Shown piece after piece: positions 1 through 64,000 of a stretch of 64,000 nt of DNA. This DNA comes from Bifidobacterium adolescentis ATCC 15703 (lineage in GTDB: Bacteria > Actinomycetota > Actinomycetes > Actinomycetales > Bifidobacteriaceae). The stretch covers positions 1,543,946 to 1,607,945 of the forward strand of contig NC_008618.1 in the NCBI RefSeq assembly GCF_000010425.1. Direction: 5' to 3'. The translations under genes were made by a program, and so were the position numbers. The notes beneath the pieces are model-generated. The model made no database searches, had not been told where the DNA came from, and saw only the letters and a list, made by a program, of their open reading frames with translations. Each line of letters opens with the position of its first letter. Position 1 is the stretch's first letter.

Positions 1-53
1 TATCGAACCTATGCGCAAACCACCTTCATCGACTCATTTCGCGCCGCTACAGC

Positions 54-503
54 TTACTGACCGTCCGCATAGGCACCCGCATCAAAACCGTCGACATCCA
101 GACCATCTGAACCAGGACCAAATTCCCGTCCACCCGGTCCTCCGAGGAACTCACGAGCGGACATGCCATTCTCCTTCCGGGACGCATCCACAGCCTCCTG
201 CAGCACCTGACGCACCTCGAAACCGTTAATCACGTTCTTCAGTGCCACCACGCCGTTGCCAGACGACTGGTCACGCGTATCCAGCACAAGCGTGCTCATA
301 CCGAAAATACGCTGCAGGAACGTACGCTCCACACTGATGTCAACGATACGAAACAGCTTGATCAGGTTGAATCTCTCATTCAAGATACCGGTTTTGACGC
401 TCAATTCCCGATCGGTAAGCGTGTATACGGTGAATGTGAATGGCGTACGGCACCAATTACGCTTACGCTGCCGCCACAAGACATTGCCACTTGCAACCTT
501 CAT
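54..503 (-). CDS. Bacterial PH-domain (bPH) membrane-associated protein
   Basis: A 149-aa protein. Residues about 20-95 look like the bacterial pleckstrin-homology fold of the DUF304/bPH family: YTLTDRELSVKTGIL, then an FRIVDISVERTFLQRIFG stretch and STLVLDTRD. The C-terminal 50 residues are Gly/Asp-rich and probably disordered. No membrane segment is seen, although many relatives have one. The ATG at 503 has a purine-rich GAAAGAGAA sequence upstream. Such domains often act at membranes, but the exact role is unknown. It is divergent from the gene at 852. Confidence 0.7.
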   Translation of the reverse strand: MKVASGNVLWRQRKRNWCRTPFTFTVYTLTDRELSVKTGILNERFNLIKLFRIVDISVERTFLQRIFGMSTLVLDTRDQSSGNGVVALKNVINGFEVRQVLQEAVDASRKENGMSAREFLGGPGGREFGPGSDGLDVDGFDAGAYADGQ

Positions 504-851
504 AGGTAATTCTCTTTCTTACCTGACCATAACGGGCCTTTATGGACCCGCCTAAGTCCACGGAATACGCCACGACTACGTGACGTATGCAACAACAATC
601 GCAATTCTACCGGCCAGGACACCCAACTTATCTCGAATCACGGAGACAGCGGCAACGGCACGAATCGCAATCACAACCAAGAGCTCATAATAAGCGCGCA
701 GAAGTGTTTCACAGAATGTTTCATGCATCGAAACTGGAACTTTCGGCACGAGCGCCATATCATGCTATAGGCTTGGGCGTCAGTAGCGAACTGATAAGAC
801 ATATTCAACCACAACACCGCCTCACCTAGATGCGCAATGGAAAGGCATGCA
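504..851. other. Divergent intergenic region
   Basis: About 350 bases between the start of the PH-domain gene (minus) and the next gene (plus). It presumably holds both promoters. I see no convincing RNA gene, repeat or small coding sequence. Confidence 0.5.
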
Positions 852-2306
852 ATGGATTCTGGACAGGGCAGCTTCAATCGCAGGCAGGATGCCGACGATC
901 TCACCGATTACGTCAACAACGGATGGCTCAGTTCCAACGAATTCGACGGACCGACCTTCCTGTGGAACCACATGATACGCGAAGCCAGTCGAGAAGGTTC
1001 CGACCAACGTAACGATGTGCCGGTCGCCAATCTTTCCGACGCGGACGTGGTCATCACCATGCCCATGCAATGGTATTTCGACGCCCTCGCCTCCATGGTG
1101 CCTACCGCGGAACGTACCGATACGGGCGTGGAGATTCCACGCATCGATATGCCGACGTTTTCGATCGATTCGCAGGCGCTGTCCGGCGTGGACGCGGTGG
1201 TCGGCAACGCGGTGATCAGCACGCGATGGCTTGACGCGGTCGGCAATCTCGCCAAAGCTGTGGAGATGACCGCAAGGTTCGTCGGCAATGTGGCCGACCG
1301 TGACAACGAGGGTTTCGACTACCTGAAAGATCTGATTCAGACCGTACGCGTGTACATGGATGCCGTGGCCTGCAACGCCGATCCGATGACGGGCGAGCAG
1401 GCGTTGCGCATGATCACGCAGGTGGCGTGCAATGAGGATTTCCGGCTCAACGCCATGCAGATGGTGGAGCTGCTGTCTTGCGGACTGTCGTTCGCGCAAT
1501 GGGATGATACGCGCATGTTCGCCTATGACGCGTTGAACAAGGGCATTGCCGCGATGCGTGATTTCGCAGCGAAGTCCGGTAATGGCGATGCAAGCAGCAC
1601 GACTGGCGACACTATGAACAGCGTCGGCAGTATCGACAGTGATGTTACGGGCGATACGGGTGCACGCGACGCCACCGCAACGCAATCGCATGACCTTCGT
1701 GATACGTCCTCTGACGCGGACAGTGCGCATAGCACGAATAGTACAGACGCTGCGGACGGCGCGGATACCGCGAACTCGATCACGCATTCCACGGGCGCTG
1801 CCGGCGATTCCACTACCGGCGGTTCGCCCACCCTCTCCCCCGAGGAACTGAACGATCTCGCCATGCTTGACCCATCATTCCTGTCCAAACAGCAGCTTGC
1901 GCAGACCGCGCAAAACCAGTTCGACCATGCCGTGCAGTTCCTGCGGCACGATCTGATGCGGATCAGTGGCGATGCCGAGGAGGCCGATCGTTTCCTGCGC
2001 GACAACCATACGTCCGAGCCGCTTGCCGACGCGTACGCGGCGCGGCTGATCGCTGCCGAACGGTGGCAGGATCTGCTGAATTTCGTCGATCTGGTGGAGC
2101 GTGACGCACCGAACCAGTGCACGGTCATGTTCCCCGAGGAAGTGGTGCCGTACGAATGGGAGTCGATTCGTGAGGCCGCTTTGGAGGCGTTGGGCCGCGG
2201 CGGAGAACTGGTCGCGATGTATCAGGAGCGGTTGGATGACACGTACGATCCCAACACCGAGCTCAATCGTATGAAGCTTCAGGCGTGGACTCAAGCCAAG
2301 GAATAG
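852..2306 (+). CDS. Unknown acidic protein with a low-complexity linker
   Basis: A 484-aa protein I do not recognise. I chose the ATG at 852 because GGAAAGG lies six bases upstream; an in-frame ATG at 837 is the alternative. Residues about 1-235 and 330-484 look helical and globular. They are joined by a linker (about 240-325) rich in Asp, Ser, Thr, Ala and Gly, for example TNSTDAADGADTANS. There is no signal peptide or membrane segment. The gene is convergent with the alpha-mannosidase, 39 bases away. Codon use matches the neighbouring chromosomal genes. Confidence 0.7.
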   Translation: MDSGQGSFNRRQDADDLTDYVNNGWLSSNEFDGPTFLWNHMIREASREGSDQRNDVPVANLSDADVVITMPMQWYFDALASMVPTAERTDTGVEIPRIDMPTFSIDSQALSGVDAVVGNAVISTRWLDAVGNLAKAVEMTARFVGNVADRDNEGFDYLKDLIQTVRVYMDAVACNADPMTGEQALRMITQVACNEDFRLNAMQMVELLSCGLSFAQWDDTRMFAYDALNKGIAAMRDFAAKSGNGDASSTTGDTMNSVGSIDSDVTGDTGARDATATQSHDLRDTSSDADSAHSTNSTDAADGADTANSITHSTGAAGDSTTGGSPTLSPEELNDLAMLDPSFLSKQQLAQTAQNQFDHAVQFLRHDLMRISGDAEEADRFLRDNHTSEPLADAYAARLIAAERWQDLLNFVDLVERDAPNQCTVMFPEEVVPYEWESIREAALEALGRGGELVAMYQERLDDTYDPNTELNRMKLQAWTQAKE

Positions 2307-2345
2307 GCGGCGCACGGCTCAGCACATCCGCCGCCAGTTTCTCAT

Positions 2346-5300
2346 CTATCGCAGGCTTCCACTCTCATTCCCATCAGTATTTCCACCATCGCTTCCACAA
2401 CTGACGCGCAACGTGGCCAATTGGAACGGATGCAGGCTCAGCATCGCTCCTTGCGCCGTTCTTGCCACGGACGGATCACCGTCGGCAAAAGCCGCGGGCA
2501 ATTCGGCATCCAGCCGCGCATCCTCCATAATGGAACACTCGCGTACCGTGGCCTTCCCCAAAGCGGCGTTGACGGCAAGTCTCGCATGGGCTTCGCCGCC
2601 GACCGCCTCATAGACGCGCAGTATCAGATCTCCGGAACCGTCATCGGCAAGCTTGACCCAGTCAAGCACCATGACGCCATCCACCGGGTTGAGCTGCGCC
2701 AGCGGATCGAACGCCGGCACGGCAGGCAGCACGGCCGCGTTGAGACGGTTCGCCTCGTCAAGCACAGCCGGCATACTGGCATCCGCCACAACGTTCCACG
2801 CGAACTCATGCACGCCCTTGTCAGTGTTCGGATCGGGGTATAGCGGGGACGACAGCAACGAAAGTCGAATCATCGTGCCACGCACCGGCCCGGAAGCCGT
2901 GTTCCGGTGAATCGGCGAAACGTCGGAACCGTAGGTGCTGGCGTTGACGACCGCAGCCGCATAGCCGGCATCGGCGACGCGTACGAACCGGTGCGTGCAG
3001 CTTTCGTATTTCGCCTCGTCGGAACGTGTGTTCTTCTGAATGGGCCGTTCCACCATGCCGTACTGGCATTCGTACTGCGCCCGGTCGGCCTGGATAGCCA
3101 TGGGAATGTCGACTTTGAGGAATCGTTCGGATGCCCGCCAATCCACTTTGGTCCGGAATTCAAGGCTTTTCGACTTTGGCCGCAATGTAATGCAGGCATC
3201 GATGGACACCCCGTCGGCGGTGCTGGACACGTGCACGGTGGCTCCGCCGCGTTTTGTCTCCGTCACTCGTTCCACATGCGAGTCATCGATGCCTTCGGCG
3301 CTGAGGAAGGCATCGCGCTGGATGTCCCATGCGTCCCACTCGTATGGCTCGTCGCGGAGAAGCTCGTAATGCCCGATTCCACTGCCGTCGGGCACCAGTT
3401 CGTGTCCATTATCAAGGTCGATCAGTGAACGGACCGTACCGTCTGGTGCGATGATGGCACGTAGCAAACCGTTGTCAAGTATGATTCGACCGTCGTCACA
3501 TGTCGTTGCGATGGTGGATTCATCGGCGACCGCGTCGGTGCCGTTCGCGTCATCATCCTGCGTTCCCACTGCCGCGGTGCGAGCAATCCACGAATCGCCA
3601 TTCTTTGCCGTATATGGGACGATGGCCGCGTTCGATCGCATGTCGGCATCATCCCGCGCCGATGCGATGGAAGCACCCGCTTCAGCGGCGATATCACGCA
3701 GTCTTGTGATGTCGCGCACGTAGTCCGCACGTGCCTGCCGATGCACCCATGCGATCGCCGATCCGGGAAGAATGTCGTGGAATTGGTTCAGCAGGAGCGT
3801 TTTCCAGATACCGTCAAGTTCCTCACGTGGATATCGGTATTTTGGGTTGAACACGCTGGCTGCGGCGCACAGATATTCCGTTGTTCTCAGCAGGTTTTCT
3901 TCCCGCCTGCATCCGCGTTTCATTTCCTGTTGCGATGTCAGTGTGGCGCGATGCAGTTCCAGATACAGTTCACCCTTGAAAACCGGGGTTTCGTCCGGAG
4001 CCTCATCGACGATATCGTGTCGGACGCGGTCGAACAGTTCGTCCGGAGTGCCGAAATCGATGCTCGGAGCGCCGGCAAGATCATGGTCCCTGCGGATACG
4101 TGCGACCATTTCGCGGGTGGGACCGCCGCCACCATCGCTGTATCCGTACAGCAGTATGGCGTTGCGCGACAGGTCCTTGTCAAGGAAGTTGCGCTGGGAA
4201 TACTGCAGTTCCTGCATACTTACGGTCGAGCCGTACGTGTCCGACGGCGGGAAGTGCGTAAGGATTCGCGATCCGTCGATGCCTTCCCATTCGAAGGAAT
4301 GGTGGGGGAATTTCGTGGTGTCGTTCCATGAGATCTTCTGTGTGAGGAACCATTCGAAACCGGCACGACGTGCGATTTGCGGCCATGCCCCGCAATAACC
4401 GAAACTGTCGGGAAGCCACAGTCCTTTTGGTTCCACGCCAAGATGCTCACGGAAGTAACGCATGCCGAACGTGATCTGGCGGATCAGCGACTCACCTGTG
4501 GGCAGCATGTTATCGGATTCGACCCACATTCCGCCGACGGGAATGAATCGTCCTTCCTTGATGCGCTGCAGCATGCGCGCGAACAGGTCTGGATGTTCCT
4601 GTTCCAGCCACGCATACTGTTGGGCGGAACTCATCGCGTACGTGAAATCCGGATCCTCGTCCATCAGGGCAAGCACGTTGGACACCGTGCGGGCCACTTT
4701 ACGGTGGGTTTCGCGCACGGGCCACAGCCATGCGGAATCGATATGCGCATGGCCGACCGCGACATGATGGATGACGCTGGAATATGCGGGTTCGGATAAT
4801 ACCCCGGCAAGCTTTTCCTTGGCTGGCTCCAGAGTTCCGGCGATATCACGCTCGTCATATGTGTTGAGTGATCGTTGCAGCGCTTTGGCCAGCTGCCAAT
4901 ATCGAGGATCATCATCCTTGAGTTCCCTCATCAGCGAGGTGACGGTTTCCAAGTCCATCAGATAGTCGAACACGTTTTGGTTGAAAGCGCACACGTCCAT
5001 TGTGGTGAGCACATAGTCGGATGGACGACCGTCGGCACGCTCCCCCAGATTCATCGGCGCGAATGGCAGGTCAGCTTCGACCAGTGGATTCGATGCGGCC
5101 TCGACATATACCGTGAAACGACCGGCATCATCAAGCTCCACATTCGCCACGCCATTGGCATCGATAAGCGGAATCCAGCAATTGTCTGGATTCACCGCTT
5201 TGATGACGCTGCCGTCAGGGCGATAGCATAATCCTTCCGCTTGGAAGCCCGGGCCACGATGTCGTTTCCATCCCAGATCTACAACCAGTTCGACGGCTCT

Positions 5301-5570
5301 GCCTTTGACCGACTCACGGTCGATACGTCCACGAACCTCGAACCATGTGGTACCCCATATCGTGCCCCAGGCACCAGGAACCATGAAGTCGAGAAAATCC
5401 ACTTTGTTTTCCCTGACACGTGCAAGAAAGTCGGCGCTCTGTTCGGGTTCGCCTTCATCGGCGAAAGCGCGTAACTGACAATGCGATAATGTTTCGTGCA
5501 CATATGGCACAAGTCGTTGCCGCATCACTCGATTGACACGTCTGAGTTGCTGATCTGGAAGAAGAAACAT
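2346..5570 (-). CDS. Alpha-mannosidase, GH38 family
   Basis: A 1074-aa cytosolic glycoside hydrolase with the normal length and layout of bacterial GH38. A linker and N-terminal beta domain cover about 1-260. The catalytic barrel begins at the metal-binding motif HAHIDSAWLWP (about residue 273). The nucleophile Asp lies in WLPDSFGYCG. A GYSDGGGGPT loop follows, and beta-sandwich domains fill 680-1074. The family cleaves terminal alpha-linked mannose, for example from N-glycan or fungal mannan fragments, with a Zn or Ca ion at the active site. No signal peptide is present, so it acts on imported oligosaccharides. It is monocistronic, and the rrn terminator lies 5' of it. Confidence 0.95.
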   Translation of the reverse strand: MFLLPDQQLRRVNRVMRQRLVPYVHETLSHCQLRAFADEGEPEQSADFLARVRENKVDFLDFMVPGAWGTIWGTTWFEVRGRIDRESVKGRAVELVVDLGWKRHRGPGFQAEGLCYRPDGSVIKAVNPDNCWIPLIDANGVANVELDDAGRFTVYVEAASNPLVEADLPFAPMNLGERADGRPSDYVLTTMDVCAFNQNVFDYLMDLETVTSLMRELKDDDPRYWQLAKALQRSLNTYDERDIAGTLEPAKEKLAGVLSEPAYSSVIHHVAVGHAHIDSAWLWPVRETHRKVARTVSNVLALMDEDPDFTYAMSSAQQYAWLEQEHPDLFARMLQRIKEGRFIPVGGMWVESDNMLPTGESLIRQITFGMRYFREHLGVEPKGLWLPDSFGYCGAWPQIARRAGFEWFLTQKISWNDTTKFPHHSFEWEGIDGSRILTHFPPSDTYGSTVSMQELQYSQRNFLDKDLSRNAILLYGYSDGGGGPTREMVARIRRDHDLAGAPSIDFGTPDELFDRVRHDIVDEAPDETPVFKGELYLELHRATLTSQQEMKRGCRREENLLRTTEYLCAAASVFNPKYRYPREELDGIWKTLLLNQFHDILPGSAIAWVHRQARADYVRDITRLRDIAAEAGASIASARDDADMRSNAAIVPYTAKNGDSWIARTAAVGTQDDDANGTDAVADESTIATTCDDGRIILDNGLLRAIIAPDGTVRSLIDLDNGHELVPDGSGIGHYELLRDEPYEWDAWDIQRDAFLSAEGIDDSHVERVTETKRGGATVHVSSTADGVSIDACITLRPKSKSLEFRTKVDWRASERFLKVDIPMAIQADRAQYECQYGMVERPIQKNTRSDEAKYESCTHRFVRVADAGYAAAVVNASTYGSDVSPIHRNTASGPVRGTMIRLSLLSSPLYPDPNTDKGVHEFAWNVVADASMPAVLDEANRLNAAVLPAVPAFDPLAQLNPVDGVMVLDWVKLADDGSGDLILRVYEAVGGEAHARLAVNAALGKATVRECSIMEDARLDAELPAAFADGDPSVARTAQGAMLSLHPFQLATLRVSCGSDGGNTDGNESGSLR

Positions 5571-5796
5571 AGCTATCCCCTTGGCACATGATTCCTATGG
5601 TGTATCCATGGTGCCACAACACAATCTCAAATCAAAAAATATCAAAGAGAAAAGTGGTTCTCAAAGCGGACATCCGGTGGAGACTCCGGATAAGGACCTT
5701 CGACGAGCCCGAAAGGCGTTGCCGGGAGGCCCGGGAGGTGATGAAAAAAATGGGGGTTCCCGGAGCGACGCCCGCCGGGAAGCCCGAAAAGAGAGG

Positions 5797-5843
5797 ATAA
5801 AAAAGGGGCCTCCCGGGAGCCAAAGGCTCGACCGGGAGGCCCG
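5797..5843 (-). terminator. Terminator of the rrn operon
   Basis: GGGCCTCCCGG (5806-5816) pairs with CCGGGAGGCCC (5832-5842). On the minus strand the hairpin comes just after the 5S gene and is followed by a run of T (AAAAAA at 5799-5804 on the plus strand). Similar CCGGGAGG words recur at about 5720-5740, perhaps a degenerate second hairpin. Confidence 0.85.
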
Positions 5844-5854
5844 ATACGTTTGAA

Positions 5855-5970
5855 GCGGCGGCGTGCTACTCTCCCACACCCTCTCGAGTGCAGTACCATC
5901 GCCGCGCCTGGCCTTAGCTACCGGGTTCGGAATGGGACCGGGCGTCTCACCAGGGCTATGACCACCGCAA
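5855..5970 (-). rRNA. rrf: 5S ribosomal RNA
   Basis: The reverse complement matches actinobacterial 5S rRNA. The conserved core lies at about 5900-5945 and the paired ends contain GGTGGTCATAGCC and GAGTAGCACGCC. It is the last gene of the operon, about 200 bases after 23S. Confidence 0.93.
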
Positions 5971-6169
5971 AACCGCGATCACGGAACGACAACCAAAACA
6001 TGGCGGCCATTCCGGCCATTCAATTATCGTGTGGCGGTCTGGGAACCGGCTAGCGGACGCGAGGCAAAGCCTACCGTTGTATCGTTCAGTGACCATCCCA
6101 ACGCATATTGCCGTCCAGGACGATCCAGCACAGGAAAGACGCGGAACCAATCCCGCAAAAGGATCGGAA

Positions 6170-11219
<5,050 letters not shown>

Positions 11220-11404
11220 ACTTCATGAAGAGAACCAATTGAATGACTCTCAAAATAAGAAAATTGACGATCGCCTTATAAGGAAAGGCGCATCGCACAA
11301 AAACCTCGCCGCCGTTTGACCGATCCCTCGGCACCACGCGTCAGCGTGGCCGGCAACGAACTGGCAATCATTGACTATAAAGAAGTAGTACAAATACGCT
11401 CTTG

Positions 11405-11421
11405 AGTTCTCAAACCACCAC
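11405..11421 (-). promoter_or_regulatory. rrn antitermination-like element (leader copy)
   Basis: An exact 17-base copy of the spacer element at 9430-9446. It lies about 190 bases before the 16S 5' end and about 65 bases after the proposed promoter. Confidence 0.6.
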
Positions 11422-11482
11422 CACTCACCCACCTCGCAATCCGGAGTGAACCGGACCACTCGCTGAGCGGCAGCAAGGGATT

Positions 11483-11511
11483 AATTTACACGTTCCCGCC
11501 CGTCCACGCAA
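11483..11511 (-). promoter_or_regulatory. Candidate rrn promoter
   Basis: On the minus strand TTGCGT (11511-11506) and TAAATT (11488-11483) are separated by exactly 17 bases, with a GC-rich stretch just downstream as in stringently controlled rrn promoters. It lies about 270 bases before 16S. Further promoters upstream, up to about 11650, are possible. Confidence 0.55.
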
Positions 11512-11816
11512 ATCGGCGTCCCGCGCGTATGGCGTGAGGCGTTGCCGCGCAACGGTTCCCTCGGCGTGTCGGAAAGTTCTTTCGTTGAAAATGTATCTTT
11601 CCATATCTGGCTTTTTCATGCGGTTTGTAACCAGCTAGGTTGCAAATAAGACAGAATCATGCAAAGTAGTTCGTTGAGGGCGTTCTGTTATTCTGTGGGT
11701 CGCGTGGAATTCAAGCCTGAATTCACAGCAGACTATCGGGAAAAGAACCTCTCTCTCCGGTAGGCCGAATGGAGGGTGGGAGAAAACCTAGTGATAATTT
11801 GAAGGGAGGGAATGGC

Positions 11817-12245
11817 ATGGAGGCGTTGCTTATGGGGATGCAAGAGATAAGGCTCGAGAAAGGGCTTTCACTAGAGCAACTAGCCAATCTTTCCGGCGTT
11901 GATCATGAACGTCTTGCCATGTTTGAAGGTAATCCCGAAAGTGTACGCAACATGCATTTGGACACTGCTTGCCAGATATCCAAAGCGTTGCATTGCAATG
12001 TTTTAGATTTACACCCCGATAGCGGATGGCGAGGCGGAATTCATTGTGCTGAAGACGGATTGAGAGAGATTCGTAGGACTCGTGGCTATACGCAAAGTGA
12101 GCTGTCTGAAATGACGGGAATTCCTCAACCAAATATTTCTTGGTTCGAGACCGGCTACCGCTCTACCTCCGGCATGAGGCTAGATACTGCCAGACGTTTG
12201 TCGGAAGCTCTCCAGTGTGATCCAGTTGACTTTCTTGAAAAATGA
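11817..12245 (+). CDS. Double XRE-family helix-turn-helix regulator
   Basis: A 142-aa protein built of two tandem Cro/C1-type HTH domains. Domain 1 (about 5-62) has IRLEKGLSLEQLANLSGVD; domain 2 (about 78-140) has IRRTRGYTQSELSEMTGIPQ. Each ends with a LDTA-R/C-ISKAL or LSEAL helix. The ATG at 11817 was chosen because GGAGGG lies six bases upstream. It is the first gene after the rrn leader and probably the leftmost gene of the mobile element. A plausible role is control of the adjacent replicon, but this is inference. Confidence 0.8.
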   Translation: MEALLMGMQEIRLEKGLSLEQLANLSGVDHERLAMFEGNPESVRNMHLDTACQISKALHCNVLDLHPDSGWRGGIHCAEDGLREIRRTRGYTQSELSEMTGIPQPNISWFETGYRSTSGMRLDTARRLSEALQCDPVDFLEK

Positions 12246-12264
12246 TGTGGTGAAACAGACAAGA

Positions 12265-12297
12265 TAAATGTTGTGGTTAATTTAGATACAACATTTA
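12265..12297. repeat. Motif 2 inverted repeat (rep left flank)
   Basis: TAAATGTTGT (12265-12274) and ACAACATTTA (12288-12297) form a perfect 10-bp inverted repeat with a 13-base spacer. It is one of about 11 sites of the same geometry across the element and lies between the HTH gene and the iterons. Confidence 0.75.
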
Positions 12298-12331
12298 GAA
12301 TAGATACAAGGTGTCTGACCAATCTACAGCT

Positions 12332-12907
12332 GGTACCCAGAAGACACGAATCTATTTTCTAGTATAGGTATATAGGTATATAGGGGATTCCCCTCAAATC
12401 CTTGCGACAGTAGAGCTCCGAGGGTATTCAAGTACTCAAAAGACACGAAATGGTACCTAGAAGACACGAAATGGTACCTAGAAGACACATTGGTACTCAA
12501 AAGACACGAAATGCTGTTTTCCCTTCGGTTTTGGTGGTGAATCCCAATGTTTTCTAGGGGGAATTGACCTTCGGCGCGGATTCTGGTGGTACCGAGAAGA
12601 CACGAGCTGGTACCTAGAAGACACGAAATGTCCTTTTCCCTTCGGTTTTGGTGGTGAATCCCAATGTTTTCTAAGGAAAATGGACTTCGACGCGTATTGG
12701 AATGGTACCTAGAAGACACGGAGCAATCTAGGGGGAGGAGACATCGCCACCAATGAAATCAGATGACGGGGAGATGCTCCAAGCGGTACCTAGAAGACAT
12801 GATTTGGTACTCAAATGACAATGCTTTGGTACCAGAATGACACTATTCATACGGTTTGGTACCCGAATGACACCACTATGCATTACAGTGGTACCTAAAT
12901 AACAACA
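12332..12907 (+). repeat. Iteron array, candidate replication origin
   Basis: Thirteen direct repeats of a 16-18 bp unit, consensus GGTACCTAGAAGACAC, start near 12332, 12431, 12452, 12474, 12492, 12588, 12609, 12704, 12785, 12806, 12828, 12858 and 12890. Some are 21-22 bp apart, two helical turns. The last copies degenerate towards the rep gene (GAATGACAC, AAATAACA). A block of about 117 bp containing CCCTTCGGTTTTGGTGGTGA is itself duplicated (12491- and 12608-). An AT-rich TATAGGTATATAGGTATATA tract at 12364-12383 could be the unwinding element. Directly upstream of a RepA-like gene, this is the layout of an iteron-controlled plasmid origin. Confidence 0.88.
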
Positions 12908-12947
12908 CCCCATGCCGCCGTTTCGCCAAAGTCCAGAGGTAAAAGAT

Positions 12948-14048
12948 ATGCCCAAAAAGGAAGTCTCCCGCTTCGATGCTGATACCGGGTACATATCACG
13001 TATCTCCTCCATTGTTTCTCTTCCATTGAAGAAAACCCCGGAACGTAAAATCGTAAAACGGAATGGCAATGTCGAGGTGACCTTCACCGCTCTCGGTGAA
13101 TGCATGCCTTATGGCAAGCTGCCGCGTAATCTTGACGCCATTGTCGCCACTCTCATATTGACCAACGATTCCAGTTGGGATACCTCCAGCCGTAAATGGG
13201 TCATCGGAAAAAGTTTTTACGAATTTGCAGAACACCGCTTAGGCATTACGCGGGGAGGAAATCAGTATAGACGTTTACGCAATCAATTCAACTACTGGCT
13301 CAGAACCGCATACACAATCACAAATCTTGGCGAGGACCAGATTGATTCGGGAGGCCAATTCGTCGTCGCCGAGGCCTGGCATGTTCCGTGGGTGGATGCA
13401 GAGGAATGGGCTCAGCATCCCGAGGATAAGGAATGCTGGATTCAGTTCTCCGAAATGTTTGTGAAAAAGGTGGTCAAGGAGAATCCGGTACCTGTTGATT
13501 TCAGGGTCCTTCGCGAACTGAACAAGATCAAGTCTCCCCTCTCTTTGGATATCTACCTGTGGCTCAATCGAAGGATGTCCTATCTGCGTCAGCCATCACT
13601 GGTGACTTGGGAACAGCTTCGCGGACAATTCGGAAGCTCCGCTCAGACCATGAAAAAATTCAAGCAGACATTTAAAGCTGCTTTGGTTCATGTGAGGGAT
13701 GCATGGGATGGTCTTGATTTGACAGTCAGCGACAGCAATGGTGTTACCCTGTTCCCTTCCTCCACGCATGTGCCCACTCTTGCCGAGACCAGGAAAAAAG
13801 AACGTAACGAGGAATTTGCTAGGCGCGCATCATCATCTCATTCGTGCTCTCTCGTTAGCGGGAAATCTGATGATGAGGGATTCTGGCAGAACATCACTGG
13901 ATGGGGAAAAGTCTTCACCAGCCAGTCTCTGTTCGATGTCGGTCTTGCCAGAGACCATCTGGAAGGTATATCACCCCAGGATGAATGCCCGTTTTGTCTG
14001 TACGACCATCGAAACCGCGAGTTCCATGGTTCGGCAACTTTGGGATGA
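12948..14048 (+). CDS. RepA-like plasmid replication initiator
   Basis: A 366-aa protein resembling the RepA_C family of iteron plasmids, with tandem winged-helix domains expected. Visible signatures are MPYGKLPRNLDAIVATLIL, the helical FRVLRELNKIKSPLSLDIYL followed by WLNRRMSYL, and WEQLRGQFGSS. The initiator would bind the iterons just upstream and open the origin. I chose the ATG at 12948 (AGAGG upstream) over the one at 12912, which abuts the last iteron. The C-terminal 60 residues contain CPFCLYDH, a possible metal-binding pair. It is followed by two Motif 2 repeats. Confidence 0.85.
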   Translation: MPKKEVSRFDADTGYISRISSIVSLPLKKTPERKIVKRNGNVEVTFTALGECMPYGKLPRNLDAIVATLILTNDSSWDTSSRKWVIGKSFYEFAEHRLGITRGGNQYRRLRNQFNYWLRTAYTITNLGEDQIDSGGQFVVAEAWHVPWVDAEEWAQHPEDKECWIQFSEMFVKKVVKENPVPVDFRVLRELNKIKSPLSLDIYLWLNRRMSYLRQPSLVTWEQLRGQFGSSAQTMKKFKQTFKAALVHVRDAWDGLDLTVSDSNGVTLFPSSTHVPTLAETRKKERNEEFARRASSSHSCSLVSGKSDDEGFWQNITGWGKVFTSQSLFDVGLARDHLEGISPQDECPFCLYDHRNREFHGSATLG

Positions 14049-14095
14049 TTGCATTTTTGGCCGCCGCAAAAATAAGTGATGTATCTGGTTCTTTT

Positions 14096-14129
14096 ACAAC
14101 GCTTAGCTTCTATTGAAAATAAGCGTTGT
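14096..14129. repeat. Motif 2 inverted repeat (rep right flank, first)
   Basis: ACAACGCTTA (14096-14105) and TAAGCGTTGT (14120-14129) are perfect 10-bp arms with a 14-base spacer. The half-sites point in the opposite sense to the other sites. A further half-site, ACAACACTTTA, follows at 14143. Confidence 0.7.
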
Positions 14130-14210
14130 GACTATTGAGGGTACAACACTTTAGATAATGCGGGACCTTTTTATTGTCGCTAATCGGTTGCGTTGATGTG
14201 ACATATCTGC

Positions 14211-14258
14211 ATAACTATATAATAGTTATATAAGATATATATAACTATTATATAGTTT
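14211..14258. repeat. AT-rich palindromic tract
   Basis: ATAACTATATAATAGTTAT and the following ATAACTATTATATAGTT are nested palindromes of TATA and ACTAT words. Similar AT-rich stretches recur near the partition genes (47340-47430, 47825-47895, 49270-49335). They may be unwinding or centromere-like DNA. Confidence 0.5.
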
Positions 14259-14447
14259 TTTGGACTGTAGCATCCCCTTCTTGGGGTCATCGGGAATTGA
14301 TTTGCGGGTTTATTTTGAGCGGCGGATTCACTGCGACTCTCGCCGTGGTTTGCCTCATGTGATGAAGTGGTCTCTATATCCGAGGTGTGTTCTGGATTCG
14401 TGTTTACGGGGCGCTTTCTATGTTCTCTGTTGATTTTGCCGGCAAAA

Positions 14448-14481
14448 TAAACGTTGTATCACTTTTTGGTAACAACACTTA
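14448..14481. repeat. Motif 2 inverted repeat (rep right flank, second)
   Basis: TAAACGTTGT (14448-14457) and ACAACACTTA (14472-14481) with a 14-base spacer. The arms match at eight of ten positions. Confidence 0.7.
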
Positions 14482-14587
14482 AGCGGGGCTTGGGTATGTG
14501 TTCGCAAGGATATTTTTGGGGTGGTGCGAGGAAGTCGATTTGACTGTTTTTGATTGTGGGTCGGCGGATGAAGTGATGTTGTATGGA

Positions 14588-14632
14588 GGTTATATGTTTC
14601 TTATATAGAATTTATATAAGAAACATATAACC
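14588..14632. terminator. Perfect 20-bp-stem AT-rich palindrome ending the transfer operon
   Basis: Arms 14588-14607 and 14613-14632 are perfectly complementary around a GAATT loop. It lies two bases beyond the stop of the last minus-strand transfer gene, so a terminator is the simplest reading. It closely resembles the 19-bp palindrome after the partition genes (48757-48795), so a DNA-binding role is also possible. Confidence 0.6.
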
Positions 14633-14634
14633 TA

Positions 14635-15819
14635 TTATCGATTATCTGAATGTTTGAGAGTGCGAATGTCCGGTAACGCGATGTTCCCTGCCGGCATTGG
14701 TGAATTACTACCCATCATTGACGCCTCCTGCTTGGGACTATATTCGCCAAACATATCTGGACCATTCCATTCCTCTGCTTCATACAGGTCAACCAGATTG
14801 GTTCCATCATCAACGGTCTCTATCCTGGTGGCGGATAGGTCTCCCCCGGTTTTGACCTCGACGACTTCTTCTCTTCTCCTCTCCGTGGGTCCGACTTCGG
14901 AAGAGGAAACAATCATGGCGCTAGCAGTCTTATCCGGTTTTTCCATATTGGATTCGGATGGGAGCGGCAGGTCGGAAAGGAGAGCCGCATTTTCGTTTTC
15001 GTTCATGGATCCCTCGAACAAGCTGGAGGGCTCATTGCCTTCGCTGCGGTTGTCGCCACCAGATGATTCCGGCAGTCCAGCATCGCGTAAATAGCTGATC
15101 TGTTGTCCTGCCTCATCGACGGACACGACGGCTTGCATCATCACACACTCGGCGATCAGGTCGTTCCTCTGCCCGTTCCAACCCTCGCCGAACTCCGGTT
15201 CGACCCGAAATGTTTCACCGTCATGCAGGGCCTCGAACTCATTTGGGGACAGCTCCTGCCGATCCAAGGAGACAGTGAATCCGGCCTTCTCAAACGCGGC
15301 GAGCGTATCCTCCAATGCGGGCGTACGAGCCGCATATGCGATAGTCACGTTGCGCGTGACTCGGTCCGCATGTTGTTCAATCGTCTCGCCAGGATGGCGT
15401 TTCGACCATTCCGCATTCATAAGATTCCGCGCACGGTTGAGCTGGGCTGCGTATCCTGGATCCGTCCCCACGAGCATGTCGCTGATATTCCAAGCCTTCA
15501 GCAGACTGGTGTCGCTTAACGGTGAACAACCTTTTTTACCGAGTACGGTCGCGTTCAGTACACTTTCGAAACCATTGTTCAATTCACGTCGATGGGCGCT
15601 CTCCCAAGACAACAGACGTGTGCGTTGCAGCTCCATCTCTTTGATTTCCGCAGCCTGAAGCCGATTTTGTTGCATCCGCTCCGCCCTACGTTCCCTCCGA
15701 TGCTGCTGGGCGTCCGCGCTCAGGGAACGATGCAGCATGCCTAACTGCTGGGCCATGTTGCTCCATGTGTTGTTAAGCAGCTGGTCGAGTGCGTCATCAG
15801 GATCCATCGCTGACATCAT
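14635..15819 (-). CDS. Unknown transfer-region protein
   Basis: A 394-aa protein I do not recognise. Residues about 30-70 are very Arg/Gln-rich (HRRERRAERMQQNRLQAAE) and look like a coiled coil. The middle has helical repeats and the C-terminal half is acidic and probably disordered. No membrane segment is seen. Its ATG overlaps the stop of the upstream gene by four bases (ATGA), so it is the last cistron of the minus-strand transfer operon. It may be a substrate or accessory protein of the coupling ATPase. Confidence 0.65.
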   Translation of the reverse strand: MMSAMDPDDALDQLLNNTWSNMAQQLGMLHRSLSADAQQHRRERRAERMQQNRLQAAEIKEMELQRTRLLSWESAHRRELNNGFESVLNATVLGKKGCSPLSDTSLLKAWNISDMLVGTDPGYAAQLNRARNLMNAEWSKRHPGETIEQHADRVTRNVTIAYAARTPALEDTLAAFEKAGFTVSLDRQELSPNEFEALHDGETFRVEPEFGEGWNGQRNDLIAECVMMQAVVSVDEAGQQISYLRDAGLPESSGGDNRSEGNEPSSLFEGSMNENENAALLSDLPLPSESNMEKPDKTASAMIVSSSEVGPTERRREEVVEVKTGGDLSATRIETVDDGTNLVDLYEAEEWNGPDMFGEYSPKQEASMMGSNSPMPAGNIALPDIRTLKHSDNR

Positions 15820-16997
15820 CGATTTCCTTCCTGTTGTTTTCGTTGATTCCTACTGGACGAGCGCATCTTCGGTATCATGCGGTGTGATTGTTTTTCCATC
15901 TCCACGGTGGGTATCGGTTCATCCATGTCCTTAGGTCGGATTGGACGCAGCGGTTCCATGGCCTTGCGCCGCCAGCCCCTAGGAGGCCGGATACATGGAA
16001 GTGGTTCGTTCGGGCCGGTCGTGTGCTCGGTCTCGTCGATGCCAAGAGAGGCGACGAGACCGGTGTCCTTGTTGAACACGCGGTCGAGCAGACCGAACGC
16101 CTGGATGCTGAATATCATCATCTGTCCCGGTTGCCGTCGCGCGTTCTCGTAGGCACGCCACAGCGCGTCAAGCTGGTAGATGAGCGGCGGATAGCGCCAC
16201 CAGTCCGGTACCCATAGGAACTTCGTCATCACGCCCTGTTGGTAGGGCCACATGTTCGCGACATGCAGTTCCACGAAACAAGCGAGGTTCGGATAGTACG
16301 TGTCACGCATTTGCGTGCGTGCGCCGAATTGGCCGACCAGAGCCTCCCGTTCGGCCTGGTCGTCACCTATCTCCCTTGATTCCGGTGTGGATAGGACATC
16401 GTCGATCCCGTTTCCATCCGCAGGCTCACCTCCATTCTGAATAGTGGCGATGGAAGTTCGGCCCTCGGAATCGACTGTCGTGGCATCGAAAATCTTTGGA
16501 TTCGAATTCGGCTCCCGCTCGATGCCGATCTGGGAAGGCCGCGGACGATATGCGGAGTTCGACGAATGTCGTCTCGCATCCGTCCGCTTCCGTTCGACCT
16601 GGATCAGATCTTCCCGCGAGACGACGGCGAAATCCTCTGCCGTGAGCTCGGCCTTGTAGGCGATAAGCCAACGGAGAAAAGGAATGGTCAACCCGTATCT
16701 GGTCGCGTCCTTAACCCCATCTACGGCAAATGTGGCAGCGACCGCGCGTTCTAGCTCCGGCCCATCCTCGATGGTCAGTTCTTCGACCCGCACGTTTCCG
16801 GAAGCCGTTTGCGGTGGAGCAGGCGGCTCTGGCGGAAGCGCATCCGACCACGGAAGTGGAACAGGAGCTGCCGGCGCATCGGCCGACAAGTTCGGCGGAA
16901 AGACCATCGCCTTGCGGATTGTTTGGAACTCTTTGTCTTTTGAAGGATTTCTATGGAACGCCATGCTCAACCTTTCGATGAATGATCCGAAGCCCAT
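15816..16997 (-). CDS. DUF4913-type transfer-region protein
   Basis: A 393-aa protein starting one base after the coupling-protein stop; an ATG 33 bases downstream is also possible. After a Pro/Ala-rich N-terminal half, residues about 255-345 match the actinobacterial plasmid domain DUF4913: YYPNLACFVELHVANMW and WVPDWWRYPPLIYQLDALW, then RAYENAR. The domain is common beside TraG/VirD4 genes in actinobacterial plasmids and ICEs, with no known biochemical role. Position between the coupling ATPase and the gene at 14635 suggests a relaxosome or coupling accessory role. Confidence 0.7.
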   Translation of the reverse strand: MGFGSFIERLSMAFHRNPSKDKEFQTIRKAMVFPPNLSADAPAAPVPLPWSDALPPEPPAPPQTASGNVRVEELTIEDGPELERAVAATFAVDGVKDATRYGLTIPFLRWLIAYKAELTAEDFAVVSREDLIQVERKRTDARRHSSNSAYRPRPSQIGIEREPNSNPKIFDATTVDSEGRTSIATIQNGGEPADGNGIDDVLSTPESREIGDDQAEREALVGQFGARTQMRDTYYPNLACFVELHVANMWPYQQGVMTKFLWVPDWWRYPPLIYQLDALWRAYENARRQPGQMMIFSIQAFGLLDRVFNKDTGLVASLGIDETEHTTGPNEPLPCIRPPRGWRRKAMEPLRPIRPKDMDEPIPTVEMEKQSHRMIPKMRSSSRNQRKQQEGNR

Positions 16998-16998
16998 G

Positions 16999-18765
16999 TC
17001 ATGCGGCTCTGCGGATGATGTCGTTCCAGACATGGTTTTCGGTCCACGGCATGGTCCGGTCAATCTGTGCACGGCACTGCGAGGCGAGTACGAGCGCCCG
17101 GCCGACAGGCCATTCGGCCAAGTCGGACACATCCAGGATGTTCTCCTTCTGGATGCTATTGTTCACGCTGCGTCTCCCCCGCCCGTCGATATTGAGGCTG
17201 CCCCGGACAATCTCCCTCTGGCCAACGAGGCTACTGATCTCGCCAAGCCATTTCGCATCCTTGATGCCACCCAAGTAGACAAGGATGTTCGCGTTGTTGA
17301 ACAGGCTACCGAAGTTCGTCTCGCCGAACGCGGCTTTGCCCTGATCTGGGTTCTGCCAGATCGTCATGATCGGTATGCCGGCGGACCCGAAATACGAGTA
17401 CACATCGGCCAATTCGGGCCACCGGCAGATGTTCGCGGCCTCATCGAGCACACAGCACATCGGTCTAGGTAGACGCCGGCTGTTGTCCGCGCATTCTGCC
17501 TGCGCGTATTGAAACGCGGTGAACGCGACCACCGCGGTCAGGCTCGCCGTCAACGCGGTCGAAGGACGGCCCTGCGCGGACAGCAGATAGAGCGTGTCCC
17601 CCTCGCTGGTAGCAAAGGCGAGCGGATCGAACACGTCCCTGCCCTCCGGAGTGCCGTCCCCCTCACGGGGAAGGACCCATTCGATCACGTCCGGATCTGC
17701 GAGGAACGCCACCATGGTCTGCAACGAGCCGAACACGCCGCTACGGGTTTCCGGAGTCAACGCGATGACACTGCTGACACGACTGGCGATCTCGCCATAC
17801 CCCTCATGTTTGGTCAGGATGGTCACAGGCTCGGTATTGCGTTCGGACGACGCCCAACGGGACACGTCAGAAACGGTCTTGTCTCCAAGATGGGCAGCGA
17901 ACAGGTAGTCCGCGAGCTGCTGGGCGGCGGTCCCAGGAAAGAAGTCGTCGCCTCCTGTGGCCGGCTGTCCGGAGGCGTATCGCCAACAGTCGGCGATACG
18001 TTTCGCGTCTGCGATGGTGTGGATGGAATCGATCAGATTCCACACCCACGTGGTATGCGTCCGGTTCGGCTCGGCAATGCGTTCCGGGTCAAACACCCAA
18101 ATCCGTCCACCAGGATGGTCATGCATGCGCACAGGCCGGGTCACATCAAGGATGTCGCCCTTGTTCGAAGTCGCGAGGCATGGTCCTGGTGCCGAACAGA
18201 TCGCCGGGATCGCATAGCACAGAGACTTTCCGGAACGGGGGCCGGCGAGCACGATCGCCATGTCCTCCCAGCTGGTGCTCATCGGCGTTCCGTCAACGAT
18301 ATTACGGCCGAGCGGATAGCCTGGCTCCATGCGCTTGGGATCGAAATCCTTGACAAGCCGGGATGCCATTTTCTCCGCACGCTGCCTGGTGACCTTGGCA
18401 ACGGCATTGCCATGACCCATCGCCGGTGCATACACATCGACCCTGGTGCGGTCCGCGCTTCCCGTGACCTTCGGTGCGACCTTATGCGAGACGAGCCACC
18501 AGCACAATCCGGCCAGTATTGCGGTCAAGACGATAAGAAAACCGGCCAGCGTCCATTGCGCGCGCGTGAATTCCCATTGGCCCGAGAGAATGTACAGAAG
18601 CGCGAATATGTCAAAGCCATGGCCGGACATCGCGCACATCATGCCGAACACGGACATGACCGCCAACGCGGTGAGCAGCGCAACGCCCGCGGCTCGACTG
18701 GACGGTCTGACAGTCTGTCCGAGATCGGCGACCCTATTGGTTTGGAGCTTCGGATCGACGTCCAT
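16999..18765 (-). CDS. Type IV coupling protein, VirD4/TraG-like
   Basis: A 588-aa ATPase that would link the relaxosome to the transfer channel. Two N-terminal membrane helices lie at about 25-50 and 75-95. The Walker A is AGPRSGKS (about residue 195), followed by SNKGDILDVTRPVR, and the Walker B is CCVLDEAANICRWPEL; a TIWQNPDQGKAAFG segment also fits the VirD4/TraG family. The ATG at 18765 was chosen because GAAAGGAAATTG lies just upstream. A Motif 1 site lies about 85 bases before it, so this starts its own unit even though it follows the same-strand gene at 18878. Confidence 0.92.
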   Translation of the reverse strand: MDVDPKLQTNRVADLGQTVRPSSRAAGVALLTALAVMSVFGMMCAMSGHGFDIFALLYILSGQWEFTRAQWTLAGFLIVLTAILAGLCWWLVSHKVAPKVTGSADRTRVDVYAPAMGHGNAVAKVTRQRAEKMASRLVKDFDPKRMEPGYPLGRNIVDGTPMSTSWEDMAIVLAGPRSGKSLCYAIPAICSAPGPCLATSNKGDILDVTRPVRMHDHPGGRIWVFDPERIAEPNRTHTTWVWNLIDSIHTIADAKRIADCWRYASGQPATGGDDFFPGTAAQQLADYLFAAHLGDKTVSDVSRWASSERNTEPVTILTKHEGYGEIASRVSSVIALTPETRSGVFGSLQTMVAFLADPDVIEWVLPREGDGTPEGRDVFDPLAFATSEGDTLYLLSAQGRPSTALTASLTAVVAFTAFQYAQAECADNSRRLPRPMCCVLDEAANICRWPELADVYSYFGSAGIPIMTIWQNPDQGKAAFGETNFGSLFNNANILVYLGGIKDAKWLGEISSLVGQREIVRGSLNIDGRGRRSVNNSIQKENILDVSDLAEWPVGRALVLASQCRAQIDRTMPWTENHVWNDIIRRAA

Positions 18766-18848
18766 CAATTTCCTTTCATCGCAGAGAAGGACGCCACGAC
18801 GCCCGTGGCATTCCACACGTCATCCTGCGCCCCTACCGGTCTCACCAC

Positions 18849-18865
18849 GGAACACGACGTCTACA
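18849..18865 (-). promoter_or_regulatory. Motif 1 site upstream of the coupling-protein gene
   Basis: Reads TGTAGACGTCGTGTTCC towards the gene and lies 84 bases before its ATG. It is a member of the 10-site Motif 1 set, with mismatches in the right half. Confidence 0.7.
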
Positions 18866-18877
18866 GGTTTCCGTCGT

Positions 18878-19264
18878 TCAACGCGTGACGCCGCTCGCAT
18901 CCGTGGCATCCTCCACGCCCGTCATGATGTCCGCATCCGTGAAAGCCTCGCCCATATCGCGCTCCATGTCCGTGCCCGATGCGGAATACCGCGTCTCGAT
19001 GGCTTCCAGCAGATTCAGGATGGCCGCTTCCCGCCCATCCGGATCGATGAATCGCGCGATGCCGCCTCTGACCGGCTCCGGATCATGCCATTCGACATCG
19101 TCCGACAGTCGCCACAACCACCTGCCCTCATAAGGCATGACATGTCCGAGAACCCGTCCATCCGGCAGTTCCGCGTCGAAGGCCCGCGGCCCGTTCCGCC
19201 ATGCCGCAGTGGTCTTCATCTCCACGTCCTCGATGTCGAACGCGCGGCCCCGATCATCGATCAT
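18878..19264 (-). CDS. Unknown small transfer-region protein
   Basis: A 128-aa acidic protein. The start at 19264 overlaps the upstream stop as ATGA. It contains WRNGPRAFDAELPDGRVLG and WLWRLSDDVEWHD. Short beta-strand-like blocks of this kind (DMPDGS/ELPDG) also occur in the gene at 20452 (ELDMPDGSTARGYRTPG), so the two may share a small domain. No known family is recognised. Confidence 0.6.
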   Translation of the reverse strand: MIDDRGRAFDIEDVEMKTTAAWRNGPRAFDAELPDGRVLGHVMPYEGRWLWRLSDDVEWHDPEPVRGGIARFIDPDGREAAILNLLEAIETRYSASGTDMERDMGEAFTDADIMTGVEDATDASGVTR

Positions 19265-20298
19265 CGCTTCATCCTCCCATCTTCCACGTGGTCTGAGCAT
19301 TCCACCAGGCCAGTCATTTCATTCGGGCCTGTTGCGGCATCCAGCGCTGCGGAGGCGAAACGGTCCGACGGGTCGAAACGGAGCGCGCGTTCGGCATGCT
19401 CACGTTCCATGCCATGCGTCGAACCGTCATATTCGACATGGTCGAACATGGAGAGCAATCCTTCGATACGCCCCTCGACAGGAGTGGACGCGTTCATGTG
19501 AATCGGCGAGAGGATGCGCCATGCCGCATGATCGCGGTCGAGTATCGAATCCCTGTCAGGAATGGCGTCGGGCCATTGCCCAATCAGGTTAGGAATGAGT
19601 GTCACTACCGGGACGTCCTGTTCCGCGGTGGTGGCGATGCCTCTCAACTCGCGCATGTCCGGTAGGTCGGGACTGAGCACATCCGTGGCCATCATGGCGC
19701 GGGTCGCGTCGGGCGCATGCCGCAAACCCACCGCGATGATTGCCAACGCGGACGGATCCGTCACCGGGTCGGTCGGCGCGTGCGGCTCAAGCATAAGACG
19801 CCGCCATTCGTACGCGGCGGCGCTGAGCCAATCCATACGCGCCGTGTCGCCTCCGGCGAGCACATCATGACGGTAGTCCTCTTCGGCTGCCTGGATGATC
19901 TTGTCGAGACACGGTTCCTCCACCGGGTCGGCGTGGGCGATGGCACGAATCCGGAACGACGTGCGACGGGGCTTCTCATCGTCCCTCCGTCCGGCTTCCT
20001 CACCGGTTTCGGGATCGATGCCCTGGCCAAGCTCGCGCACGTACCGTGCGAGGGCTTTCGCGCCGTCCGGGAAAACTCCGTCGACATGTTTCAATGCGGG
20101 ACGGATTATGTCCCGCAACGCCTTCCACGCCTCGTCCCAGTCGTCATCGTCCGGATACGAGCCTCCCGTATGATGTTCCAGGATTCTGTTGGCTATATCC
20201 GATTCGTCGTCGCTGGAGAGGATATCGTCATGGGATTCCTCTCCCCATTCGTCGATCCACTGACGCAATTCCGTCTCGCTGATAGTCCGTTTCGCCAT
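19261..20298 (-). CDS. Unknown transfer-region protein, possibly DUF4192-like
   Basis: A 345-aa acidic soluble protein. The ATG at 20298 follows CAGAAAGG, and a Motif 1 site lies about 80 bases upstream, so this begins a transcription unit with the gene at 18878. A WLSAAAYEWRRLMLEP segment followed by a helical LAIIAVGLRHAPDATRAMM stretch is weakly reminiscent of the actinobacterial DUF4192 family; I am not sure of this. No catalytic motif is seen. Confidence 0.6.
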   Translation of the reverse strand: MAKRTISETELRQWIDEWGEESHDDILSSDDESDIANRILEHHTGGSYPDDDDWDEAWKALRDIIRPALKHVDGVFPDGAKALARYVRELGQGIDPETGEEAGRRDDEKPRRTSFRIRAIAHADPVEEPCLDKIIQAAEEDYRHDVLAGGDTARMDWLSAAAYEWRRLMLEPHAPTDPVTDPSALAIIAVGLRHAPDATRAMMATDVLSPDLPDMRELRGIATTAEQDVPVVTLIPNLIGQWPDAIPDRDSILDRDHAAWRILSPIHMNASTPVEGRIEGLLSMFDHVEYDGSTHGMEREHAERALRFDPSDRFASAALDAATGPNEMTGLVECSDHVEDGRMKR

Positions 20299-20376
20299 GT
20301 CGTCCGCCTTTCTGCCCGTCACGGCATTCCATGCCGTTGCTTCAAAGCGATTGTCGACATTCATGGACGGCGCAAT

Positions 20377-20393
20377 AGGGCACGATGTCTACG
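20377..20393 (-). promoter_or_regulatory. Motif 1 site upstream of the 20298 gene
   Basis: Reads CGTAGACATCGTGCCCT towards the gene and lies 79 bases before its start, in the short gap after the gene ending at 20452. Confidence 0.65.
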
Positions 20394-20451
20394 TGGAGGT
20401 AGACGGACGGATATGCGTCCGGCCGCATGCATTCCGGTCTTCTCGATTCCG

Positions 20452-20961
20452 TCAGCGGATCATCGAATCCGCTCTGCCGCAAGCGGATTCGGATATGACG
20501 GGTATGGAGAGCCGCATGATGTCGTCGGACAATTGCGTACCGTCATACCCACAGTGATCCTCGTCGAACTCCCAATCAACGCCAGTCAGATCGTATCTGG
20601 TGACGAACGGGTCGCCTTGGTCGACGAAATGTGGTCCGGGATTGTCGTCGACGGCCAAACTGGTCTCATAGCGTCCGTTCTCGCCATCCTCACGCTCATC
20701 CTCATCGATGTCCTCGTATCTCGGGTACGGCGTCCACCGATCGCTATCGCACTCCATGATGTCGTAAACGTGCCAGCCATCCGGCAGAGGACCGTGGACG
20801 CCGGGCGTGCGGTAGCCGCGCGCGGTCGAACCGTCAGGCATATCCAGTTCGAACCCGTCGGCCTTCTCCCCTATGGATTCGGCGAGCAGTTCAAGCTCAT
20901 CCAAGGTCGGATCGAGCAAATCGGGCATGTGGACGACCTTGCCTTGCTCACGCTCGTTCAC
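20452..20961 (-). CDS. Unknown acidic transfer-region protein
   Basis: A 169-aa strongly acidic protein (DIDEDEREDGENGRYE in the middle). The start overlaps the upstream stop as ATGA. It shares a DMPDGS block with the protein at 18878. No membrane segment or known domain is seen. It is probably the last gene of the VirB4 operon, since the next gene has its own Motif 1 site. Confidence 0.6.
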   Translation of the reverse strand: MNEREQGKVVHMPDLLDPTLDELELLAESIGEKADGFELDMPDGSTARGYRTPGVHGPLPDGWHVYDIMECDSDRWTPYPRYEDIDEDEREDGENGRYETSLAVDDNPGPHFVDQGDPFVTRYDLTGVDWEFDEDHCGYDGTQLSDDIMRLSIPVISESACGRADSMIR

Positions 20962-21374
20962 TGGCCATCCTTTTTTGTCCTGCGGGACGGCGTCATGACC
21001 CGTCTCCTGTTTTCGCGCTCGAAACGATGCAGACGAGCGAATGCACGGCGCGCAAGGTCGTACGACTCATAATAACTGGGATGGTCGGTGTCCTCCTGCC
21101 AGATGATCCGGCCCGCGTGGTCGATGACAAGCGCGATGAACGCATTGGGCTCCATGACGGCGCGGGGACAGAACAGGAGCGTGAAGCCGCGCGCGCCGAT
21201 CGCGACCGAAGCGGCATCGAGCGGCCGGTCCAGCCCGTCATCCGCGCCACGGCGCACGTGACGGACCGACAACGCGTCGCCGTATCCGTTGACGACGGCG
21301 AGATCGCGAATGGCGAGACGGATTGAAACGCCGAGCCCCGTGTCGGTAATCGCATGGGGAACGATGGCGATCAT
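20958..21374 (-). CDS. Unknown transfer-region protein
   Basis: A 138-aa protein with an ATGA overlap at both ends. It contains the alternating hydrophobic strand GFTLLFCPRAVMEPNAFIAL and VIDHAGRIIW, which suggests a small alpha/beta domain. The C-terminus is very basic (RFERENRRRVMTPSRRTKKD). Not recognised. Confidence 0.6.
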   Translation of the reverse strand: MIAIVPHAITDTGLGVSIRLAIRDLAVVNGYGDALSVRHVRRGADDGLDRPLDAASVAIGARGFTLLFCPRAVMEPNAFIALVIDHAGRIIWQEDTDHPSYYESYDLARRAFARLHRFERENRRRVMTPSRRTKKDGQ

Positions 21375-22912
21375 CGACGGTTCCACTTCGCGTTCGTGTC
21401 ATTAAATCCGGAATGCTCGATGCCGCACATCTGCACGGTGACAGGGATTCCGGGCAGTCCGCCGAGCTTGATGAGGAACTTGCCCACCCCTTTGAAGCTC
21501 GCGTTCGCGTCAAAATTCGTGGGCGTGGCCCAATCGGACAGCATGTCCTCCTCGCGCATGCTGATAGGCAGGCCGGACTCGCCGCGCAGGTAATGCTGTA
21601 TCTCAGTGCGGCTCAAGGCCCCGAGGACCTTGATCTTGCTGCGCTCCACGAAACCACGTGCCTTGTTGTTCTGCGCCTGGGTGTCCAGACACAGCAGATC
21701 GGCAAACGTGTGGGTGATCATGATCTGTCCGACGCCCCACTGGCGGTTGAGGCGGGTGAGCAGATCAAGACGGTCGACCATGAGCGGACTGGCGCGCAGG
21801 GCACGATGCATCTCGTCCATGATGATGACGTGGTTGCGTCTGGGCAGCAGCCCGGCCTCGGCCATCATGTCGGTCGCGTTCTTCGCCGCGAACGCGCTCG
21901 ACCATGTGGCGGCGAGCACCGCGGCGACGACATCGTCACCGGCTTGGGCAAGGGCGCTGATGTCGAAGTCGACCGGCCGGGACAGTTCGATTCGTTCGGT
22001 GGTCTGCTCGCAGAACAAGCGTCCGAACCGTCCCATCGGATTCGCAAGCCCATGCAGGCTGGAGAGCAGATCGCGCACGGCGCGTGCATACGCCTGATCA
22101 TTCTCAGGGTCGTCGAACACGGCGGCCGCGCGTATCTCCGGCGTGCCCTGTTTGACAAGGTCGCGCAGGTCGGGAATAACGGGTGGCTCCGGATCGTTCT
22201 TGGTACGCTCGTACAGAATCCTGAGCGCGGTGGCGAGGATGTTCGACTCCACGTCGGATACGGTGCGGCGTCCCTCCTCACGGCCCGTGCGACTGATGGT
22301 CAACAGCACCTCCATGAGAGCGCTACGGCGTTCATGGTAGTCGGCGAGCAAATCCTCGCGGGATTTGCCGGCAAGCCGTTTAAGCGCGTCATGGATGCCG
22401 CCGGGATCGAGTGGATTGATGGAACCAAGTCCGCTGCCCAGACGGATGACCTGGCCGCCAAGCAGGCGGACGAGTTCGGCATAGTCGGGCTTCAGATCGC
22501 CGGGGATGATCGCGTTCATACCGAGCGCGCTCATCCCCCATGCTTGGCGGCGCACGAACGTGGATTTGCCGATTGCGGGCAGACCCATGACGAACATACT
22601 GGGCTGTTCGATGATGCCGGCCCGGAACCAACTGATCGGATCGCAGCACACGCCCGCGCCGGTCGCCATGCTCCGTCCTATGGGCACGCCCTCGACGGGC
22701 AGGGCCATGTCGGTGACAAACGGCCAGAACCCGCCGCACACCTGCGTGCTGGTGCCGAAGAACTCGTCGACCGTGGGCATCAGTCCAGCCCATCCGCCGC
22801 CCCTTGCTCGCCGCCCCCTCCAGATTGGCTCCGGCGACGGAGATGGCATATGCCGGCGCAGAAGGGGCATGTCCGGATCCATGCCTCGGTCTTTCGTGTT
22901 CGTGTTCCGCAT
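21371..22912 (-). CDS. VirB4-like conjugation ATPase
   Basis: A 513-aa ATPase that would energise the type IV secretion channel. The Walker A is GLPAIGKST (about residue 130) and the Walker B is HVIIMDEMHRALRAS (about 375); a later MITHTFADLL segment is typical of VirB4/TraC C-terminal domains. It lacks the long N-terminal VirB4 domain; the SCO6880-like protein upstream probably supplies it. Two starts are possible: ATG 22930 overlapping the upstream stop as ATGA, or ATG 22912 preceded by AAAGGA, chosen here. Confidence 0.88.
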   Translation of the reverse strand: MRNTNTKDRGMDPDMPLLRRHMPSPSPEPIWRGRRARGGGWAGLMPTVDEFFGTSTQVCGGFWPFVTDMALPVEGVPIGRSMATGAGVCCDPISWFRAGIIEQPSMFVMGLPAIGKSTFVRRQAWGMSALGMNAIIPGDLKPDYAELVRLLGGQVIRLGSGLGSINPLDPGGIHDALKRLAGKSREDLLADYHERRSALMEVLLTISRTGREEGRRTVSDVESNILATALRILYERTKNDPEPPVIPDLRDLVKQGTPEIRAAAVFDDPENDQAYARAVRDLLSSLHGLANPMGRFGRLFCEQTTERIELSRPVDFDISALAQAGDDVVAAVLAATWSSAFAAKNATDMMAEAGLLPRRNHVIIMDEMHRALRASPLMVDRLDLLTRLNRQWGVGQIMITHTFADLLCLDTQAQNNKARGFVERSKIKVLGALSRTEIQHYLRGESGLPISMREEDMLSDWATPTNFDANASFKGVGKFLIKLGGLPGIPVTVQMCGIEHSGFNDTNAKWNRR

Positions 22913-22926
22913 GGCATGCGTTCCTT

Positions 22927-24414
22927 TCATGAGAGCGCGGTGAGCGCGTTGGGCGGCGAATAGGTTCTGAGATTGAGCCCGAGTGGAAGACTCGCGGCGA
23001 ACGCCGTGTCCTGCGCGCCATAACATGGCCGCAGGTCGATCTTCGCGCTTCCCGCGGCGCCCTCGACGGCGTGCGCGGCCTGTTCGAGACGTATGCGCTC
23101 GTCATCGCCGGCGCGCACGGTGGCGGTCACGAGCAGTCCGAAGAACACGATGGCCGCACCTCGGTCGATTTCGATGGCCTGACGGTTCGCTTTGTTGATC
23201 TGGCTCATAGCACTGATGGACGCGCGTTTCTCCTGGCTGACCTGGTTGGCGGCCCTCTGCCTGTTCTGCTCGGCCATGAACGCGGTCTTGTCAGGAGGCA
23301 GGATATGAAACACGACGGTGACGCGTTTGCGGTCGCAGTCTGCGAGAGGACCGAGCAGACGCGCCAGAGTAGAGCTGGTCACGTTGGATTTCGGCGGGTC
23401 GCACATCTCCCACGTACGGCTCACACCGGAATCATGCCGGTAATGGTCCCAGCCGGCCTCGCAAGCGACCGGACCGGCATCCTCCCATTCGATCCACGGC
23501 CGCCCGTCGGTCTGCTCGAGCGAATCCTGCGCGCCCGGATCATATGCGACACGGACCATGCGGCTGATCTCGTCGATGGTGAGCGTGCGGGCGGTCCCGC
23601 CTCCCGCGTCTGCGATGCGGCGGATGAGATTGGGAACGAGCTGCCCGATACGGCGGGCCGCCTCGTCTGGTTCCAGGAATCTTCCGTTGCGCGCGTCGAC
23701 ATAACGGAACGTAAGCGTGAGGATGACGCTGCTGGAAGCGCCGCCAGTCGCATACAGGTCCATGATCTGGGCCATGGCCCTTGCAGCGAGTTCAGGCGCG
23801 TCCTGAACGGTGCGCTTGCTGAGGTTGCGGCGGAACCGCACGCCAGAATCGGGCGACGTATCGACGGTCACGGACAGTTGGGCCACTCCCATCTCGCCTC
23901 CCAACGACTCAAGCAGACCGGCCCATGAGGCGACGTATGCGTCCTCGACATCGTCATCGGCGAGGGACGCGCCCTGTGGCTGGCATGAGAACGGGAGCGA
24001 ATATTCGCCGGTATGCCCGTGACGTATCAGGGCGAGCCGGTTGCCGAACCCATCGTTCGCCTCGACGAGCGAGACGCGCGACAAGATGCCGGGCAGACGG
24101 CACTGCCCCGATTCGACCGGGGCGAGCATGCCGGAACGGTACAACGCCCGTCCCTTCCTTGATTCGGCGAGCCATGTGCGTCGCTCCACAGTACGGTCAA
24201 GCACATTGCGGTGCTCCCTGTCGCGCATGGCAAGTATCGCGATGACACCGATGCCGACGACCGCGGTGGCGATGGCCGCAACCACGTTAACCATGGACAG
24301 CATCAGCGTGGCCACGAGTACGCCAAGACCCGCGAACGTCAACGGTCTGCCGATGTTGCGAATGCCGCCGGCGATGGGACGCATCCAATCGCCGTAAGTG
24401 GTATTGGAAGCCAT
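22927..24414 (-). CDS. SCO6880-family conjugation membrane protein
   Basis: A 495-aa protein opening with TTYGDWMRPIAGG and two membrane helices at about 25-65, as in the actinobacterial SCO6880 family of plasmid and ICE transfer loci. The remaining 430 residues are soluble and resemble the N-terminal half of VirB4-type proteins. The start directly abuts the TrbL-like stop (TAA-ATG), and the 3' end overlaps the VirB4 start. Together the pair looks like a split membrane-anchored VirB3/VirB4 unit. Confidence 0.8.
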   Translation of the reverse strand: MASNTTYGDWMRPIAGGIRNIGRPLTFAGLGVLVATLMLSMVNVVAAIATAVVGIGVIAILAMRDREHRNVLDRTVERRTWLAESRKGRALYRSGMLAPVESGQCRLPGILSRVSLVEANDGFGNRLALIRHGHTGEYSLPFSCQPQGASLADDDVEDAYVASWAGLLESLGGEMGVAQLSVTVDTSPDSGVRFRRNLSKRTVQDAPELAARAMAQIMDLYATGGASSSVILTLTFRYVDARNGRFLEPDEAARRIGQLVPNLIRRIADAGGGTARTLTIDEISRMVRVAYDPGAQDSLEQTDGRPWIEWEDAGPVACEAGWDHYRHDSGVSRTWEMCDPPKSNVTSSTLARLLGPLADCDRKRVTVVFHILPPDKTAFMAEQNRQRAANQVSQEKRASISAMSQINKANRQAIEIDRGAAIVFFGLLVTATVRAGDDERIRLEQAAHAVEGAAGSAKIDLRPCYGAQDTAFAASLPLGLNLRTYSPPNALTALS

Positions 24415-26538
24415 TTAGAACTCCTTTGTCTTACGTGCGCCCGAACGGTTCGCACCGTGCGGCCCTCCGTCCGGAACACTGCCGAACTCCGCCCGGACCC
24501 TCTGTATGGCTGACGGTTCGCTAACCCGCCGTCCAACGTCTTTCCGAGGCTGCTGCGCAACGGAGGACGGCCGTACGCCTCCCGAGCCGGATGATGGCGG
24601 CGCCGCAGGAATGCCTCCTCCGGAAGGCGCGTCTACGGAACCGGTCCCGTCATCGGCCATGGACGTCTTCACGCCATTCGACGCCGAAGATCCCACCGCA
24701 CCCTTCGGAACGGAACCAGCCGCACGGGTTCCGTCCGGCATGGAGGAACCACCGAACATGGTCTCACCGCCACCCTTGGCCACCTCACTTCCGGGCCGGC
24801 CGGGCGCTGATATGCCGGATCCGATGCCACTTGCTCCAGCGTTTTCTCCGGAGCCGACGGCACGTTTCGCGCCGTTCGGAACAGAAGGCTTCACCTTCCC
24901 GGACAGGGCGCCGGTCGCTCCCATCACGCCCTTTGCGCCGGCTTTGAGCACGCCGCCGGCCGCCATGACGCCCATACCGGCCATTCCGCCAAGCATGGAC
25001 GGGATGACACCTCCGCCGCCGATGCTTCCTGCGACGGAAGGGACGATGAGCCTGATCATCGCGGGAAGCAGCACGATTACGCTGATGGTGAGCATGAGGG
25101 TGATGGCCTGGCTGTCATCGCCGGCGCCGGCGGTCGTCATGATCGCGCACCCCGTCGCCATGACGAGTGCGGCTACAGGCTTGTACATGAGGAACGCGAA
25201 CAGCCACCCCATGACCTTGCCGAACGCTTGGCGTCCAGTCTCCATCCAGCTCATCGCGGCCCACACCGGCGCGATGCCGACCAGAATGGGCAGCAGACCG
25301 GCACGCAGATAGCAGAACACCTTGCTGATGAGATTGCAGAACCACATGACGATGGTCAACACCAATGCAATCGGCCAGTCAAGATTGAAGAATTCTGATG
25401 CGGCGAGGGTGTTATGGCTCCACGCCGACTTCATCATGTCGGACGCGCTCCTGAGCACGCCGGCCGTCCACGTGTCCACAGTGCCTTGGAACAGATTGAC
25501 GAATCCCGCGAGGCACACGCTGGTGAGCATGGACCACATGAACGCCTTGCCCAAAGGGACCAAGTCACGTCCCTCTTGCGTGGTGATCAGCTTAAAACCG
25601 GCTGCGATCACACCACATACAGCCGCGATGATCAGGAACGGATCGACCTGGAGCCGTACCCAATCGGACACGAAAAACGAGGTTCCAGCTCCCGGCGTCC
25701 ATGACGTGAGCGCAGGAGTGGACCGTCCCGCCGTGGCCGTGGGCACGCCGTTGACGACGGTGCGCGTCATATTCGCCTGTTTGAAGAACGTGAGCGCGAT
25801 GCTCGCGGCGGACGACCCCATGAACACGCCTAGGAAAATCCAGCCGATCCTGCCGAGCAGATGCCCGTCCATGCCAGCCGAGCCGTTGCCGATTTGCCAG
25901 ATGATGCGCGCCGCGAGGATCATGAGACTGATGGCCGCCGCGACGACGAGTACGGCCTGGGCGACATTGAGGTATTTGTTGACGTTCGTGTCCCACGTGT
26001 CATACATGGGAAGGATGGAATTCTGAAGCGTGTCCACAGTACCCGGCGCGGCAACGAGCGTATTGCGGGTCGTGCTGAGCCATTCAATCGTATCGTCGGA
26101 CTGCTGCTCGTACATCGTCCACATGGTCTTCTCGAGCCAGCTGAGCTTACGGGTCTTATCGCAGGAATTGTTGGCCGCGTTCCAGTTCCACGGTCCCGCG
26201 TCAGGAGTCTCCTCCTGGTACGTGTTGGCAAGGGCGACGCATTGGTTCGCGGGGACCGATGCGAGATACTTTCTCGCATTGCCGTTGAAGTACGGATTGA
26301 TGGCATTCGCCCATGTGGCCTTTGCATAGGCGATCTGGTTGCTTCGGATCAGTTTTCCCACGCCGTTTTTGGGAATCTTCATGGAATATACGGTCTGTGT
26401 GTCGGCGATTTCTTCGTCGCCGAATTTGAGGTCATCCTTCAGCGCATCGAAGTTCGGTCCTCCGCAGGCCGTCAGGGAAAAGACGGCCACCAGCGCGAGA
26501 AGCATCGCGGACAGGCGTCCCTTGCGCCGGCTTGCCAT
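24415..26538 (-). CDS. TrbL/VirB6-like polytopic channel protein
   Basis: A 707-aa protein. A signal sequence with lipobox-like LTACGG at the N-terminus suggests a lipid-anchored or exported N-terminal domain (30-175). About seven membrane helices then lie between 185 and 510. The C-terminal 190 residues are rich in Gly, Pro, Ser and Ala and end in a basic KTKEF tail. This layout fits the VirB6/TrbL inner-membrane channel of type IV systems. It starts four bases after the preceding small membrane gene. Confidence 0.82.
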   Translation of the reverse strand: MASRRKGRLSAMLLALVAVFSLTACGGPNFDALKDDLKFGDEEIADTQTVYSMKIPKNGVGKLIRSNQIAYAKATWANAINPYFNGNARKYLASVPANQCVALANTYQEETPDAGPWNWNAANNSCDKTRKLSWLEKTMWTMYEQQSDDTIEWLSTTRNTLVAAPGTVDTLQNSILPMYDTWDTNVNKYLNVAQAVLVVAAAISLMILAARIIWQIGNGSAGMDGHLLGRIGWIFLGVFMGSSAASIALTFFKQANMTRTVVNGVPTATAGRSTPALTSWTPGAGTSFFVSDWVRLQVDPFLIIAAVCGVIAAGFKLITTQEGRDLVPLGKAFMWSMLTSVCLAGFVNLFQGTVDTWTAGVLRSASDMMKSAWSHNTLAASEFFNLDWPIALVLTIVMWFCNLISKVFCYLRAGLLPILVGIAPVWAAMSWMETGRQAFGKVMGWLFAFLMYKPVAALVMATGCAIMTTAGAGDDSQAITLMLTISVIVLLPAMIRLIVPSVAGSIGGGGVIPSMLGGMAGMGVMAAGGVLKAGAKGVMGATGALSGKVKPSVPNGAKRAVGSGENAGASGIGSGISAPGRPGSEVAKGGGETMFGGSSMPDGTRAAGSVPKGAVGSSASNGVKTSMADDGTGSVDAPSGGGIPAAPPSSGSGGVRPSSVAQQPRKDVGRRVSEPSAIQRVRAEFGSVPDGGPHGANRSGARKTKEF

Positions 26539-26542
26539 CCGT

Positions 26543-26884
26543 TCAGCAGCTTTCCGCGATGGACAGTCCGAGCGCGCTCATGAACGCCAAAGCTCCGGCG
26601 ACGATGAAGATGCCGACGACCCAATTGATGATCTTGTCGAATGTGTCGTCCCTGTCGGGCACGCCGTCGCCCTGCTGACGCAGCACATGCACGCCAATGC
26701 GGATTAGTGCGACAATGGCGACGACCAGTCCGAGGGCCTTGACCCATCCGAGCGCGGTGGTCACCGGACTGGAGAATCCGGGAGGCAGGCACGCCCTTGG
26801 GTTCTGGAGGTCGGCGAGGACCATACCGTATGCGGCGTCCTGCACCGTATCGGCTGCGGATGCGATGCGTTCCAACATCATCAT
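26543..26884 (-). CDS. Small two-helix membrane protein, TrbC/VirB2-like position
   Basis: A 113-aa protein. I chose the ATG at 26884 because GAAGGAG precedes it. Two membrane helices are seen: TALGWVKALGLVVAIVALIR (about 44-66) and INWVVGIFIVAGALAFMSAL (about 88-108). Size, topology and place directly before the TrbL-like gene suggest a VirB2/TrbC pilin or VirB3-like part, but no sequence signature proves this. A Motif 1 site lies 68 bases upstream. Confidence 0.7.
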   Translation of the reverse strand: MMMLERIASAADTVQDAAYGMVLADLQNPRACLPPGFSSPVTTALGWVKALGLVVAIVALIRIGVHVLRQQGDGVPDRDDTFDKIINWVVGIFIVAGALAFMSALGLSIAESC

Positions 26885-26951
26885 GTGTGGTTTCTCCTTC
26901 GGATGTAGTTGACCATGCATTTCCACCGTCGCATGCTCCAAGCTGGCCGAC

Positions 26952-26968
26952 GGTGCACGGCGTCTACA
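26952..26968 (-). promoter_or_regulatory. Motif 1 site between the channel operon and the LURP-one gene
   Basis: Reads TGTAGACGCCGTGCACC towards the minus-strand gene at 26884, one mismatch from consensus. It lies 68 bases from that start and 108 from the divergent plus-strand start. Confidence 0.8.
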
Positions 26969-27075
26969 CGTTCCATCTCGATGCCCATGGCTACCGGCAG
27001 ACGGCGAAGTCATTTGTGACATATAAGATTGCCAATAAGATTCAAGCCGTAAAGATGGTGTCGGAAGGATCAACG

Positions 27076-27567
27076 ATGAGCACGATGTATGTCAAGCAGA
27101 AGGTGTTCTCAATCGGTGAGAAATTCACGGTGACCGACATCGCCGGCAACCCACGCTATTACGTGCGCGGCAGCTTCCTCGCCATTCCGAAATCATTCGT
27201 CATCACGTCGGTTGACGGCATCGAGGTGGCACGCATCGAGAAAGAGGTGTTCTCGTTGCTCCCCCGCTTCACCGTCACCATGGAAGGATTGACACAAGCG
27301 ACCATCAGCAAACGATTCACGTTCCTTCGCGACCGGTACGACATCGACGTTCCAGGATTGCAAATCACGGGAGACTGGTGGGATCTGAGCTTCGAGGCGT
27401 CGATGGACGGCGCCAAGGTCGCGTATATCCGGCAGAAGCTCCTCTCTTGGGGAGACTCCTATGAGGTGCGGGTCCTTGATGACCGACTGGACGTGCTCAT
27501 TCTGGCACTGGTGATAGCCATCGACCGTGTCAAAGCCGATGAGGCCGCGGCCAATACATCGGCCTGA
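27076..27567 (+). CDS. LURP-one-related (tubby-like fold) protein
   Basis: A 163-aa protein of the LOR/DUF567 family. It has the beta-rich pattern MYVKQKVFSIGEKFTVTDIA, YYVRGSFLAIPKSF, IEKEVFSLLPRFTV and ITGDWWDLSFEA. The ATG at 27076 follows GGAAGGATC. LOR proteins are beta-barrels around a central helix, and their bacterial function is unknown. It is the only plus-strand gene inside the minus-strand transfer region and splits the operon in two. It may be a membrane-associated sensor or an inserted cargo gene. Confidence 0.88.
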   Translation: MSTMYVKQKVFSIGEKFTVTDIAGNPRYYVRGSFLAIPKSFVITSVDGIEVARIEKEVFSLLPRFTVTMEGLTQATISKRFTFLRDRYDIDVPGLQITGDWWDLSFEASMDGAKVAYIRQKLLSWGDSYEVRVLDDRLDVLILALVIAIDRVKADEAAANTSA

Positions 27568-27603
27568 GCGTACGGCATCCAGGAAGCGCGCTTCCACGGA
27601 TGG

Positions 27604-28299
27604 TTAGCCATTGCCGCTGATGCCGTCAGCCGTTTGCATGCTCCCGTTGAGATCCTTGAGCATCCTCTCATACGCATGTGGATACGCTTCGGGAAAACCG
27701 TCGAGGTCGAGATTGCGGATGAACGGAAGCCGCCACAAGGCTGGTGCGGCGGAACCGACCAGAAGTGTTCCCCTGCGCAGTTCGCGCGGAGTTCTCGGCG
27801 ATGGCATGGTCACGGCCACTCCCATAAGGACGCTCGCGCCGAAGAGCCCGTCGTTCCAGTTGGCGAGCAGATTTCTGAGCGATTCGAGGCCACGTCCCGT
27901 GCACATCGCGCACAGCACGATCCGGCTTGGGACACGTGGGTCGGTGCTGACGGGCAGCGCGCGCCCCGCGTCCACGTACCTGTCTTTTGCGCTCATGCGG
28001 ATGGTGGAACATCCCGATCCGCCATGCGCGCCCACCAGCCATATGCGGCCCGGAGCGGGCCGGGCGGCGAACGATGGAATCGGTGGCGGCACCTGGATCG
28101 GCTGCGCGGCGAATATCTTCGAGCGCCCGTCATCGTTTCCGGGTGCGGGAATGATCGGATTCGGCATTGGAGGATTTAGAGGGGTCGGATGGATTCCCGA
28201 GACGCTTTCGTTCGGCCGGTTTCGGGAACGTGCCGACGGGTGCGGTGGCAATGGCGGCATGGAGTCGAAAGCGGGGAGATACCCGTTGTCCGCGTTCAT
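27604..28299 (-). CDS. Putative P-loop-like transfer protein (DUF6668-like)
   Basis: A 231-aa protein. A Pro-rich N-terminal 75 residues precede IWLVGAHGGSGCSTI, which resembles a degenerate MinD/ParA-type Walker A. The rest (SRIVLCAMCTGRGLESL and so on) would fit a reduced nucleotide-binding fold. Similar proteins, named DUF6668, are common in actinobacterial mobile elements; I assign this from memory of the motif only. It starts 14 bases after the upstream stop with AGGAAAAGAG as ribosome site. Confidence 0.6.
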   Translation of the reverse strand: MNADNGYLPAFDSMPPLPPHPSARSRNRPNESVSGIHPTPLNPPMPNPIIPAPGNDDGRSKIFAAQPIQVPPPIPSFAARPAPGRIWLVGAHGGSGCSTIRMSAKDRYVDAGRALPVSTDPRVPSRIVLCAMCTGRGLESLRNLLANWNDGLFGASVLMGVAVTMPSPRTPRELRRGTLLVGSAAPALWRLPFIRNLDLDGFPEAYPHAYERMLKDLNGSMQTADGISGNG

Positions 28300-28313
28300 G
28301 ATGCTCTTTTCCT

Positions 28314-28946
28314 TTATCGGATAGCCGTTGCGGATTCGGCGGCAGTCGCTCCGAGCGTCGCGTTGTCCATCCGCTGGTTTCGGATGTTGGAAGGATCTTC
28401 GATTCCGGATGGCCGATCCGGCTCCACGCCATGGATCAGCGCGGTGGAGAGATTACGGAGCATCTCGTCCTCGGGCTTGACCTGGAACAGCATATCTGCA
28501 AAATGCTTGCAGCGAATCGTGGAATCTCCTTCGAGATAACTGATGGTGGCCGCGATGCGATAGGCCCCGGCACGCTCCGACGCCGGATGGATCAGTATCG
28601 CGAACTGCTCGAAAAGGCGCGGAATATCCTGTTTGAACGCGCGTGCCATGGCGTGCGACACGTCATAGCCGGAAGGCAGCATAATGGCACGAAGCGTGTC
28701 GAACACGTCATACGAGGCCTTTTCCTCCAAGTCGGCAATGGACTCGAACTCGTCGAATCCCATGTCTGGGCGAATGATCTTGGCTATCACCGCATCCGTC
28801 AGCCCGTTCGGTTCGGCCATGCCCCTCAACGTGTCGGTGATTCGGTCGTCGGTGATTTTCGACTCACCAGGAACGTATTCGCGTTCCTTCATGGTTTCAA
28901 TCAGCCCATGCATGTTCCTGACCTGCTGCCGTGTCGCCTGTGCCAT
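28314..28946 (-). CDS. Unknown helical transfer-region protein
   Basis: A 210-aa, mostly helical soluble protein. A longer ORF reaches 29087, but it would run through the Motif 1 site at 29024-29040, so I place the start at the ATG at 28946 (GGCGGGA just upstream). Recognisable segments are RQQVRNMHGLIETMKEREYV and FEQFAILIHPASERAG. No known domain is recognised. It is cotranscribed with the gene at 27604. Confidence 0.6.
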   Translation of the reverse strand: MAQATRQQVRNMHGLIETMKEREYVPGESKITDDRITDTLRGMAEPNGLTDAVIAKIIRPDMGFDEFESIADLEEKASYDVFDTLRAIMLPSGYDVSHAMARAFKQDIPRLFEQFAILIHPASERAGAYRIAATISYLEGDSTIRCKHFADMLFQVKPEDEMLRNLSTALIHGVEPDRPSGIEDPSNIRNQRMDNATLGATAAESATAIR

Positions 28947-29023
28947 TCCCGCCAGCCTTTCCAATCGGACGTTGCTCTGTCGTTTCCCGTGCTTCCATCT
29001 TGGATTGCTGAAGGACGCGCCGC

Positions 29024-29040
29024 GGTGCACGGTGTCTACA
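29024..29040 (-). promoter_or_regulatory. Motif 1 site, exact consensus
   Basis: Reads TGTAGACACCGTGCACC towards the gene at 28946, 78 bases upstream of its start, in the gap after the WhiB gene. Confidence 0.8.
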
Positions 29041-29095
29041 AGTTCGATGGACATAAGACGTGCCGGGACCAGGCCTGCCCGGCACATCAGATGCC

Positions 29096-29551
29096 CTATG
29101 CTTCGCCGGCCTTTTCCCGCATCGCTTTGCGATGCCGATAAATGTACTGGTCCTCACTTCTACGCCGCCTCCCCTCACGGGTGGTCGACTGCGTGCGGAC
29201 CTCTCGGACGAGTTCGGGATGCTCCCGGAGCCACACGGTAAGATTCCGTGTCCGCGCTGGGCTCGATGGCGACAGATTCACTCCATCAGCTTCGGCGTGC
29301 CGGCGGAGTATGCGACGCGCCTTGACATCGAGGCCGCCGATTCTGTTGTGCTGCTCGCGGCTGATGATGGATTGGGCTAGGCACTGGGCCTGGATGGGAC
29401 ACATGTCGCACAGGATGCGCGCGGTGCTTTTCAGGACCCTCTGGTCGGATGTGCTTTTGATTCGTTCGTTGTCGGTGCCCCACATGAGATCCTGGATGCC
29501 TAGTGGAAGACCGGAGCAGACGCCGGTGACGAGATTGGATTCTCCGGTCAT
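29096..29551 (-). CDS. WhiB-family iron-sulfur transcription regulator
   Basis: A 151-aa Wbl protein. The four cluster cysteines are Cys12 (TGVCSGL), then ILCDMCPIQAQC, giving C-x2-C-x5-C. They are followed by RIGGLDVKARRILRR, the equivalent of the G-[IV]-W-G-G turn. The long basic C-terminus (about 95-151) would bind DNA. Wbl proteins carry a 4Fe-4S cluster and act with sigma factors in actinobacteria. The ATG at 29551 overlaps the upstream stop as ATGA. It is a candidate controller of the transfer genes and Motif 1. Confidence 0.88.
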   Translation of the reverse strand: MTGESNLVTGVCSGLPLGIQDLMWGTDNERIKSTSDQRVLKSTARILCDMCPIQAQCLAQSIISREQHNRIGGLDVKARRILRRHAEADGVNLSPSSPARTRNLTVWLREHPELVREVRTQSTTREGRRRRSEDQYIYRHRKAMREKAGEA

Positions 29552-30711
29552 TCCGTCACCTTGATTCCATCTCGTCGGTTGAGCTTGTCCGCGTGCCGCA
29601 TGCACGCGGTCTGCCATTCTGACGGCTTGCCGTAGCGCAGACTTCCCTCATGGCTGTATTCATCCTCGTGTGGCCTCATGTCGGCGATGACATGCTTGCA
29701 AAGGAGCGAATGCGTGTGTCGTCTCGAGTGACTGTCGGGAATCAACGACCGTTTGTCGACTGTTTTCCGATCTTGGTTCCGGGCGGCTTCGTCGTGTTCG
29801 CGACGGCGTTTGATCTGGACGATGGTCCAGTCGTTGGCGATGCCTTCCCAGTTGTCGGCAAGATGGCGTGCGGAATCAACGCGTCCGAGCCAATGTGTGT
29901 TCGCCGGCAGCCAGTCAATGATGTCGAAGATCAGAGCCATCGCGACCGCATGATTATCACCATTGGCTTTGGTAACACGTCCGATGAGATCCGAAGTTCT
30001 CGCAAAATCCCGTCCGGTAGGTTTCGACGTAGACAGCGCCAGCCTGGAACGGACGGAAGCGAGACGATCCATCACCCTCCACACATCGGCGCTGGCGTCT
30101 TCCACACGTTCCATCCTCTTCTCCTCGATGATGCGCTTCCCGCCTGCGGGGAGCTTTCCCGTAGGGAGAGAGGGGTTGCTAGTTGGTCTTTTGTTAGTAG
30201 TTGGGCATTCTGACCGGTCTGAAGGGACAGGATGTCCACTCTCGTTTTCGTCGCTTTTCTGAGGGTGGGCATTCTGACCGGTCTGTGGAATCGGCATGCT
30301 TTCAACGTTTTCGTCAGGGTGGGCATTCTGACCGGTCTGCCTTTCCACCATTTCTCCGGCACGTTCGGAAGCCCCCTCGTCAGCCATTGAGGCGAAGTTC
30401 TCCACAAGCACGTCATAGACCTTGCTGCGATATCCCCTGCGTTTGAGCTCGCCGGTGGTTGTGTCACGCACATTCCATGACTGATCGGGGCTGAGCCTCA
30501 TGTAACCAATCTCGCATAGGCGGGCCAGCGCTCGGCGGACCGTCTTCTCGTCGCAGAAACACGCTTTCGCGACCGTGGTAAGCGACGGCCACGCGCAACG
30601 TCCGTCCATGTAGTAGGAGCGGAAGGCGTAGTATGCGAGTACCGCGCCCATCGTCGGACTGATTTTTGGATCGTTTAGTCTGTACACCTTCTCAAGAGTC
30701 CCGGCTGTCAT
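29548..30711 (-). CDS. Winged-helix replication- or regulation-like protein
   Basis: A 387-aa protein. Residues about 10-75 form an HTH_36-like winged helix: MGAVLAYYAF, WPSLTTVAKACFCDEKTVRR and ALARLCEIGYMRL, as in plasmid Rep/primase-type proteins of Firmicutes and actinobacteria. A disordered middle (about 115-185) carries the TGQNAHP repeats, and a basic helical C-terminal domain follows. The ATG at 30711 overlaps the stop of the 48-codon-class membrane gene as ATGA. It could be a regulator or second replication protein; the domain does not decide. Confidence 0.7.
   Translation of the reverse strand: MTAGTLEKVYRLNDPKISPTMGAVLAYYAFRSYYMDGRCAWPSLTTVAKACFCDEKTVRRALARLCEIGYMRLSPDQSWNVRDTTTGELKRRGYRSKVYDVLVENFASMADEGASERAGEMVERQTGQNAHPDENVESMPIPQTGQNAHPQKSDENESGHPVPSDRSECPTTNKRPTSNPSLPTGKLPAGGKRIIEEKRMERVEDASADVWRVMDRLASVRSRLALSTSKPTGRDFARTSDLIGRVTKANGDNHAVAMALIFDIIDWLPANTHWLGRVDSARHLADNWEGIANDWTIVQIKRRREHDEAARNQDRKTVDKRSLIPDSHSRRHTHSLLCKHVIADMRPHEDEYSHEGSLRYGKPSEWQTACMRHADKLNRRDGIKVTE
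30202..30339. repeat. Three exact 20-bp repeats inside a gene
   Basis: TGGGCATTCTGACCGGTCTG occurs at 30202-30221, 30266-30285 and 30320-30339, centred on the palindrome GACCGGTC. Spacings are 64 and 54 bases, so one copy is read in a different frame from the other two (QTGQNAH twice, SDRSECP once). Confidence 0.85.
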
Positions 30712-30854
30712 CGTCCACCGCCAATCAGCTTGGCGATGCTTCTTAGCAGGCTGACGAGCGCTGACAGTACGGTCGCGATAAGAGACAAGACCGGCAACAA
30801 CAGACCGAGACATACCAGAGCCGCGGCCGCGAACACGATATACATGGCCTCCAT
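30708..30854 (-). CDS. 48-residue single-helix membrane protein
   Basis: Translates as MEAMYIVFAAAALVCLGLLL and a further hydrophobic stretch, ending KLIGGGR: one or two membrane helices with a basic tail. The ATG overlaps the upstream stop (TAATG) and its stop overlaps the next ATG (ATGA), so it is clearly part of the operon despite its size. Function unknown; it may be a small subunit or anchor of the transfer machinery. Confidence 0.75.
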   Translation of the reverse strand: MEAMYIVFAAAALVCLGLLLPVLSLIATVLSALVSLLRSIAKLIGGGR

Positions 30855-31201
30855 TACAGACGCTTCCCTTCCCCATTGATGGAATGGGTTGCGGAGGGGT
30901 GTGCAGCCATCGAAGCGGAACGCTTCCCTTCCCCATTGATGGAATGGGTTGCGGAGGGGTGTGCAGCCATCGAAGCGGAACGCTTCCCTCGTTCTGTATG
31001 CAAATCCACCTCAGCCGATGAGCCTGTGCCCTCCTCGTTCTTGTTCTCCAACCTGTCGACGTTGTCCGCGATGCGCTTGACCGAGCATCCAAAGTTGTCC
31101 CAATCGCCGTGTTGCGAGTTTGGATTACGGCCTACGGCTCTATCTCTTTCCACACTCCTTTCTTTCGAAACTGCATGTCTGACGCGGACGCATACCGTCA
31201 T
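30854..31201 (-). CDS. Unknown small protein with a tandem-repeat C-terminus
   Basis: The stop is shared with the next gene (TAATG), which supports this frame. The start is uncertain: ATG 31201 gives about 115 aa, and no ideal ribosome site is seen. The hydrophilic middle contains DNFGCSVKRIADNVDRLENK, a possible coiled coil. The C-terminus is two copies of a 20-residue unit (KRSASMAAHPSATHSINGEG) from a 60-bp tandem DNA repeat. A TATAAA at about 31227-31232 (minus) could be the -10 box. Confidence 0.45.
   Translation of the reverse strand: MTVCVRVRHAVSKERSVERDRAVGRNPNSQHGDWDNFGCSVKRIADNVDRLENKNEEGTGSSAEVDLHTERGKRSASMAAHPSATHSINGEGKRSASMAAHPSATHSINGEGKRL
30861..30989. repeat. 60-bp tandem direct repeat, 2.15 copies
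   Basis: Identical 60-base units at 30861-30920 and 30921-30980, with nine more bases of a third copy. The unit keeps the reading frame of the gene at 30854. Exact identity points to recent slippage or to a variable copy number. Confidence 0.95.
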
Positions 31202-31654
31202 CGGACTTGAATGGTCGGCGCAACATTTATAGGGTTTACTTAGGGTGGTTATGAGTCTGTGCCGTGCCATGCTTCGACACCAGTGTCGTGACATCAGAAC
31301 CGCTTCGTCGGATGTTGTAGACAATGTGTACCATTCAGTACTGATCTGCAATCTACACTTGACGTTGGAAACGCCTTGGATGGTGGTTTCAGCTATCATA
31401 ATATATGTGGACCTTTCTTCGTCCTCGAGGGGGTGTAAGACGATCGGAATGCCCCGGCAGGCTTTCCGACCATTGGTTCGCATGCAAGCCCTGTCCCTGA
31501 TGGTTTTGCGTTTCCGATGGGATGGGACTTCCCTTTTTAATTTTTAGTTATTCGACATCTGCCCTCAAACGGTGCGATGTCTCTGGTCCATTCCTCTGTT
31601 TCATCCGCGGCGTATTGCCGATGACAAAGTCGTAAGGATGGTCCAGATGTGTCT
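31202..31654. other. Intergenic region with a divergent Motif 1 site
   Basis: About 450 bases without a convincing gene. It holds the likely promoter of the gene at 30854 (TATAAA at about 31227-31232 on the minus strand) and the weak Motif 1 site at 31316-31332. Confidence 0.4.
31316..31332 (+). promoter_or_regulatory. Weak Motif 1 site, reversed orientation
   Basis: TGTAGACAATGTGTACC, three mismatches from consensus. Unlike the other sites it points away from the nearest downstream minus-strand gene. Confidence 0.5.
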
Positions 31655-31798
31655 TCAGTCAGGGCAAATCGTGGACGGGCCATAGGTTTTGCCATCGGGC
31701 TTTTTGCAAATGCCGCTCACCGATTGATTCATCTCGTCAGCGAGATTGCGGTATGAGATGTGGCTATGCTGTAGCCAATCCTTTACCCTCTTCAGCAT
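31655..31798 (-). CDS. 47-residue HTH-like small protein
   Basis: Translates as MLKRVKDWLQHSHISYRNLA followed by DEMNQSVSGICKKPDGKTYG. The ISYRNLADEMNQSVSGI stretch has the spacing of a helix-turn-helix. AAGGAG lies five bases before the ATG, a near-perfect ribosome site. A TTTTTTGT/ACAAAAAA palindrome lies 31-49 bases upstream. It may be a complete mini-regulator or the stump of a longer gene. Confidence 0.6.
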   Translation of the reverse strand: MLKRVKDWLQHSHISYRNLADEMNQSVSGICKKPDGKTYGPSTICPD

Positions 31799-31828
31799 TC
31801 ACACTCCTTGTGATTCACTTCTGACGGT

Positions 31829-31847
31829 AACTTTTTTGTCACAAAAA
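31829..31847. promoter_or_regulatory. Palindromic operator candidate
   Basis: TTTTTTGTCACAAAAAA is an almost perfect palindrome just upstream of the 47-residue HTH gene, as expected for an autoregulatory operator. The 280 bases to its right, up to the stop of the next gene, show nothing else. Confidence 0.4.
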
Positions 31848-32124
31848 ACAACGTATCGTTTCGCTACAAGAAGTACAAATTGGATTTTGTTCAATCTCAA
31901 CATCTGGATGACGAATACACACGATGTGGAAGATATCTTAGGGTGCTTGTTTTTCGGATTGTGAATATCCGTGATATCGGCTTGGTTGGTAATACTTATC
32001 AAGGTTGAAAGTGATCCTTCCCTATTGATCGACGTGATGGCTGATTCCCTAAAAACAGGTCCAGCCAGATAGGTGGATTCAAAGAGTCGAATGTTGTTGG
32101 AACGGTGGGATTGACCATTCTCCC

Positions 32125-33084
32125 CTATCTCAATCGCGTCATCATGTTTGGGCCGATGGATAGGTTCTCGATGGACATCGTGTCGCCAAATACATCAGTT
32201 TCTGCTGTCTTGCCATACGCGGTGGTGAACATGCGCAAACATCGCTCCGTGTTCAGACAGGTTTGTGCGTCTTCGACGTATTCCGCATGGTTCGCCGCGA
32301 TAATGGATGGATTGCCTTCACCGCGATCCGTGAGTTCGTTGATATAACCATTGATCGCGTCAGTCACTGCCGACAATGCAAGGTTCGCGGCGCAATCGAT
32401 TGCCATATCGCTGAAGACCACGCCGGACAACGGTTCCAGAAGACGAGTGGCCTGCTCTGTCAACGAGCGGGTTCTGTCCAAGGCCGCTTCCGGATCGTAA
32501 CGGTTATGGATGCAATCGTCCGCGAATCCGGATACGAGCATATCCATCCGCGAGACGAAACCGACATCGAAAGCGAGATCATTGAATAGACGCATACCTT
32601 CGTCATTCGCCGGCTCATATGACTGAGGGGCCGCATCAGCGAGGCCTCCCCCCGCACCTTGTCCAAACGCTGGAATTACGTTGTACGCAATAGCGGCCGG
32701 CTTGTCACGAACGGTGTTTTGACCAAGCATTCTGTCGCGATGCTCATTCAGCGCGGCGCGCAGTTCCTCGGGGCTGGCCAGCGATATTACTTGCCGCTTG
32801 GCCCCACGTCCCTTGAACAGTTCGACGGGCTGGTCGGAACGCAGCCCGATGTTCACAGGTCTCCCAGTGCGCTTCTGCATCAATGCCCATGGAGATGCCG
32901 GCACGCTCAGGTTCCAACCGCCCAAGTTGCGGCCATCCGATAGAATGACACCCTTTGGGATGACCACAAGCATACGCTCATGCGCACTCCCGTCGCGGCT
33001 CTGAGACATGAATGGGTGCGCAAACCCATTCGGAAACCTAAGATTCGTCCACTCGTTCCCCTTCGAGTCCCATCTCCCGCTCAT
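32125..33084 (-). CDS. Unknown transfer-region protein
   Basis: A 319-aa soluble protein; the ATG at 33084 overlaps the upstream stop as ATGA. The N-terminus (GRWDSKGNEWTNLRFPNGFA) resembles part of the preceding 59-residue protein (DWNSERWTRMRPADAFAHQH). Then come MLVVIPKGVILSDGRNLGGW and a helical C-terminal half. I recognise no family. It forms a two-gene unit behind a Motif 1 site. Confidence 0.65.
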   Translation of the reverse strand: MSGRWDSKGNEWTNLRFPNGFAHPFMSQSRDGSAHERMLVVIPKGVILSDGRNLGGWNLSVPASPWALMQKRTGRPVNIGLRSDQPVELFKGRGAKRQVISLASPEELRAALNEHRDRMLGQNTVRDKPAAIAYNVIPAFGQGAGGGLADAAPQSYEPANDEGMRLFNDLAFDVGFVSRMDMLVSGFADDCIHNRYDPEAALDRTRSLTEQATRLLEPLSGVVFSDMAIDCAANLALSAVTDAINGYINELTDRGEGNPSIIAANHAEYVEDAQTCLNTERCLRMFTTAYGKTAETDVFGDTMSIENLSIGPNMMTRLR

Positions 33085-33260
33085 ACTATCGCCTCTATGT
33101 CGGCAAGCTGTCCAAACACTATGGCTGGGCTTATTGGGCTGTTTGGTGTGAGACCAGCCTTGATTGGACGATAGTGTTGATGCGCGAAGGCGTCGGCGGG
33201 CCTCATACGCGTCCAACGCTCCGAATTCCAGTCCCCTAGCTGACCGTTTTCCCGTTCCAT
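33081..33260 (-). CDS. 59-residue protein coupled to the 32125 gene
   Basis: Starts MERENGQLGDWNSERWTRMR and ends GQLADIEAIV. AGGAG lies five bases before the ATG and the stop overlaps the next start as ATGA, so both ends are well supported. The W-S-x-x-W-T-x-x-R...AFAHP-like pattern is shared with the N-terminus of the next protein, as if a domain had been duplicated. Confidence 0.75.
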   Translation of the reverse strand: MERENGQLGDWNSERWTRMRPADAFAHQHYRPIKAGLTPNSPISPAIVFGQLADIEAIV

Positions 33261-33362
33261 GGTGACTCCTTCCGGCTGGAATATCCGCACGGAAACCGCT
33301 TCCCGCTCTTTTCGACGGCGCACAGCGCCGAAAACATTGTCTATGTCCCATCCATGATGAAC

Positions 33363-33379
33363 GGGACACGATGTCTACA
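33363..33379 (-). promoter_or_regulatory. Motif 1 site upstream of the 33260 gene
   Basis: Reads TGTAGACATCGTGTCCC towards the gene, 102 bases before its ATG. Confidence 0.7.
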
Positions 33380-33919
33380 TGTTTGGATGGGAACATTCGT
33401 CCGTTTATGTTGGACACTATTCGGTAACCCATCCAGTAAGACCATTGCCTTGGTGCTGGTCATGCGGCGAAGGCTCTTCTTAGATTCGAGTTCCGAATTA
33501 TTTCATTTTTGCGTGGCTAGAACAGAAATCATGCATCATCTCGAATACATGCATGTGGGAAGTGCACTGTCATGAACAACATAGTTGATGTTGCAACCCT
33601 GTTGATGATTAGCGCACGGTATTCTTGCTATCGAACTGCGTTATAGCGGATATGAGCTTGGTATAAAACGCAATGAACAGAAATGTGCTTTCAGTTTTTT
33701 CCTGTTTTCGAGCGTGGCTGCGGACCCCTGCACAAAAGTTATCGACGGTTTCGAATAATGAGACGAAAGAGGGTTATAACGAGTTATCAACCGGCTCCAA
33801 TTCGCGCTGTTGGCACTGCCTATAAACAAAACATATGACCGAGAATTTTGTTCCCCCCGTTTTTCTGGCGTACCGTCATGCCACATACACGACAACGCTT
33901 TCCGAAGAGAGGAAGACAA
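33380..33919. other. Boundary between transfer genes and the cargo operon
   Basis: 540 bases without a gene I can support. AT content is higher than in the flanking genes. The right part holds a promoter candidate for the ABC operon, described separately. Confidence 0.4.
33810..33838 (+). promoter_or_regulatory. Candidate promoter of the ABC/ATC-hydrolase operon
   Basis: TTGGCA (33810-33815) and ATATGA (33833-33838) are 17 bases apart, about 80 bases before the lipoprotein start. Confidence 0.4.
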
Positions 33920-34765
33920 ATGAGAAGGAACAAATTGTTCACCACGGTGGTCGCGGCACTTGTGGCGGTCGGCTCGTTGGGGGCGTTGGCCGGCTGCGGC
34001 ACCGCGAACGCGAAGGAATCCGACAACGGGGTCAAGACCGTTAAATTCGTTCTCGAGTCCCAGGATCCGCCGTACTCCTATGCGGATAAGAACGGTAATC
34101 CGGCCGGTTTCGACCTCACCGTGCTTAAAGCCATCGACAAGAAGCTCGACAACTACAAGTTCGAATACAGCGTCATCGACTACCAGACCGCACTGATCGG
34201 CACCAAGCAGGGCAAGTACGACGCACTGATCGGCGCGTTCTTCGAGACCCCCGCCCGAGCCAAGCAGTATCTGCTTTCCAAGCCGTATAACTATTTCTTC
34301 ATGAACCTCATCGTTCCGGAAGACAGCAAGGTTGAGAGCCTGAAGGATCTTGATGGCAAGACCCTTGACCCGATCGTTCCGACAGACGGACGTTACGTGG
34401 CCATTCAGAATTGGCTCAAGCGCAATCCCGATGTCAAGATTAAGGTTCCCACCGTTACCAATCAGGAGACCTTCCAGGACATGTTCAACGCAGTGCATGA
34501 CGGCACCTACGATGCGGTCTATCTGTCCAAGGCGCAGTACGATGGCGTGGCCGACACGCTTGGCTACAAGCTCAAGGTGACCGATCCGGTGGACGCCGCG
34601 GGAACCGTGATCCTGTACAACAGGAAGAACGGCGACGTTCAGAAGGCCATCGACGAGCAGATCGATGCCTTGATCAAGGACGGCACCCTCGGCAAGATCA
34701 GCGAGAAGTACTTCAAGCAGGACAACTTCCAGAAGGCCCGTGAACTCGGCGCCCTCAAGGACTGA
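33920..34765 (+). CDS. ABC transporter substrate-binding lipoprotein, amino-acid (cystine-like) type
   Basis: A 281-aa lipoprotein. The signal peptide ends in the lipobox LAGC (Cys at about residue 27). The family-3 solute-binding fold (SBP_bac_3) follows: FVLESQDPPYSYADKNGNPAG with FDLTVLKAID, KQGKYDALIGAF, and DIAG-type C-terminal lobe strands. ATG 33920 follows GAGAGGAAGACAA. It is the first of five cotranscribed genes. Closest in feel to the cystine and polar amino-acid binders (TcyJ/TcyK, GlnH); the ligand is not decided by sequence. Confidence 0.9.
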   Translation: MRRNKLFTTVVAALVAVGSLGALAGCGTANAKESDNGVKTVKFVLESQDPPYSYADKNGNPAGFDLTVLKAIDKKLDNYKFEYSVIDYQTALIGTKQGKYDALIGAFFETPARAKQYLLSKPYNYFFMNLIVPEDSKVESLKDLDGKTLDPIVPTDGRYVAIQNWLKRNPDVKIKVPTVTNQETFQDMFNAVHDGTYDAVYLSKAQYDGVADTLGYKLKVTDPVDAAGTVILYNRKNGDVQKAIDEQIDALIKDGTLGKISEKYFKQDNFQKARELGALKD

Positions 34766-34789
34766 CCCGACGGAACGAGGTGAAACGTC

Positions 34790-35479
34790 ATGCCGTCCGA
34801 CCTGTTGACAGGCGTGCTGCCCAGAATACTGCAGTACCTACCGGCCACTTTGCTGTACTGGATCGTGCCGTCGGTGCTGGCCCTGTTCTTCGGCACTCTG
34901 CTTTGCATCGTCAGGGTCGGGCGTCATAACGTTCTCTACTGGCTGTGCACGGTGTTCATCTCGTTTTTCCGCGGCACTCCGGGAATCGTGCAGATCTACC
35001 TCGTGTTCTTTGGATTGCCGAAGGTGTTCTACCTCTTTGGATTGGATATCGACGACTGGGATCCCGGGGTCTTCTTCATCATCGCGACGGCCATGAATCT
35101 TTCATGCTTCATCTGCGAGACGTTGAGGGGAGGCTATCTGGGCGTCGACAAAGGGCAGATCGAGACGGGGCTGAGCATCGGCTACAACCGAGTCCAGAAC
35201 TTCATCCACGTCATCGCCCCTCAGACACTCAAGGTCGCGGTCCTCAATCTGAAGAATCTCGAGATAGACGTGCTCAAGGACACTTCGGTCGCCTACACGA
35301 TTGGAACCGTCGAGATCCTTGGTTCGGCCAAAGCGATCATATCCGCACAATACGGCACCGGACAGCTTTGGATACTAGGCCTCGTTGCGATTATCTACTT
35401 CGTGCTGTGCTCATTGATCGAGGTCGGCTTCACCTTCGCCTCACATCGTATGGAACGCTATGAAAGGAGGTACGCCTGA
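34790..35479 (+). CDS. ABC transporter permease, amino-acid type
   Basis: A 229-aa inner-membrane permease of the HisM/TcyL family with about five helices. The cytoplasmic EAA-like loop is ETLRGGYLGVDKGQIETGLS followed by IGYNRVQNFIHVIAPQ. FFRGTPGIVQIYLVFFGLP is the family's conserved N-terminal motif. The start follows GAGGTGAAACGTC. Its last base is the first base of the next gene (TGATGG). Confidence 0.92.
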   Translation: MPSDLLTGVLPRILQYLPATLLYWIVPSVLALFFGTLLCIVRVGRHNVLYWLCTVFISFFRGTPGIVQIYLVFFGLPKVFYLFGLDIDDWDPGVFFIIATAMNLSCFICETLRGGYLGVDKGQIETGLSIGYNRVQNFIHVIAPQTLKVAVLNLKNLEIDVLKDTSVAYTIGTVEILGSAKAIISAQYGTGQLWILGLVAIIYFVLCSLIEVGFTFASHRMERYERRYA

Positions 35480-36189
35480 TGGAACTCGACTATGATTTCA
35501 TGGTCACGGACTTCCCCACCGTTTTGGCGGGATTGCCGAAGACCCTGATACTCACTTTCTGGTCGACGCTGTTCGCGCTGCTGATCGCCCTGATATTCGG
35601 ATGCGTGATCCTGTCCAACGCCCCGGCGTTCAAACAGCTGGTGGTCGCTCTCAACACGTTCATCAAGGGCGTACCTCTTGCCGTGCAACTACTCTTCTGC
35701 TATTACGCGGTCCCGTTCGTGGCAAAATGGCTCGGTTCCATCGGCATCTATGACTTCAATCCACGGCACATCTCGTATTTCCCCGCGGCGGTAGTGGCGA
35801 TAGCCTGCAATTTCGGCGCCTACATAACTGATGTGGTTGTCTCGTCGGTCAAGGCCGTGGACCGAGGCCAGATCGAAAGCGCGCAGTCCGTCGGCATGAC
35901 CGGACTGCAAACGGCTCTGCACGTCATTGTCCCGCAGGCGGTTGTGATATCGCTGCCAAGCATGACCAACTACTTCATCTGGTTGCTGAAGGGCACGAGC
36001 CTAGCCTCGTTGATCAACGTGACCGAAATGCTCATCACCGCGCAGATCAGTGCCGCCGACGGATACCAGTACTTAGAGGCATACATCGATGCGGCGCTGA
36101 TCTACTGGGTCGTGTGCGCGGCCATCGAATTTGGGTCGGAACGACTCTTCAAACGCGTTGGATTCTTCCTGAAGCCGGCACGCGCGTAA
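35479..36189 (+). CDS. ABC transporter permease, amino-acid type
   Basis: A 236-aa second permease, paralogous to the previous one. FIKGVPLAVQLLFCYYAVPF and VKAVDRGQIESAQSVGMTG (EAA loop) are visible, with five helices. The start ATG overlaps the TGA of the previous gene, and AAAGGAGG lies upstream. It would form a heterodimer with its neighbour. Confidence 0.92.
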   Translation: MELDYDFMVTDFPTVLAGLPKTLILTFWSTLFALLIALIFGCVILSNAPAFKQLVVALNTFIKGVPLAVQLLFCYYAVPFVAKWLGSIGIYDFNPRHISYFPAAVVAIACNFGAYITDVVVSSVKAVDRGQIESAQSVGMTGLQTALHVIVPQAVVISLPSMTNYFIWLLKGTSLASLINVTEMLITAQISAADGYQYLEAYIDAALIYWVVCAAIEFGSERLFKRVGFFLKPARA

Positions 36190-36242
36190 ATATTGGACAT
36201 TCAGACAGAACAACCAAACAAACCCAAGGAAGAAGGCCGATC

Positions 36243-36740
36243 ATGGCATTCGAAAACAACACTCCTCATCTGCGCAGCAAGACCGTCGACGCCACAAGAG
36301 AAATCTCGGAACGCCGCGCGGCGACCATCAGCAGGATGGTGGACGAGGCCTCGAAGCGAGGCCTCGATGACGAATTCGCGTACGATGCGGTAGCCGATTA
36401 CGGAAGGGACAACGCCAAGGAATTCCGCAAGACCCTGAAAGATCCCGATTCGTTCCAAGAGTTCATCGACAATTTCGGCACAGACCACAACCGTGAGATT
36501 TACGAGATGGAAACGGTCAAGAAGACCGACGACGAGCTCGAGATCGACTTCCACTACTGCCCGTACGTCACCCAGTGGGTACGCCAAGGAAAGAATCCGC
36601 AGCAGATCGCCCGCTTATGCGAGATCGCCATGGCCGGCGACCACGCCTTCGCGGCCCAGTTCCCACATGTGAAGTTCTCCCTCGAAGGCACCATCGCAGA
36701 CGGCAAGCCGGTATGCGTGCTGCGTTTCAAGAAGCAGTGA
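36243..36740 (+). CDS. L-2-amino-thiazoline-4-carboxylic acid hydrolase-like protein
   Basis: A 165-aa protein of the ATC-hydrolase family (PF14196-like). The signatures are the helical N-terminus and IDFHYCPYVTQWVRQGKNPQ, with the conserved HYCP cysteine, followed by ICEIAMAGDHAFAAQFP-type sequence. The founder enzyme opens the thiazoline ring on a route to L-cysteine. Some relatives have other hydrolase roles, so the substrate is inferred. ATG 36243 follows GAAGAAGGCCG. Its place inside a cystine-type ABC operon supports sulfur amino-acid scavenging. Confidence 0.78.
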   Translation: MAFENNTPHLRSKTVDATREISERRAATISRMVDEASKRGLDDEFAYDAVADYGRDNAKEFRKTLKDPDSFQEFIDNFGTDHNREIYEMETVKKTDDELEIDFHYCPYVTQWVRQGKNPQQIARLCEIAMAGDHAFAAQFPHVKFSLEGTIADGKPVCVLRFKKQ

Positions 36741-36755
36741 AAGGAAACAGGCTGT

Positions 36756-37523
36756 ATGACTGGACATGATACCGGCGAAACGGTCGTTTCGCTGAAAGGA
36801 ATCCGCAAGTCCTTTTCCGGGAACGAGATCCTCAAAGGCGTGGATCTGGAGGTGCGCAAAGGCGAGGTGCTGGCCATCCTCGGACCAAGCGGCTCCGGTA
36901 AGACCACGCTCCTGCGCTGCGTGAATGCCTTGGAAAGACCGGACGCCGGTATCGTCCGCGTCGATGGAACCACCATCGATTTCAGCGGCAAAGTGCCGAA
37001 CAAGCAGATACTCGAACTACGCCGCAAGACCGCGATGGTGTTCCAGAACTACAATCTGTTCAAGAACAAGACGGTTCTGGACAACGTCACACAAGGTCTG
37101 ACCGTCGTGCGTGGCGTCGCCAAGAACGAAGCCAGGGAAAGAGCGTTGAAAGCCCTGTCAAGCGTCGGGATGGACGGGTATGAGGACAGGTATCCGGTGC
37201 AGCTGTCCGGAGGCCAGCAGCAGCGCGTCTCCATCGCTCGCGCTCTCGCGATTCGCCCGGACGTGATTCTGCTGGATGAACCCACTTCAGCCCTTGATCC
37301 CGAACTCGTCAGCGACGTCAACGATGTCATCACAAAAGTCGCCGGCACCGGCGTCACGATGATCCTTGTGACCCATGAAATCCGTTTTGCAAGGAATGTA
37401 GCGTCACGGGTCGTTTTCGTGGAACAAGGTAACATCATCGAGGAGGGAACCCCCGAACAGGTCATCGATAATCCCCAGTCGCCCCGAATCAAGGAATTTC
37501 TCAGCAAGATGATGGCGAAATGA
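36756..37523 (+). CDS. ABC transporter ATP-binding protein, polar amino-acid type
   Basis: A 255-aa ATPase. Walker A is LGPSGSGKTT, the Q-loop is MVFQNYNLFKNKTVLDNV, the signature is LSGGQQQRVSIARALA, the Walker B is VILLDEPTSALDPE and the H-loop is ILVTHEI. These match GlnQ/TcyN-type importers. It ends the operon and is convergent with the opine dehydrogenase. Confidence 0.94.
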   Translation: MTGHDTGETVVSLKGIRKSFSGNEILKGVDLEVRKGEVLAILGPSGSGKTTLLRCVNALERPDAGIVRVDGTTIDFSGKVPNKQILELRRKTAMVFQNYNLFKNKTVLDNVTQGLTVVRGVAKNEARERALKALSSVGMDGYEDRYPVQLSGGQQQRVSIARALAIRPDVILLDEPTSALDPELVSDVNDVITKVAGTGVTMILVTHEIRFARNVASRVVFVEQGNIIEEGTPEQVIDNPQSPRIKEFLSKMMAK

Positions 37524-37591
37524 CGTTTAGCTCGGAAAACATGATTGAACATGTTGTTGCATGAGTCTGAATGGGAGGAAACGGCGTCGCG

Positions 37592-38661
37592 TCATTTTCC
37601 CAATGCCTCAACCATCTCTATATCGAACAGGGGACCGTCGAACGATTCGTTGAGGTACATGCTATAGATAGTCGATAAGGCCTCGCTGGTTGGCGTAAGG
37701 ACATCTAACAGGTGTCCAAGCCTGACCAGCGGAATGATGCCGAATGGCACATCCTCATGGATGAACCGATGCGAAACGTTCGCGGGGCCGCGGACGTGCG
37801 AATACAATGAATTGTTTGTAAAAAGCTCCCGCAGGGTCGCATAGCTACTTCCCCAGAAGCTATTGAGCTGTTTGCCGATTGGAATATATTTGCATCCAAG
37901 CGCGTTCGCTAACGCTTTACGTTCGTCATCGATAGCTAGGATGAGCCGTTCTGTTTTTCCGTGAATCCTTCCACCAGCATCTTGTAATTGGCACCGGCTT
38001 CGATTTTCGTCATGTTCAGCAGACATAACGGAGCGTGAATGATTGGATTGGGAGCAGTGAGCGAAGTGGTGAAGACGGATGTGTCATAGCGTACTATGGC
38101 GTACATAGCCTGTAAAAAGGAATCGATGACATGGTCGGCGTCATGATTGGCCGCGTATGCGACCTCAATGGAGGACTTGATGCCACTAATATGGACTGAC
38201 GCTGATGGCACCGGATGATCCCTGTCAAATGACGCTTGTGCCACATACGGCATTCCAGCGGTTTCAGCGATGGTTATGCTCTCTGGAACTATGTAGTCCA
38301 TGGAAAACATCTGATACGCTTCGTATGCGCCCCAGTTACCGTTGAACACGAGAATCCGCAAAGGCTGAGGTGGCAATTCTTGCCATGCGTGCTTTATTGT
38401 TTCGAAAATCGCACGGTGTGCATTTGCCCATGTGCACACAATTGCGAGACTGGCACCGTTCAAAACCTGCTTCGCGTCCCTGCTTGCTGGTATATGCCAT
38501 GAGCCATCCAGTATGCCGGTCGATTCCATTGCATGGGATTGAAGCATTCGTAGTTTTTCGGAGTTACGTGTATACAACATCGGTTGAAAACCAAGACTTG
38601 ATAGATGAGCTGCTGTGGCCAATCCGGTGTTCCCTGCTGAAAAGACTGCTACTTTCATCAT
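37592..38661 (-). pseudogene. Opine (octopine/nopaline-type) dehydrogenase, frameshifted
   Basis: The 5' ORF (to 37936) carries the Rossmann motif VAVFSAGNTGLATAAHL and the start of the octopine-dehydrogenase domain (NPIIHAPLCLLNMTKIEAG). It ends after GFTEKQNGSS. The 3' ORF continues in the next frame as KTERLILAIDDERKALANAL and RFIHEDVPFGIIPLVRLGHL. Adding one A to the five-A run (37954-37958, T on the plus strand) restores one protein of about 356 aa, the normal family length. Intact enzymes make opines from an amino acid, a keto acid and NAD(P)H. It may be inactive, phase-variable, recoded or a sequencing error. Confidence 0.85.
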
Positions 38662-39300
38662 GTTTCTTTCTTGCCATAAGTTGATTGAAATCAATGGTAG
38701 AAAAAGGAAGGCCAGAAAACGCTTGCTTGTTATATGAATTCTGTATAGTGGATAAAACTAACGATTAATCCGTTCAGGTGCTGAGCATCATTGCAAATGA
38801 ATTTGATGAGTTTACTTTCCTTTACGAATCGCAGCGGAATTTGTTCTTTTCAAATGCGCTCGTAGAGTTTAAAATTGCATGCATATTTCCAAGAGAACGT
38901 TCGAAACCTCTTATCGGACGCCAAGGTAAATGCTGTCGGGCAATAGGAAGAGAGGCATTCGCTTGCTGATAACTACGCATCCTCTGTCTGCCTAATTCAC
39001 GGACTTCGTCAGTGGTTCGCTGACTTTCTCCACGCTCGTCTTGCCCAGCGTGCTTGGATGGTCATCTGAAATAGCCGTCTTCGACAGACTTTTTGCTTCA
39101 GTGCCGGTGCACGTCATCAAGCATTCTCCTTTTTATCCACAGGAAGCCGAACTTCCCTGACGATGCATATGTTTTAGTACTCCACAATCTACCGTCCGTC
39201 GCATGCTCGCGATGACGCCGATGTTTTGCAGAATCACTTTTCTATCCAGCCCTCCTAGATTGTGTAATCGTGAGGCAAAGGCACATAAGGTCATGGAATC
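38662..39300. other. Gene-free region between cargo and transfer genes
   Basis: 640 bases. A 63-codon ORF at 38778 has no good ribosome site and no recognisable sequence. One isolated TTATCCACA (39133) matches a DnaA box. AT-rich in its left half, GC-rich in its right half, which may mark an insertion boundary of the cargo. Confidence 0.4.
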
Positions 39301-40410
39301 TTAGTAAGCGTTGTTGCGCAGCCAGAACTCCTTGGCCTGATGTGGACTGCCATAACGTTGCTTGATGTACTGCAGCCCCCATTTGATCTGGGTGGCCGCG
39401 TTGTCCTTCCAGTCGTTTCCGGCAGCAGCGAGCTTCGATGCGGGATAGGACTGCGGAATGCCGTATGCGCCGGACGTGGGATTCTCGGCGTTCCACCGCC
39501 AGCCGGATTCATGCTCCCATATCCACACGAGCGCCTGCCAGTCGTTGTCGTTATCCCATTCCTTGTATCCGCTGGCGATCATCTGCTTGGCGATGCCCTT
39601 GGCGTCCTCAGGACTGGCATGATACCCGTTTCCGTTGTATTTCACGTTCACCGCTCCGCTCGTCGAATCGTTCGACGAGGATGCCGAGCATGTCCATTTC
39701 GCCGACGTGGCGGCCAATGACGAGGAGGATCGTTTGCTGGTATCTGGGGCCACGGGCTCGGCGTTGTCGTTGCCGTCCGGATACCAGAAAGTCGCGCCCG
39801 TGCCGTGAATGGGGATGACCCGGGTGTGGATAGCGGCCACGCCGTTGGAATTCCTGAACCCGGCACCGCCCTCGCTGATATGCACGTTGTCGCCATCGAC
39901 CTGTTCGACGACTGCGACATGGCCATACAGTCCATCCGAGCCTCCCGAGCCGGGCGCCCAAGAGATGATGCCTCCGGCTTTGGCACCTTGTTTCCAACCG
40001 CGTGCCTTGGCGGATGCTCCCCAACTGCCGCCGTCGCCCCAGGATCCTTGGCCCAGATCATGGCCGAGGGCACGCTGACGCATGCACGCCCACCAAGTGC
40101 ATTGCAATCTGGAGCCGCCATACAGCACGTTATAGCCTGAGCATGGCGCCACGTGGCTAGGCCACATATGTTTGATCTCGCCTTCGGTCTTGCCGACGAG
40201 TCCCGTCCAGTCGCCCTTTGCAGTAGAAGCGACCATGCTCGATGAGGATTCCGCCGACGAGGAGCCATCCTTGCAGCCGGCGAGGAAATGCAATACATCA
40301 GTCGGATTGCACGCACCGGTCGTCAATACGATGCACAGCATGGCAACGATAGGAAGCACACGGCGACGGAACAAGCCTTTCATCAGGTCGGTGGAACAGG
40401 ATACAGCCAT
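39301..40410 (-). CDS. Bifunctional CHAP / lytic transglycosylase-like cell-wall hydrolase
   Basis: A 369-aa exported protein, the VirB1-like enzyme that opens the wall for the transfer channel. After an N-terminal signal or anchor (RRRVLPIVAMLCIVLTTGAC, Cys near 34), a CHAP domain spans about 95-205. It contains LQCTWWACMRQR (catalytic Cys) and GLYGHVAVVEQVDGDNVHIS (catalytic His). A transglycosylase/APF-like domain (about 285-369) has WEHESGWRWNAENPTSGAYG and IPQSYP. Putting the amidase-type domain before the lysozyme-type one is common in Gram-positive conjugation. ATG 40410 lies one base after the upstream stop. Confidence 0.88.
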   Translation of the reverse strand: MAVSCSTDLMKGLFRRRVLPIVAMLCIVLTTGACNPTDVLHFLAGCKDGSSSAESSSSMVASTAKGDWTGLVGKTEGEIKHMWPSHVAPCSGYNVLYGGSRLQCTWWACMRQRALGHDLGQGSWGDGGSWGASAKARGWKQGAKAGGIISWAPGSGGSDGLYGHVAVVEQVDGDNVHISEGGAGFRNSNGVAAIHTRVIPIHGTGATFWYPDGNDNAEPVAPDTSKRSSSSLAATSAKWTCSASSSNDSTSGAVNVKYNGNGYHASPEDAKGIAKQMIASGYKEWDNDNDWQALVWIWEHESGWRWNAENPTSGAYGIPQSYPASKLAAAGNDWKDNAATQIKWGLQYIKQRYGSPHQAKEFWLRNNAY

Positions 40411-40411
40411 G

Positions 40412-41374
40412 TCAGTTACTCCCGTCCGCACCGATGTACCAGAACGGACGTTGCCCGCCGACGGTGATTTCAACCGGCCGGCACGGACGTTGGTTCGTGC
40501 CGACTCCCACCATCGAACCGACGCTAATCCAGTACTTGGAGGATGGAGCGCTGTCGTCTTCCGTCGCCAGCTCATTGCCGTTTTCGTCGAGATATGGATG
40601 ATCGGACATCGCCGGGCATGCGACGGTCACATACCAGACGCCGTCATCCATGGGGAAAGCAACCGCGTCGTAGTATTGCGAAATCACGGTCTGAGGGTCG
40701 GTCGACGATGGAATCTTTTCCGTGATCGACCGTGGAGCATCGAAAAATGATATGCCCGTCCACCAGTACTGGGTACCCTTGATCGCTTCCGTATTCTGGC
40801 CTTGGAACATGCGGTCCGTCGAACAGTCATAGGACTGAATGATGAGCATGTCCTTTGCGATTCCCGTGCAGAGGCGGTCCGGTTGGAAGCGGCGTTGCTG
40901 CCACCAGTAACGAGCCATGTTCGACGGGCCATGCGTCAATCCGGCCATATCCGGTTGGAAGAGGTCTCTCATCGTCCGGTCCCATTCCACGTCGGATTGC
41001 GTTGGGTTGAGAATCCTGTTGACTGTCTCCAACGCGACGTTGACCGGTCCCCCATCCCCTCCGACAGGTGATAGCGCGGCACCGTTTCCGTCACTGTTCT
41101 GCGTCCCGTCGACGGCTAAGAGCGACTGACGCGACCATTCACCGGGAACGGGGACTCCCGCGGCCTTCAAACCGGCATATTCACCGTGCGGGCTGACGTC
41201 CTCCTTCTGCGCAGATTTGGACGGGACTCTCCCAAGATCTCCATCGTTGCCGGTTCGTTTCATTCGATAGGTGGCAGCCACGCCGAGAGATATGACGAAC
41301 ACAAACGCGAGGAACATGGCCAGCCAGCGGAAGGGTCGAGGCATCGGATGCGGTTCTTTCCCCCTCCCGGTCAT
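40412..41374 (-). CDS. Membrane-anchored transfer protein, VirB8/TcpC-like position
   Basis: A 320-aa protein. One N-terminal membrane helix (FRWLAMFLAFVFVISLGVAA) is followed by an extracytoplasmic domain. Bitopic topology and a place next to the wall hydrolase are those of VirB8/TcpC proteins, but I cannot see their sequence signature. The ATG at 41374 overlaps the upstream stop (TGATG); a GTG three bases earlier is also possible. Trp/Tyr-rich repeats (MARYWWQQRRFQPDR, GTQYWWTGISFF, GVWYVTVAC) occur in the middle. Confidence 0.65.
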   Translation of the reverse strand: MTGRGKEPHPMPRPFRWLAMFLAFVFVISLGVAATYRMKRTGNDGDLGRVPSKSAQKEDVSPHGEYAGLKAAGVPVPGEWSRQSLLAVDGTQNSDGNGAALSPVGGDGGPVNVALETVNRILNPTQSDVEWDRTMRDLFQPDMAGLTHGPSNMARYWWQQRRFQPDRLCTGIAKDMLIIQSYDCSTDRMFQGQNTEAIKGTQYWWTGISFFDAPRSITEKIPSSTDPQTVISQYYDAVAFPMDDGVWYVTVACPAMSDHPYLDENGNELATEDDSAPSSKYWISVGSMVGVGTNQRPCRPVEITVGGQRPFWYIGADGSN

Positions 41375-41688
41375 CACTCATCCCCCATCCCGGATGGCTC
41401 TTCCATGTCCTTGGAATCGTTCTCCGGCGCTTCGGACCGTTTCAGAGCGAGTTCATTAACAATACGTTCCACGGCCCGAATGTCAGTGGCAGTGTTGCCC
41501 GCATTCTTCGCCTGGACGCGCAAGTCTTCCACATGCGTCTCAAGCTCCTTGAGCCGTATGCGCGCGGCACTGATTTCAGTCAATCCTTGGGCTAACGCAT
41601 CGAGCGCGTCCATCCGAGACTGCTGGGATTCGCGAATCGCCTTCGAAATGTTGCGTCTTGTGTCGCGGGCCCTGTTGCTGTGGGACAA
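41374..41688 (-). CDS. Small coiled-coil transfer protein
   Basis: A 104-aa helical protein. No ATG fits; the TTG at 41688 is best because AAGGAG lies six bases upstream. It has a basic N-terminus (HSNRARDTRRNISKAIR) and an amphipathic ARIRLKELETHVEDLRVQAK coiled coil, with an acidic tail. It is first in a three-gene unit with the VirB8-like and wall-hydrolase genes. A Motif 1 site lies 66 bases upstream. Confidence 0.65.
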   Translation of the reverse strand: MSHSNRARDTRRNISKAIRESQQSRMDALDALAQGLTEISAARIRLKELETHVEDLRVQAKNAGNTATDIRAVERIVNELALKRSEAPENDSKDMEEPSGMGDE

Positions 41689-41753
41689 ATTCAACTCCTT
41701 ACCTTCGATGAACCGGATACCCTGCAAGGATGAATCGATACGCCGCGCTCGAC

Positions 41754-41770
41754 GGCGCACGGTGTCTACA
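41754..41770 (-). promoter_or_regulatory. Motif 1 site (leftward member of a divergent pair)
   Basis: Reads TGTAGACACCGTGCGCC towards the gene at 41688, one mismatch from consensus. Confidence 0.8.
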
Positions 41771-41788
41771 AAAAGCGTTCGGAGAATG

Positions 41789-41805
41789 TGTAGACACCGT
41801 GCGCC
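41789..41805 (+). promoter_or_regulatory. Motif 1 site (rightward member of a divergent pair)
   Basis: TGTAGACACCGTGCGCC towards the gene at 41877. With the site at 41754 it makes a 17-bp perfect inverted repeat with an 18-base spacer, so each divergent unit has its own copy. Confidence 0.8.
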
Positions 41806-41876
41806 GCTGGCTGGTGGGAACCGCATCAGGATTGAAGAGCCATTCATCAATAGCCAACAATGGGAAGGATCAGAGA

Positions 41877-42170
41877 ATGGAGCGTCTTCTGGAAAACGTT
41901 GCCGGCATGCTCACCGGACTATGGGATTGGACCATACGACTGAACGGCGGATTGCAAGTCACGCTCGTCCTCATGGCGGTCGTCATGTCAGGCGTGTGCA
42001 CAATCGTTGCGAAACGCATGAACGGTCCGACGGCTGATTTGAACGGGAGCCTGGCTGGACGAACCACCATCATCGTTGCCGCATACGTGCTCGGTGTCGT
42101 CTTCATGATCGTGGCCATGTTTGGTGTGGCGGCGGTATTCGCGCCATTGCTCGGATTCGTTGAACTGTGA
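41877..42170 (+). CDS. 97-residue two-helix membrane protein
   Basis: Two membrane helices, LQVTLVLMAVVMSGVCTIVA and TIIVAAYVLGVVFMIVAMFG, separated by a basic KRMNGPTADLNGS turn. The ATG follows GGGAAGGATCAGAG. Divergent from the wall-hydrolase operon and also under a Motif 1 site, so probably a transfer-channel subunit of VirB2/VirB3 size. Not recognised. Confidence 0.7.
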   Translation: MERLLENVAGMLTGLWDWTIRLNGGLQVTLVLMAVVMSGVCTIVAKRMNGPTADLNGSLAGRTTIIVAAYVLGVVFMIVAMFGVAAVFAPLLGFVEL

Positions 42171-42481
42171 CGTCGCCTGTCGTCTTCCGGCCGCACCTAC
42201 TGGGCGCGGCCTTTTCGTATCCGGATTTGAGGTGGCTAAAGACAGTATGGACGCGGATAGTGAGGCCGGTCCACGGAGTTATGGGCTACACCGAATACCT
42301 TGCGCCAGAAGTGGCAATGGGAATCATGCGTAGTTGGTATCCGGAAGGAAGCATGATGTCATATTCGATTTGTATCGACCGCTGAATCCAAAAGAGGAAG
42401 AACCTTCTTCCGGTCCAGGCGGAGACATCCTTTCCGGATGCCAGACCGTCACTGAACAAACAAGCGAAAGGCGAGATTAAC
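42171..42481. other. Short gene-free region
   Basis: 310 bases before the RHH-like gene. It holds no Motif 1 site, unlike the region before the paralogue at 44431. Nothing else is seen. Confidence 0.4.
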
Positions 42482-42955
42482 GTGGGACGCAAGAACTTCC
42501 CGTACCGAATCATGGCACGGATTGACAACGAACAATACGCAAGACTGAAAGAAGAGAGCTTGGCTCACGGCTATCAGGTCGCAGTCGTGCAACGGTGGCT
42601 CCTGCTTCCACAAAGCGTCGACGGCTTGCATCCAGGACGTCTCGACAACGCTGATATGCTGATGAGGCTTCCGTTGCCGTCCGGATCGACGAGTGGGCAA
42701 AAAGATGCGAGGCCTTATCGGAACATCTATCTGACGGATGCCGAATACGAACTGATTACCCGCGCCGCGATGAATAAAGGTATCATCCGCTCCACGTATG
42801 TGACACGAATCCTCGAGGAACAAATCAGAGCCGCCGATTGCCTCGGATGGCCATTACCGAAAGACATCACAAATGAATCCGTGGACGACGAAGCTAGGCG
42901 AATGCTCCATAAGCTGATGGAGCGTAGGACAACGGAACGATGCTCGAACCGATGA
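42482..42955 (+). CDS. RHH-like mobilisation-region protein, copy A
   Basis: A 157-aa protein with a GTG start (GAAAGGCGAG upstream). The N-terminus FPYRIMARIDNEQYARLKEE and the central YLTDAEYELITRAAMNKGII with RSTYVTRILEEQ look like two ribbon-helix-helix-type units. The second resembles MobC-type relaxosome proteins. About half the residues match the paralogue at 44431, including LGWPLPKDITN. Probably a DNA-binding relaxosome or regulatory protein. Confidence 0.72.
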   Translation: MGRKNFPYRIMARIDNEQYARLKEESLAHGYQVAVVQRWLLLPQSVDGLHPGRLDNADMLMRLPLPSGSTSGQKDARPYRNIYLTDAEYELITRAAMNKGIIRSTYVTRILEEQIRAADCLGWPLPKDITNESVDDEARRMLHKLMERRTTERCSNR

Positions 42956-43064
42956 GTGACATTCCAGCAAGATGCAGGTGTTGCATGGATGGGTTCGCCA
43001 GCGCTTAAAAGTATACTTTATTGTAAGATAAACTCTTATTTCCGGTATGGCCAAAGAATGCAAA

Positions 43065-43090
43065 GGGCCGGTGTCCGAAGACACCGGCCC
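43065..43090. terminator. Strong GC-rich hairpin
   Basis: GGGCCGGTGT (43065-43074) and ACACCGGCCC (43081-43090) form a perfect 10-bp stem with a CCGAAG loop. No T run follows on either strand, so it may be a rho-dependent stop, an attenuator or a processing structure rather than an intrinsic terminator. Confidence 0.55.
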
Positions 43091-43191
43091 GACGCTTTGC
43101 CAGGGGATGGGAATGAAACCACCCCACCGGTTCCGGCCATCCTCCCGAAGAAGTCGTTGCGCACCGCCTTGAATGTGGGAGGAAGTTTGCA

Positions 43192-43494
43192 GTGCCTCGA
43201 CCGGCGATTTCCATTCTAACCGATATCATCGTTTATGTCGAGAAGGCCTTTTTGCAGGGGCTGGAACGACCGCCCGGCGACAGCCGGTCGACGTTGCCGC
43301 GCCTGACGCGGCGCGGCTTTACCGGAAAGGCGCAGATCATGCGCATGAATGAAGAGGGGCCGCGCGGCGGTCCCATGGTCTGGTTGATGGCGGTGCTTGT
43401 CGTCGCCCTCGCGGCCAAGGTGGACACCACCGCGGCCGACATCACGGTGCTCGCCATAGGCGCGTACGCGATGGCCAGCCATAACCGCGGCTAG
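43192..43494 (+). CDS. Small membrane protein
   Basis: Up to 100 aa from a GTG preceded by GGGAGG eight bases upstream. An internal ATG at 43339 would give only the C-terminal 51 residues. The clear feature is one membrane helix, VWLMAVLVVALAAKV, followed by a second weak one (ITVLAIGAYAMA). A canonical terminator starts nine bases after the stop, which supports transcription of this strand. Function unknown. Confidence 0.5.
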   Translation: MPRPAISILTDIIVYVEKAFLQGLERPPGDSRSTLPRLTRRGFTGKAQIMRMNEEGPRGGPMVWLMAVLVVALAAKVDTTAADITVLAIGAYAMASHNRG

Positions 43495-43502
43495 CGGTCC
43501 CG

Positions 43503-43540
43503 GTCTGCGGCGTGGTCTCCCACGCCGCAGACTTTTCTTC
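43503..43540 (+). terminator. Intrinsic terminator
   Basis: GTCTGCGGCGTGG (43503-43515) pairs perfectly with CCACGCCGCAGAC (43520-43532), followed by TTTTCTT. Confidence 0.85.
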
Positions 43541-43601
43541 GGTTGCCGTTCGTGGGGCCGGCGTTCGCGAGACTCACGTGGCAAGAATGCTCAGCCCGGC
43601 G

Positions 43602-43635
43602 ACAGTGTATAGTTTACCTATTAAGCATACACTTA
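43602..43635. repeat. Motif 2-type inverted repeat, left of the winged-helix-like gene
   Basis: ACAGTGT (43602-43608) and ACACTTA (43629-43635), 34 bases overall as in the 14-spacer class; the ATA/GCATA bases next to the arms extend the symmetry. A degenerate member. Confidence 0.5.
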
Positions 43636-43642
43636 GATTGTT

Positions 43643-43765
43643 TTAGTGTTTTACGCTTTTGGTGCGACGTTTCGGCTTTCTGCCCATCGTCTCGTTCTGC
43701 GGTCGGTTCCATGCCGTGGTCCTAGTCGCACCTCCATCGACGTTCACGACAGTGATGATCACCAT
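43643..43765 (-). CDS. 40-codon ORF with a ParA-like N-terminus
   Basis: Opens MVIITVVNVDGGATRTTA, which aligns with the start of the ParA at 47908 (MIVAVVNIKGGVGKTTTA), but the P-loop lysines are lost (DGGATRTT). It then ends with an unrelated basic tail, RKPKRRTKSVKH. Its ATG overlaps the stop of the winged-helix-like gene (ATGGTGA), so it would be translated with it. It looks like the remnant of a partition gene or a minimal peptide derived from one. Confidence 0.5.
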   Translation of the reverse strand: MVIITVVNVDGGATRTTAWNRPQNETMGRKPKRRTKSVKH

Positions 43766-44130
43766 TCCTCCCCTTCCTCGTCGATGGGCTTCCACGTCTC
43801 GGTGTCCAGGTCGAGCCTGGAGAACTCGGCGTCCAGTCTGAGCCGTTCGAGTTTGTTGTCGGCCCGCCGGTCCACGGCCTGGCGCCGCTTGTATTCCAGC
43901 GCCTTCTCCGGTGTCATGCAGACCAGGCGGCGGCGTCCGGCGTAGACGACGCGGAGCGTCTCGCACATGCCCTTCTCCTCGAGGCGCTTCGCGGCCCTGC
44001 GGCGGCTGCACACCTCGCTCTGCGCCATGCCTGGCCTTTTGACCAGCACGCCGACGTCGTGCGGTCTGGCTGCGTCTGCGGTGAGCTCGTCGAGCAGCTG
44101 CCGCTCGACCCTTCCGTATCCGAGGCTCAT
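43759..44130 (-). CDS. Winged-helix-like DNA-binding protein, copy A
   Basis: A 123-aa protein opening MSLGYGRVERQLLDEL. It is paralogous to the one at 50797 (MSRGLGKVERELLDEL). Both have RRRAAKRLEEKG / RRRAARSLDRKG, a likely recognition helix and wing. The C-terminal part is charged. A Motif 2-type repeat overlaps its promoter, which suggests autoregulation. The downstream ParA-like remnant hints at a decayed partition cassette. Confidence 0.7.
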   Translation of the reverse strand: MSLGYGRVERQLLDELTADAARPHDVGVLVKRPGMAQSEVCSRRRAAKRLEEKGMCETLRVVYAGRRRLVCMTPEKALEYKRRQAVDRRADNKLERLRLDAEFSRLDLDTETWKPIDEEGEEW

Positions 44131-44144
44131 GTCCGCTCCTTTTC

Positions 44145-44177
44145 AAAGTGTTAACTCTATTATAGAGTATACACTTA
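44145..44177 (-). promoter_or_regulatory. Motif 2 operator overlapping the promoter of the 44130 gene
   Basis: AAAGTGT (44145-44151) and ACACTTA (44171-44177), 33 bases overall. On the minus strand a TATAAT -10 box (CTCTATAATAGAG) lies in the middle, 15-30 bases before the gene's ATG. Confidence 0.65.
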
Positions 44178-44257
44178 TGTTTTTCAAATCCTTCCGACGC
44201 CCGTGTCCTCCATCGGCATATGTCTTCCTCGGCGGATGCCGTCCACCGACGAGGACT

Positions 44258-44274
44258 GGTAGACACCGTGCACC
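44258..44274 (+). promoter_or_regulatory. Motif 1 site upstream of the second RHH-like gene
   Basis: GGTAGACACCGTGCACC towards the gene at 44431, one mismatch from consensus. At 156 bases it is the most distant from its start. Confidence 0.75.
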
Positions 44275-44430
44275 GTCACACCTATCGGCGTGCGGTTGGA
44301 TTGATGTGGTGTCCGGTAACGACATTGTTCCGGTGCCTCGTCGGAAGGCTCGCTCTTCCGTGAGACGACGGGACGGGCTCTTCCCCATGGACTGGCGAAT
44401 AGTTTCGTCAAAAGGAAAGGGAAAAACGAA

Positions 44431-44895
44431 ATGGGATACAAGGCATTCCCCTATCGCATCATGGCGTGGATCTGTGACCACCAGTACCAGCGGTTGAGAG
44501 ATGAGAGCCGGGCGCATGGCTATCAGGTCGCCGTCGTGTTGCGCTGGTTGCTTCTTCCTCAAGCGTCATCGTGTCTTTATCCGGGAAGTCTTGATGGGGC
44601 GGATGGGATGATGCGTCGACCATTTCCCTCCGGAACAGTCGGTGGTGAGTTGAGACCTGCGGGCACGCGCCATGGTATCCGTTTATCGGATGCCGAATAC
44701 GAGGTGATTACCCGTGCCGCGATGATGAGGGGCGTCACCCGCGCCACATACGTGTCGGAGATCCTCGCGGAGCAATTCGACCTCGCCGAGCGTCTCGGGT
44801 GGCCGTTACCGGAAGATATTACGAACGTGTCAGTAGACGCCGACGCTAGGCAGATGCTCCATGAGCTGGAAGAGGACGCTTCCGTTCACCGATGA
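44431..44895 (+). CDS. RHH-like mobilisation-region protein, copy B
   Basis: A 154-aa paralogue of the 42482 protein (FPYRIMAWICDHQYQRLRDE, HGYQVAVVLRWLLLPQ, ITRAAMMRGVTRATYVSEIL, LGWPLPEDITN). It has an ATG start after GGAAAGGGAAAAACGAA. It is first of a group leading through a candidate oriT to mobC and the relaxase, so a relaxosome role is likely. Confidence 0.75.
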   Translation: MGYKAFPYRIMAWICDHQYQRLRDESRAHGYQVAVVLRWLLLPQASSCLYPGSLDGADGMMRRPFPSGTVGGELRPAGTRHGIRLSDAEYEVITRAAMMRGVTRATYVSEILAEQFDLAERLGWPLPEDITNVSVDADARQMLHELEEDASVHR

Positions 44896-44980
44896 CGCAG
44901 GATGGCATGGAGACAGGCGCAATCCTAATCAACGGGATAGGCGGAAGGCCGGCACGAAGCCGGACTCGGAAAGCGTCACC

Positions 44981-45032
44981 GTGGGGTAGCAAGTTATACG
45001 GTTTGTGCGTACAAACCGAAACCATTCCCCAC
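44981..45032. other. Candidate origin of transfer (oriT)
   Basis: Between the RHH-like gene and mobC. Nested inverted repeats: outer GTGGGG (44981-44986) / CCCCAC (45027-45032) and inner CGGTTTGT (44999-45006) / ACAAACCG (45011-45018) with a GCGT loop. Position upstream of mobC and the relaxase, a small stem-loop and lack of a coding sequence fit an oriT; the nick site cannot be assigned. Confidence 0.5.
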
Positions 45033-45137
45033 TGCGCCTACGGCGGTGGACATGGACCCGAGTGCCGCAGGCTTTAGAAGAAGGAACGGTGCTTTGCAAG
45101 ATTGCCGGACGAAGTGGTGGAAGGAGATGATGGGTCA

Positions 45138-45539
45138 TTGACGGCTAAAAACCAACAATATAGGACAGGGATCACCCGTAGCAGACGGATTTTCGTGCGT
45201 GTATCTGACCAAGAGTTCGATGAGATTCGTTCGGCCGCGGAAACGAGAGGTATCAGTGTCTCACGTTATCTGATTGAGTCTTGCGAAGTCGCTGCCAATC
45301 TCGAATCGGTCCGGAGAAAGTACGAAACCGAACCGGTCGTGAAAGAACTTGAAGCAATCAGGACTGAGATTTGGCATATCGGGCACAACATCAACCAGAT
45401 AGCGCGCAATACGAATCGGGAGATGGCCGCCGATGAAAGAGACGAATATTCGGCCGTCATAGCAGTGCGGAACTGCGCGTTGCTGCTTGCAGAGGTACGC
45501 GAAATCATCAATGGTTTTCGTTGGACTGATACCAAATGA
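45138..45539 (+). CDS. mobC: MobC-type relaxosome accessory protein
   Basis: A 133-aa protein. An N-terminal ribbon-helix-helix (RRIFVRVSDQEFDEIRSAAE, ISVSRYLIESC) is followed by the bacterial mobilisation-protein motif EIWHIGHNINQIARNTNREM (BacMob, PF05713-like). Such proteins bind oriT and help the relaxase melt and nick it. No ATG fits. The TTG at 45138 has GGAAGGAG 11 bases upstream and overlaps the TGA of a four-codon mini-ORF; a TTG at 45102 is the alternative. Confidence 0.85.
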   Translation: MTAKNQQYRTGITRSRRIFVRVSDQEFDEIRSAAETRGISVSRYLIESCEVAANLESVRRKYETEPVVKELEAIRTEIWHIGHNINQIARNTNREMAADERDEYSAVIAVRNCALLLAEVREIINGFRWTDTK

Positions 45540-45601
45540 TATAATGAACTGGAATCTTCACTCTCGTCCAGTGAATTTTCTCGTTGTTTATTTTGTATCC
45601 G

Positions 45602-45641
45602 GCCGGTAGGGATTTTCATAACCCAATCTCTACCGGCTTTT
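45602..45641 (+). terminator. Intrinsic terminator after mobC
   Basis: GCCGGTAGGGATT (45602-45614) pairs with AATCTCTACCGGC (45625-45637) with one wobble, followed by TTTTCTG. It separates mobC from the relaxase transcript. Confidence 0.75.
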
Positions 45642-45808
45642 CTGCATTTTGATATCTGTTGTGTTTGTTCTGAAAAGTGTTGTCGACACAGTTCATTGTC
45701 GCCTCGGTTACCAGGTAGGAGCAGCCACTCCCCTACTTGGTCGATGGATGATGAATTTCAATATAAGAAGAAACCTTGCGGGGATGCCGCCACTCAATTT
45801 TGGAAATT

Positions 45809-45825
45809 TGTAGACGTTGTGCACC
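45809..45825 (+). promoter_or_regulatory. Motif 1 site directly before the relaxase
   Basis: TGTAGACGTTGTGCACC, only 25 bases before the relaxase start; if bound by a repressor it would block the RNA start or ribosome loading. Confidence 0.75.
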
Positions 45826-45850
45826 ATGAAGGGAATTAACATGCCGGACG

Positions 45851-47206
45851 ATGAGAAGCATGATTCCAAAGATTAGCCGCGGTTCGAATCCTGCAGGATT
45901 GGTGAAGTACCTGTTCGGCAAAGGTCGCCATAACGAGCACGCCAACCAGCACCTCATCGCCTGCAGTACTGATCTGCTCGACTCATTCGATTTCGACGGG
46001 CGCCTCATCGAGGCGTACGCGAGAATCGGAACACGGTTCGACCGACGATACCATGACAGGGAACTTAGGGACGACCCATTCCCCCGCGACCGCCGAGGCA
46101 GACATAATCCCGACAAAGAGCATGGCAAGGATCGTATCTGGCATTGTTCGTTGTCCATCAAGGCAGGTCAAGGTATTCTCACCGACGAGCAATGGGACTC
46201 GATCGTCCGCGACTATCTGGAACGTATGAACATCCTGCCTGCCGGCGACATGTCCAAGGTGACTTGGCTCGCGGTACGCCATGGACTGAGCCGGAACGGC
46301 AACGACCACGTGCATGTGATGGTGCAGCTCGCAATGGACGACGGATGGCTCAACACATTCAACGACATGAAGAATGCGCAGCGATCATGCCGCGAGATGG
46401 AACGGGAACATCCCGAACTGATTGAACTCGACCGGTCGACCACGGCAAACCACGTCAGATACCGGTATGCCGAATGGCGTCGTTGGGCGGAATGGAAAGC
46501 TCGGAACGAATATGATGGGGCACTCCCCTGGCCGACGCTCAGCAGGGACGAACACACCCGCAGGATCGCCGCAGTAGCTGCCGAAACGATGCCGAAACAA
46601 CACGTGGGACTCATCGTGGAGGCATGCGCGAAAGCGTCAAGGAGCGAAGACGAATTCATCCGCCGCGTCCGACGCGAAGGATTCAACATCGACCCGCATC
46701 TACGTAAAGGAGTGTCCAAGGACTCATTCAAATCACCAAGCCAAGTGGTCGGATACCAAATCACCTGGCGCAGTGCGGACGGTTGGACTGAACGATTCAA
46801 CGCAATCGACATCGGTTCGGACATGAGACTACGGGAATTGCGAAACGCTTGGATTCATGATGAGAGAAGCGAAGCCCTTGCCGTCCAGGAGTGGCGAGCA
46901 AGCATGGAAAACAGACCACCGTTCCTTTCCGATGGCATGGAACGGCAGATTGCGAATTTATCCACGTATGATATGGAAAAACTGATCAACGAAGCATTCC
47001 ACATCGCCATAAACGTACGACGCGCAAACGAGAACCCGGATGACTATGACCAAGCGCTATGCGAGGGACTGCGCGTATTCGACAGATTGTTCGAACGTTA
47101 CGGAATCGGAAATGCTCCCACGGATAGAAACGATATGGACGGCAACGTGGTCGAATTATTGTCACAGCCGTCGAGTGCCAGAATAGACCACCTGTCATCG
47201 CATTGA
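45851..47206 (+). CDS. Relaxase / mobilisation nuclease (MobA-like)
   Basis: A 451-aa relaxase of the PF03432-like type. The N-terminus MIPKISRGSNPAGLVKYLFG and KGRHNEHANQHLIA is typical of actinobacterial MOB relaxases. The metal-binding His motif is NGNDHVHVMVQLAMDDGW (about residues 157-174). The C-terminal part (about 230-400) is helical and basic. It would cut one strand at oriT, stay bound to the 5' end and be led out by the VirD4-like ATPase. An ATG at 45860 (MIPK) is an alternative start. Confidence 0.88.
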   Translation: MRSMIPKISRGSNPAGLVKYLFGKGRHNEHANQHLIACSTDLLDSFDFDGRLIEAYARIGTRFDRRYHDRELRDDPFPRDRRGRHNPDKEHGKDRIWHCSLSIKAGQGILTDEQWDSIVRDYLERMNILPAGDMSKVTWLAVRHGLSRNGNDHVHVMVQLAMDDGWLNTFNDMKNAQRSCREMEREHPELIELDRSTTANHVRYRYAEWRRWAEWKARNEYDGALPWPTLSRDEHTRRIAAVAAETMPKQHVGLIVEACAKASRSEDEFIRRVRREGFNIDPHLRKGVSKDSFKSPSQVVGYQITWRSADGWTERFNAIDIGSDMRLRELRNAWIHDERSEALAVQEWRASMENRPPFLSDGMERQIANLSTYDMEKLINEAFHIAINVRRANENPDDYDQALCEGLRVFDRLFERYGIGNAPTDRNDMDGNVVELLSQPSSARIDHLSSH

Positions 47207-47770
47207 ATATAAGTTGAAAGCTTCATTGACTGCAACAGCGGAATAGATAAAACAGATAACACTGACGTTCGGGGTACGGGACGCTCGCACAGATTGTTGA
47301 TTTGACAGCGAATCGATTCCTGGCACTCGATCATGAATAAGGATTTGATCAGATTATCCGATTAAACTATATAAAATCTAATAAAGACTTATATAATCCT
47401 TATATAAGCATTAAATAAGAATTATATATTCATCTATTGAAATACTGGTCTCATGCGAAGTAATCAGGGAACGATTTCCCGTTTTCATTCATTGGAACGT
47501 ATCCGCTGATGGCAGTGATTCATTAATGCTTTTGTTTGACTTCCGTCTATAAGAATTGACATGAATCATAAAAAAGCCTAGGGGAGAGGTGCGCAAGTTT
47601 GGCGCGTCCGATGAGGTCTCCTATGGCCGAGTCGGGAAACTGATCCGCAAAATGCCAGGACTTGCTCCTCTTCTTAATTTAAGACACGGTTGCTGATGTC
47701 CGCTGAATCTAGTGTGACCCTACGGCACATAAGTATTACCGAACGATTGGATGGCATTCACACGGCACTA
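47207..47770. other. Gene-free AT-rich region between relaxase and partition genes
   Basis: About 560 bases. The stretch 47340-47430 is a series of TATATAA/TTATATA words with weak palindromes; the rest shows no gene or clear terminator. With the AT-rich block 47825-47895 it may hold the partition site. Confidence 0.45.
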
Positions 47771-47803
47771 TAAGTGTTGCTCGCATTTGCGATACAACGC
47801 TTA
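47771..47803. repeat. Motif 2 inverted repeat upstream of parA
   Basis: TAAGTGTTGC (47771-47780) and ACAACGCTTA (47794-47803) with a 13-base spacer, about 105 bases before the parA start. Confidence 0.75.
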
Positions 47804-47907
47804 AAGGATTGTCTGAAGGTCTATAGCGAAATATAAGATTAATATAAGACTTATATAAGTATTTATGATATATTATATAATGATTATATAAAACTATGGA
47901 GGTCATC

Positions 47908-48495
47908 ATGATTGTGGCTGTAGTGAATATCAAGGGAGGTGTTGGCAAGACCACCACGGCCATCGCCCTCGCCACCCTTGCCGCACGGAAAGGGCACGAA
48001 GTCGTGGTGCTCGATGCCGATGAGCAATCCAGTGCGAGCCTATGGGCTTGGAATGCAGAGCAGAACGGCAAGCCGCTGCCGTTCTCGGTGGAAAGCGCCA
48101 ACATCGCCACCCTACGCAGACTGAAGCCCGACGATCCGCGCCTCGTCATCATTGACACCCCGCCGACAGGCAAGATCACCGACGAAGCGACCTCCGTCTC
48201 GGACTTCGTGATCGTACCGACCAGTCCCAACAGCATTGACCTGCAGCAGACTTCGGCAGTGGCTGACAATCTCGAGGAAGTCGGCAAGCAATATGCAGTG
48301 TTGATAGTCCGTGCCGAGCCGCACACCATCGCGCTCAAAAGCGCGCAGGAATACTTCAGGGAGAAGGACAGCAGCGTGTTCGACGCTGTGATTCCTAAGA
48401 GGGCCGACTTGGGCAACGTGTACGGTCAGCCATTCGGCAGCAACCTATATGGCTACGAAGACGTCTACAAGGAACTCGAGGAGGCAACCAACTGA
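47908..48495 (+). CDS. parA: ParA-type partition ATPase
   Basis: A 195-aa small ParA (type Ib). The deviant Walker A is NIKGGVGKTTTAIALA at the very N-terminus; the Walker A' and B regions are VVLDADEQSSASLWA and LVIIDTPPTGKITDE. It has no N-terminal HTH, so another factor must regulate it. ATG 47908 has GGAGG six bases upstream. The ATPase moves plasmid copies using its small partner encoded next, whose ATG overlaps its stop (TGATG). Confidence 0.95.
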   Translation: MIVAVVNIKGGVGKTTTAIALATLAARKGHEVVVLDADEQSSASLWAWNAEQNGKPLPFSVESANIATLRRLKPDDPRLVIIDTPPTGKITDEATSVSDFVIVPTSPNSIDLQQTSAVADNLEEVGKQYAVLIVRAEPHTIALKSAQEYFREKDSSVFDAVIPKRADLGNVYGQPFGSNLYGYEDVYKELEEATN

Positions 48496-48728
48496 TGGCG
48501 ATTAAACCAATCAGGGCGAACAGGCCGGATGAGCCGACCGGCAGACTTATGGACCTGCAGGACACCAAGCACAAAGGCGACAGCGAAGGCAATGATAAGA
48601 CCATGATGAGTTTCATGATCCCTGTCGACCTAAAAAAGGAACTTAAGGAACGCGCTGCGCGTCTTGGCACCAGCGCCTCGCGTCTCATCGTGGATGGAGT
48701 TCGACTGAGACTTAAGCAGGATGACTGA
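48495..48728 (+). CDS. Ribbon-helix-helix partition partner (ParG/omega-like)
   Basis: A 77-aa protein. The flexible N-terminus (RANRPDEPTGRLMDLQDTKH) ends in an RHH-type domain MMSFMIPVDLKKELKERAAR with LGTSASRLIVDGVRLRLK. Size and place after a type Ib ParA fit the centromere-binding partner that also represses the operon. One-base overlap with parA. Confidence 0.82.
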   Translation: MAIKPIRANRPDEPTGRLMDLQDTKHKGDSEGNDKTMMSFMIPVDLKKELKERAARLGTSASRLIVDGVRLRLKQDD

Positions 48729-48756
48729 CGCCAATCAATGATTTTTATATAAGTAT

Positions 48757-48795
48757 TATATAGGTCCTATATGAATTTCATATAGGACCTATATA
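48757..48795. terminator. Perfect 19-bp-arm palindrome after the partition genes
   Basis: Arms 48757-48775 and 48777-48795 (TATATAGGTCC... / ...GGACCTATATA) meet at a GAATTTC centre. It lies 29 bases after the partner's stop. A terminator is likely, but its likeness to the palindrome at 14588-14632 (both have TATATA arms and a GAATT centre) leaves room for a centromere or protein-binding role. Confidence 0.6.
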
Positions 48796-49594
48796 TTTTA
48801 GCTCTTTTATGCGATACGCTTAGCTGGGATATCAATGTGGATTTAAGCATTGTTGTCTCTTGATGAAAAATGCGCAAACGGATGACGTCTCATCGGAGAA
48901 TAAGGAACCATATCGTGTCATGTAGTACGCTAACGCAAATGAGGCAGACGGGATTAGTTCGGATCCATCGTTGGTAATTGAACATGGCGTTGGATAACCA
49001 CCATGATTTGTGTCTGACGTGTAGTGCGGTGCTGGAATGGAATCTACTTTAAACTGATAGTGGGCGGGGGAGTGGTCCCTAAGGAAGACTCCGTTGAGAC
49101 TGGATGGAAAGCGGCGTGGCATGGCGTGATAGACGAGGATAGCTATCCCCAGTGCTGCCCCTTATCATTGCGACGTTTATTTATAGAAGCAGTGGCAGAC
49201 GTTTTTTGACACAGGGGAGTGACGATATAGGCGGCAATGATTTTCCAGTGCAGGGTCCACGCAAAAAGGACTATATAAAAGCAATATATCAACTATATTG
49301 ATTTTATATAAATTCTATATAATAACTATATATAGTGATAAATGATGGTTTAGCATCTTGCGCTAAACCTGTTTCTCTCCTTCCAAAAACGGAAGGTGCC
49401 TCTTACGGCCGATCAGTTATGGTATTTGACCATCGACCTAAAAATTGCGGCTAATGCTATTTTTGCGTATTTCTGATGGCATGCAGTAAATTTGGTTAAC
49501 GCGAATATGCCGCGGAACGCTTACACATTCAGATGTTATCCCTGATAGATTCTGGACAACGGAACGAAGTATGTCCCCGTATGGCTATACTAGG
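48796..49594. other. Gene-free region before the riboswitch
   Basis: About 800 bases. Short ORFs have no ribosome sites. An AT-rich TATATA tract lies at 49270-49335. Nothing recognisable otherwise; the sequence may be remnants of lost genes. Confidence 0.4.
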
Positions 49595-49689
49595 AGTCGC
49601 TAGGGGAGCGATTCCGCTGAGACCTTTGGGACCCTTTGAACCTGTGAGTTAATGCTCGCGTAGGGAAGCAAGACCGTGTTTACCGGTCT
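49595..49689 (+). promoter_or_regulatory. TPP riboswitch (THI element)
   Basis: The conserved core is present: CTAGGGGAGC, then GCTGAGA, ACCCTTTGAACCTG and GCGTAGGGAAGCA, closed by GTCGCT / AGCAAGAC-type pairing. These are the invariant blocks that bind thiamine pyrophosphate. A hairpin AGACCG-N7-CGGTCT (49671-49689) follows; it has no T run, and a CTCCTAG stretch could pair with the GGGAGG ribosome site at 49709-49714, so control is probably at translation. It lies about 35 bases before a methyltransferase gene. Confidence 0.93.
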
Positions 49690-49722
49690 CCTAGCTAACA
49701 ATGATGAAAGGGAGGCCGATAA

Positions 49723-50433
49723 ATGGCACATGCAAAATTCGATGGATACGCTGCTGACTATGACAGCTGGTTCATGACTAACGAGAACGTTTTCCTCAGC
49801 GAGTTGAAGCTGCTCAAGGCTTCGTTGGATTTAACCGACGGGGGACGGATGCTATCAGTTGGTTGCGGATCCGGTTTGTTCGAGAAATCACTGCAAGACG
49901 AGTATGGCATCACTGTTTCCGAGGGCATTGAACCGTCTGAGGATATGGCTGCCATTGCGCGCAAACGTGGCATGGATGTGCAGATAGCCACCGCAGAGAC
50001 GGCGGATCTACCAGAGGAATCATATGACGTGATCTACTTCAATGGATCTTCAAGCTATATTCCCGATTTGAAAGTTGCTTACGGAAACGTGCTCAAGGCG
50101 TTGAAGAAAGGTGGCAGCCTCGTCCTGCTCGATGTTCCGAAAGAAAGCGCCTATGGTCTGCTCTATCTACTGGCAGGAAAACTTGACACCTACGATTCCC
50201 CGGAAACCGTTGATACGGCGCCTAAATGCCCATACCCGTTGGAACTCGTCCATGCCGCTCTCTGGCATACAACCGAAGAGAAAAGTAAGGTTCTGACCGA
50301 TGAACTTGGATTGCATGACCTACGTTACAAGCAGACGCTTGTCGCTCATCCCGTTTACACGAACCGCATGGTGGAGGAGCCTATCGATGGCTACTATGCC
50401 GGCGGATATGTAGCGATTGTCGCTAAGAAGTGA
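49723..50433 (+). CDS. SAM-dependent methyltransferase under TPP control
   Basis: A 236-aa class I methyltransferase. Motif I is MLSVGCGSGLFEKSL, the acidic strand is SEGIEPSEDM, and motif IV-like is SYDVIYFNGSSSYIPD. The N-terminal FDGYAADYDSWF is typical of small-molecule methyltransferases (UbiE/BioC-like). GGGAGG lies eight bases before the ATG. The riboswitch implies a link to thiamine, perhaps synthesis, salvage or a thiamine-precursor modification; the substrate is unknown. Confidence 0.9.
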   Translation: MAHAKFDGYAADYDSWFMTNENVFLSELKLLKASLDLTDGGRMLSVGCGSGLFEKSLQDEYGITVSEGIEPSEDMAAIARKRGMDVQIATAETADLPEESYDVIYFNGSSSYIPDLKVAYGNVLKALKKGGSLVLLDVPKESAYGLLYLLAGKLDTYDSPETVDTAPKCPYPLELVHAALWHTTEEKSKVLTDELGLHDLRYKQTLVAHPVYTNRMVEEPIDGYYAGGYVAIVAKK

Positions 50434-50437
50434 TTCC

Positions 50438-50489
50438 ATACGCCGTTTCGCGGTCGACGCATAGGACATTCGACCGCGAAACGGCGTAT
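50438..50489 (+). terminator. Long perfect hairpin after the methyltransferase gene
   Basis: Arms 50438-50457 and 50470-50489 are perfectly complementary (20 bp, ATACGCCGTTTCGCGGTCGA). A terminator is likely although the T run is poor; the arms are unusually long. Confidence 0.7.
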
Positions 50490-50703
50490 AATCCTGTTGC
50501 TTGAACGGCGATGAAGGCTGTTGCGTGCTTTGAATCTGACATAAGAAAAATTATCGGCGTCTGATTCTTTACGTCGATTTCAGTATGCCGGCAATTGTTC
50601 TTAGATGTTCCCGAACAATCCTGACTAATAGACTTGCGAAGATTGTTCAATTGTTGTCATGCTCTTTTATTCCCGTCTATTCCATTTATCGTTTTCATTG
50701 CTA

Positions 50704-50736
50704 TAAATGTTGCTTCACTTCTCCGTGCGACACTTA
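50704..50736. repeat. Motif 2 inverted repeat (upstream of winged-helix-like copy B, distal)
   Basis: TAAATGTTGC (50704-50713) and GCGACACTTA (50727-50736), 13-base spacer; it ends exactly where the -35 box of the next promoter begins. Confidence 0.65.
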
Positions 50737-50781
50737 TTGACATATTTCTATATGTTGTAGATAATAAATGTACAACACTTA
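50737..50781 (+). promoter_or_regulatory. Promoter with overlapping Motif 2 operator
   Basis: TTGACA (50737-50742) and GATAAT (50760-50765) are 17 bases apart, a near-consensus promoter. A Motif 2 repeat, TATATGTTGT (50749-50758) and ACAACACTTA (50772-50781) with a 13-base spacer, covers the -10 box and the expected RNA start, so binding would repress. Confidence 0.75.
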
Positions 50782-50796
50782 GAGACGGAGAACGCC

Positions 50797-51330
50797 ATGA
50801 GCAGAGGTCTTGGAAAGGTCGAGCGGGAGTTGTTGGATGAACTGGAGCGGACCGGCATGGTAACGGTCGCGCCACGTGAGCTTTCTGCAGCGGAAAAAGA
50901 GGCTCGCCGACGAGCCGCACGGAGTCTTGACCGCAAGGGTCTGGCCGCAGTGCGTCAGAACCGCGGCACCAACTTGTTGCTTACCATGCGCAAAGCTGTC
51001 GACTGGGATGTCAGACATGGGGAACGTGCCTTGGAGAAGGCGCAGGAGAAAGAGAACGAAGCCCGCAAGGAAGGCTGGAATGCGTGGCGCGCAGTACGCG
51101 TGGCAGACCCATCTAGTCGTCTTGACATTACTAAAGAACGGCAGAAGAACGGTCCCGAATTGCGTATTACCGTCAAAAGCATCCGTGGAGGCGTTGACCG
51201 AATCGACATGCTCCTCAACGACCTCGAATCTCAGCTTGGTTCAATCTGGCAGTTTAGTCTCCCCACTGAGAACAAGGATGGCAGCGTTACTTTCTGCGCC
51301 ACCATTGTTGAAAAGCCCAGAGCCTACTGA
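50797..51330 (+). CDS. Winged-helix-like DNA-binding protein, copy B
   Basis: A 177-aa protein opening MSRGLGKVERELLDELERTG, paralogous to the protein at 43759. A winged-helix-like N-terminal domain (to about 70) is followed by a helical segment rich in Glu/Lys/Arg and a C-terminal domain with DRIDMLLNDLESQLGSIW. ATG 50797 follows GAGACGGAGAACGCC. Two Motif 2 repeats sit at its promoter, so it is the best candidate for the Motif 2-binding protein. Confidence 0.72.
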   Translation: MSRGLGKVERELLDELERTGMVTVAPRELSAAEKEARRRAARSLDRKGLAAVRQNRGTNLLLTMRKAVDWDVRHGERALEKAQEKENEARKEGWNAWRAVRVADPSSRLDITKERQKNGPELRITVKSIRGGVDRIDMLLNDLESQLGSIWQFSLPTENKDGSVTFCATIVEKPRAY

Positions 51331-51356
51331 CTAGCCGCATGAATCAATACAAGTAT

Positions 51357-51389
51357 TTAAGTATGCGACCGTTTATGAGACAACACTTA
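51357..51389. repeat. Degenerate Motif 2 repeat before the 51516 gene
   Basis: Right arm ACAACACTTA (51380-51389) is perfect; the left arm TTAAGTATGC (51357-51366) is poor. Spacer 13 bases. Confidence 0.5.
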
Positions 51390-51515
51390 GTACGCTAATC
51401 TTTGAATTTGCTCGCTCGAAAAATACTTGACAACCTCAACGTCAATATCATTCCCCATATACTTAAGATTGAAAAATCAAATCATCGAAAAGCAGATCTG
51501 ACAAGGACCCTGATT

Positions 51516-52691
51516 ATGGAAGATGCAATCGTCGTGCCGCTGAAACCAATCAGTCGTGAACTGAGTGGTCAGATGGATACGGAAACCATGCTGCTCATGC
51601 TTTTAAATCAGGATGCCATGCTTATTCAGTACCAGCCATCTTCAACAACACAACATCAATCTTCAAACGGCACCAACCTTGTCGCCCAGTCTGCAGGCTC
51701 ATTTGCCAAAGCAGTGAGTCTGGCTACTCAGCAAATAGGCCACGTTGCTTCAGATAGTGGACTGTATCGAGTGATACTACCGGCTGGGTTCACTGTGAAG
51801 GATTTAGTCCCTGCCGTGGGTGGAGGCTTCCGGGGGATCACGCGTGCCACTGGGTCCTCCGCCATTGCGAGTCATGTGCGACTAATTCCCGCAACCGGAG
51901 CTGCCGTGGCGGCAGGACCAATGATCGCTACTGTAGCCTTGGCCATGGCGGGTGACATGTTGTCCTCTTATCAAACAAACAAAAAACTTGACGCTATCTA
52001 TAAATCAGTCAAGTCTCTGCAAGAACGCAGGGACGCAGAAGATCGAGCCATCCTTATCAACGCCGCTCAACAAGCGCGAAAAGTGACGGGATATCTGCTA
52101 GATCAAGCGTGTATTCCAAGCATGTCCACGGCACCTTATGCTTTTGGCAAGTTAGAAGAACTCTTCGTGCTTTATGGAGAACGTCTTGATAAGTGGTCGG
52201 ACATTGCGGAACACTATTCCAAGCAGTCGCATGTTAATAGCTCGGATTTATTGAAAGAGCTCACTAACTCCAGCGAAAATTCTCTATACGATTTCGAGTG
52301 TGCAGTAGAACAGACCTACCAGACGTTTGCCCTGCGCGCCAGAATCATCCTTCTGGAAAAAGTTGCCGCGGAACAGAACAATGCGAGTCGTTCACTCGCT
52401 CATGTAGAGACTATTTTGCGAAGCGAGTTGGATTCTATTGCCCAACGACAGGAACAACTTGTTCACACCTTGGAAAGCCTTAGTTTTCTTCCGGTAGGAG
52501 CGGCAAAATTCCCCGTCGAAATGAGTGGAAAGAAAACGAGTGCCTTGCGTTCTAGCTTCTTTAAGCTGACTTGTGCCTTACATTCACAACCGGCAGCATT
52601 ACCAGTACTGGATAATTCCGATCACGCCATACTTGAACTTGCTCCCAACAAACAAGGGCTGGAAATTATCAACCCTCAGAAATCGGAATAA
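51516..52691 (+). CDS. Unknown protein with a hydrophobic Gly/Ala-rich hairpin
   Basis: A 391-aa protein I do not recognise. I chose ATG 51516 (AAGGA upstream); the frame is open back to a TTG at 51402. Residues about 55-140 are polar, then GAAVAAGPMIATVALAMAGD (about 130-150) could insert in a membrane as in pore-forming or bacteriocin-like proteins. The remainder is helical with coiled coils (KLDAIYKSVKSLQERRDAED). Codon use is AT-richer than in the transfer genes. It sits between the partition/regulator block and a restriction island, so a defence effector or abortive-infection role is a fair guess only. Confidence 0.65.
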   Translation: MEDAIVVPLKPISRELSGQMDTETMLLMLLNQDAMLIQYQPSSTTQHQSSNGTNLVAQSAGSFAKAVSLATQQIGHVASDSGLYRVILPAGFTVKDLVPAVGGGFRGITRATGSSAIASHVRLIPATGAAVAAGPMIATVALAMAGDMLSSYQTNKKLDAIYKSVKSLQERRDAEDRAILINAAQQARKVTGYLLDQACIPSMSTAPYAFGKLEELFVLYGERLDKWSDIAEHYSKQSHVNSSDLLKELTNSSENSLYDFECAVEQTYQTFALRARIILLEKVAAEQNNASRSLAHVETILRSELDSIAQRQEQLVHTLESLSFLPVGAAKFPVEMSGKKTSALRSSFFKLTCALHSQPAALPVLDNSDHAILELAPNKQGLEIINPQKSE

Positions 52692-52728
52692 TCGAAAAAG
52701 AAATATTTGCTCATTTTAAGATTACAAA

Positions 52729-54158
52729 TGGGCTGCGGACGTTTTCTTGGAGATGGTCACGCAGCCATTCCTTGGCTTTGACGGTATTGTACCGGACTCA
52801 TCCAACCGAGCGACCGTTTGATGCGCTCGTGGTTGTACCAGCGGATGTAATCGTCGATCAGGATGAGCACCTCGTCGCGTGTGCGTTTCTCCCAATGCTC
52901 GGGATAGACGGATTCCGTCTTCATTCGACCGAAGAACCCCTCCGCGGCGGCGTTGTCCGGGGAACAGCCCTTCGCGCTCATTGACCGCGTCAACCCGAAG
53001 CGTTCCATGAGCCCGAGCCATCCGGGCCACCGGTAATGGCATCCACGGTCGGAATGCACCAGGGGACGCGCGTTCCCCGGCAGCGTCGAGGCCGCTTTCT
53101 CCAGCATCCGGTTGGCCAGCTCCGCGTTGGGGCTGAAGCCGGCGGTGTATGCGACGATCTTGCCATCGAAGCAGTCGATCATCGGCGAAAGGTACACCTT
53201 CCCGTCCCTGGCCTTGATCTCGCTGATGTCCGTCAGCCACTTCTCGTTCGGACGCTCGGCCGTGAAGTCCCGGTCGACGAGATTGGCGGGAGCCGGCGTC
53301 GTCTCGCCCTCGTAGGAACTATACCTGCGTCGCTTGGGCACATGCGCCACGAGCCCTTCCTCCGCCATGATCCTGCGGACCACCTTCTCCGATACGCCGG
53401 TCTTGAGCACCGCCTTGATCCTGCGGTACCCGTACCTGCCCTTGGAATCGGCGAACGCCCCGGCCACCTCTGCCCTGAGTCCGGCGTACTTGTCAACGCC
53501 GAGCCGGGCGTGGTGGTAGTGGTAGCTGCTGGGCGCGATGGCGAGCAAGCATGTCATCGACCTGAGCGAATACGCCGGCCTCAACCGGTCGATCAGCAGC
53601 GTCTTCTCCCTGTTCGACAGGCGCCGCAGGTCGGCGCCGGGGTCTTTTTTTACGACCTCCACCACCTCCCGCATCAACGCGTTCTCCAGCTCCAGTTCCT
53701 CGACCCTGCGGCGCAAAGCCTCCGCGTCATCATCATCGGCTGCGGACGGCCGGCGACGGGAGTCAGCGGGCTTATTGCCCTGCGCGGAGTTCCTGTTTTT
53801 GGGCTGTAACGCGGCCATGCCGCCCTTGCGGTACGCCCTGACCCAGCCATGCACCGCGCCGACGCTCACGCCGAGCTGTTTGGCGGCCTGCTTCTGCTGC
53901 ATGCCGCCCAGCACCAGCTCGACTGCCCTTCGCCTGGTCTCCAGTGGGATGATGGGTTTGGCCATATGGCCAGCATACCGGGAATCCATCGCCAGCCAAC
54001 GCTCCAGACACTGCCTGGTCGGATAACCCAGATGCTCCACCACCTGGGCCGTCGTCATCGGCGTGGTGAAATACAACTCCACCGCACGCTCTCGTTCCTC
54101 AAGACTGAACATACGAAAATCTTTCCGTTCGGTCTCCAAGAAAACGTCCGCAGCCCCA
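52729..54158 (-). mobile_element. IS3-family insertion sequence
   Basis: About 1430 bp bounded by 24-bp perfect terminal inverted repeats: GGGCTGCGGACGTTTTCTTG and four more bases at 52730-52753, and the complement at 54133-54156. The outer bases differ slightly (TGGGC against TGGGGC). No target duplication is visible (flanks CAAA and ACTA), which suggests a deletion at one end or a recombination after insertion. It carries one transposase gene. Confidence 0.88.
52757..54112 (-). CDS. IS3-family transposase, single reading frame
   Basis: A 451-aa fused transposase. N-terminal HTH segments (RRRAVELVLGGMQQKQAAKQ, LGVSVGAVHGWVRAYRKGG) are followed by a leucine-zipper-like AEALRRRVEELELENALMRE. 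The DDE catalytic core has LTDISEIKARDGKVYLSPMI, VHSDRGCHYRW and the later NAAAEGFFGRMKTE. There is no sign of the -1 frameshift used by most IS3 members. ATG 54112 follows GGAAAG. Confidence 0.92.
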   Translation of the reverse strand: MFSLEERERAVELYFTTPMTTAQVVEHLGYPTRQCLERWLAMDSRYAGHMAKPIIPLETRRRAVELVLGGMQQKQAAKQLGVSVGAVHGWVRAYRKGGMAALQPKNRNSAQGNKPADSRRRPSAADDDDAEALRRRVEELELENALMREVVEVVKKDPGADLRRLSNREKTLLIDRLRPAYSLRSMTCLLAIAPSSYHYHHARLGVDKYAGLRAEVAGAFADSKGRYGYRRIKAVLKTGVSEKVVRRIMAEEGLVAHVPKRRRYSSYEGETTPAPANLVDRDFTAERPNEKWLTDISEIKARDGKVYLSPMIDCFDGKIVAYTAGFSPNAELANRMLEKAASTLPGNARPLVHSDRGCHYRWPGWLGLMERFGLTRSMSAKGCSPDNAAAEGFFGRMKTESVYPEHWEKRTRDEVLILIDDYIRWYNHERIKRSLGWMSPVQYRQSQGMAA

Positions 54159-54751
54159 ACTATCTAAGCCAGCATTTACTCAATCTTGAAGGGGTCTCAT
54201 CTCCCAATGAACTCCGCATTCCAGGAAACTTATTCATATGGGCTACGATGAACAATGCTGATCAGGGAGTCATGTTCATGGATTCCGCCTTCAAGAGGAG
54301 ATGGGATTTTGAATATGAGACTATCTCCCTGTCACTGAACGAAAAACTCAAAACGTCTCAGATCATCTATAACAACGAAACGCATAGTCTGCTTCAGATT
54401 CTATCCTCCGTGAACAATAAGCTTCGGGAAAAACGCCCACCTGTTCCAGAGGATCGTCTTATCGGGCAGTTCTTCCTCCCTGAGGAAGCGTTGCGCAGCG
54501 AGGCTGGTATTCGAGGCGCTTTCAAGAAGGTGCTTATTTACCTTTGGGATGATGTGCTACGAAATGATCGAAATGAGTTTTTTGATGCGAACGTGGACTC
54601 GTTATCGTATCTGTTTGCCAATTATCAAACCAAGGATGTGTTGGACATCGAGGAGTCGCTTAAAAAGACGCTATCTGAGGAAGCTCAGCCAGAAGACCAC
54701 AGTGAACCTGACACGAACGAATTTGAGGAAAACGACGGACAAGACGCATGA
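54159..54751 (+). pseudogene. mcrB: McrB-like AAA+ subunit, 5' part removed by the IS
   Basis: The open frame enters from the IS and shows only the C-terminal end of an McrB GTPase/AAA+ module: NLFIWATMNNADQGVMFMDS (sensor I) and AFKRRWDFEYETI (arginine finger), then a helical lid. The Walker A and B and the DNA-binding N-terminus are missing, and no piece of them lies on the left side of the IS. The stop overlaps the mcrC start by four bases. Without the P-loop the McrBC-type restriction should be dead. Confidence 0.85.
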
Positions 54752-56166
54752 ACCTCTACACGCTCATTGACGGACGCCACTACACTGATGAAGAAACATG
54801 GAATCTTCTGGACAGAGTCCGAAAGGTCCAACCTTCCTTAGTTTCCTCTAAGGAAAGGTGGATTTCCATTTCCTTCGTCGGCATAGTAGCCTTCGCCGAT
54901 TGTGTCATATTTTGTTTCCCTAAAAAACTGTTCGCTTCGCCCTCCAATATTTCTGACGAAGATACTGAACAGTTAATATCACTTGTAACAAAGTCACTTA
55001 TTCGTTTCAGAGACGATTATCCGCATTCTCCTGAAGACGCAGGCTTCCTATATTCGGCAGATAGGCGAACAAGTACTCCGCTTCTCACCGCCATGGAGTT
55101 AATTCAAGATTACGAAGTCAACGGCCCAATCAGGCGTTTCCTAACCCAATATTCCCAAAACCAATCAGGACGTATCGCATGGAATAGAACCATCCAAAGA
55201 AGCGATCCCATATTCACGGAATCCTCCGTATTCTATCCATTGCCGGTCATCGCACGTAGAATCGACGACGACGACTCGCCTCTAACCATATTGCACAAAG
55301 CTTGTGTACAAGATTGCTACAAACGTTGGGGCTGGTTGATTGACCCAGAGCGATATCACGTCAATTTCCGACAGCACGAACGCGGATGGCTCCCATGCAC
55401 GCAGGAGACGGCATTGACATTTCTATCAAGGGAAAAATGGACTGTCTTCTCTGACCGAGAAATGCATGTTATTGACCTTCTGATGCAATATATCAGTTCG
55501 ACCATCCGGAATGATTCTAAAAACGACGTATCGTTCTTCGGAACAAAAACCTATTGGCGCGTCTGGGAAGCCACCTGCAAGCATATTTTCCATGACGATC
55601 AGTACATTTACGACAACCTACTTCCGCAACCGCGGTGGAAGCTACCGAATCTCAAGCCAGACACAAGTCAACGTCCAGATGTTCTGTTCGTAACGAACGA
55701 TACATTATATATCCTAGATGCCAAATACTATGACTATCGGCACAACATGCCCGGCGGTCCAGACATCATCAAACAGTATTATTACGAGGATACTCTCCGA
55801 TCAGTTCTTTGCAAAAGAAAAGGCAACGACAAGTATTCACGTATCAAAGGAACGACTAACGCTTTCATTTTCCCAGAGGCACCCAAAAATGAAGACACTG
55901 TCAAATTCCATTTCATTGCCGACGCATACATTGAACGTCTCCCAGATTGGAGAGCGATACCTGCTTTTGCGCTCGATATAAAGAAAGCGCTCTCCTTGTA
56001 CGTAAACAATACGAGCACCAATCAGATTGCCCAGTTTTGGTGCGATTTACTTAGTGAGAAAGGCAGTTACTCTTTCTCCAGAGAGCTAATTTCTCCAATT
56101 TCCACAACAAAGATTGCTAAAATTGAGGAATCTGTGAATCTCAATACGGGCGAGGAGACTCGATGA
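54748..56166 (+). CDS. mcrC: McrC / LlaJI-type restriction nuclease subunit
   Basis: A 472-aa protein of the LlaJI/McrC family (PF09563-like). The catalytic PD-(D/E)xK core is at RPDVLFVTNDTLYILDAKYY (about residues 310-330). The N-terminal 200 residues would contact the McrB ring. It normally needs the McrB AAA+ ring to cut. Coupled by overlap to the truncated mcrB and the EcoRII-like gene (56163), so the three form one operon. Confidence 0.85.
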   Translation: MNLYTLIDGRHYTDEETWNLLDRVRKVQPSLVSSKERWISISFVGIVAFADCVIFCFPKKLFASPSNISDEDTEQLISLVTKSLIRFRDDYPHSPEDAGFLYSADRRTSTPLLTAMELIQDYEVNGPIRRFLTQYSQNQSGRIAWNRTIQRSDPIFTESSVFYPLPVIARRIDDDDSPLTILHKACVQDCYKRWGWLIDPERYHVNFRQHERGWLPCTQETALTFLSREKWTVFSDREMHVIDLLMQYISSTIRNDSKNDVSFFGTKTYWRVWEATCKHIFHDDQYIYDNLLPQPRWKLPNLKPDTSQRPDVLFVTNDTLYILDAKYYDYRHNMPGGPDIIKQYYYEDTLRSVLCKRKGNDKYSRIKGTTNAFIFPEAPKNEDTVKFHFIADAYIERLPDWRAIPAFALDIKKALSLYVNNTSTNQIAQFWCDLLSEKGSYSFSRELISPISTTKIAKIEESVNLNTGEETR

Positions 56167-57065
56167 TTACCGCTGACGATTACAAAGAGACAATTAAAGA
56201 GATGCGCAAAGACCACTTTCCATCTCCTTTCGACATCGCCTACAATTCGTTCATGGAACTCGGATTCGACAAGATGGGAAAGTCATACTTCAAGGAACAC
56301 GCCAGTGACTTCGTAGGTCAAATGCGTACGCAATGTTGGAAGGATTTCCAAGTATGCGAAAAGAAATTCACTGTCAAAGCACTATCATCCCTTATCGATC
56401 CCATGTCTTTCAAAGGAATGGAAGCTGTCGATGCGATCAAGAAGTTCGTGTCTGACTACCCGCAGCACATCTACGAATTGACTCTCTCCAACACTCAGTC
56501 GCGCAGGTCACGAGCTGGTAAAGAGTTCGAAGCCATTATAGAGATGATGCTAATTGGGGCAAGTATTCCGACCGACTCCCAAGGCAACGTTGGCAAGCAA
56601 TTTTTTGCCCAGCATCACCTTGGCAAACTGGTGGATTTTGTGACACCGGGGGCAATTCAATACTCGATAGATAAGCAACGTACCGTGCTGATTTCCGCAA
56701 AAACTACACTTCGTGAACGCTGGCAAGAGGTTCCTGAAGAAGTAACTAGGACCGGCGCACCTCGAATGTACTTAGCGACGCTCGACAGCGACATAACCGA
56801 AAACACCTTGAACGTACTATATGAAAGCAACATAACTATCGTGACCACGAAAGAGAACCGTTCGCACTACACCAATCCACGAGTCATGACCTTCGAAGAA
56901 ATGATCACTGAAGCGTCCAACATTACCGAAAAATGGGAGGGATACTCCTATACCGACAAGCAACGAAGCGTTGTAGAGCAGTTTCTGCGCAAACAGATAG
57001 AGAAGCACAAGAACCATCCTATCGTCTGCGATTATTACAAGGCTCGCTTGGCCGAGTGCCTATAG
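56163..57065 (+). CDS. Type II restriction endonuclease, EcoRII C-terminal type
   Basis: A 300-aa nuclease. The EcoRII-C domain is recognised from SRRSRAGKEFEAIIEMML, LVDFVTPG and the catalytic VLISAKTTLRERWQEVPEE (PD-(D/E)xK). EcoRII enzymes cut at CCWGG-like sites; the exact site is not known here. It has no long N-terminal effector domain, so it is a single-domain type like SsoII/PspGI. ATG overlaps the McrC stop. The adjacent methylase faces it across a shared terminator. Confidence 0.85.
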   Translation: MITADDYKETIKEMRKDHFPSPFDIAYNSFMELGFDKMGKSYFKEHASDFVGQMRTQCWKDFQVCEKKFTVKALSSLIDPMSFKGMEAVDAIKKFVSDYPQHIYELTLSNTQSRRSRAGKEFEAIIEMMLIGASIPTDSQGNVGKQFFAQHHLGKLVDFVTPGAIQYSIDKQRTVLISAKTTLRERWQEVPEEVTRTGAPRMYLATLDSDITENTLNVLYESNITIVTTKENRSHYTNPRVMTFEEMITEASNITEKWEGYSYTDKQRSVVEQFLRKQIEKHKNHPIVCDYYKARLAECL

Positions 57066-57068
57066 TCA

Positions 57069-57110
57069 TTGGCGGGGGGATAACGGGATATTCCGTTATC
57101 CCCCCGCCAA
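57069..57110. terminator. Bidirectional terminator between restriction and methylase genes
   Basis: 18-bp perfect arms 57069-57086 and 57093-57110 (TTGGCGGGGGGATAACGG) with a GATATT loop, between two convergent genes. Confidence 0.8.
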
Positions 57111-57116
57111 GCCGCA

Positions 57117-58268
57117 TCATTCCTTGCTAGCATCAAGCACCTTGAGTAGTTGCTTTGCTACGGCATTCACGACAGGTACAGCAACGGAGTTGCCAAACTG
57201 TTTGTATGCTTGTGTATCTGAAACGGGGATGATGAACTCTGGAGGGAAACCCTGCAGTCTAGATGCCTCACGCGGTGTCAGTTTACGTGGGTTCTTCCCA
57301 TCCTGCCTAATGAGAATCTCTGAACCATCTTTGTAGTAGCGTGCACTAATGGTGTTCGCATAGGGACTGTCCTCATCAAATAAGCCGTAGCCGAAGCCCT
57401 TACCTGCCTTCTTATTCTCCTGCTTGCGACGTTGATGACCCGCCCACAACGCGTCCGAGATTGTATACTTGTCATCTACGTTTTTTTCAAGGATGTCACC
57501 GAGCCTTGTAGGAATACAAGGCGGTTCAGGGTATTTGAAGTCAGCCCAGTTTGGCACCTGTTCTTTGTCGAAACCGACGATATAGATTCGCTCCCTGTTC
57601 TGCGGCACTCCGAAGTCCTTCGCCGCTAGAACCTTTGCGTTTACCGCATAGCCGAGGCCCTCAAGAATGGACTTGATAGTTCTGAACGTGTTCCCATGGT
57701 CATGACCGACAAGGTTCTTCACATTCTCCAGCAAGAACGCCTTGGGCCTCTTTTCCTTTAGAATTCGAGCAATCTCAAAAAACATAGTTCCTCGAGCGTC
57801 CTCGAATCCTTTCTTAAGGCCTGCCTGAGAGAAGGCTTGACAGGGAAAACCGCCAACGAGAATGTCGTGGTCAGGAATATCGCTCGCAGCAATCTGCGTA
57901 ATATCGCCAGCTGGATATTCTCCAAAATTGGCATGATACGTTTTAGCACTGAATTTATTAATCTCAGATGAGAAGACAACCTTCACTCTGCCTGTCTCTT
58001 GGAACCCAAGCCTAGTACCGCCAATTCCGGCAAATAAGTCGATACTCCTATAGTCCGCCTCGTCAGGATTCTTAAATGGCGCATTCTCAGGGAATTCCAT
58101 GATCTGTCTGAATTCTGGTTCAGTCGGTTTTGATTCGCCATTCTCCCAGCGGCGAATAGTACGGTCACCGTTCTTAGAAAGGCCTATTGCGTCAGCAAGT
58201 TCCTTCTGAGTCATATGCAACCGCTCACGTTTATCCTTAATCTGCTGTCCGTAATCAGTGTCGACCAT
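57117..58268 (-). CDS. DNA cytosine-5 methyltransferase with N-terminal HTH (Dcm/M.EcoRII-like)
   Basis: A 383-aa C5-methylase protecting against the adjacent nuclease. An XRE-type HTH (about 8-55: LHMTQKELADAIGLSKNGDR) precedes motif I DLFAGIGGTRLGF, motif IV GGFPCQAFSQAG (catalytic Cys), motif VI AFLLENVKNL, motif VIII QNRERIYIVGF and motif X GNSVAVPV. The fused HTH is the device by which M.EcoRII/M.SsoII-type enzymes control their own and the nuclease gene. Intact and complete. Confidence 0.95.
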   Translation of the reverse strand: MVDTDYGQQIKDKRERLHMTQKELADAIGLSKNGDRTIRRWENGESKPTEPEFRQIMEFPENAPFKNPDEADYRSIDLFAGIGGTRLGFQETGRVKVVFSSEINKFSAKTYHANFGEYPAGDITQIAASDIPDHDILVGGFPCQAFSQAGLKKGFEDARGTMFFEIARILKEKRPKAFLLENVKNLVGHDHGNTFRTIKSILEGLGYAVNAKVLAAKDFGVPQNRERIYIVGFDKEQVPNWADFKYPEPPCIPTRLGDILEKNVDDKYTISDALWAGHQRRKQENKKAGKGFGYGLFDEDSPYANTISARYYKDGSEILIRQDGKNPRKLTPREASRLQGFPPEFIIPVSDTQAYKQFGNSVAVPVVNAVAKQLLKVLDASKE

Positions 58269-58372
58269 CTCGTACTCCCGGTTATTTATAGGTCAATCTG
58301 TCCTCTTATTGACACAATAAAAGCATACATCGTCGACTTTAGAATCAGGTCACATCACATACCGAATCAAAA

Positions 58373-58930
58373 TTACTTATCCGACGTATTCAGGCACCGA
58401 TAAATTGTGGACCGTCCCACACCCATCATCGTGGCGATCTGGTCTACCGTCACCGTCCTGGATTCGTATAGGCGCCGCACCTCCCTGACCTGCTTCTCGT
58501 CGAGTTTGGCGGGCCGTCCACCCTTCCTTCCGCGGGCGCGAGCGGCCTCAAGTCCGGCGCGCGTTCGCTCGCGAATCAGGTCGCGTTCGAACTGTGCCAA
58601 TGATCCGAAGATGTTGAACACGAGCGTGCCTCCAGGAGTGTTCGTGTCGATCGACTCGGTCAGGGATCTGAACTGTACTCCCCTCTCGTCGAACGTGGTC
58701 ATCAGGTCAACTAGGTTCTGCATGCTCCTGCCGAGCCGATCCAGCTTCCACACTACGACAGTATCGCCCTCGCGCAGGAGGTCGAGCATATGGTCGAGCT
58801 CGGGACGGTGGGCCTTCGCGCCGGAGGCCACTTCGGTGAAGATCCGGTCGCAGCCGGCTTTCTCGAGTGCGTCCTTCTGCAGATTGGTGGTCTGGTCGTT
58901 GGTGCTGACCCTCGCGTATCCGTAAATCAT
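58373..58930 (-). CDS. Serine resolvase/invertase
   Basis: A 185-aa small serine recombinase. YARVSTNDQ carries the catalytic Ser, followed by VWKLDRLGRSMQNLVD and the E-helix LAQFERDLIRERTRAGL; the C-terminal HTH is VDQIATMMGVGRSTIYRCL. It most likely resolves plasmid or element dimers; a resolution site would be expected in the next 200 bases (58950-59200). It is too short to be a phage-type large integrase. ATG 58939 is an alternative start. Confidence 0.93.
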   Translation of the reverse strand: MIYGYARVSTNDQTTNLQKDALEKAGCDRIFTEVASGAKAHRPELDHMLDLLREGDTVVVWKLDRLGRSMQNLVDLMTTFDERGVQFRSLTESIDTNTPGGTLVFNIFGSLAQFERDLIRERTRAGLEAARARGRKGGRPAKLDEKQVREVRRLYESRTVTVDQIATMMGVGRSTIYRCLNTSDK

Positions 58931-59120
58931 GCTCGCCATGCGTCCGACCATACCACTACCCGTCAATGGCATTGAGTTCCGGAACATTGATTACGGGACG
59001 GGTTTCGGAACACCAATCGCCGGAGTGTCGTGGACATGGCGGCCGGTCCGTCCTCCGTTCCGGAAACATCCGTTTTCGAAATGGTCCAAGACGCATTCCG
59101 ATGGTCCTAGTCGGATTCAC

Positions 59121-59154
59121 CAAGTGTTGCATGTTGCATTCGGTACAACATTTA
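59121..59154. repeat. Motif 2 inverted repeat beyond the resolvase
   Basis: CAAGTGTTGC (59121-59130) and ACAACATTTA (59145-59154), 14-base spacer, immediately followed by AGAATTC, as is the repeat at 60743. It lies between the resolvase and the GIY-YIG gene (58931-59438 otherwise shows no gene). Confidence 0.65.
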
Positions 59155-59438
59155 AGAATTCACAGGACCACACTCATCCAACAACGAACCGATTTCGCGA
59201 CATGGCGACATGACAACAGATAACGCCCAGACACCGCGCGACCGGTCTCATTCCCATCACCCGGCCACGTCAAACCGTCGTCGTTCCACGAAGACAGCCG
59301 GACCCGCAACCCTTCGTCGGACTCCACGTCCACCTGGCAAGGAGCCAGCCGGTTCCATAATCCTCATCATCAAGACGCTAGACTGTCTTACAAACCGGAA
59401 AATCATACCGTCCGGCGGCAATCGGGAATGGAAAGGCG

Positions 59439-60419
59439 ATGGCAATGACGCGCATCGAAGACGGAATCCAGGATACGGAACCGATCCGGTTCCTCGAACT
59501 ATTGGGACTCGACGAAGAGGACCTAGCCGGCTATAGCATTCGTCTGAATGGCAGCAACCCGGAATGGGGCAAATGGAGTGATCTTCCCGACGCCTACTAT
59601 TCCTCCTATGATGACCTGATGAAGTGGATTTTCACGAAGAAATGGCCAGATAAGGATAAGGCAACAGCGCAGATTCACACACGTAAAGTCCTCCAGTTCA
59701 TTCAGCTCAAGCCAGAGAATCCCCACCCCACACAATGGCTGTTCGTCGGAGCCTACGACGTCCTCGACGAGTACACGGAGAACGACGGCAAGATTCTATA
59801 CCGTTACAATGAGATCCCGGAATACGCCTCGCTAAAGGCCAGGGCGGTAGTGTACTACAAAAGAGATCCGGGTTACACGGGAGTCGTCTTTAACCTGTCC
59901 AACAATGAAGAACGACGCCGGGATTTTCTCAAGACGATGACCCTTGAGAAAATCGCTCAATCCCCCGTATCCGCGTTACCGTTCTCTGGATACGAGAACG
60001 TTCGGTTGACGCACCGGCAGCTCGTGGCGGCCGTGAACAACGAGGAATGGCGGGCGGCCCTCGGCAGCGTCCAGGCGGTCTATCTGCAGACCGATAGACG
60101 AACGGGATGGCATTACGTGGGGTCCGCCTACTCACGGAAAGGAGCCTCGCACGGTCTGCTGTCGCGTTGGAAGGAATACGCGTCCGGAGACCACTCCGGG
60201 GGAAACAAGCAGCTCAGAAACCTCGGCGCCGGATACATCGAGAAGAACTTCCAGTACTCGATCCTGGAGATCTTCGACATGAACAAGTCACCCAAAGAGA
60301 TCATCGACCGCGAACACTGGTGGATGGACACCCTCGGATCCGTCCGTAGAAACAACGACGAAGTACCCCACGGATACAATTCCGTCGCCGAACGAGAGAA
60401 CTCCGACCAACACGAATGA
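59439..60419 (+). CDS. GIY-YIG nuclease-family protein
   Basis: A 326-aa protein. The N-terminal 190 residues are unknown. The C-terminal half has QAVYLQTDRRTGWHYVGSAY (GIY-YIG motif with catalytic Arg downstream), SRKGASHGLLSRWKEYASGD, and REHWWMDTLGS with the conserved Glu-His pair, then HGYNSV. Such modules occur in homing enzymes and in type II or phage-defence nucleases. GGAAAGGCG lies before the ATG. It is the last element gene before the chromosomal GH1 locus. Confidence 0.82.
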   Translation: MAMTRIEDGIQDTEPIRFLELLGLDEEDLAGYSIRLNGSNPEWGKWSDLPDAYYSSYDDLMKWIFTKKWPDKDKATAQIHTRKVLQFIQLKPENPHPTQWLFVGAYDVLDEYTENDGKILYRYNEIPEYASLKARAVVYYKRDPGYTGVVFNLSNNEERRRDFLKTMTLEKIAQSPVSALPFSGYENVRLTHRQLVAAVNNEEWRAALGSVQAVYLQTDRRTGWHYVGSAYSRKGASHGLLSRWKEYASGDHSGGNKQLRNLGAGYIEKNFQYSILEIFDMNKSPKEIIDREHWWMDTLGSVRRNNDEVPHGYNSVAERENSDQHE

Positions 60420-61182
60420 TCCTGTGGGTAGCTCCTACCGGCTGAGGCTCGCGGTGCCGGCCGTGACCTCGCCGAGGGTGGGAAGCGGCACGCTCGCCGA
60501 AATAGGCGACCGTGTTCTTCGAATCGTCATGTTCGAGGTCCTTCCCGCACCACGGCCCGTATTTATCGCCCGCGGCGCATCCAAGGGATTCCTGTCTAAA
60601 TTCCGACATATCCGAAATGATTACGGACTGTCAATCTGAAAAAGCAAAGCCCATCCCCTGGTCGAGAAACCTTCGAACGAATACGGATATCCGTTTCCAA
60701 GACGCGCAAGGACACGTTCCGCCGGACATCATTTCGGTTCGCTAAGCGTTTTATGTAACGCTGGTGCAAACACTTAAGAATTCGGCCGCCATCCGCGTGG
60801 AGATGCATTCCATCCTCCGTCCGGCTTGGAATACGCATCAAGTCATTCCATTGTGGCTAGACATCCAGCGAATCGGGTCAGACCGAGTTCGCGCAGGCGT
60901 CCAGCACGCCCCTCCCCGCCGGTCCGCCATAACCCGGCTATTTTCTCGAGTTGAAACGCACTTGGCCGACAGGGCCACTCGGGAAAGGCAAGGAATGACG
61001 AAACCGGCGTCGATACAGCAACGTATCAGGAGACGCTTGACACGTTAAGGGAGATGCGACCTTACGGGAACAGCAGTGCTGCGTTTTCGGCGTATGCCAG
61101 CCGCGAGCATCGGCCGCCGGACGGACATGTTCTTCCAGATCGAGGGCTATACCCGTTTTCTATTGAATCCGCCAAATCAAAC
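60420..61182. other. Gene-free right end of the element
   Basis: 760 bases. Short ORFs lack ribosome sites. A Motif 2 repeat lies at 60743-60776, and no attachment-site repeat of the 11.3-11.8 kb region was found by eye. The element boundary is probably in this stretch. Confidence 0.45.
60743..60776. repeat. Motif 2 inverted repeat, rightmost
   Basis: TAAGCGTTTT (60743-60752) and CAAACACTTA (60767-60776) with a 14-base spacer, followed by AGAATTC. Arms are degenerate. Confidence 0.55.
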
Positions 61183-61216
61183 GAAAGGGCGCACGTTTCA
61201 AAACGTGCGCCCTTTC
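61183..61216 (-). terminator. Terminator of the GH1 operon
   Basis: GAAAGGGCGCACGTTT (61183-61198) pairs with AAACGTGCGCCCTTTC (61201-61216); T-rich TTTCGTTTGATTT follows on the minus strand. Confidence 0.85.
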
Positions 61217-61243
61217 ATGTAATGGATGGAGAGGAAACGGCTT

Positions 61244-62419
61244 CTATCTGGCCATGACCCCCTTTCTCGCGATTGATCCTAGCCAATCCAAGGATGGCTT
61301 CGGATGGCGTTCGAAGGTGTCCCTGTCCCAGGAGGCCAGGCCGAACGTCGGAGCGAACGAGCCCCACTCGTAGTTGTCGAGCAGGGACCAGTGGAGGTAT
61401 CCCCTCACGTCGATACCGTCGTCCATCGCGTCGTGCATGCCGGCTATGGCGTCGAAGGTGTAATCGATTCTCCGGCGGTCATCGGCAGTGGCGATGCCAT
61501 TTTCGGTGACGATTATCGGCGTGCGTTTGGCGACGTTCCAAGTATGGCGGATGGCGATGCCCAGCGCCGGCGGGAAGTACTCCCAGCCGGTGAGGGTGCG
61601 TTCCGCGTCCTCGGGGACTGGCACGGGGCCATCCTTGCCGATGAAGGTCCTCAGATAGGCCTGCACCCCAATGAAGTCATCCCCGGCCGCGGCCTCGGTG
61701 AAGTAGTCCTCGCGCGGGTACTGGTATTCCTCCATCTCCCGTTCGCATCCGGGCATGGCGTGGAACGCCTGGCAGGCGATGGTCCACCCGGACTTGATAC
61801 GCGGGTTCTCGGATAGTATTTCCCTGGCTTTCCTGTGCGCTTTGACGAGCGTGGCGGAGATGTCCGGATCGGGCGCGGGCAGCGAGGCGGCCACGAAGTC
61901 GCTGCCTTCGGTTCCGCCACGGGTCAGCGCGACCATGTTCGGCTCGTTAATGGTGCAGACCCAGGTGACGTCGTGGAGGATCGGCATCACGTACCGCACG
62001 TACCGGGCGAAGTAGTCGACGGCATCGGCGTTGAGCCATCCGCCCTTGGTGGCGAGCCACAGCGGCAGTGTCATGTGGTTCAGCGTGACCATGGGCTCGA
62101 CGCCGTTCTCGTGGCACGCGTCGATCATTTGGCGGTAGTGCAGCAGCTGCGCTTTGGAGAAGCAGCCCTCCGCGGGCTCGATGCGGGCCCATTCGATGGA
62201 GAAGCGGTACATGCCCAATCCGGCGTCGGCGAGCATTCTGATGTCCTCGCCGTAGCGGTGGTAGCTGTCGGCCGCGTCTCCCGACGGTTCGCTGAGATCC
62301 GTGCGTTCGGCATGCTCCCTGGCCCACCAGTCGCTCGCGACGTTGTTCCCTTCAATCTGGTGCGCGGCCGTGGACGCGCCCCAGATGAATTCCGGCGGGA
62401 ACTCGTATTGTTCTTTCAT
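61244..62419 (-). CDS. GH1 family beta-glucosidase/6-phospho-beta-glucosidase-type hydrolase
   Basis: A 391-aa retaining glycosidase. FPPEFIWGASTAAHQIEGN is the classic GH1 N-terminus. The acid/base Glu lies in TINEPNMVAL and the nucleophile Glu in IVTENGIAT; a WSLLDNYEWG ending is conserved. It is about 50-80 residues shorter than most GH1 enzymes because several loops are reduced. ATG 62419 lies 11 bases after the permease stop, so it acts on sugars imported by that transporter. Confidence 0.93.
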   Translation of the reverse strand: MKEQYEFPPEFIWGASTAAHQIEGNNVASDWWAREHAERTDLSEPSGDAADSYHRYGEDIRMLADAGLGMYRFSIEWARIEPAEGCFSKAQLLHYRQMIDACHENGVEPMVTLNHMTLPLWLATKGGWLNADAVDYFARYVRYVMPILHDVTWVCTINEPNMVALTRGGTEGSDFVAASLPAPDPDISATLVKAHRKAREILSENPRIKSGWTIACQAFHAMPGCEREMEEYQYPREDYFTEAAAGDDFIGVQAYLRTFIGKDGPVPVPEDAERTLTGWEYFPPALGIAIRHTWNVAKRTPIIVTENGIATADDRRRIDYTFDAIAGMHDAMDDGIDVRGYLHWSLLDNYEWGSFAPTFGLASWDRDTFERHPKPSLDWLGSIARKGVMAR

Positions 62420-62430
62420 GACATGTCTTT

Positions 62431-63309
62431 CTATTTGATGCCCGTTCCGGCGACGCCCTGGATGAAGTAGCGCTGCAGGAATACGAACAGGAGGAGGATC
62501 GGGGTGACCACCAGTACCGCTCCGGCGAGCAGGACGCTGTAGTTCGTGGCGTTCTGGCCGGTGGAGTAGAGGGACAGTGCCACGGGCAGCGTGTACTTCT
62601 CCTCGGTCTGGGCCGCGACCAACGGCCACAGGAAGTTGTTCCAGGAGGACAGGAACGTGAGGATGGACAGCGTCGCCAGCGGCGGCCCGCACTGGGGCAG
62701 GACGATCTGGAAGAATATGCGCAGCTCACCGGCGCCGTCGACCCTCGCGGCCTCCATCAGCGCGTCGGGGATTCCGGAGATGAACTGTCTCATCAGGAAG
62801 ACTCCGATGGGCTGGCACAGGAACGGCAGGATGAGCGCCGCGTAGGAGTTCGCGAGTCCCATGTTCGAGATGATCACGAACAGGGGGACGAACGTGGCCA
62901 CGCTCGGAACCATGAGCGTCACCATGACGGCGCCGAACAAGATGTTCTTGCCGGCGAAGTCCATCTTCGCCAGGGCGTATCCGACCATGGAGCAGAACAC
63001 CATGTTCCCGAGGACGGTGATCACGGCGACGACCATGCTGTTGGTGAAGTAGGTGCCGAAGTTCAGCTCCCCGAACCATTTCGCGAAGTTTGCGAGCGAG
63101 GCGTGCTCGGGTAGGAGCTTCGGCGGTTTGGCGAGGATCTCCCTCTGGGTCTTCAACGAGCCCAGCGCCATCCACAGGAACGGGAAGATCCAGAAGACTC
63201 CGATCACCGCGAGGACGCAGTAGGAGAGTCCACGCCCCTTGACGAATCGGCGCCAGAGCGACTGCTTGTTGCTTTGCGGCCTCGAGGCCGCGACTGTCGT
63301 GGCTGTCAT
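62431..63309 (-). CDS. Sugar ABC transporter permease, MalG-like
   Basis: A 292-aa permease with six membrane helices (first at about 33-50). The EAA loop is EAARVDGAGELRIFFQIVLP, the binding site for the ATPase. It is of the carbohydrate-uptake CUT1 type. One base separates it from the upstream permease. Confidence 0.94.
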   Translation of the reverse strand: MTATTVAASRPQSNKQSLWRRFVKGRGLSYCVLAVIGVFWIFPFLWMALGSLKTQREILAKPPKLLPEHASLANFAKWFGELNFGTYFTNSMVVAVITVLGNMVFCSMVGYALAKMDFAGKNILFGAVMVTLMVPSVATFVPLFVIISNMGLANSYAALILPFLCQPIGVFLMRQFISGIPDALMEAARVDGAGELRIFFQIVLPQCGPPLATLSILTFLSSWNNFLWPLVAAQTEEKYTLPVALSLYSTGQNATNYSVLLAGAVLVVTPILLLFVFLQRYFIQGVAGTGIK

Positions 63310-63310
63310 C

Positions 63311-64000
63311 TCAATCCTCCTTGAGAATGCGGAACTGGAGCACGCTGACCAGCGCGATGATGATGAACAGCACCCAGCTGGCTGCGGAGGCGATGCCGTA
63401 CTGTCCGAAACCGAACTTCTGGTACACGTAGTACGCGGCGGAGAGCGTCGAATCGAGCGGTCCTCCCTGGGTCATCACGAAGGATTCCTCGAAGAACTGC
63501 AGGTAGGCGACGGAAAGAAGCACGGCACCCAGCAGCAGCGTGGGCTTGAGCAGCGGGAGCGTGATGCTACGAAAGGTGCGCCATTTGCCTGCGCCGTCGA
63601 TGGCCGCAGCCTCCTTCAATTCCTCGGGGATGGCCTGCAGGCCGGCGAGGAAGATGATCATCAGCGTTCCCATGTTGCGCCAGATGGTCATGGCCATCAG
63701 CGCGGGCAGGGCGTAGCGGGTGTCGTGCAGCCAGTCCGGCCCGGCGATACCGAAGACGGCCAGGAGCGAGTTGAGCAGGCCGTCCTTCTGGAGGATGTAC
63801 CTCCACACGACGGAGACCGCGACCACGCTGGCGACAACCGGCGCGTAGAACACGGCCCTGAAGAACGCGTTGAGGTGCTTGGATCCCTTGTTGAGGGCCA
63901 CCGCGAATGCGAGGGCGATCGCCATGGTGATCGGCAGGCCGACAAGCACGAAGATTCCGGTGACGCCCAACGCGTGCAGGAAACGGTGGTCGTGGAACAG
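63311..64000 (-). CDS. Sugar ABC transporter permease, MalF-like (5' end outside the window)
   Basis: The frame is open to the window edge, so the N-terminal part is missing. Membrane helices include LVGLPITMAIALAFAVAL. The EAA loop is EAAAIDGAGKWRTFRSITLP. The partner of the MalG-like gene; the solute-binding protein and any LacI-type regulator would lie beyond the window. Confidence 0.92.
   Translation of the reverse strand: MFHDHRFLHALGVTGIFVLVGLPITMAIALAFAVALNKGSKHLNAFFRAVFYAPVVASVVAVSVVWRYILQKDGLLNSLLAVFGIAGPDWLHDTRYALPALMAMTIWRNMGTLMIIFLAGLQAIPEELKEAAAIDGAGKWRTFRSITLPLLKPTLLLGAVLLSVAYLQFFEESFVMTQGGPLDSTLSAAYYVYQKFGFGQYGIASAASWVLFIIIALVSVLQFRILKED

Follow-up and report, generated by a model that had tools for sequence, protein, structure and literature searches.

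A putative TPP riboswitch in Bifidobacterium adolescentis precedes a SAM-dependent methyltransferase gene linked to the thiamine regulon

Vitamin B1 synthesis is lacking in many gut bacteria, which depend on fragments of the vitamin that others have made or broken down; ThiC is the enzyme that makes the thiamine pyrimidine de novo. The TPP riboswitch class, thiamine salvage through TenA, and the methyltransferase fold are all already known, and to our knowledge the TenA salvage pathway (YlmB-TenA-ThiD) includes no SAM-dependent methyltransferase. Clusters for bacimethrin synthesis need a thymidylate-synthase-like enzyme, a nucleoside glycosyl/deoxyribosyltransferase, and thiaminase I beside a methyltransferase. 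The bacimethrin clusters of Clostridium and Paenibacillus carry a SAM-dependent methyltransferase, and a putative TPP riboswitch lies over the operon of the paenibacilli (PMC5627462, PMC12345177). What appears to be new in the present case is an undescribed enzyme of the thiamine regulon under a known riboswitch class, in that we found no description of this methyltransferase family in thiamine metabolism among open-access papers.

All coordinates given here are positions in the window, the 64,000-nucleotide stretch of Bifidobacterium adolescentis ATCC 15703 DNA that was analysed. Application of the Rfam covariance model to a 2-kb stretch placed a TPP aptamer (RF00059) at 49592–49683 on the + strand, with a spacing of 40 nt to the methyltransferase start; the match runs through the model from end to end (1–105) with 54.0 bits and an E value of 2.7e-9. 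This score is 0.3 bit below the gathering score of 54.3, and the aptamer was therefore missed by the default scan of the window, which reports rRNA only. The core motifs for ligand binding (CUGAGA, ACCCUUUGAACCUG, UUAAU, and GCGUAGGGA) are intact, and the pyrimidine-binding and pyrophosphate-side segments are both retained. The intact aptamer that the first-pass annotation had placed upstream of the gene is confirmed. In 16 methyltransferase leaders the core motifs (CUGAGA, ACCC...GAACCUG, and GCGUAGGGA) were invariant or nearly so, and those orthologous leaders and operon heads that passed the gathering score did so with 54.8–69.8 bits. Seven TPP matches, the window aptamer among them, were found in the 2.09-Mb genome, and five of the seven lie above the cut-off.

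The gene that follows (49723–50433, + strand, with its ATG at 49723 and its stop at 50433) encodes a protein of 236 aa that matches Pfam Methyltransf_23 (9e-14), Methyltransf_11, and Methyltransf_25. The SAM-binding motifs are intact, VGCGSG being conserved in the alignment of orthologues, and 45 columns of that alignment are invariant across five phyla; N107, Y112, K140, E141, Y171, Q204, and E218 are among the conserved residues. The AF2 model is confident (pLDDT 91) and has the class I fold, with class I methyltransferases as its structural matches. By fold and motif the protein is a class I SAM-dependent methyltransferase, with methyl transfer as its presumed activity. NCBIfam gave only sub-threshold matches (trans-aconitate methyltransferase, BioC, and others), which puts the protein outside every curated equivalog; it is also outside the known thi, transporter, and tenA sets, in agreement with the earlier remark that it is not a known thi gene or transporter. 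The closest solved structure, in fold and in sequence, is TM1293 of Thermotoga maritima (PDB 1vlm; approximately 30% identity, TM-score up to 0.91 by target), whose title reads possible histamine N-methyltransferase and nothing more. The N-terminal YxxWF and GxEPSxxMAxIARKRG motifs of the two proteins are similar, but the substrate-side motifs that follow strands 4 and 5 in the window protein (FNGSSSYI and DVPKESAYG) are not kept in TM1293, and homology therefore does not settle the substrate. Paralogues at the 35–42% level, often in tandem pairs, occur in other Bifidobacterium genomes (L042–L049). Because no TPP core motif was present near the eight paralogues inspected (3.7 kb each), these were treated as a separate group, and no inference was drawn from their rows in the protein tree.

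The leader can form two mutually exclusive 9-bp helices, an anti-sequestor and a Shine-Dalgarno sequestor, with UCUCCU common to both. In the predicted anti-sequestor, GCUAGGGGA (49599–49607), which overlaps P1 and P2 of the aptamer, pairs with UCUCCUAGC (49687–49695); the latter overlaps the anti-Shine-Dalgarno strand CGGUCUCCU (49684–49692), which in the predicted OFF state pairs with and sequesters the Shine-Dalgarno region GGGAGGCCG (49710–49718), all on the + strand. When the post-aptamer stretch was shuffled, such a linked pair of helices was obtained in 12 of 3000 shuffles. Both alternatives are kept, with other letters, in the leader of Bifidobacterium N4G05 (16 bp, CUUGGCUGGGGGAGCU/GGUUCCUCCGGUCGAG, and 10 bp, UCCUCCGGUC/GAUUGGAGGA), and a 9-bp GCUAGGGGU/AUUUCUAGC alternative is kept in two Lentilactobacillus leaders. 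The free energy minimum obtained by thermodynamic folding of the leader does not form the full aptamer, and the switch would therefore rest on ligand binding. The anatomy of the leader is that expected of a TPP-OFF translational switch; the OFF direction is assigned from established knowledge of TPP riboswitches, and binding is predicted only. The Bacteroidales leaders of the orthologous gene end in GCCGTA...TACGGC-TTTT hairpins, which argues that transcriptional control is likely there. Two leaders of that order (L031:5815–6003 and L037:5825–6003) are TPP-like but have GGAAGGG and GGAGAGG, respectively, in place of the pyrophosphate-side GCGUAGGG, and fall below the Rfam cut-off; these are possible ligand variants.

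A search across 84,980 species genomes uncovered 30 orthologues, 47–83% identical over nearly the full length, in Bifidobacterium, Actinomycetaceae, Lentilactobacillus, Leuconostoc, Atopobacter, Clostridia, Bacteroidales, Kiritimatiellae, and a Deltaproteobacterium/Myxococcota MAG, that is, in at least five phyla (Actinomycetota, Bacillota, Bacteroidota, Kiritimatiellota, and Deltaproteobacteria/Myxococcota). Together with the window locus these make 31 loci, many of them from related MAGs, so that the counts are not independent: a TPP aptamer core lies directly upstream in 19, and 10 are inside thiamine (thi) operons; of the remaining two, one is next to tenA and the other, the Leuconostoc orthologue (L020), is the sole copy without a thiamine link. 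An aptamer, a thi operon, or tenA is hence found beside the gene in 30 of the 31. Rfam scanning of 24 loci gave 16 TPP aptamers at the gathering score. The order TPP-thiM-thiE-HAD phosphatase-thiD-MTase-tenA is seen in Clostridia and Atopobacter, and TPP-MTase-thiM-thiE/tenA fusion-(thiL)-thiD in Bacteroidales (thiL assigned by eye), some of which also have a Thi4-type thiazole synthase; UBA5227 has tenA-TPP-MTase, and the Deltaproteobacterium orthologue an MTase-tenA arrangement in which no aptamer was found. Family models confirmed representative partners, namely ThiM, ThiE, the HAD phosphatase, ThiD, TenA, the ThiE-TenA fusion, and Thi4. A search of other genomes for the riboswitch-methyltransferase pair had been proposed at the outset; the pair is conserved across phyla, and this conservation contradicts the notion, raised at the same time, of a thiamine-unrelated family with the leader present by chance. 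These results support the assignment of the family to the thiamine regulon and, with it, the suspected role in thiamine metabolism. Given that the enzyme is tied to B1 recycling genes in at least five phyla, it is probably a step of B1 salvage.

TenA was detected in all 16 methyltransferase-positive genomes tested and, in two copies, in the window's own genome (17/17), compared with 9 of 340 other Clostridia (Fisher p 9e-4) and 5 of 197 other Bacteroidia (Fisher p 2e-6), in samples that are not phylogenetically independent and in several of which TenA shares an operon with the methyltransferase. Within Bifidobacterium the enrichment was not significant (4/4 positive genomes against 72/108 others, Fisher p 0.30). 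ThiC was present in only 2 of the 17 methyltransferase-positive genomes, both Bifidobacterium, and in 85 of 196 Clostridia, although its absence can reflect incomplete assemblies; it was not found in the window's own genome. The same genome has TPP-controlled tenA, thiM-thiE, and a Xan_ur_permease-type (PF00860) permease, as well as TPP-controlled transporter operons that were assigned to the ECF type by eye. The catalytic cysteine is retained in the TenAs of these operons (LPCxW, LQCSW). With the NCBIfam thiaminase II model, which has its cut-off at 130 bits, the three tested (from L017, L028, and L016) reached 78–100 bits, far short of that value; this is a hint that the substrate has changed, and the proteins may constitute a separate subfamily.

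We consider it likely that the class I SAM-dependent methyltransferase has its role in thiamine salvage and that its translation is under a riboswitch of the TPP-OFF type. In the TPP-bound state, GCUAGGGG would be held in P1 and P2 of the aptamer, and CGGUCUCCU, left unpaired, could then bind the Shine-Dalgarno region and prevent translation; when TPP is absent, GCUAGGGGA would pair with UCUCCUAGC and the ribosome site would be freed, such that the methyltransferase is made when TPP is scarce. The enzyme would then methylate a small thiamine-derived molecule in the TenA branch of salvage, by which either the pyrimidine (HMP) is recovered via TenA, ThiD, and ThiE or a product that blocks this route is removed. 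Whereas the aptamer, the competing helices, the conserved linkage to TPP aptamers or thi/tenA operons, and, in the genomes tested, the constant presence of TenA and the scarcity of ThiC are observed, we infer the direction of regulation, the methyl transfer activity, and the salvage role; among the roles originally offered for the gene (salvage, repair, or precursor methylation), TenA-linked pyrimidine salvage is favoured. One could further envisage, tentatively and with rather less confidence, that bacteria without pyrimidine synthesis of their own salvage vitamin B1 through an undescribed SAM-dependent step in which a dead-end thiamine breakdown product is methylated and TenA releases HMP, and that riboswitch and gene pass horizontally as a unit from one gut phylum to another. 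For example, a pyrimidine amine or thioether adduct might be converted to an ammonium or sulfonium, a good leaving group, from which TenA would release HMP, a chemistry that is entirely conjectural. A conserved B1-controlled enzyme without a place in the known pathway would imply either that an environmental form of the pyrimidine is recovered in an unrecognised way or that a toxic by-product of recycling is removed, and the question is directly testable because the gene, the switch, and the genes that share its operons are short and can be obtained from lactobacilli and bifidobacteria in culture.

Mobility and partition genes lie outside the switch at 45102–48728 (+ strand) and comprise a NikA-like accessory protein, a relaxase, ParA, and a small DNA-binding-type ORF; the window also contains a RepA_C-type protein, a resolvase, an IS3-type transposase, and a LlaJI-like restriction system. 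Judged by these genes, the TPP-methyltransferase unit of the window is on an integrated mobilizable element. No orthologue was found on 72,556 plasmids (best match 31%) or, by search with two peptide patterns, in a viral contig collection, and the orthologues are mostly chromosomal. A phage or plasmid cargo gene was rejected, as the two peptide patterns found no viral-contig orthologue and plasmid matches reached only about 30%. The mobile element is therefore incidental here: its genes are present, as the first-pass annotation had it, but no evidence emerged that the gene serves the element by rendering the host responsive to thiamine. The gene is rare: of 341 Clostridia and 345 Bacteroidia none but the seed genomes has it, and it is present in 4 of 301 Lactobacillaceae and, at orthologue level, 4 of 112 Bifidobacterium species. 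The window aptamer aligned with the Lentilactobacillus aptamers of the same gene at scores of 100–116, compared with 58–79 for the six further aptamers in the B. adolescentis genome, and the Actinomycetaceae protein grouped with Bacillota in the protein tree (95/92 support), which together suggest that riboswitch and gene travel together.

Downstream of the gene, a hairpin with 20 perfect pairs (50438–50489, + strand; −38.3 kcal/mol, z −6.6) marks a probable transcript end. AAUCCUG follows it in place of a U-run and the terminator scan of the window does not report it, and the label of terminator is therefore plausible at most. Of the gene's own terminator with 20-bp arms, as previously claimed, the arms were borne out and the canonical U-tract was not.

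Several other features were observed around the unit. In Bifidobacterium N4G05 (L009:1–5190) it adjoins a type I restriction enzyme and the two genes of a Gabija system (GajA, 648 bits; GajB, 518 bits), and the window has at 54748–58268 a type II restriction-modification set with a LlaJI-family endonuclease, an EcoRII-C endonuclease, and a C5 cytosine methylase on the opposite strand; by these neighbours, both copies are in defence-type islands. A 326-aa protein at 59439–60419 matches the PADLOC UzuA model (7e-40). An 18-bp AT-rich inverted repeat, TATATAGGTCCTATATGAATTTCATATAGGACCTATATA, just 3' of the parA/small-ORF pair (48757–48795) is possibly a terminator, a partition site, or a replication iteron region, and more TATATA-rich repeats occur at 49270–49340.

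The main alternative to the salvage role, which we regard as unlikely, is a clean-up enzyme whose substrate is a by-product, reactive or inhibitory, that arises when thiamine breaks down or TenA acts; methylation of this compound, for example a thiazole-side mercapto-ketone or thiol, would not feed HMP recovery. The same operon and TenA co-occurrence data would fit such an enzyme; enzymes with the class I methyltransferase fold commonly detoxify thiols and carboxylates by methylating them, and the weak family matches include trans-aconitate methyltransferase, itself a detoxification-type enzyme. However, the rarity of ThiC and the universal presence of TenA point to pyrimidine supply and not to the thiazole side, and in operons that make thiazole de novo (Thi4) a by-product of thiazole salvage would matter less. 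It is very improbable that the methyltransferase makes or modifies a thiamine antivitamin, as the O-methyltransferase of bacimethrin synthesis does. The SAM-dependent methyltransferases of the Clostridium and Paenibacillus clusters (PMC5627462, PMC12345177) lend this some plausibility, yet most TPP-methyltransferase units stand alone, no matching family was detected in NCBIfam, and among the listed neighbours of 24 loci, read by eye and in part with family models, no thymidylate-synthase-like, nucleoside transferase, or thiaminase I gene was recognised; bacimethrin synthesis was rejected on this last ground. We give similarly little credence to an aptamer that senses another thiamine-related compound, e.g. 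HMP-PP: the two deviating Bacteroidales leaders would be in line with a TPP-like variant, whereas the window aptamer retains the segments that bind the pyrimidine and face the pyrophosphate. Finally, it is hardly conceivable that a thiamine-unrelated methyltransferase is preceded here by a TPP-like sequence that has decayed or arisen by chance, since a score just below the gathering threshold and one unlinked Leuconostoc copy are set against the linkage at 30 of 31 loci, the conserved core, and the closer match to the Lentilactobacillus aptamers, and a chance riboswitch was rejected on account of the conservation across several phyla.

Among the described systems, the bacimethrin clusters resemble the present loci in that a thi-gene cluster includes a gene for a SAM-dependent methyltransferase and is, in the paenibacilli, under a putative TPP riboswitch; they differ in partner genes, none of which was recognised here, and in the missing family match, a distinction drawn from gene neighbourhoods and family models. 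The TPP riboswitch of the translational OFF type (THI element, RF00059) is alike in its aptamer core, P1-coupled switching, and Shine-Dalgarno sequestration, as predicted for the window. Unlike known TPP riboswitches, that of the window controls a methyltransferase outside the known thi, transporter, and tenA genes and scores slightly below the Rfam cut-off, and the Bacteroidales leaders of the orthologous gene end in terminator-like hairpins instead. The three operon TenAs compared with thiaminase II are below its NCBIfam cut-off, but TenA salvage (YlmB-TenA-ThiD) and the methyltransferase family have in common both TPP control and operons, as well as genomes that lack ThiC and depend on recovered pyrimidine.
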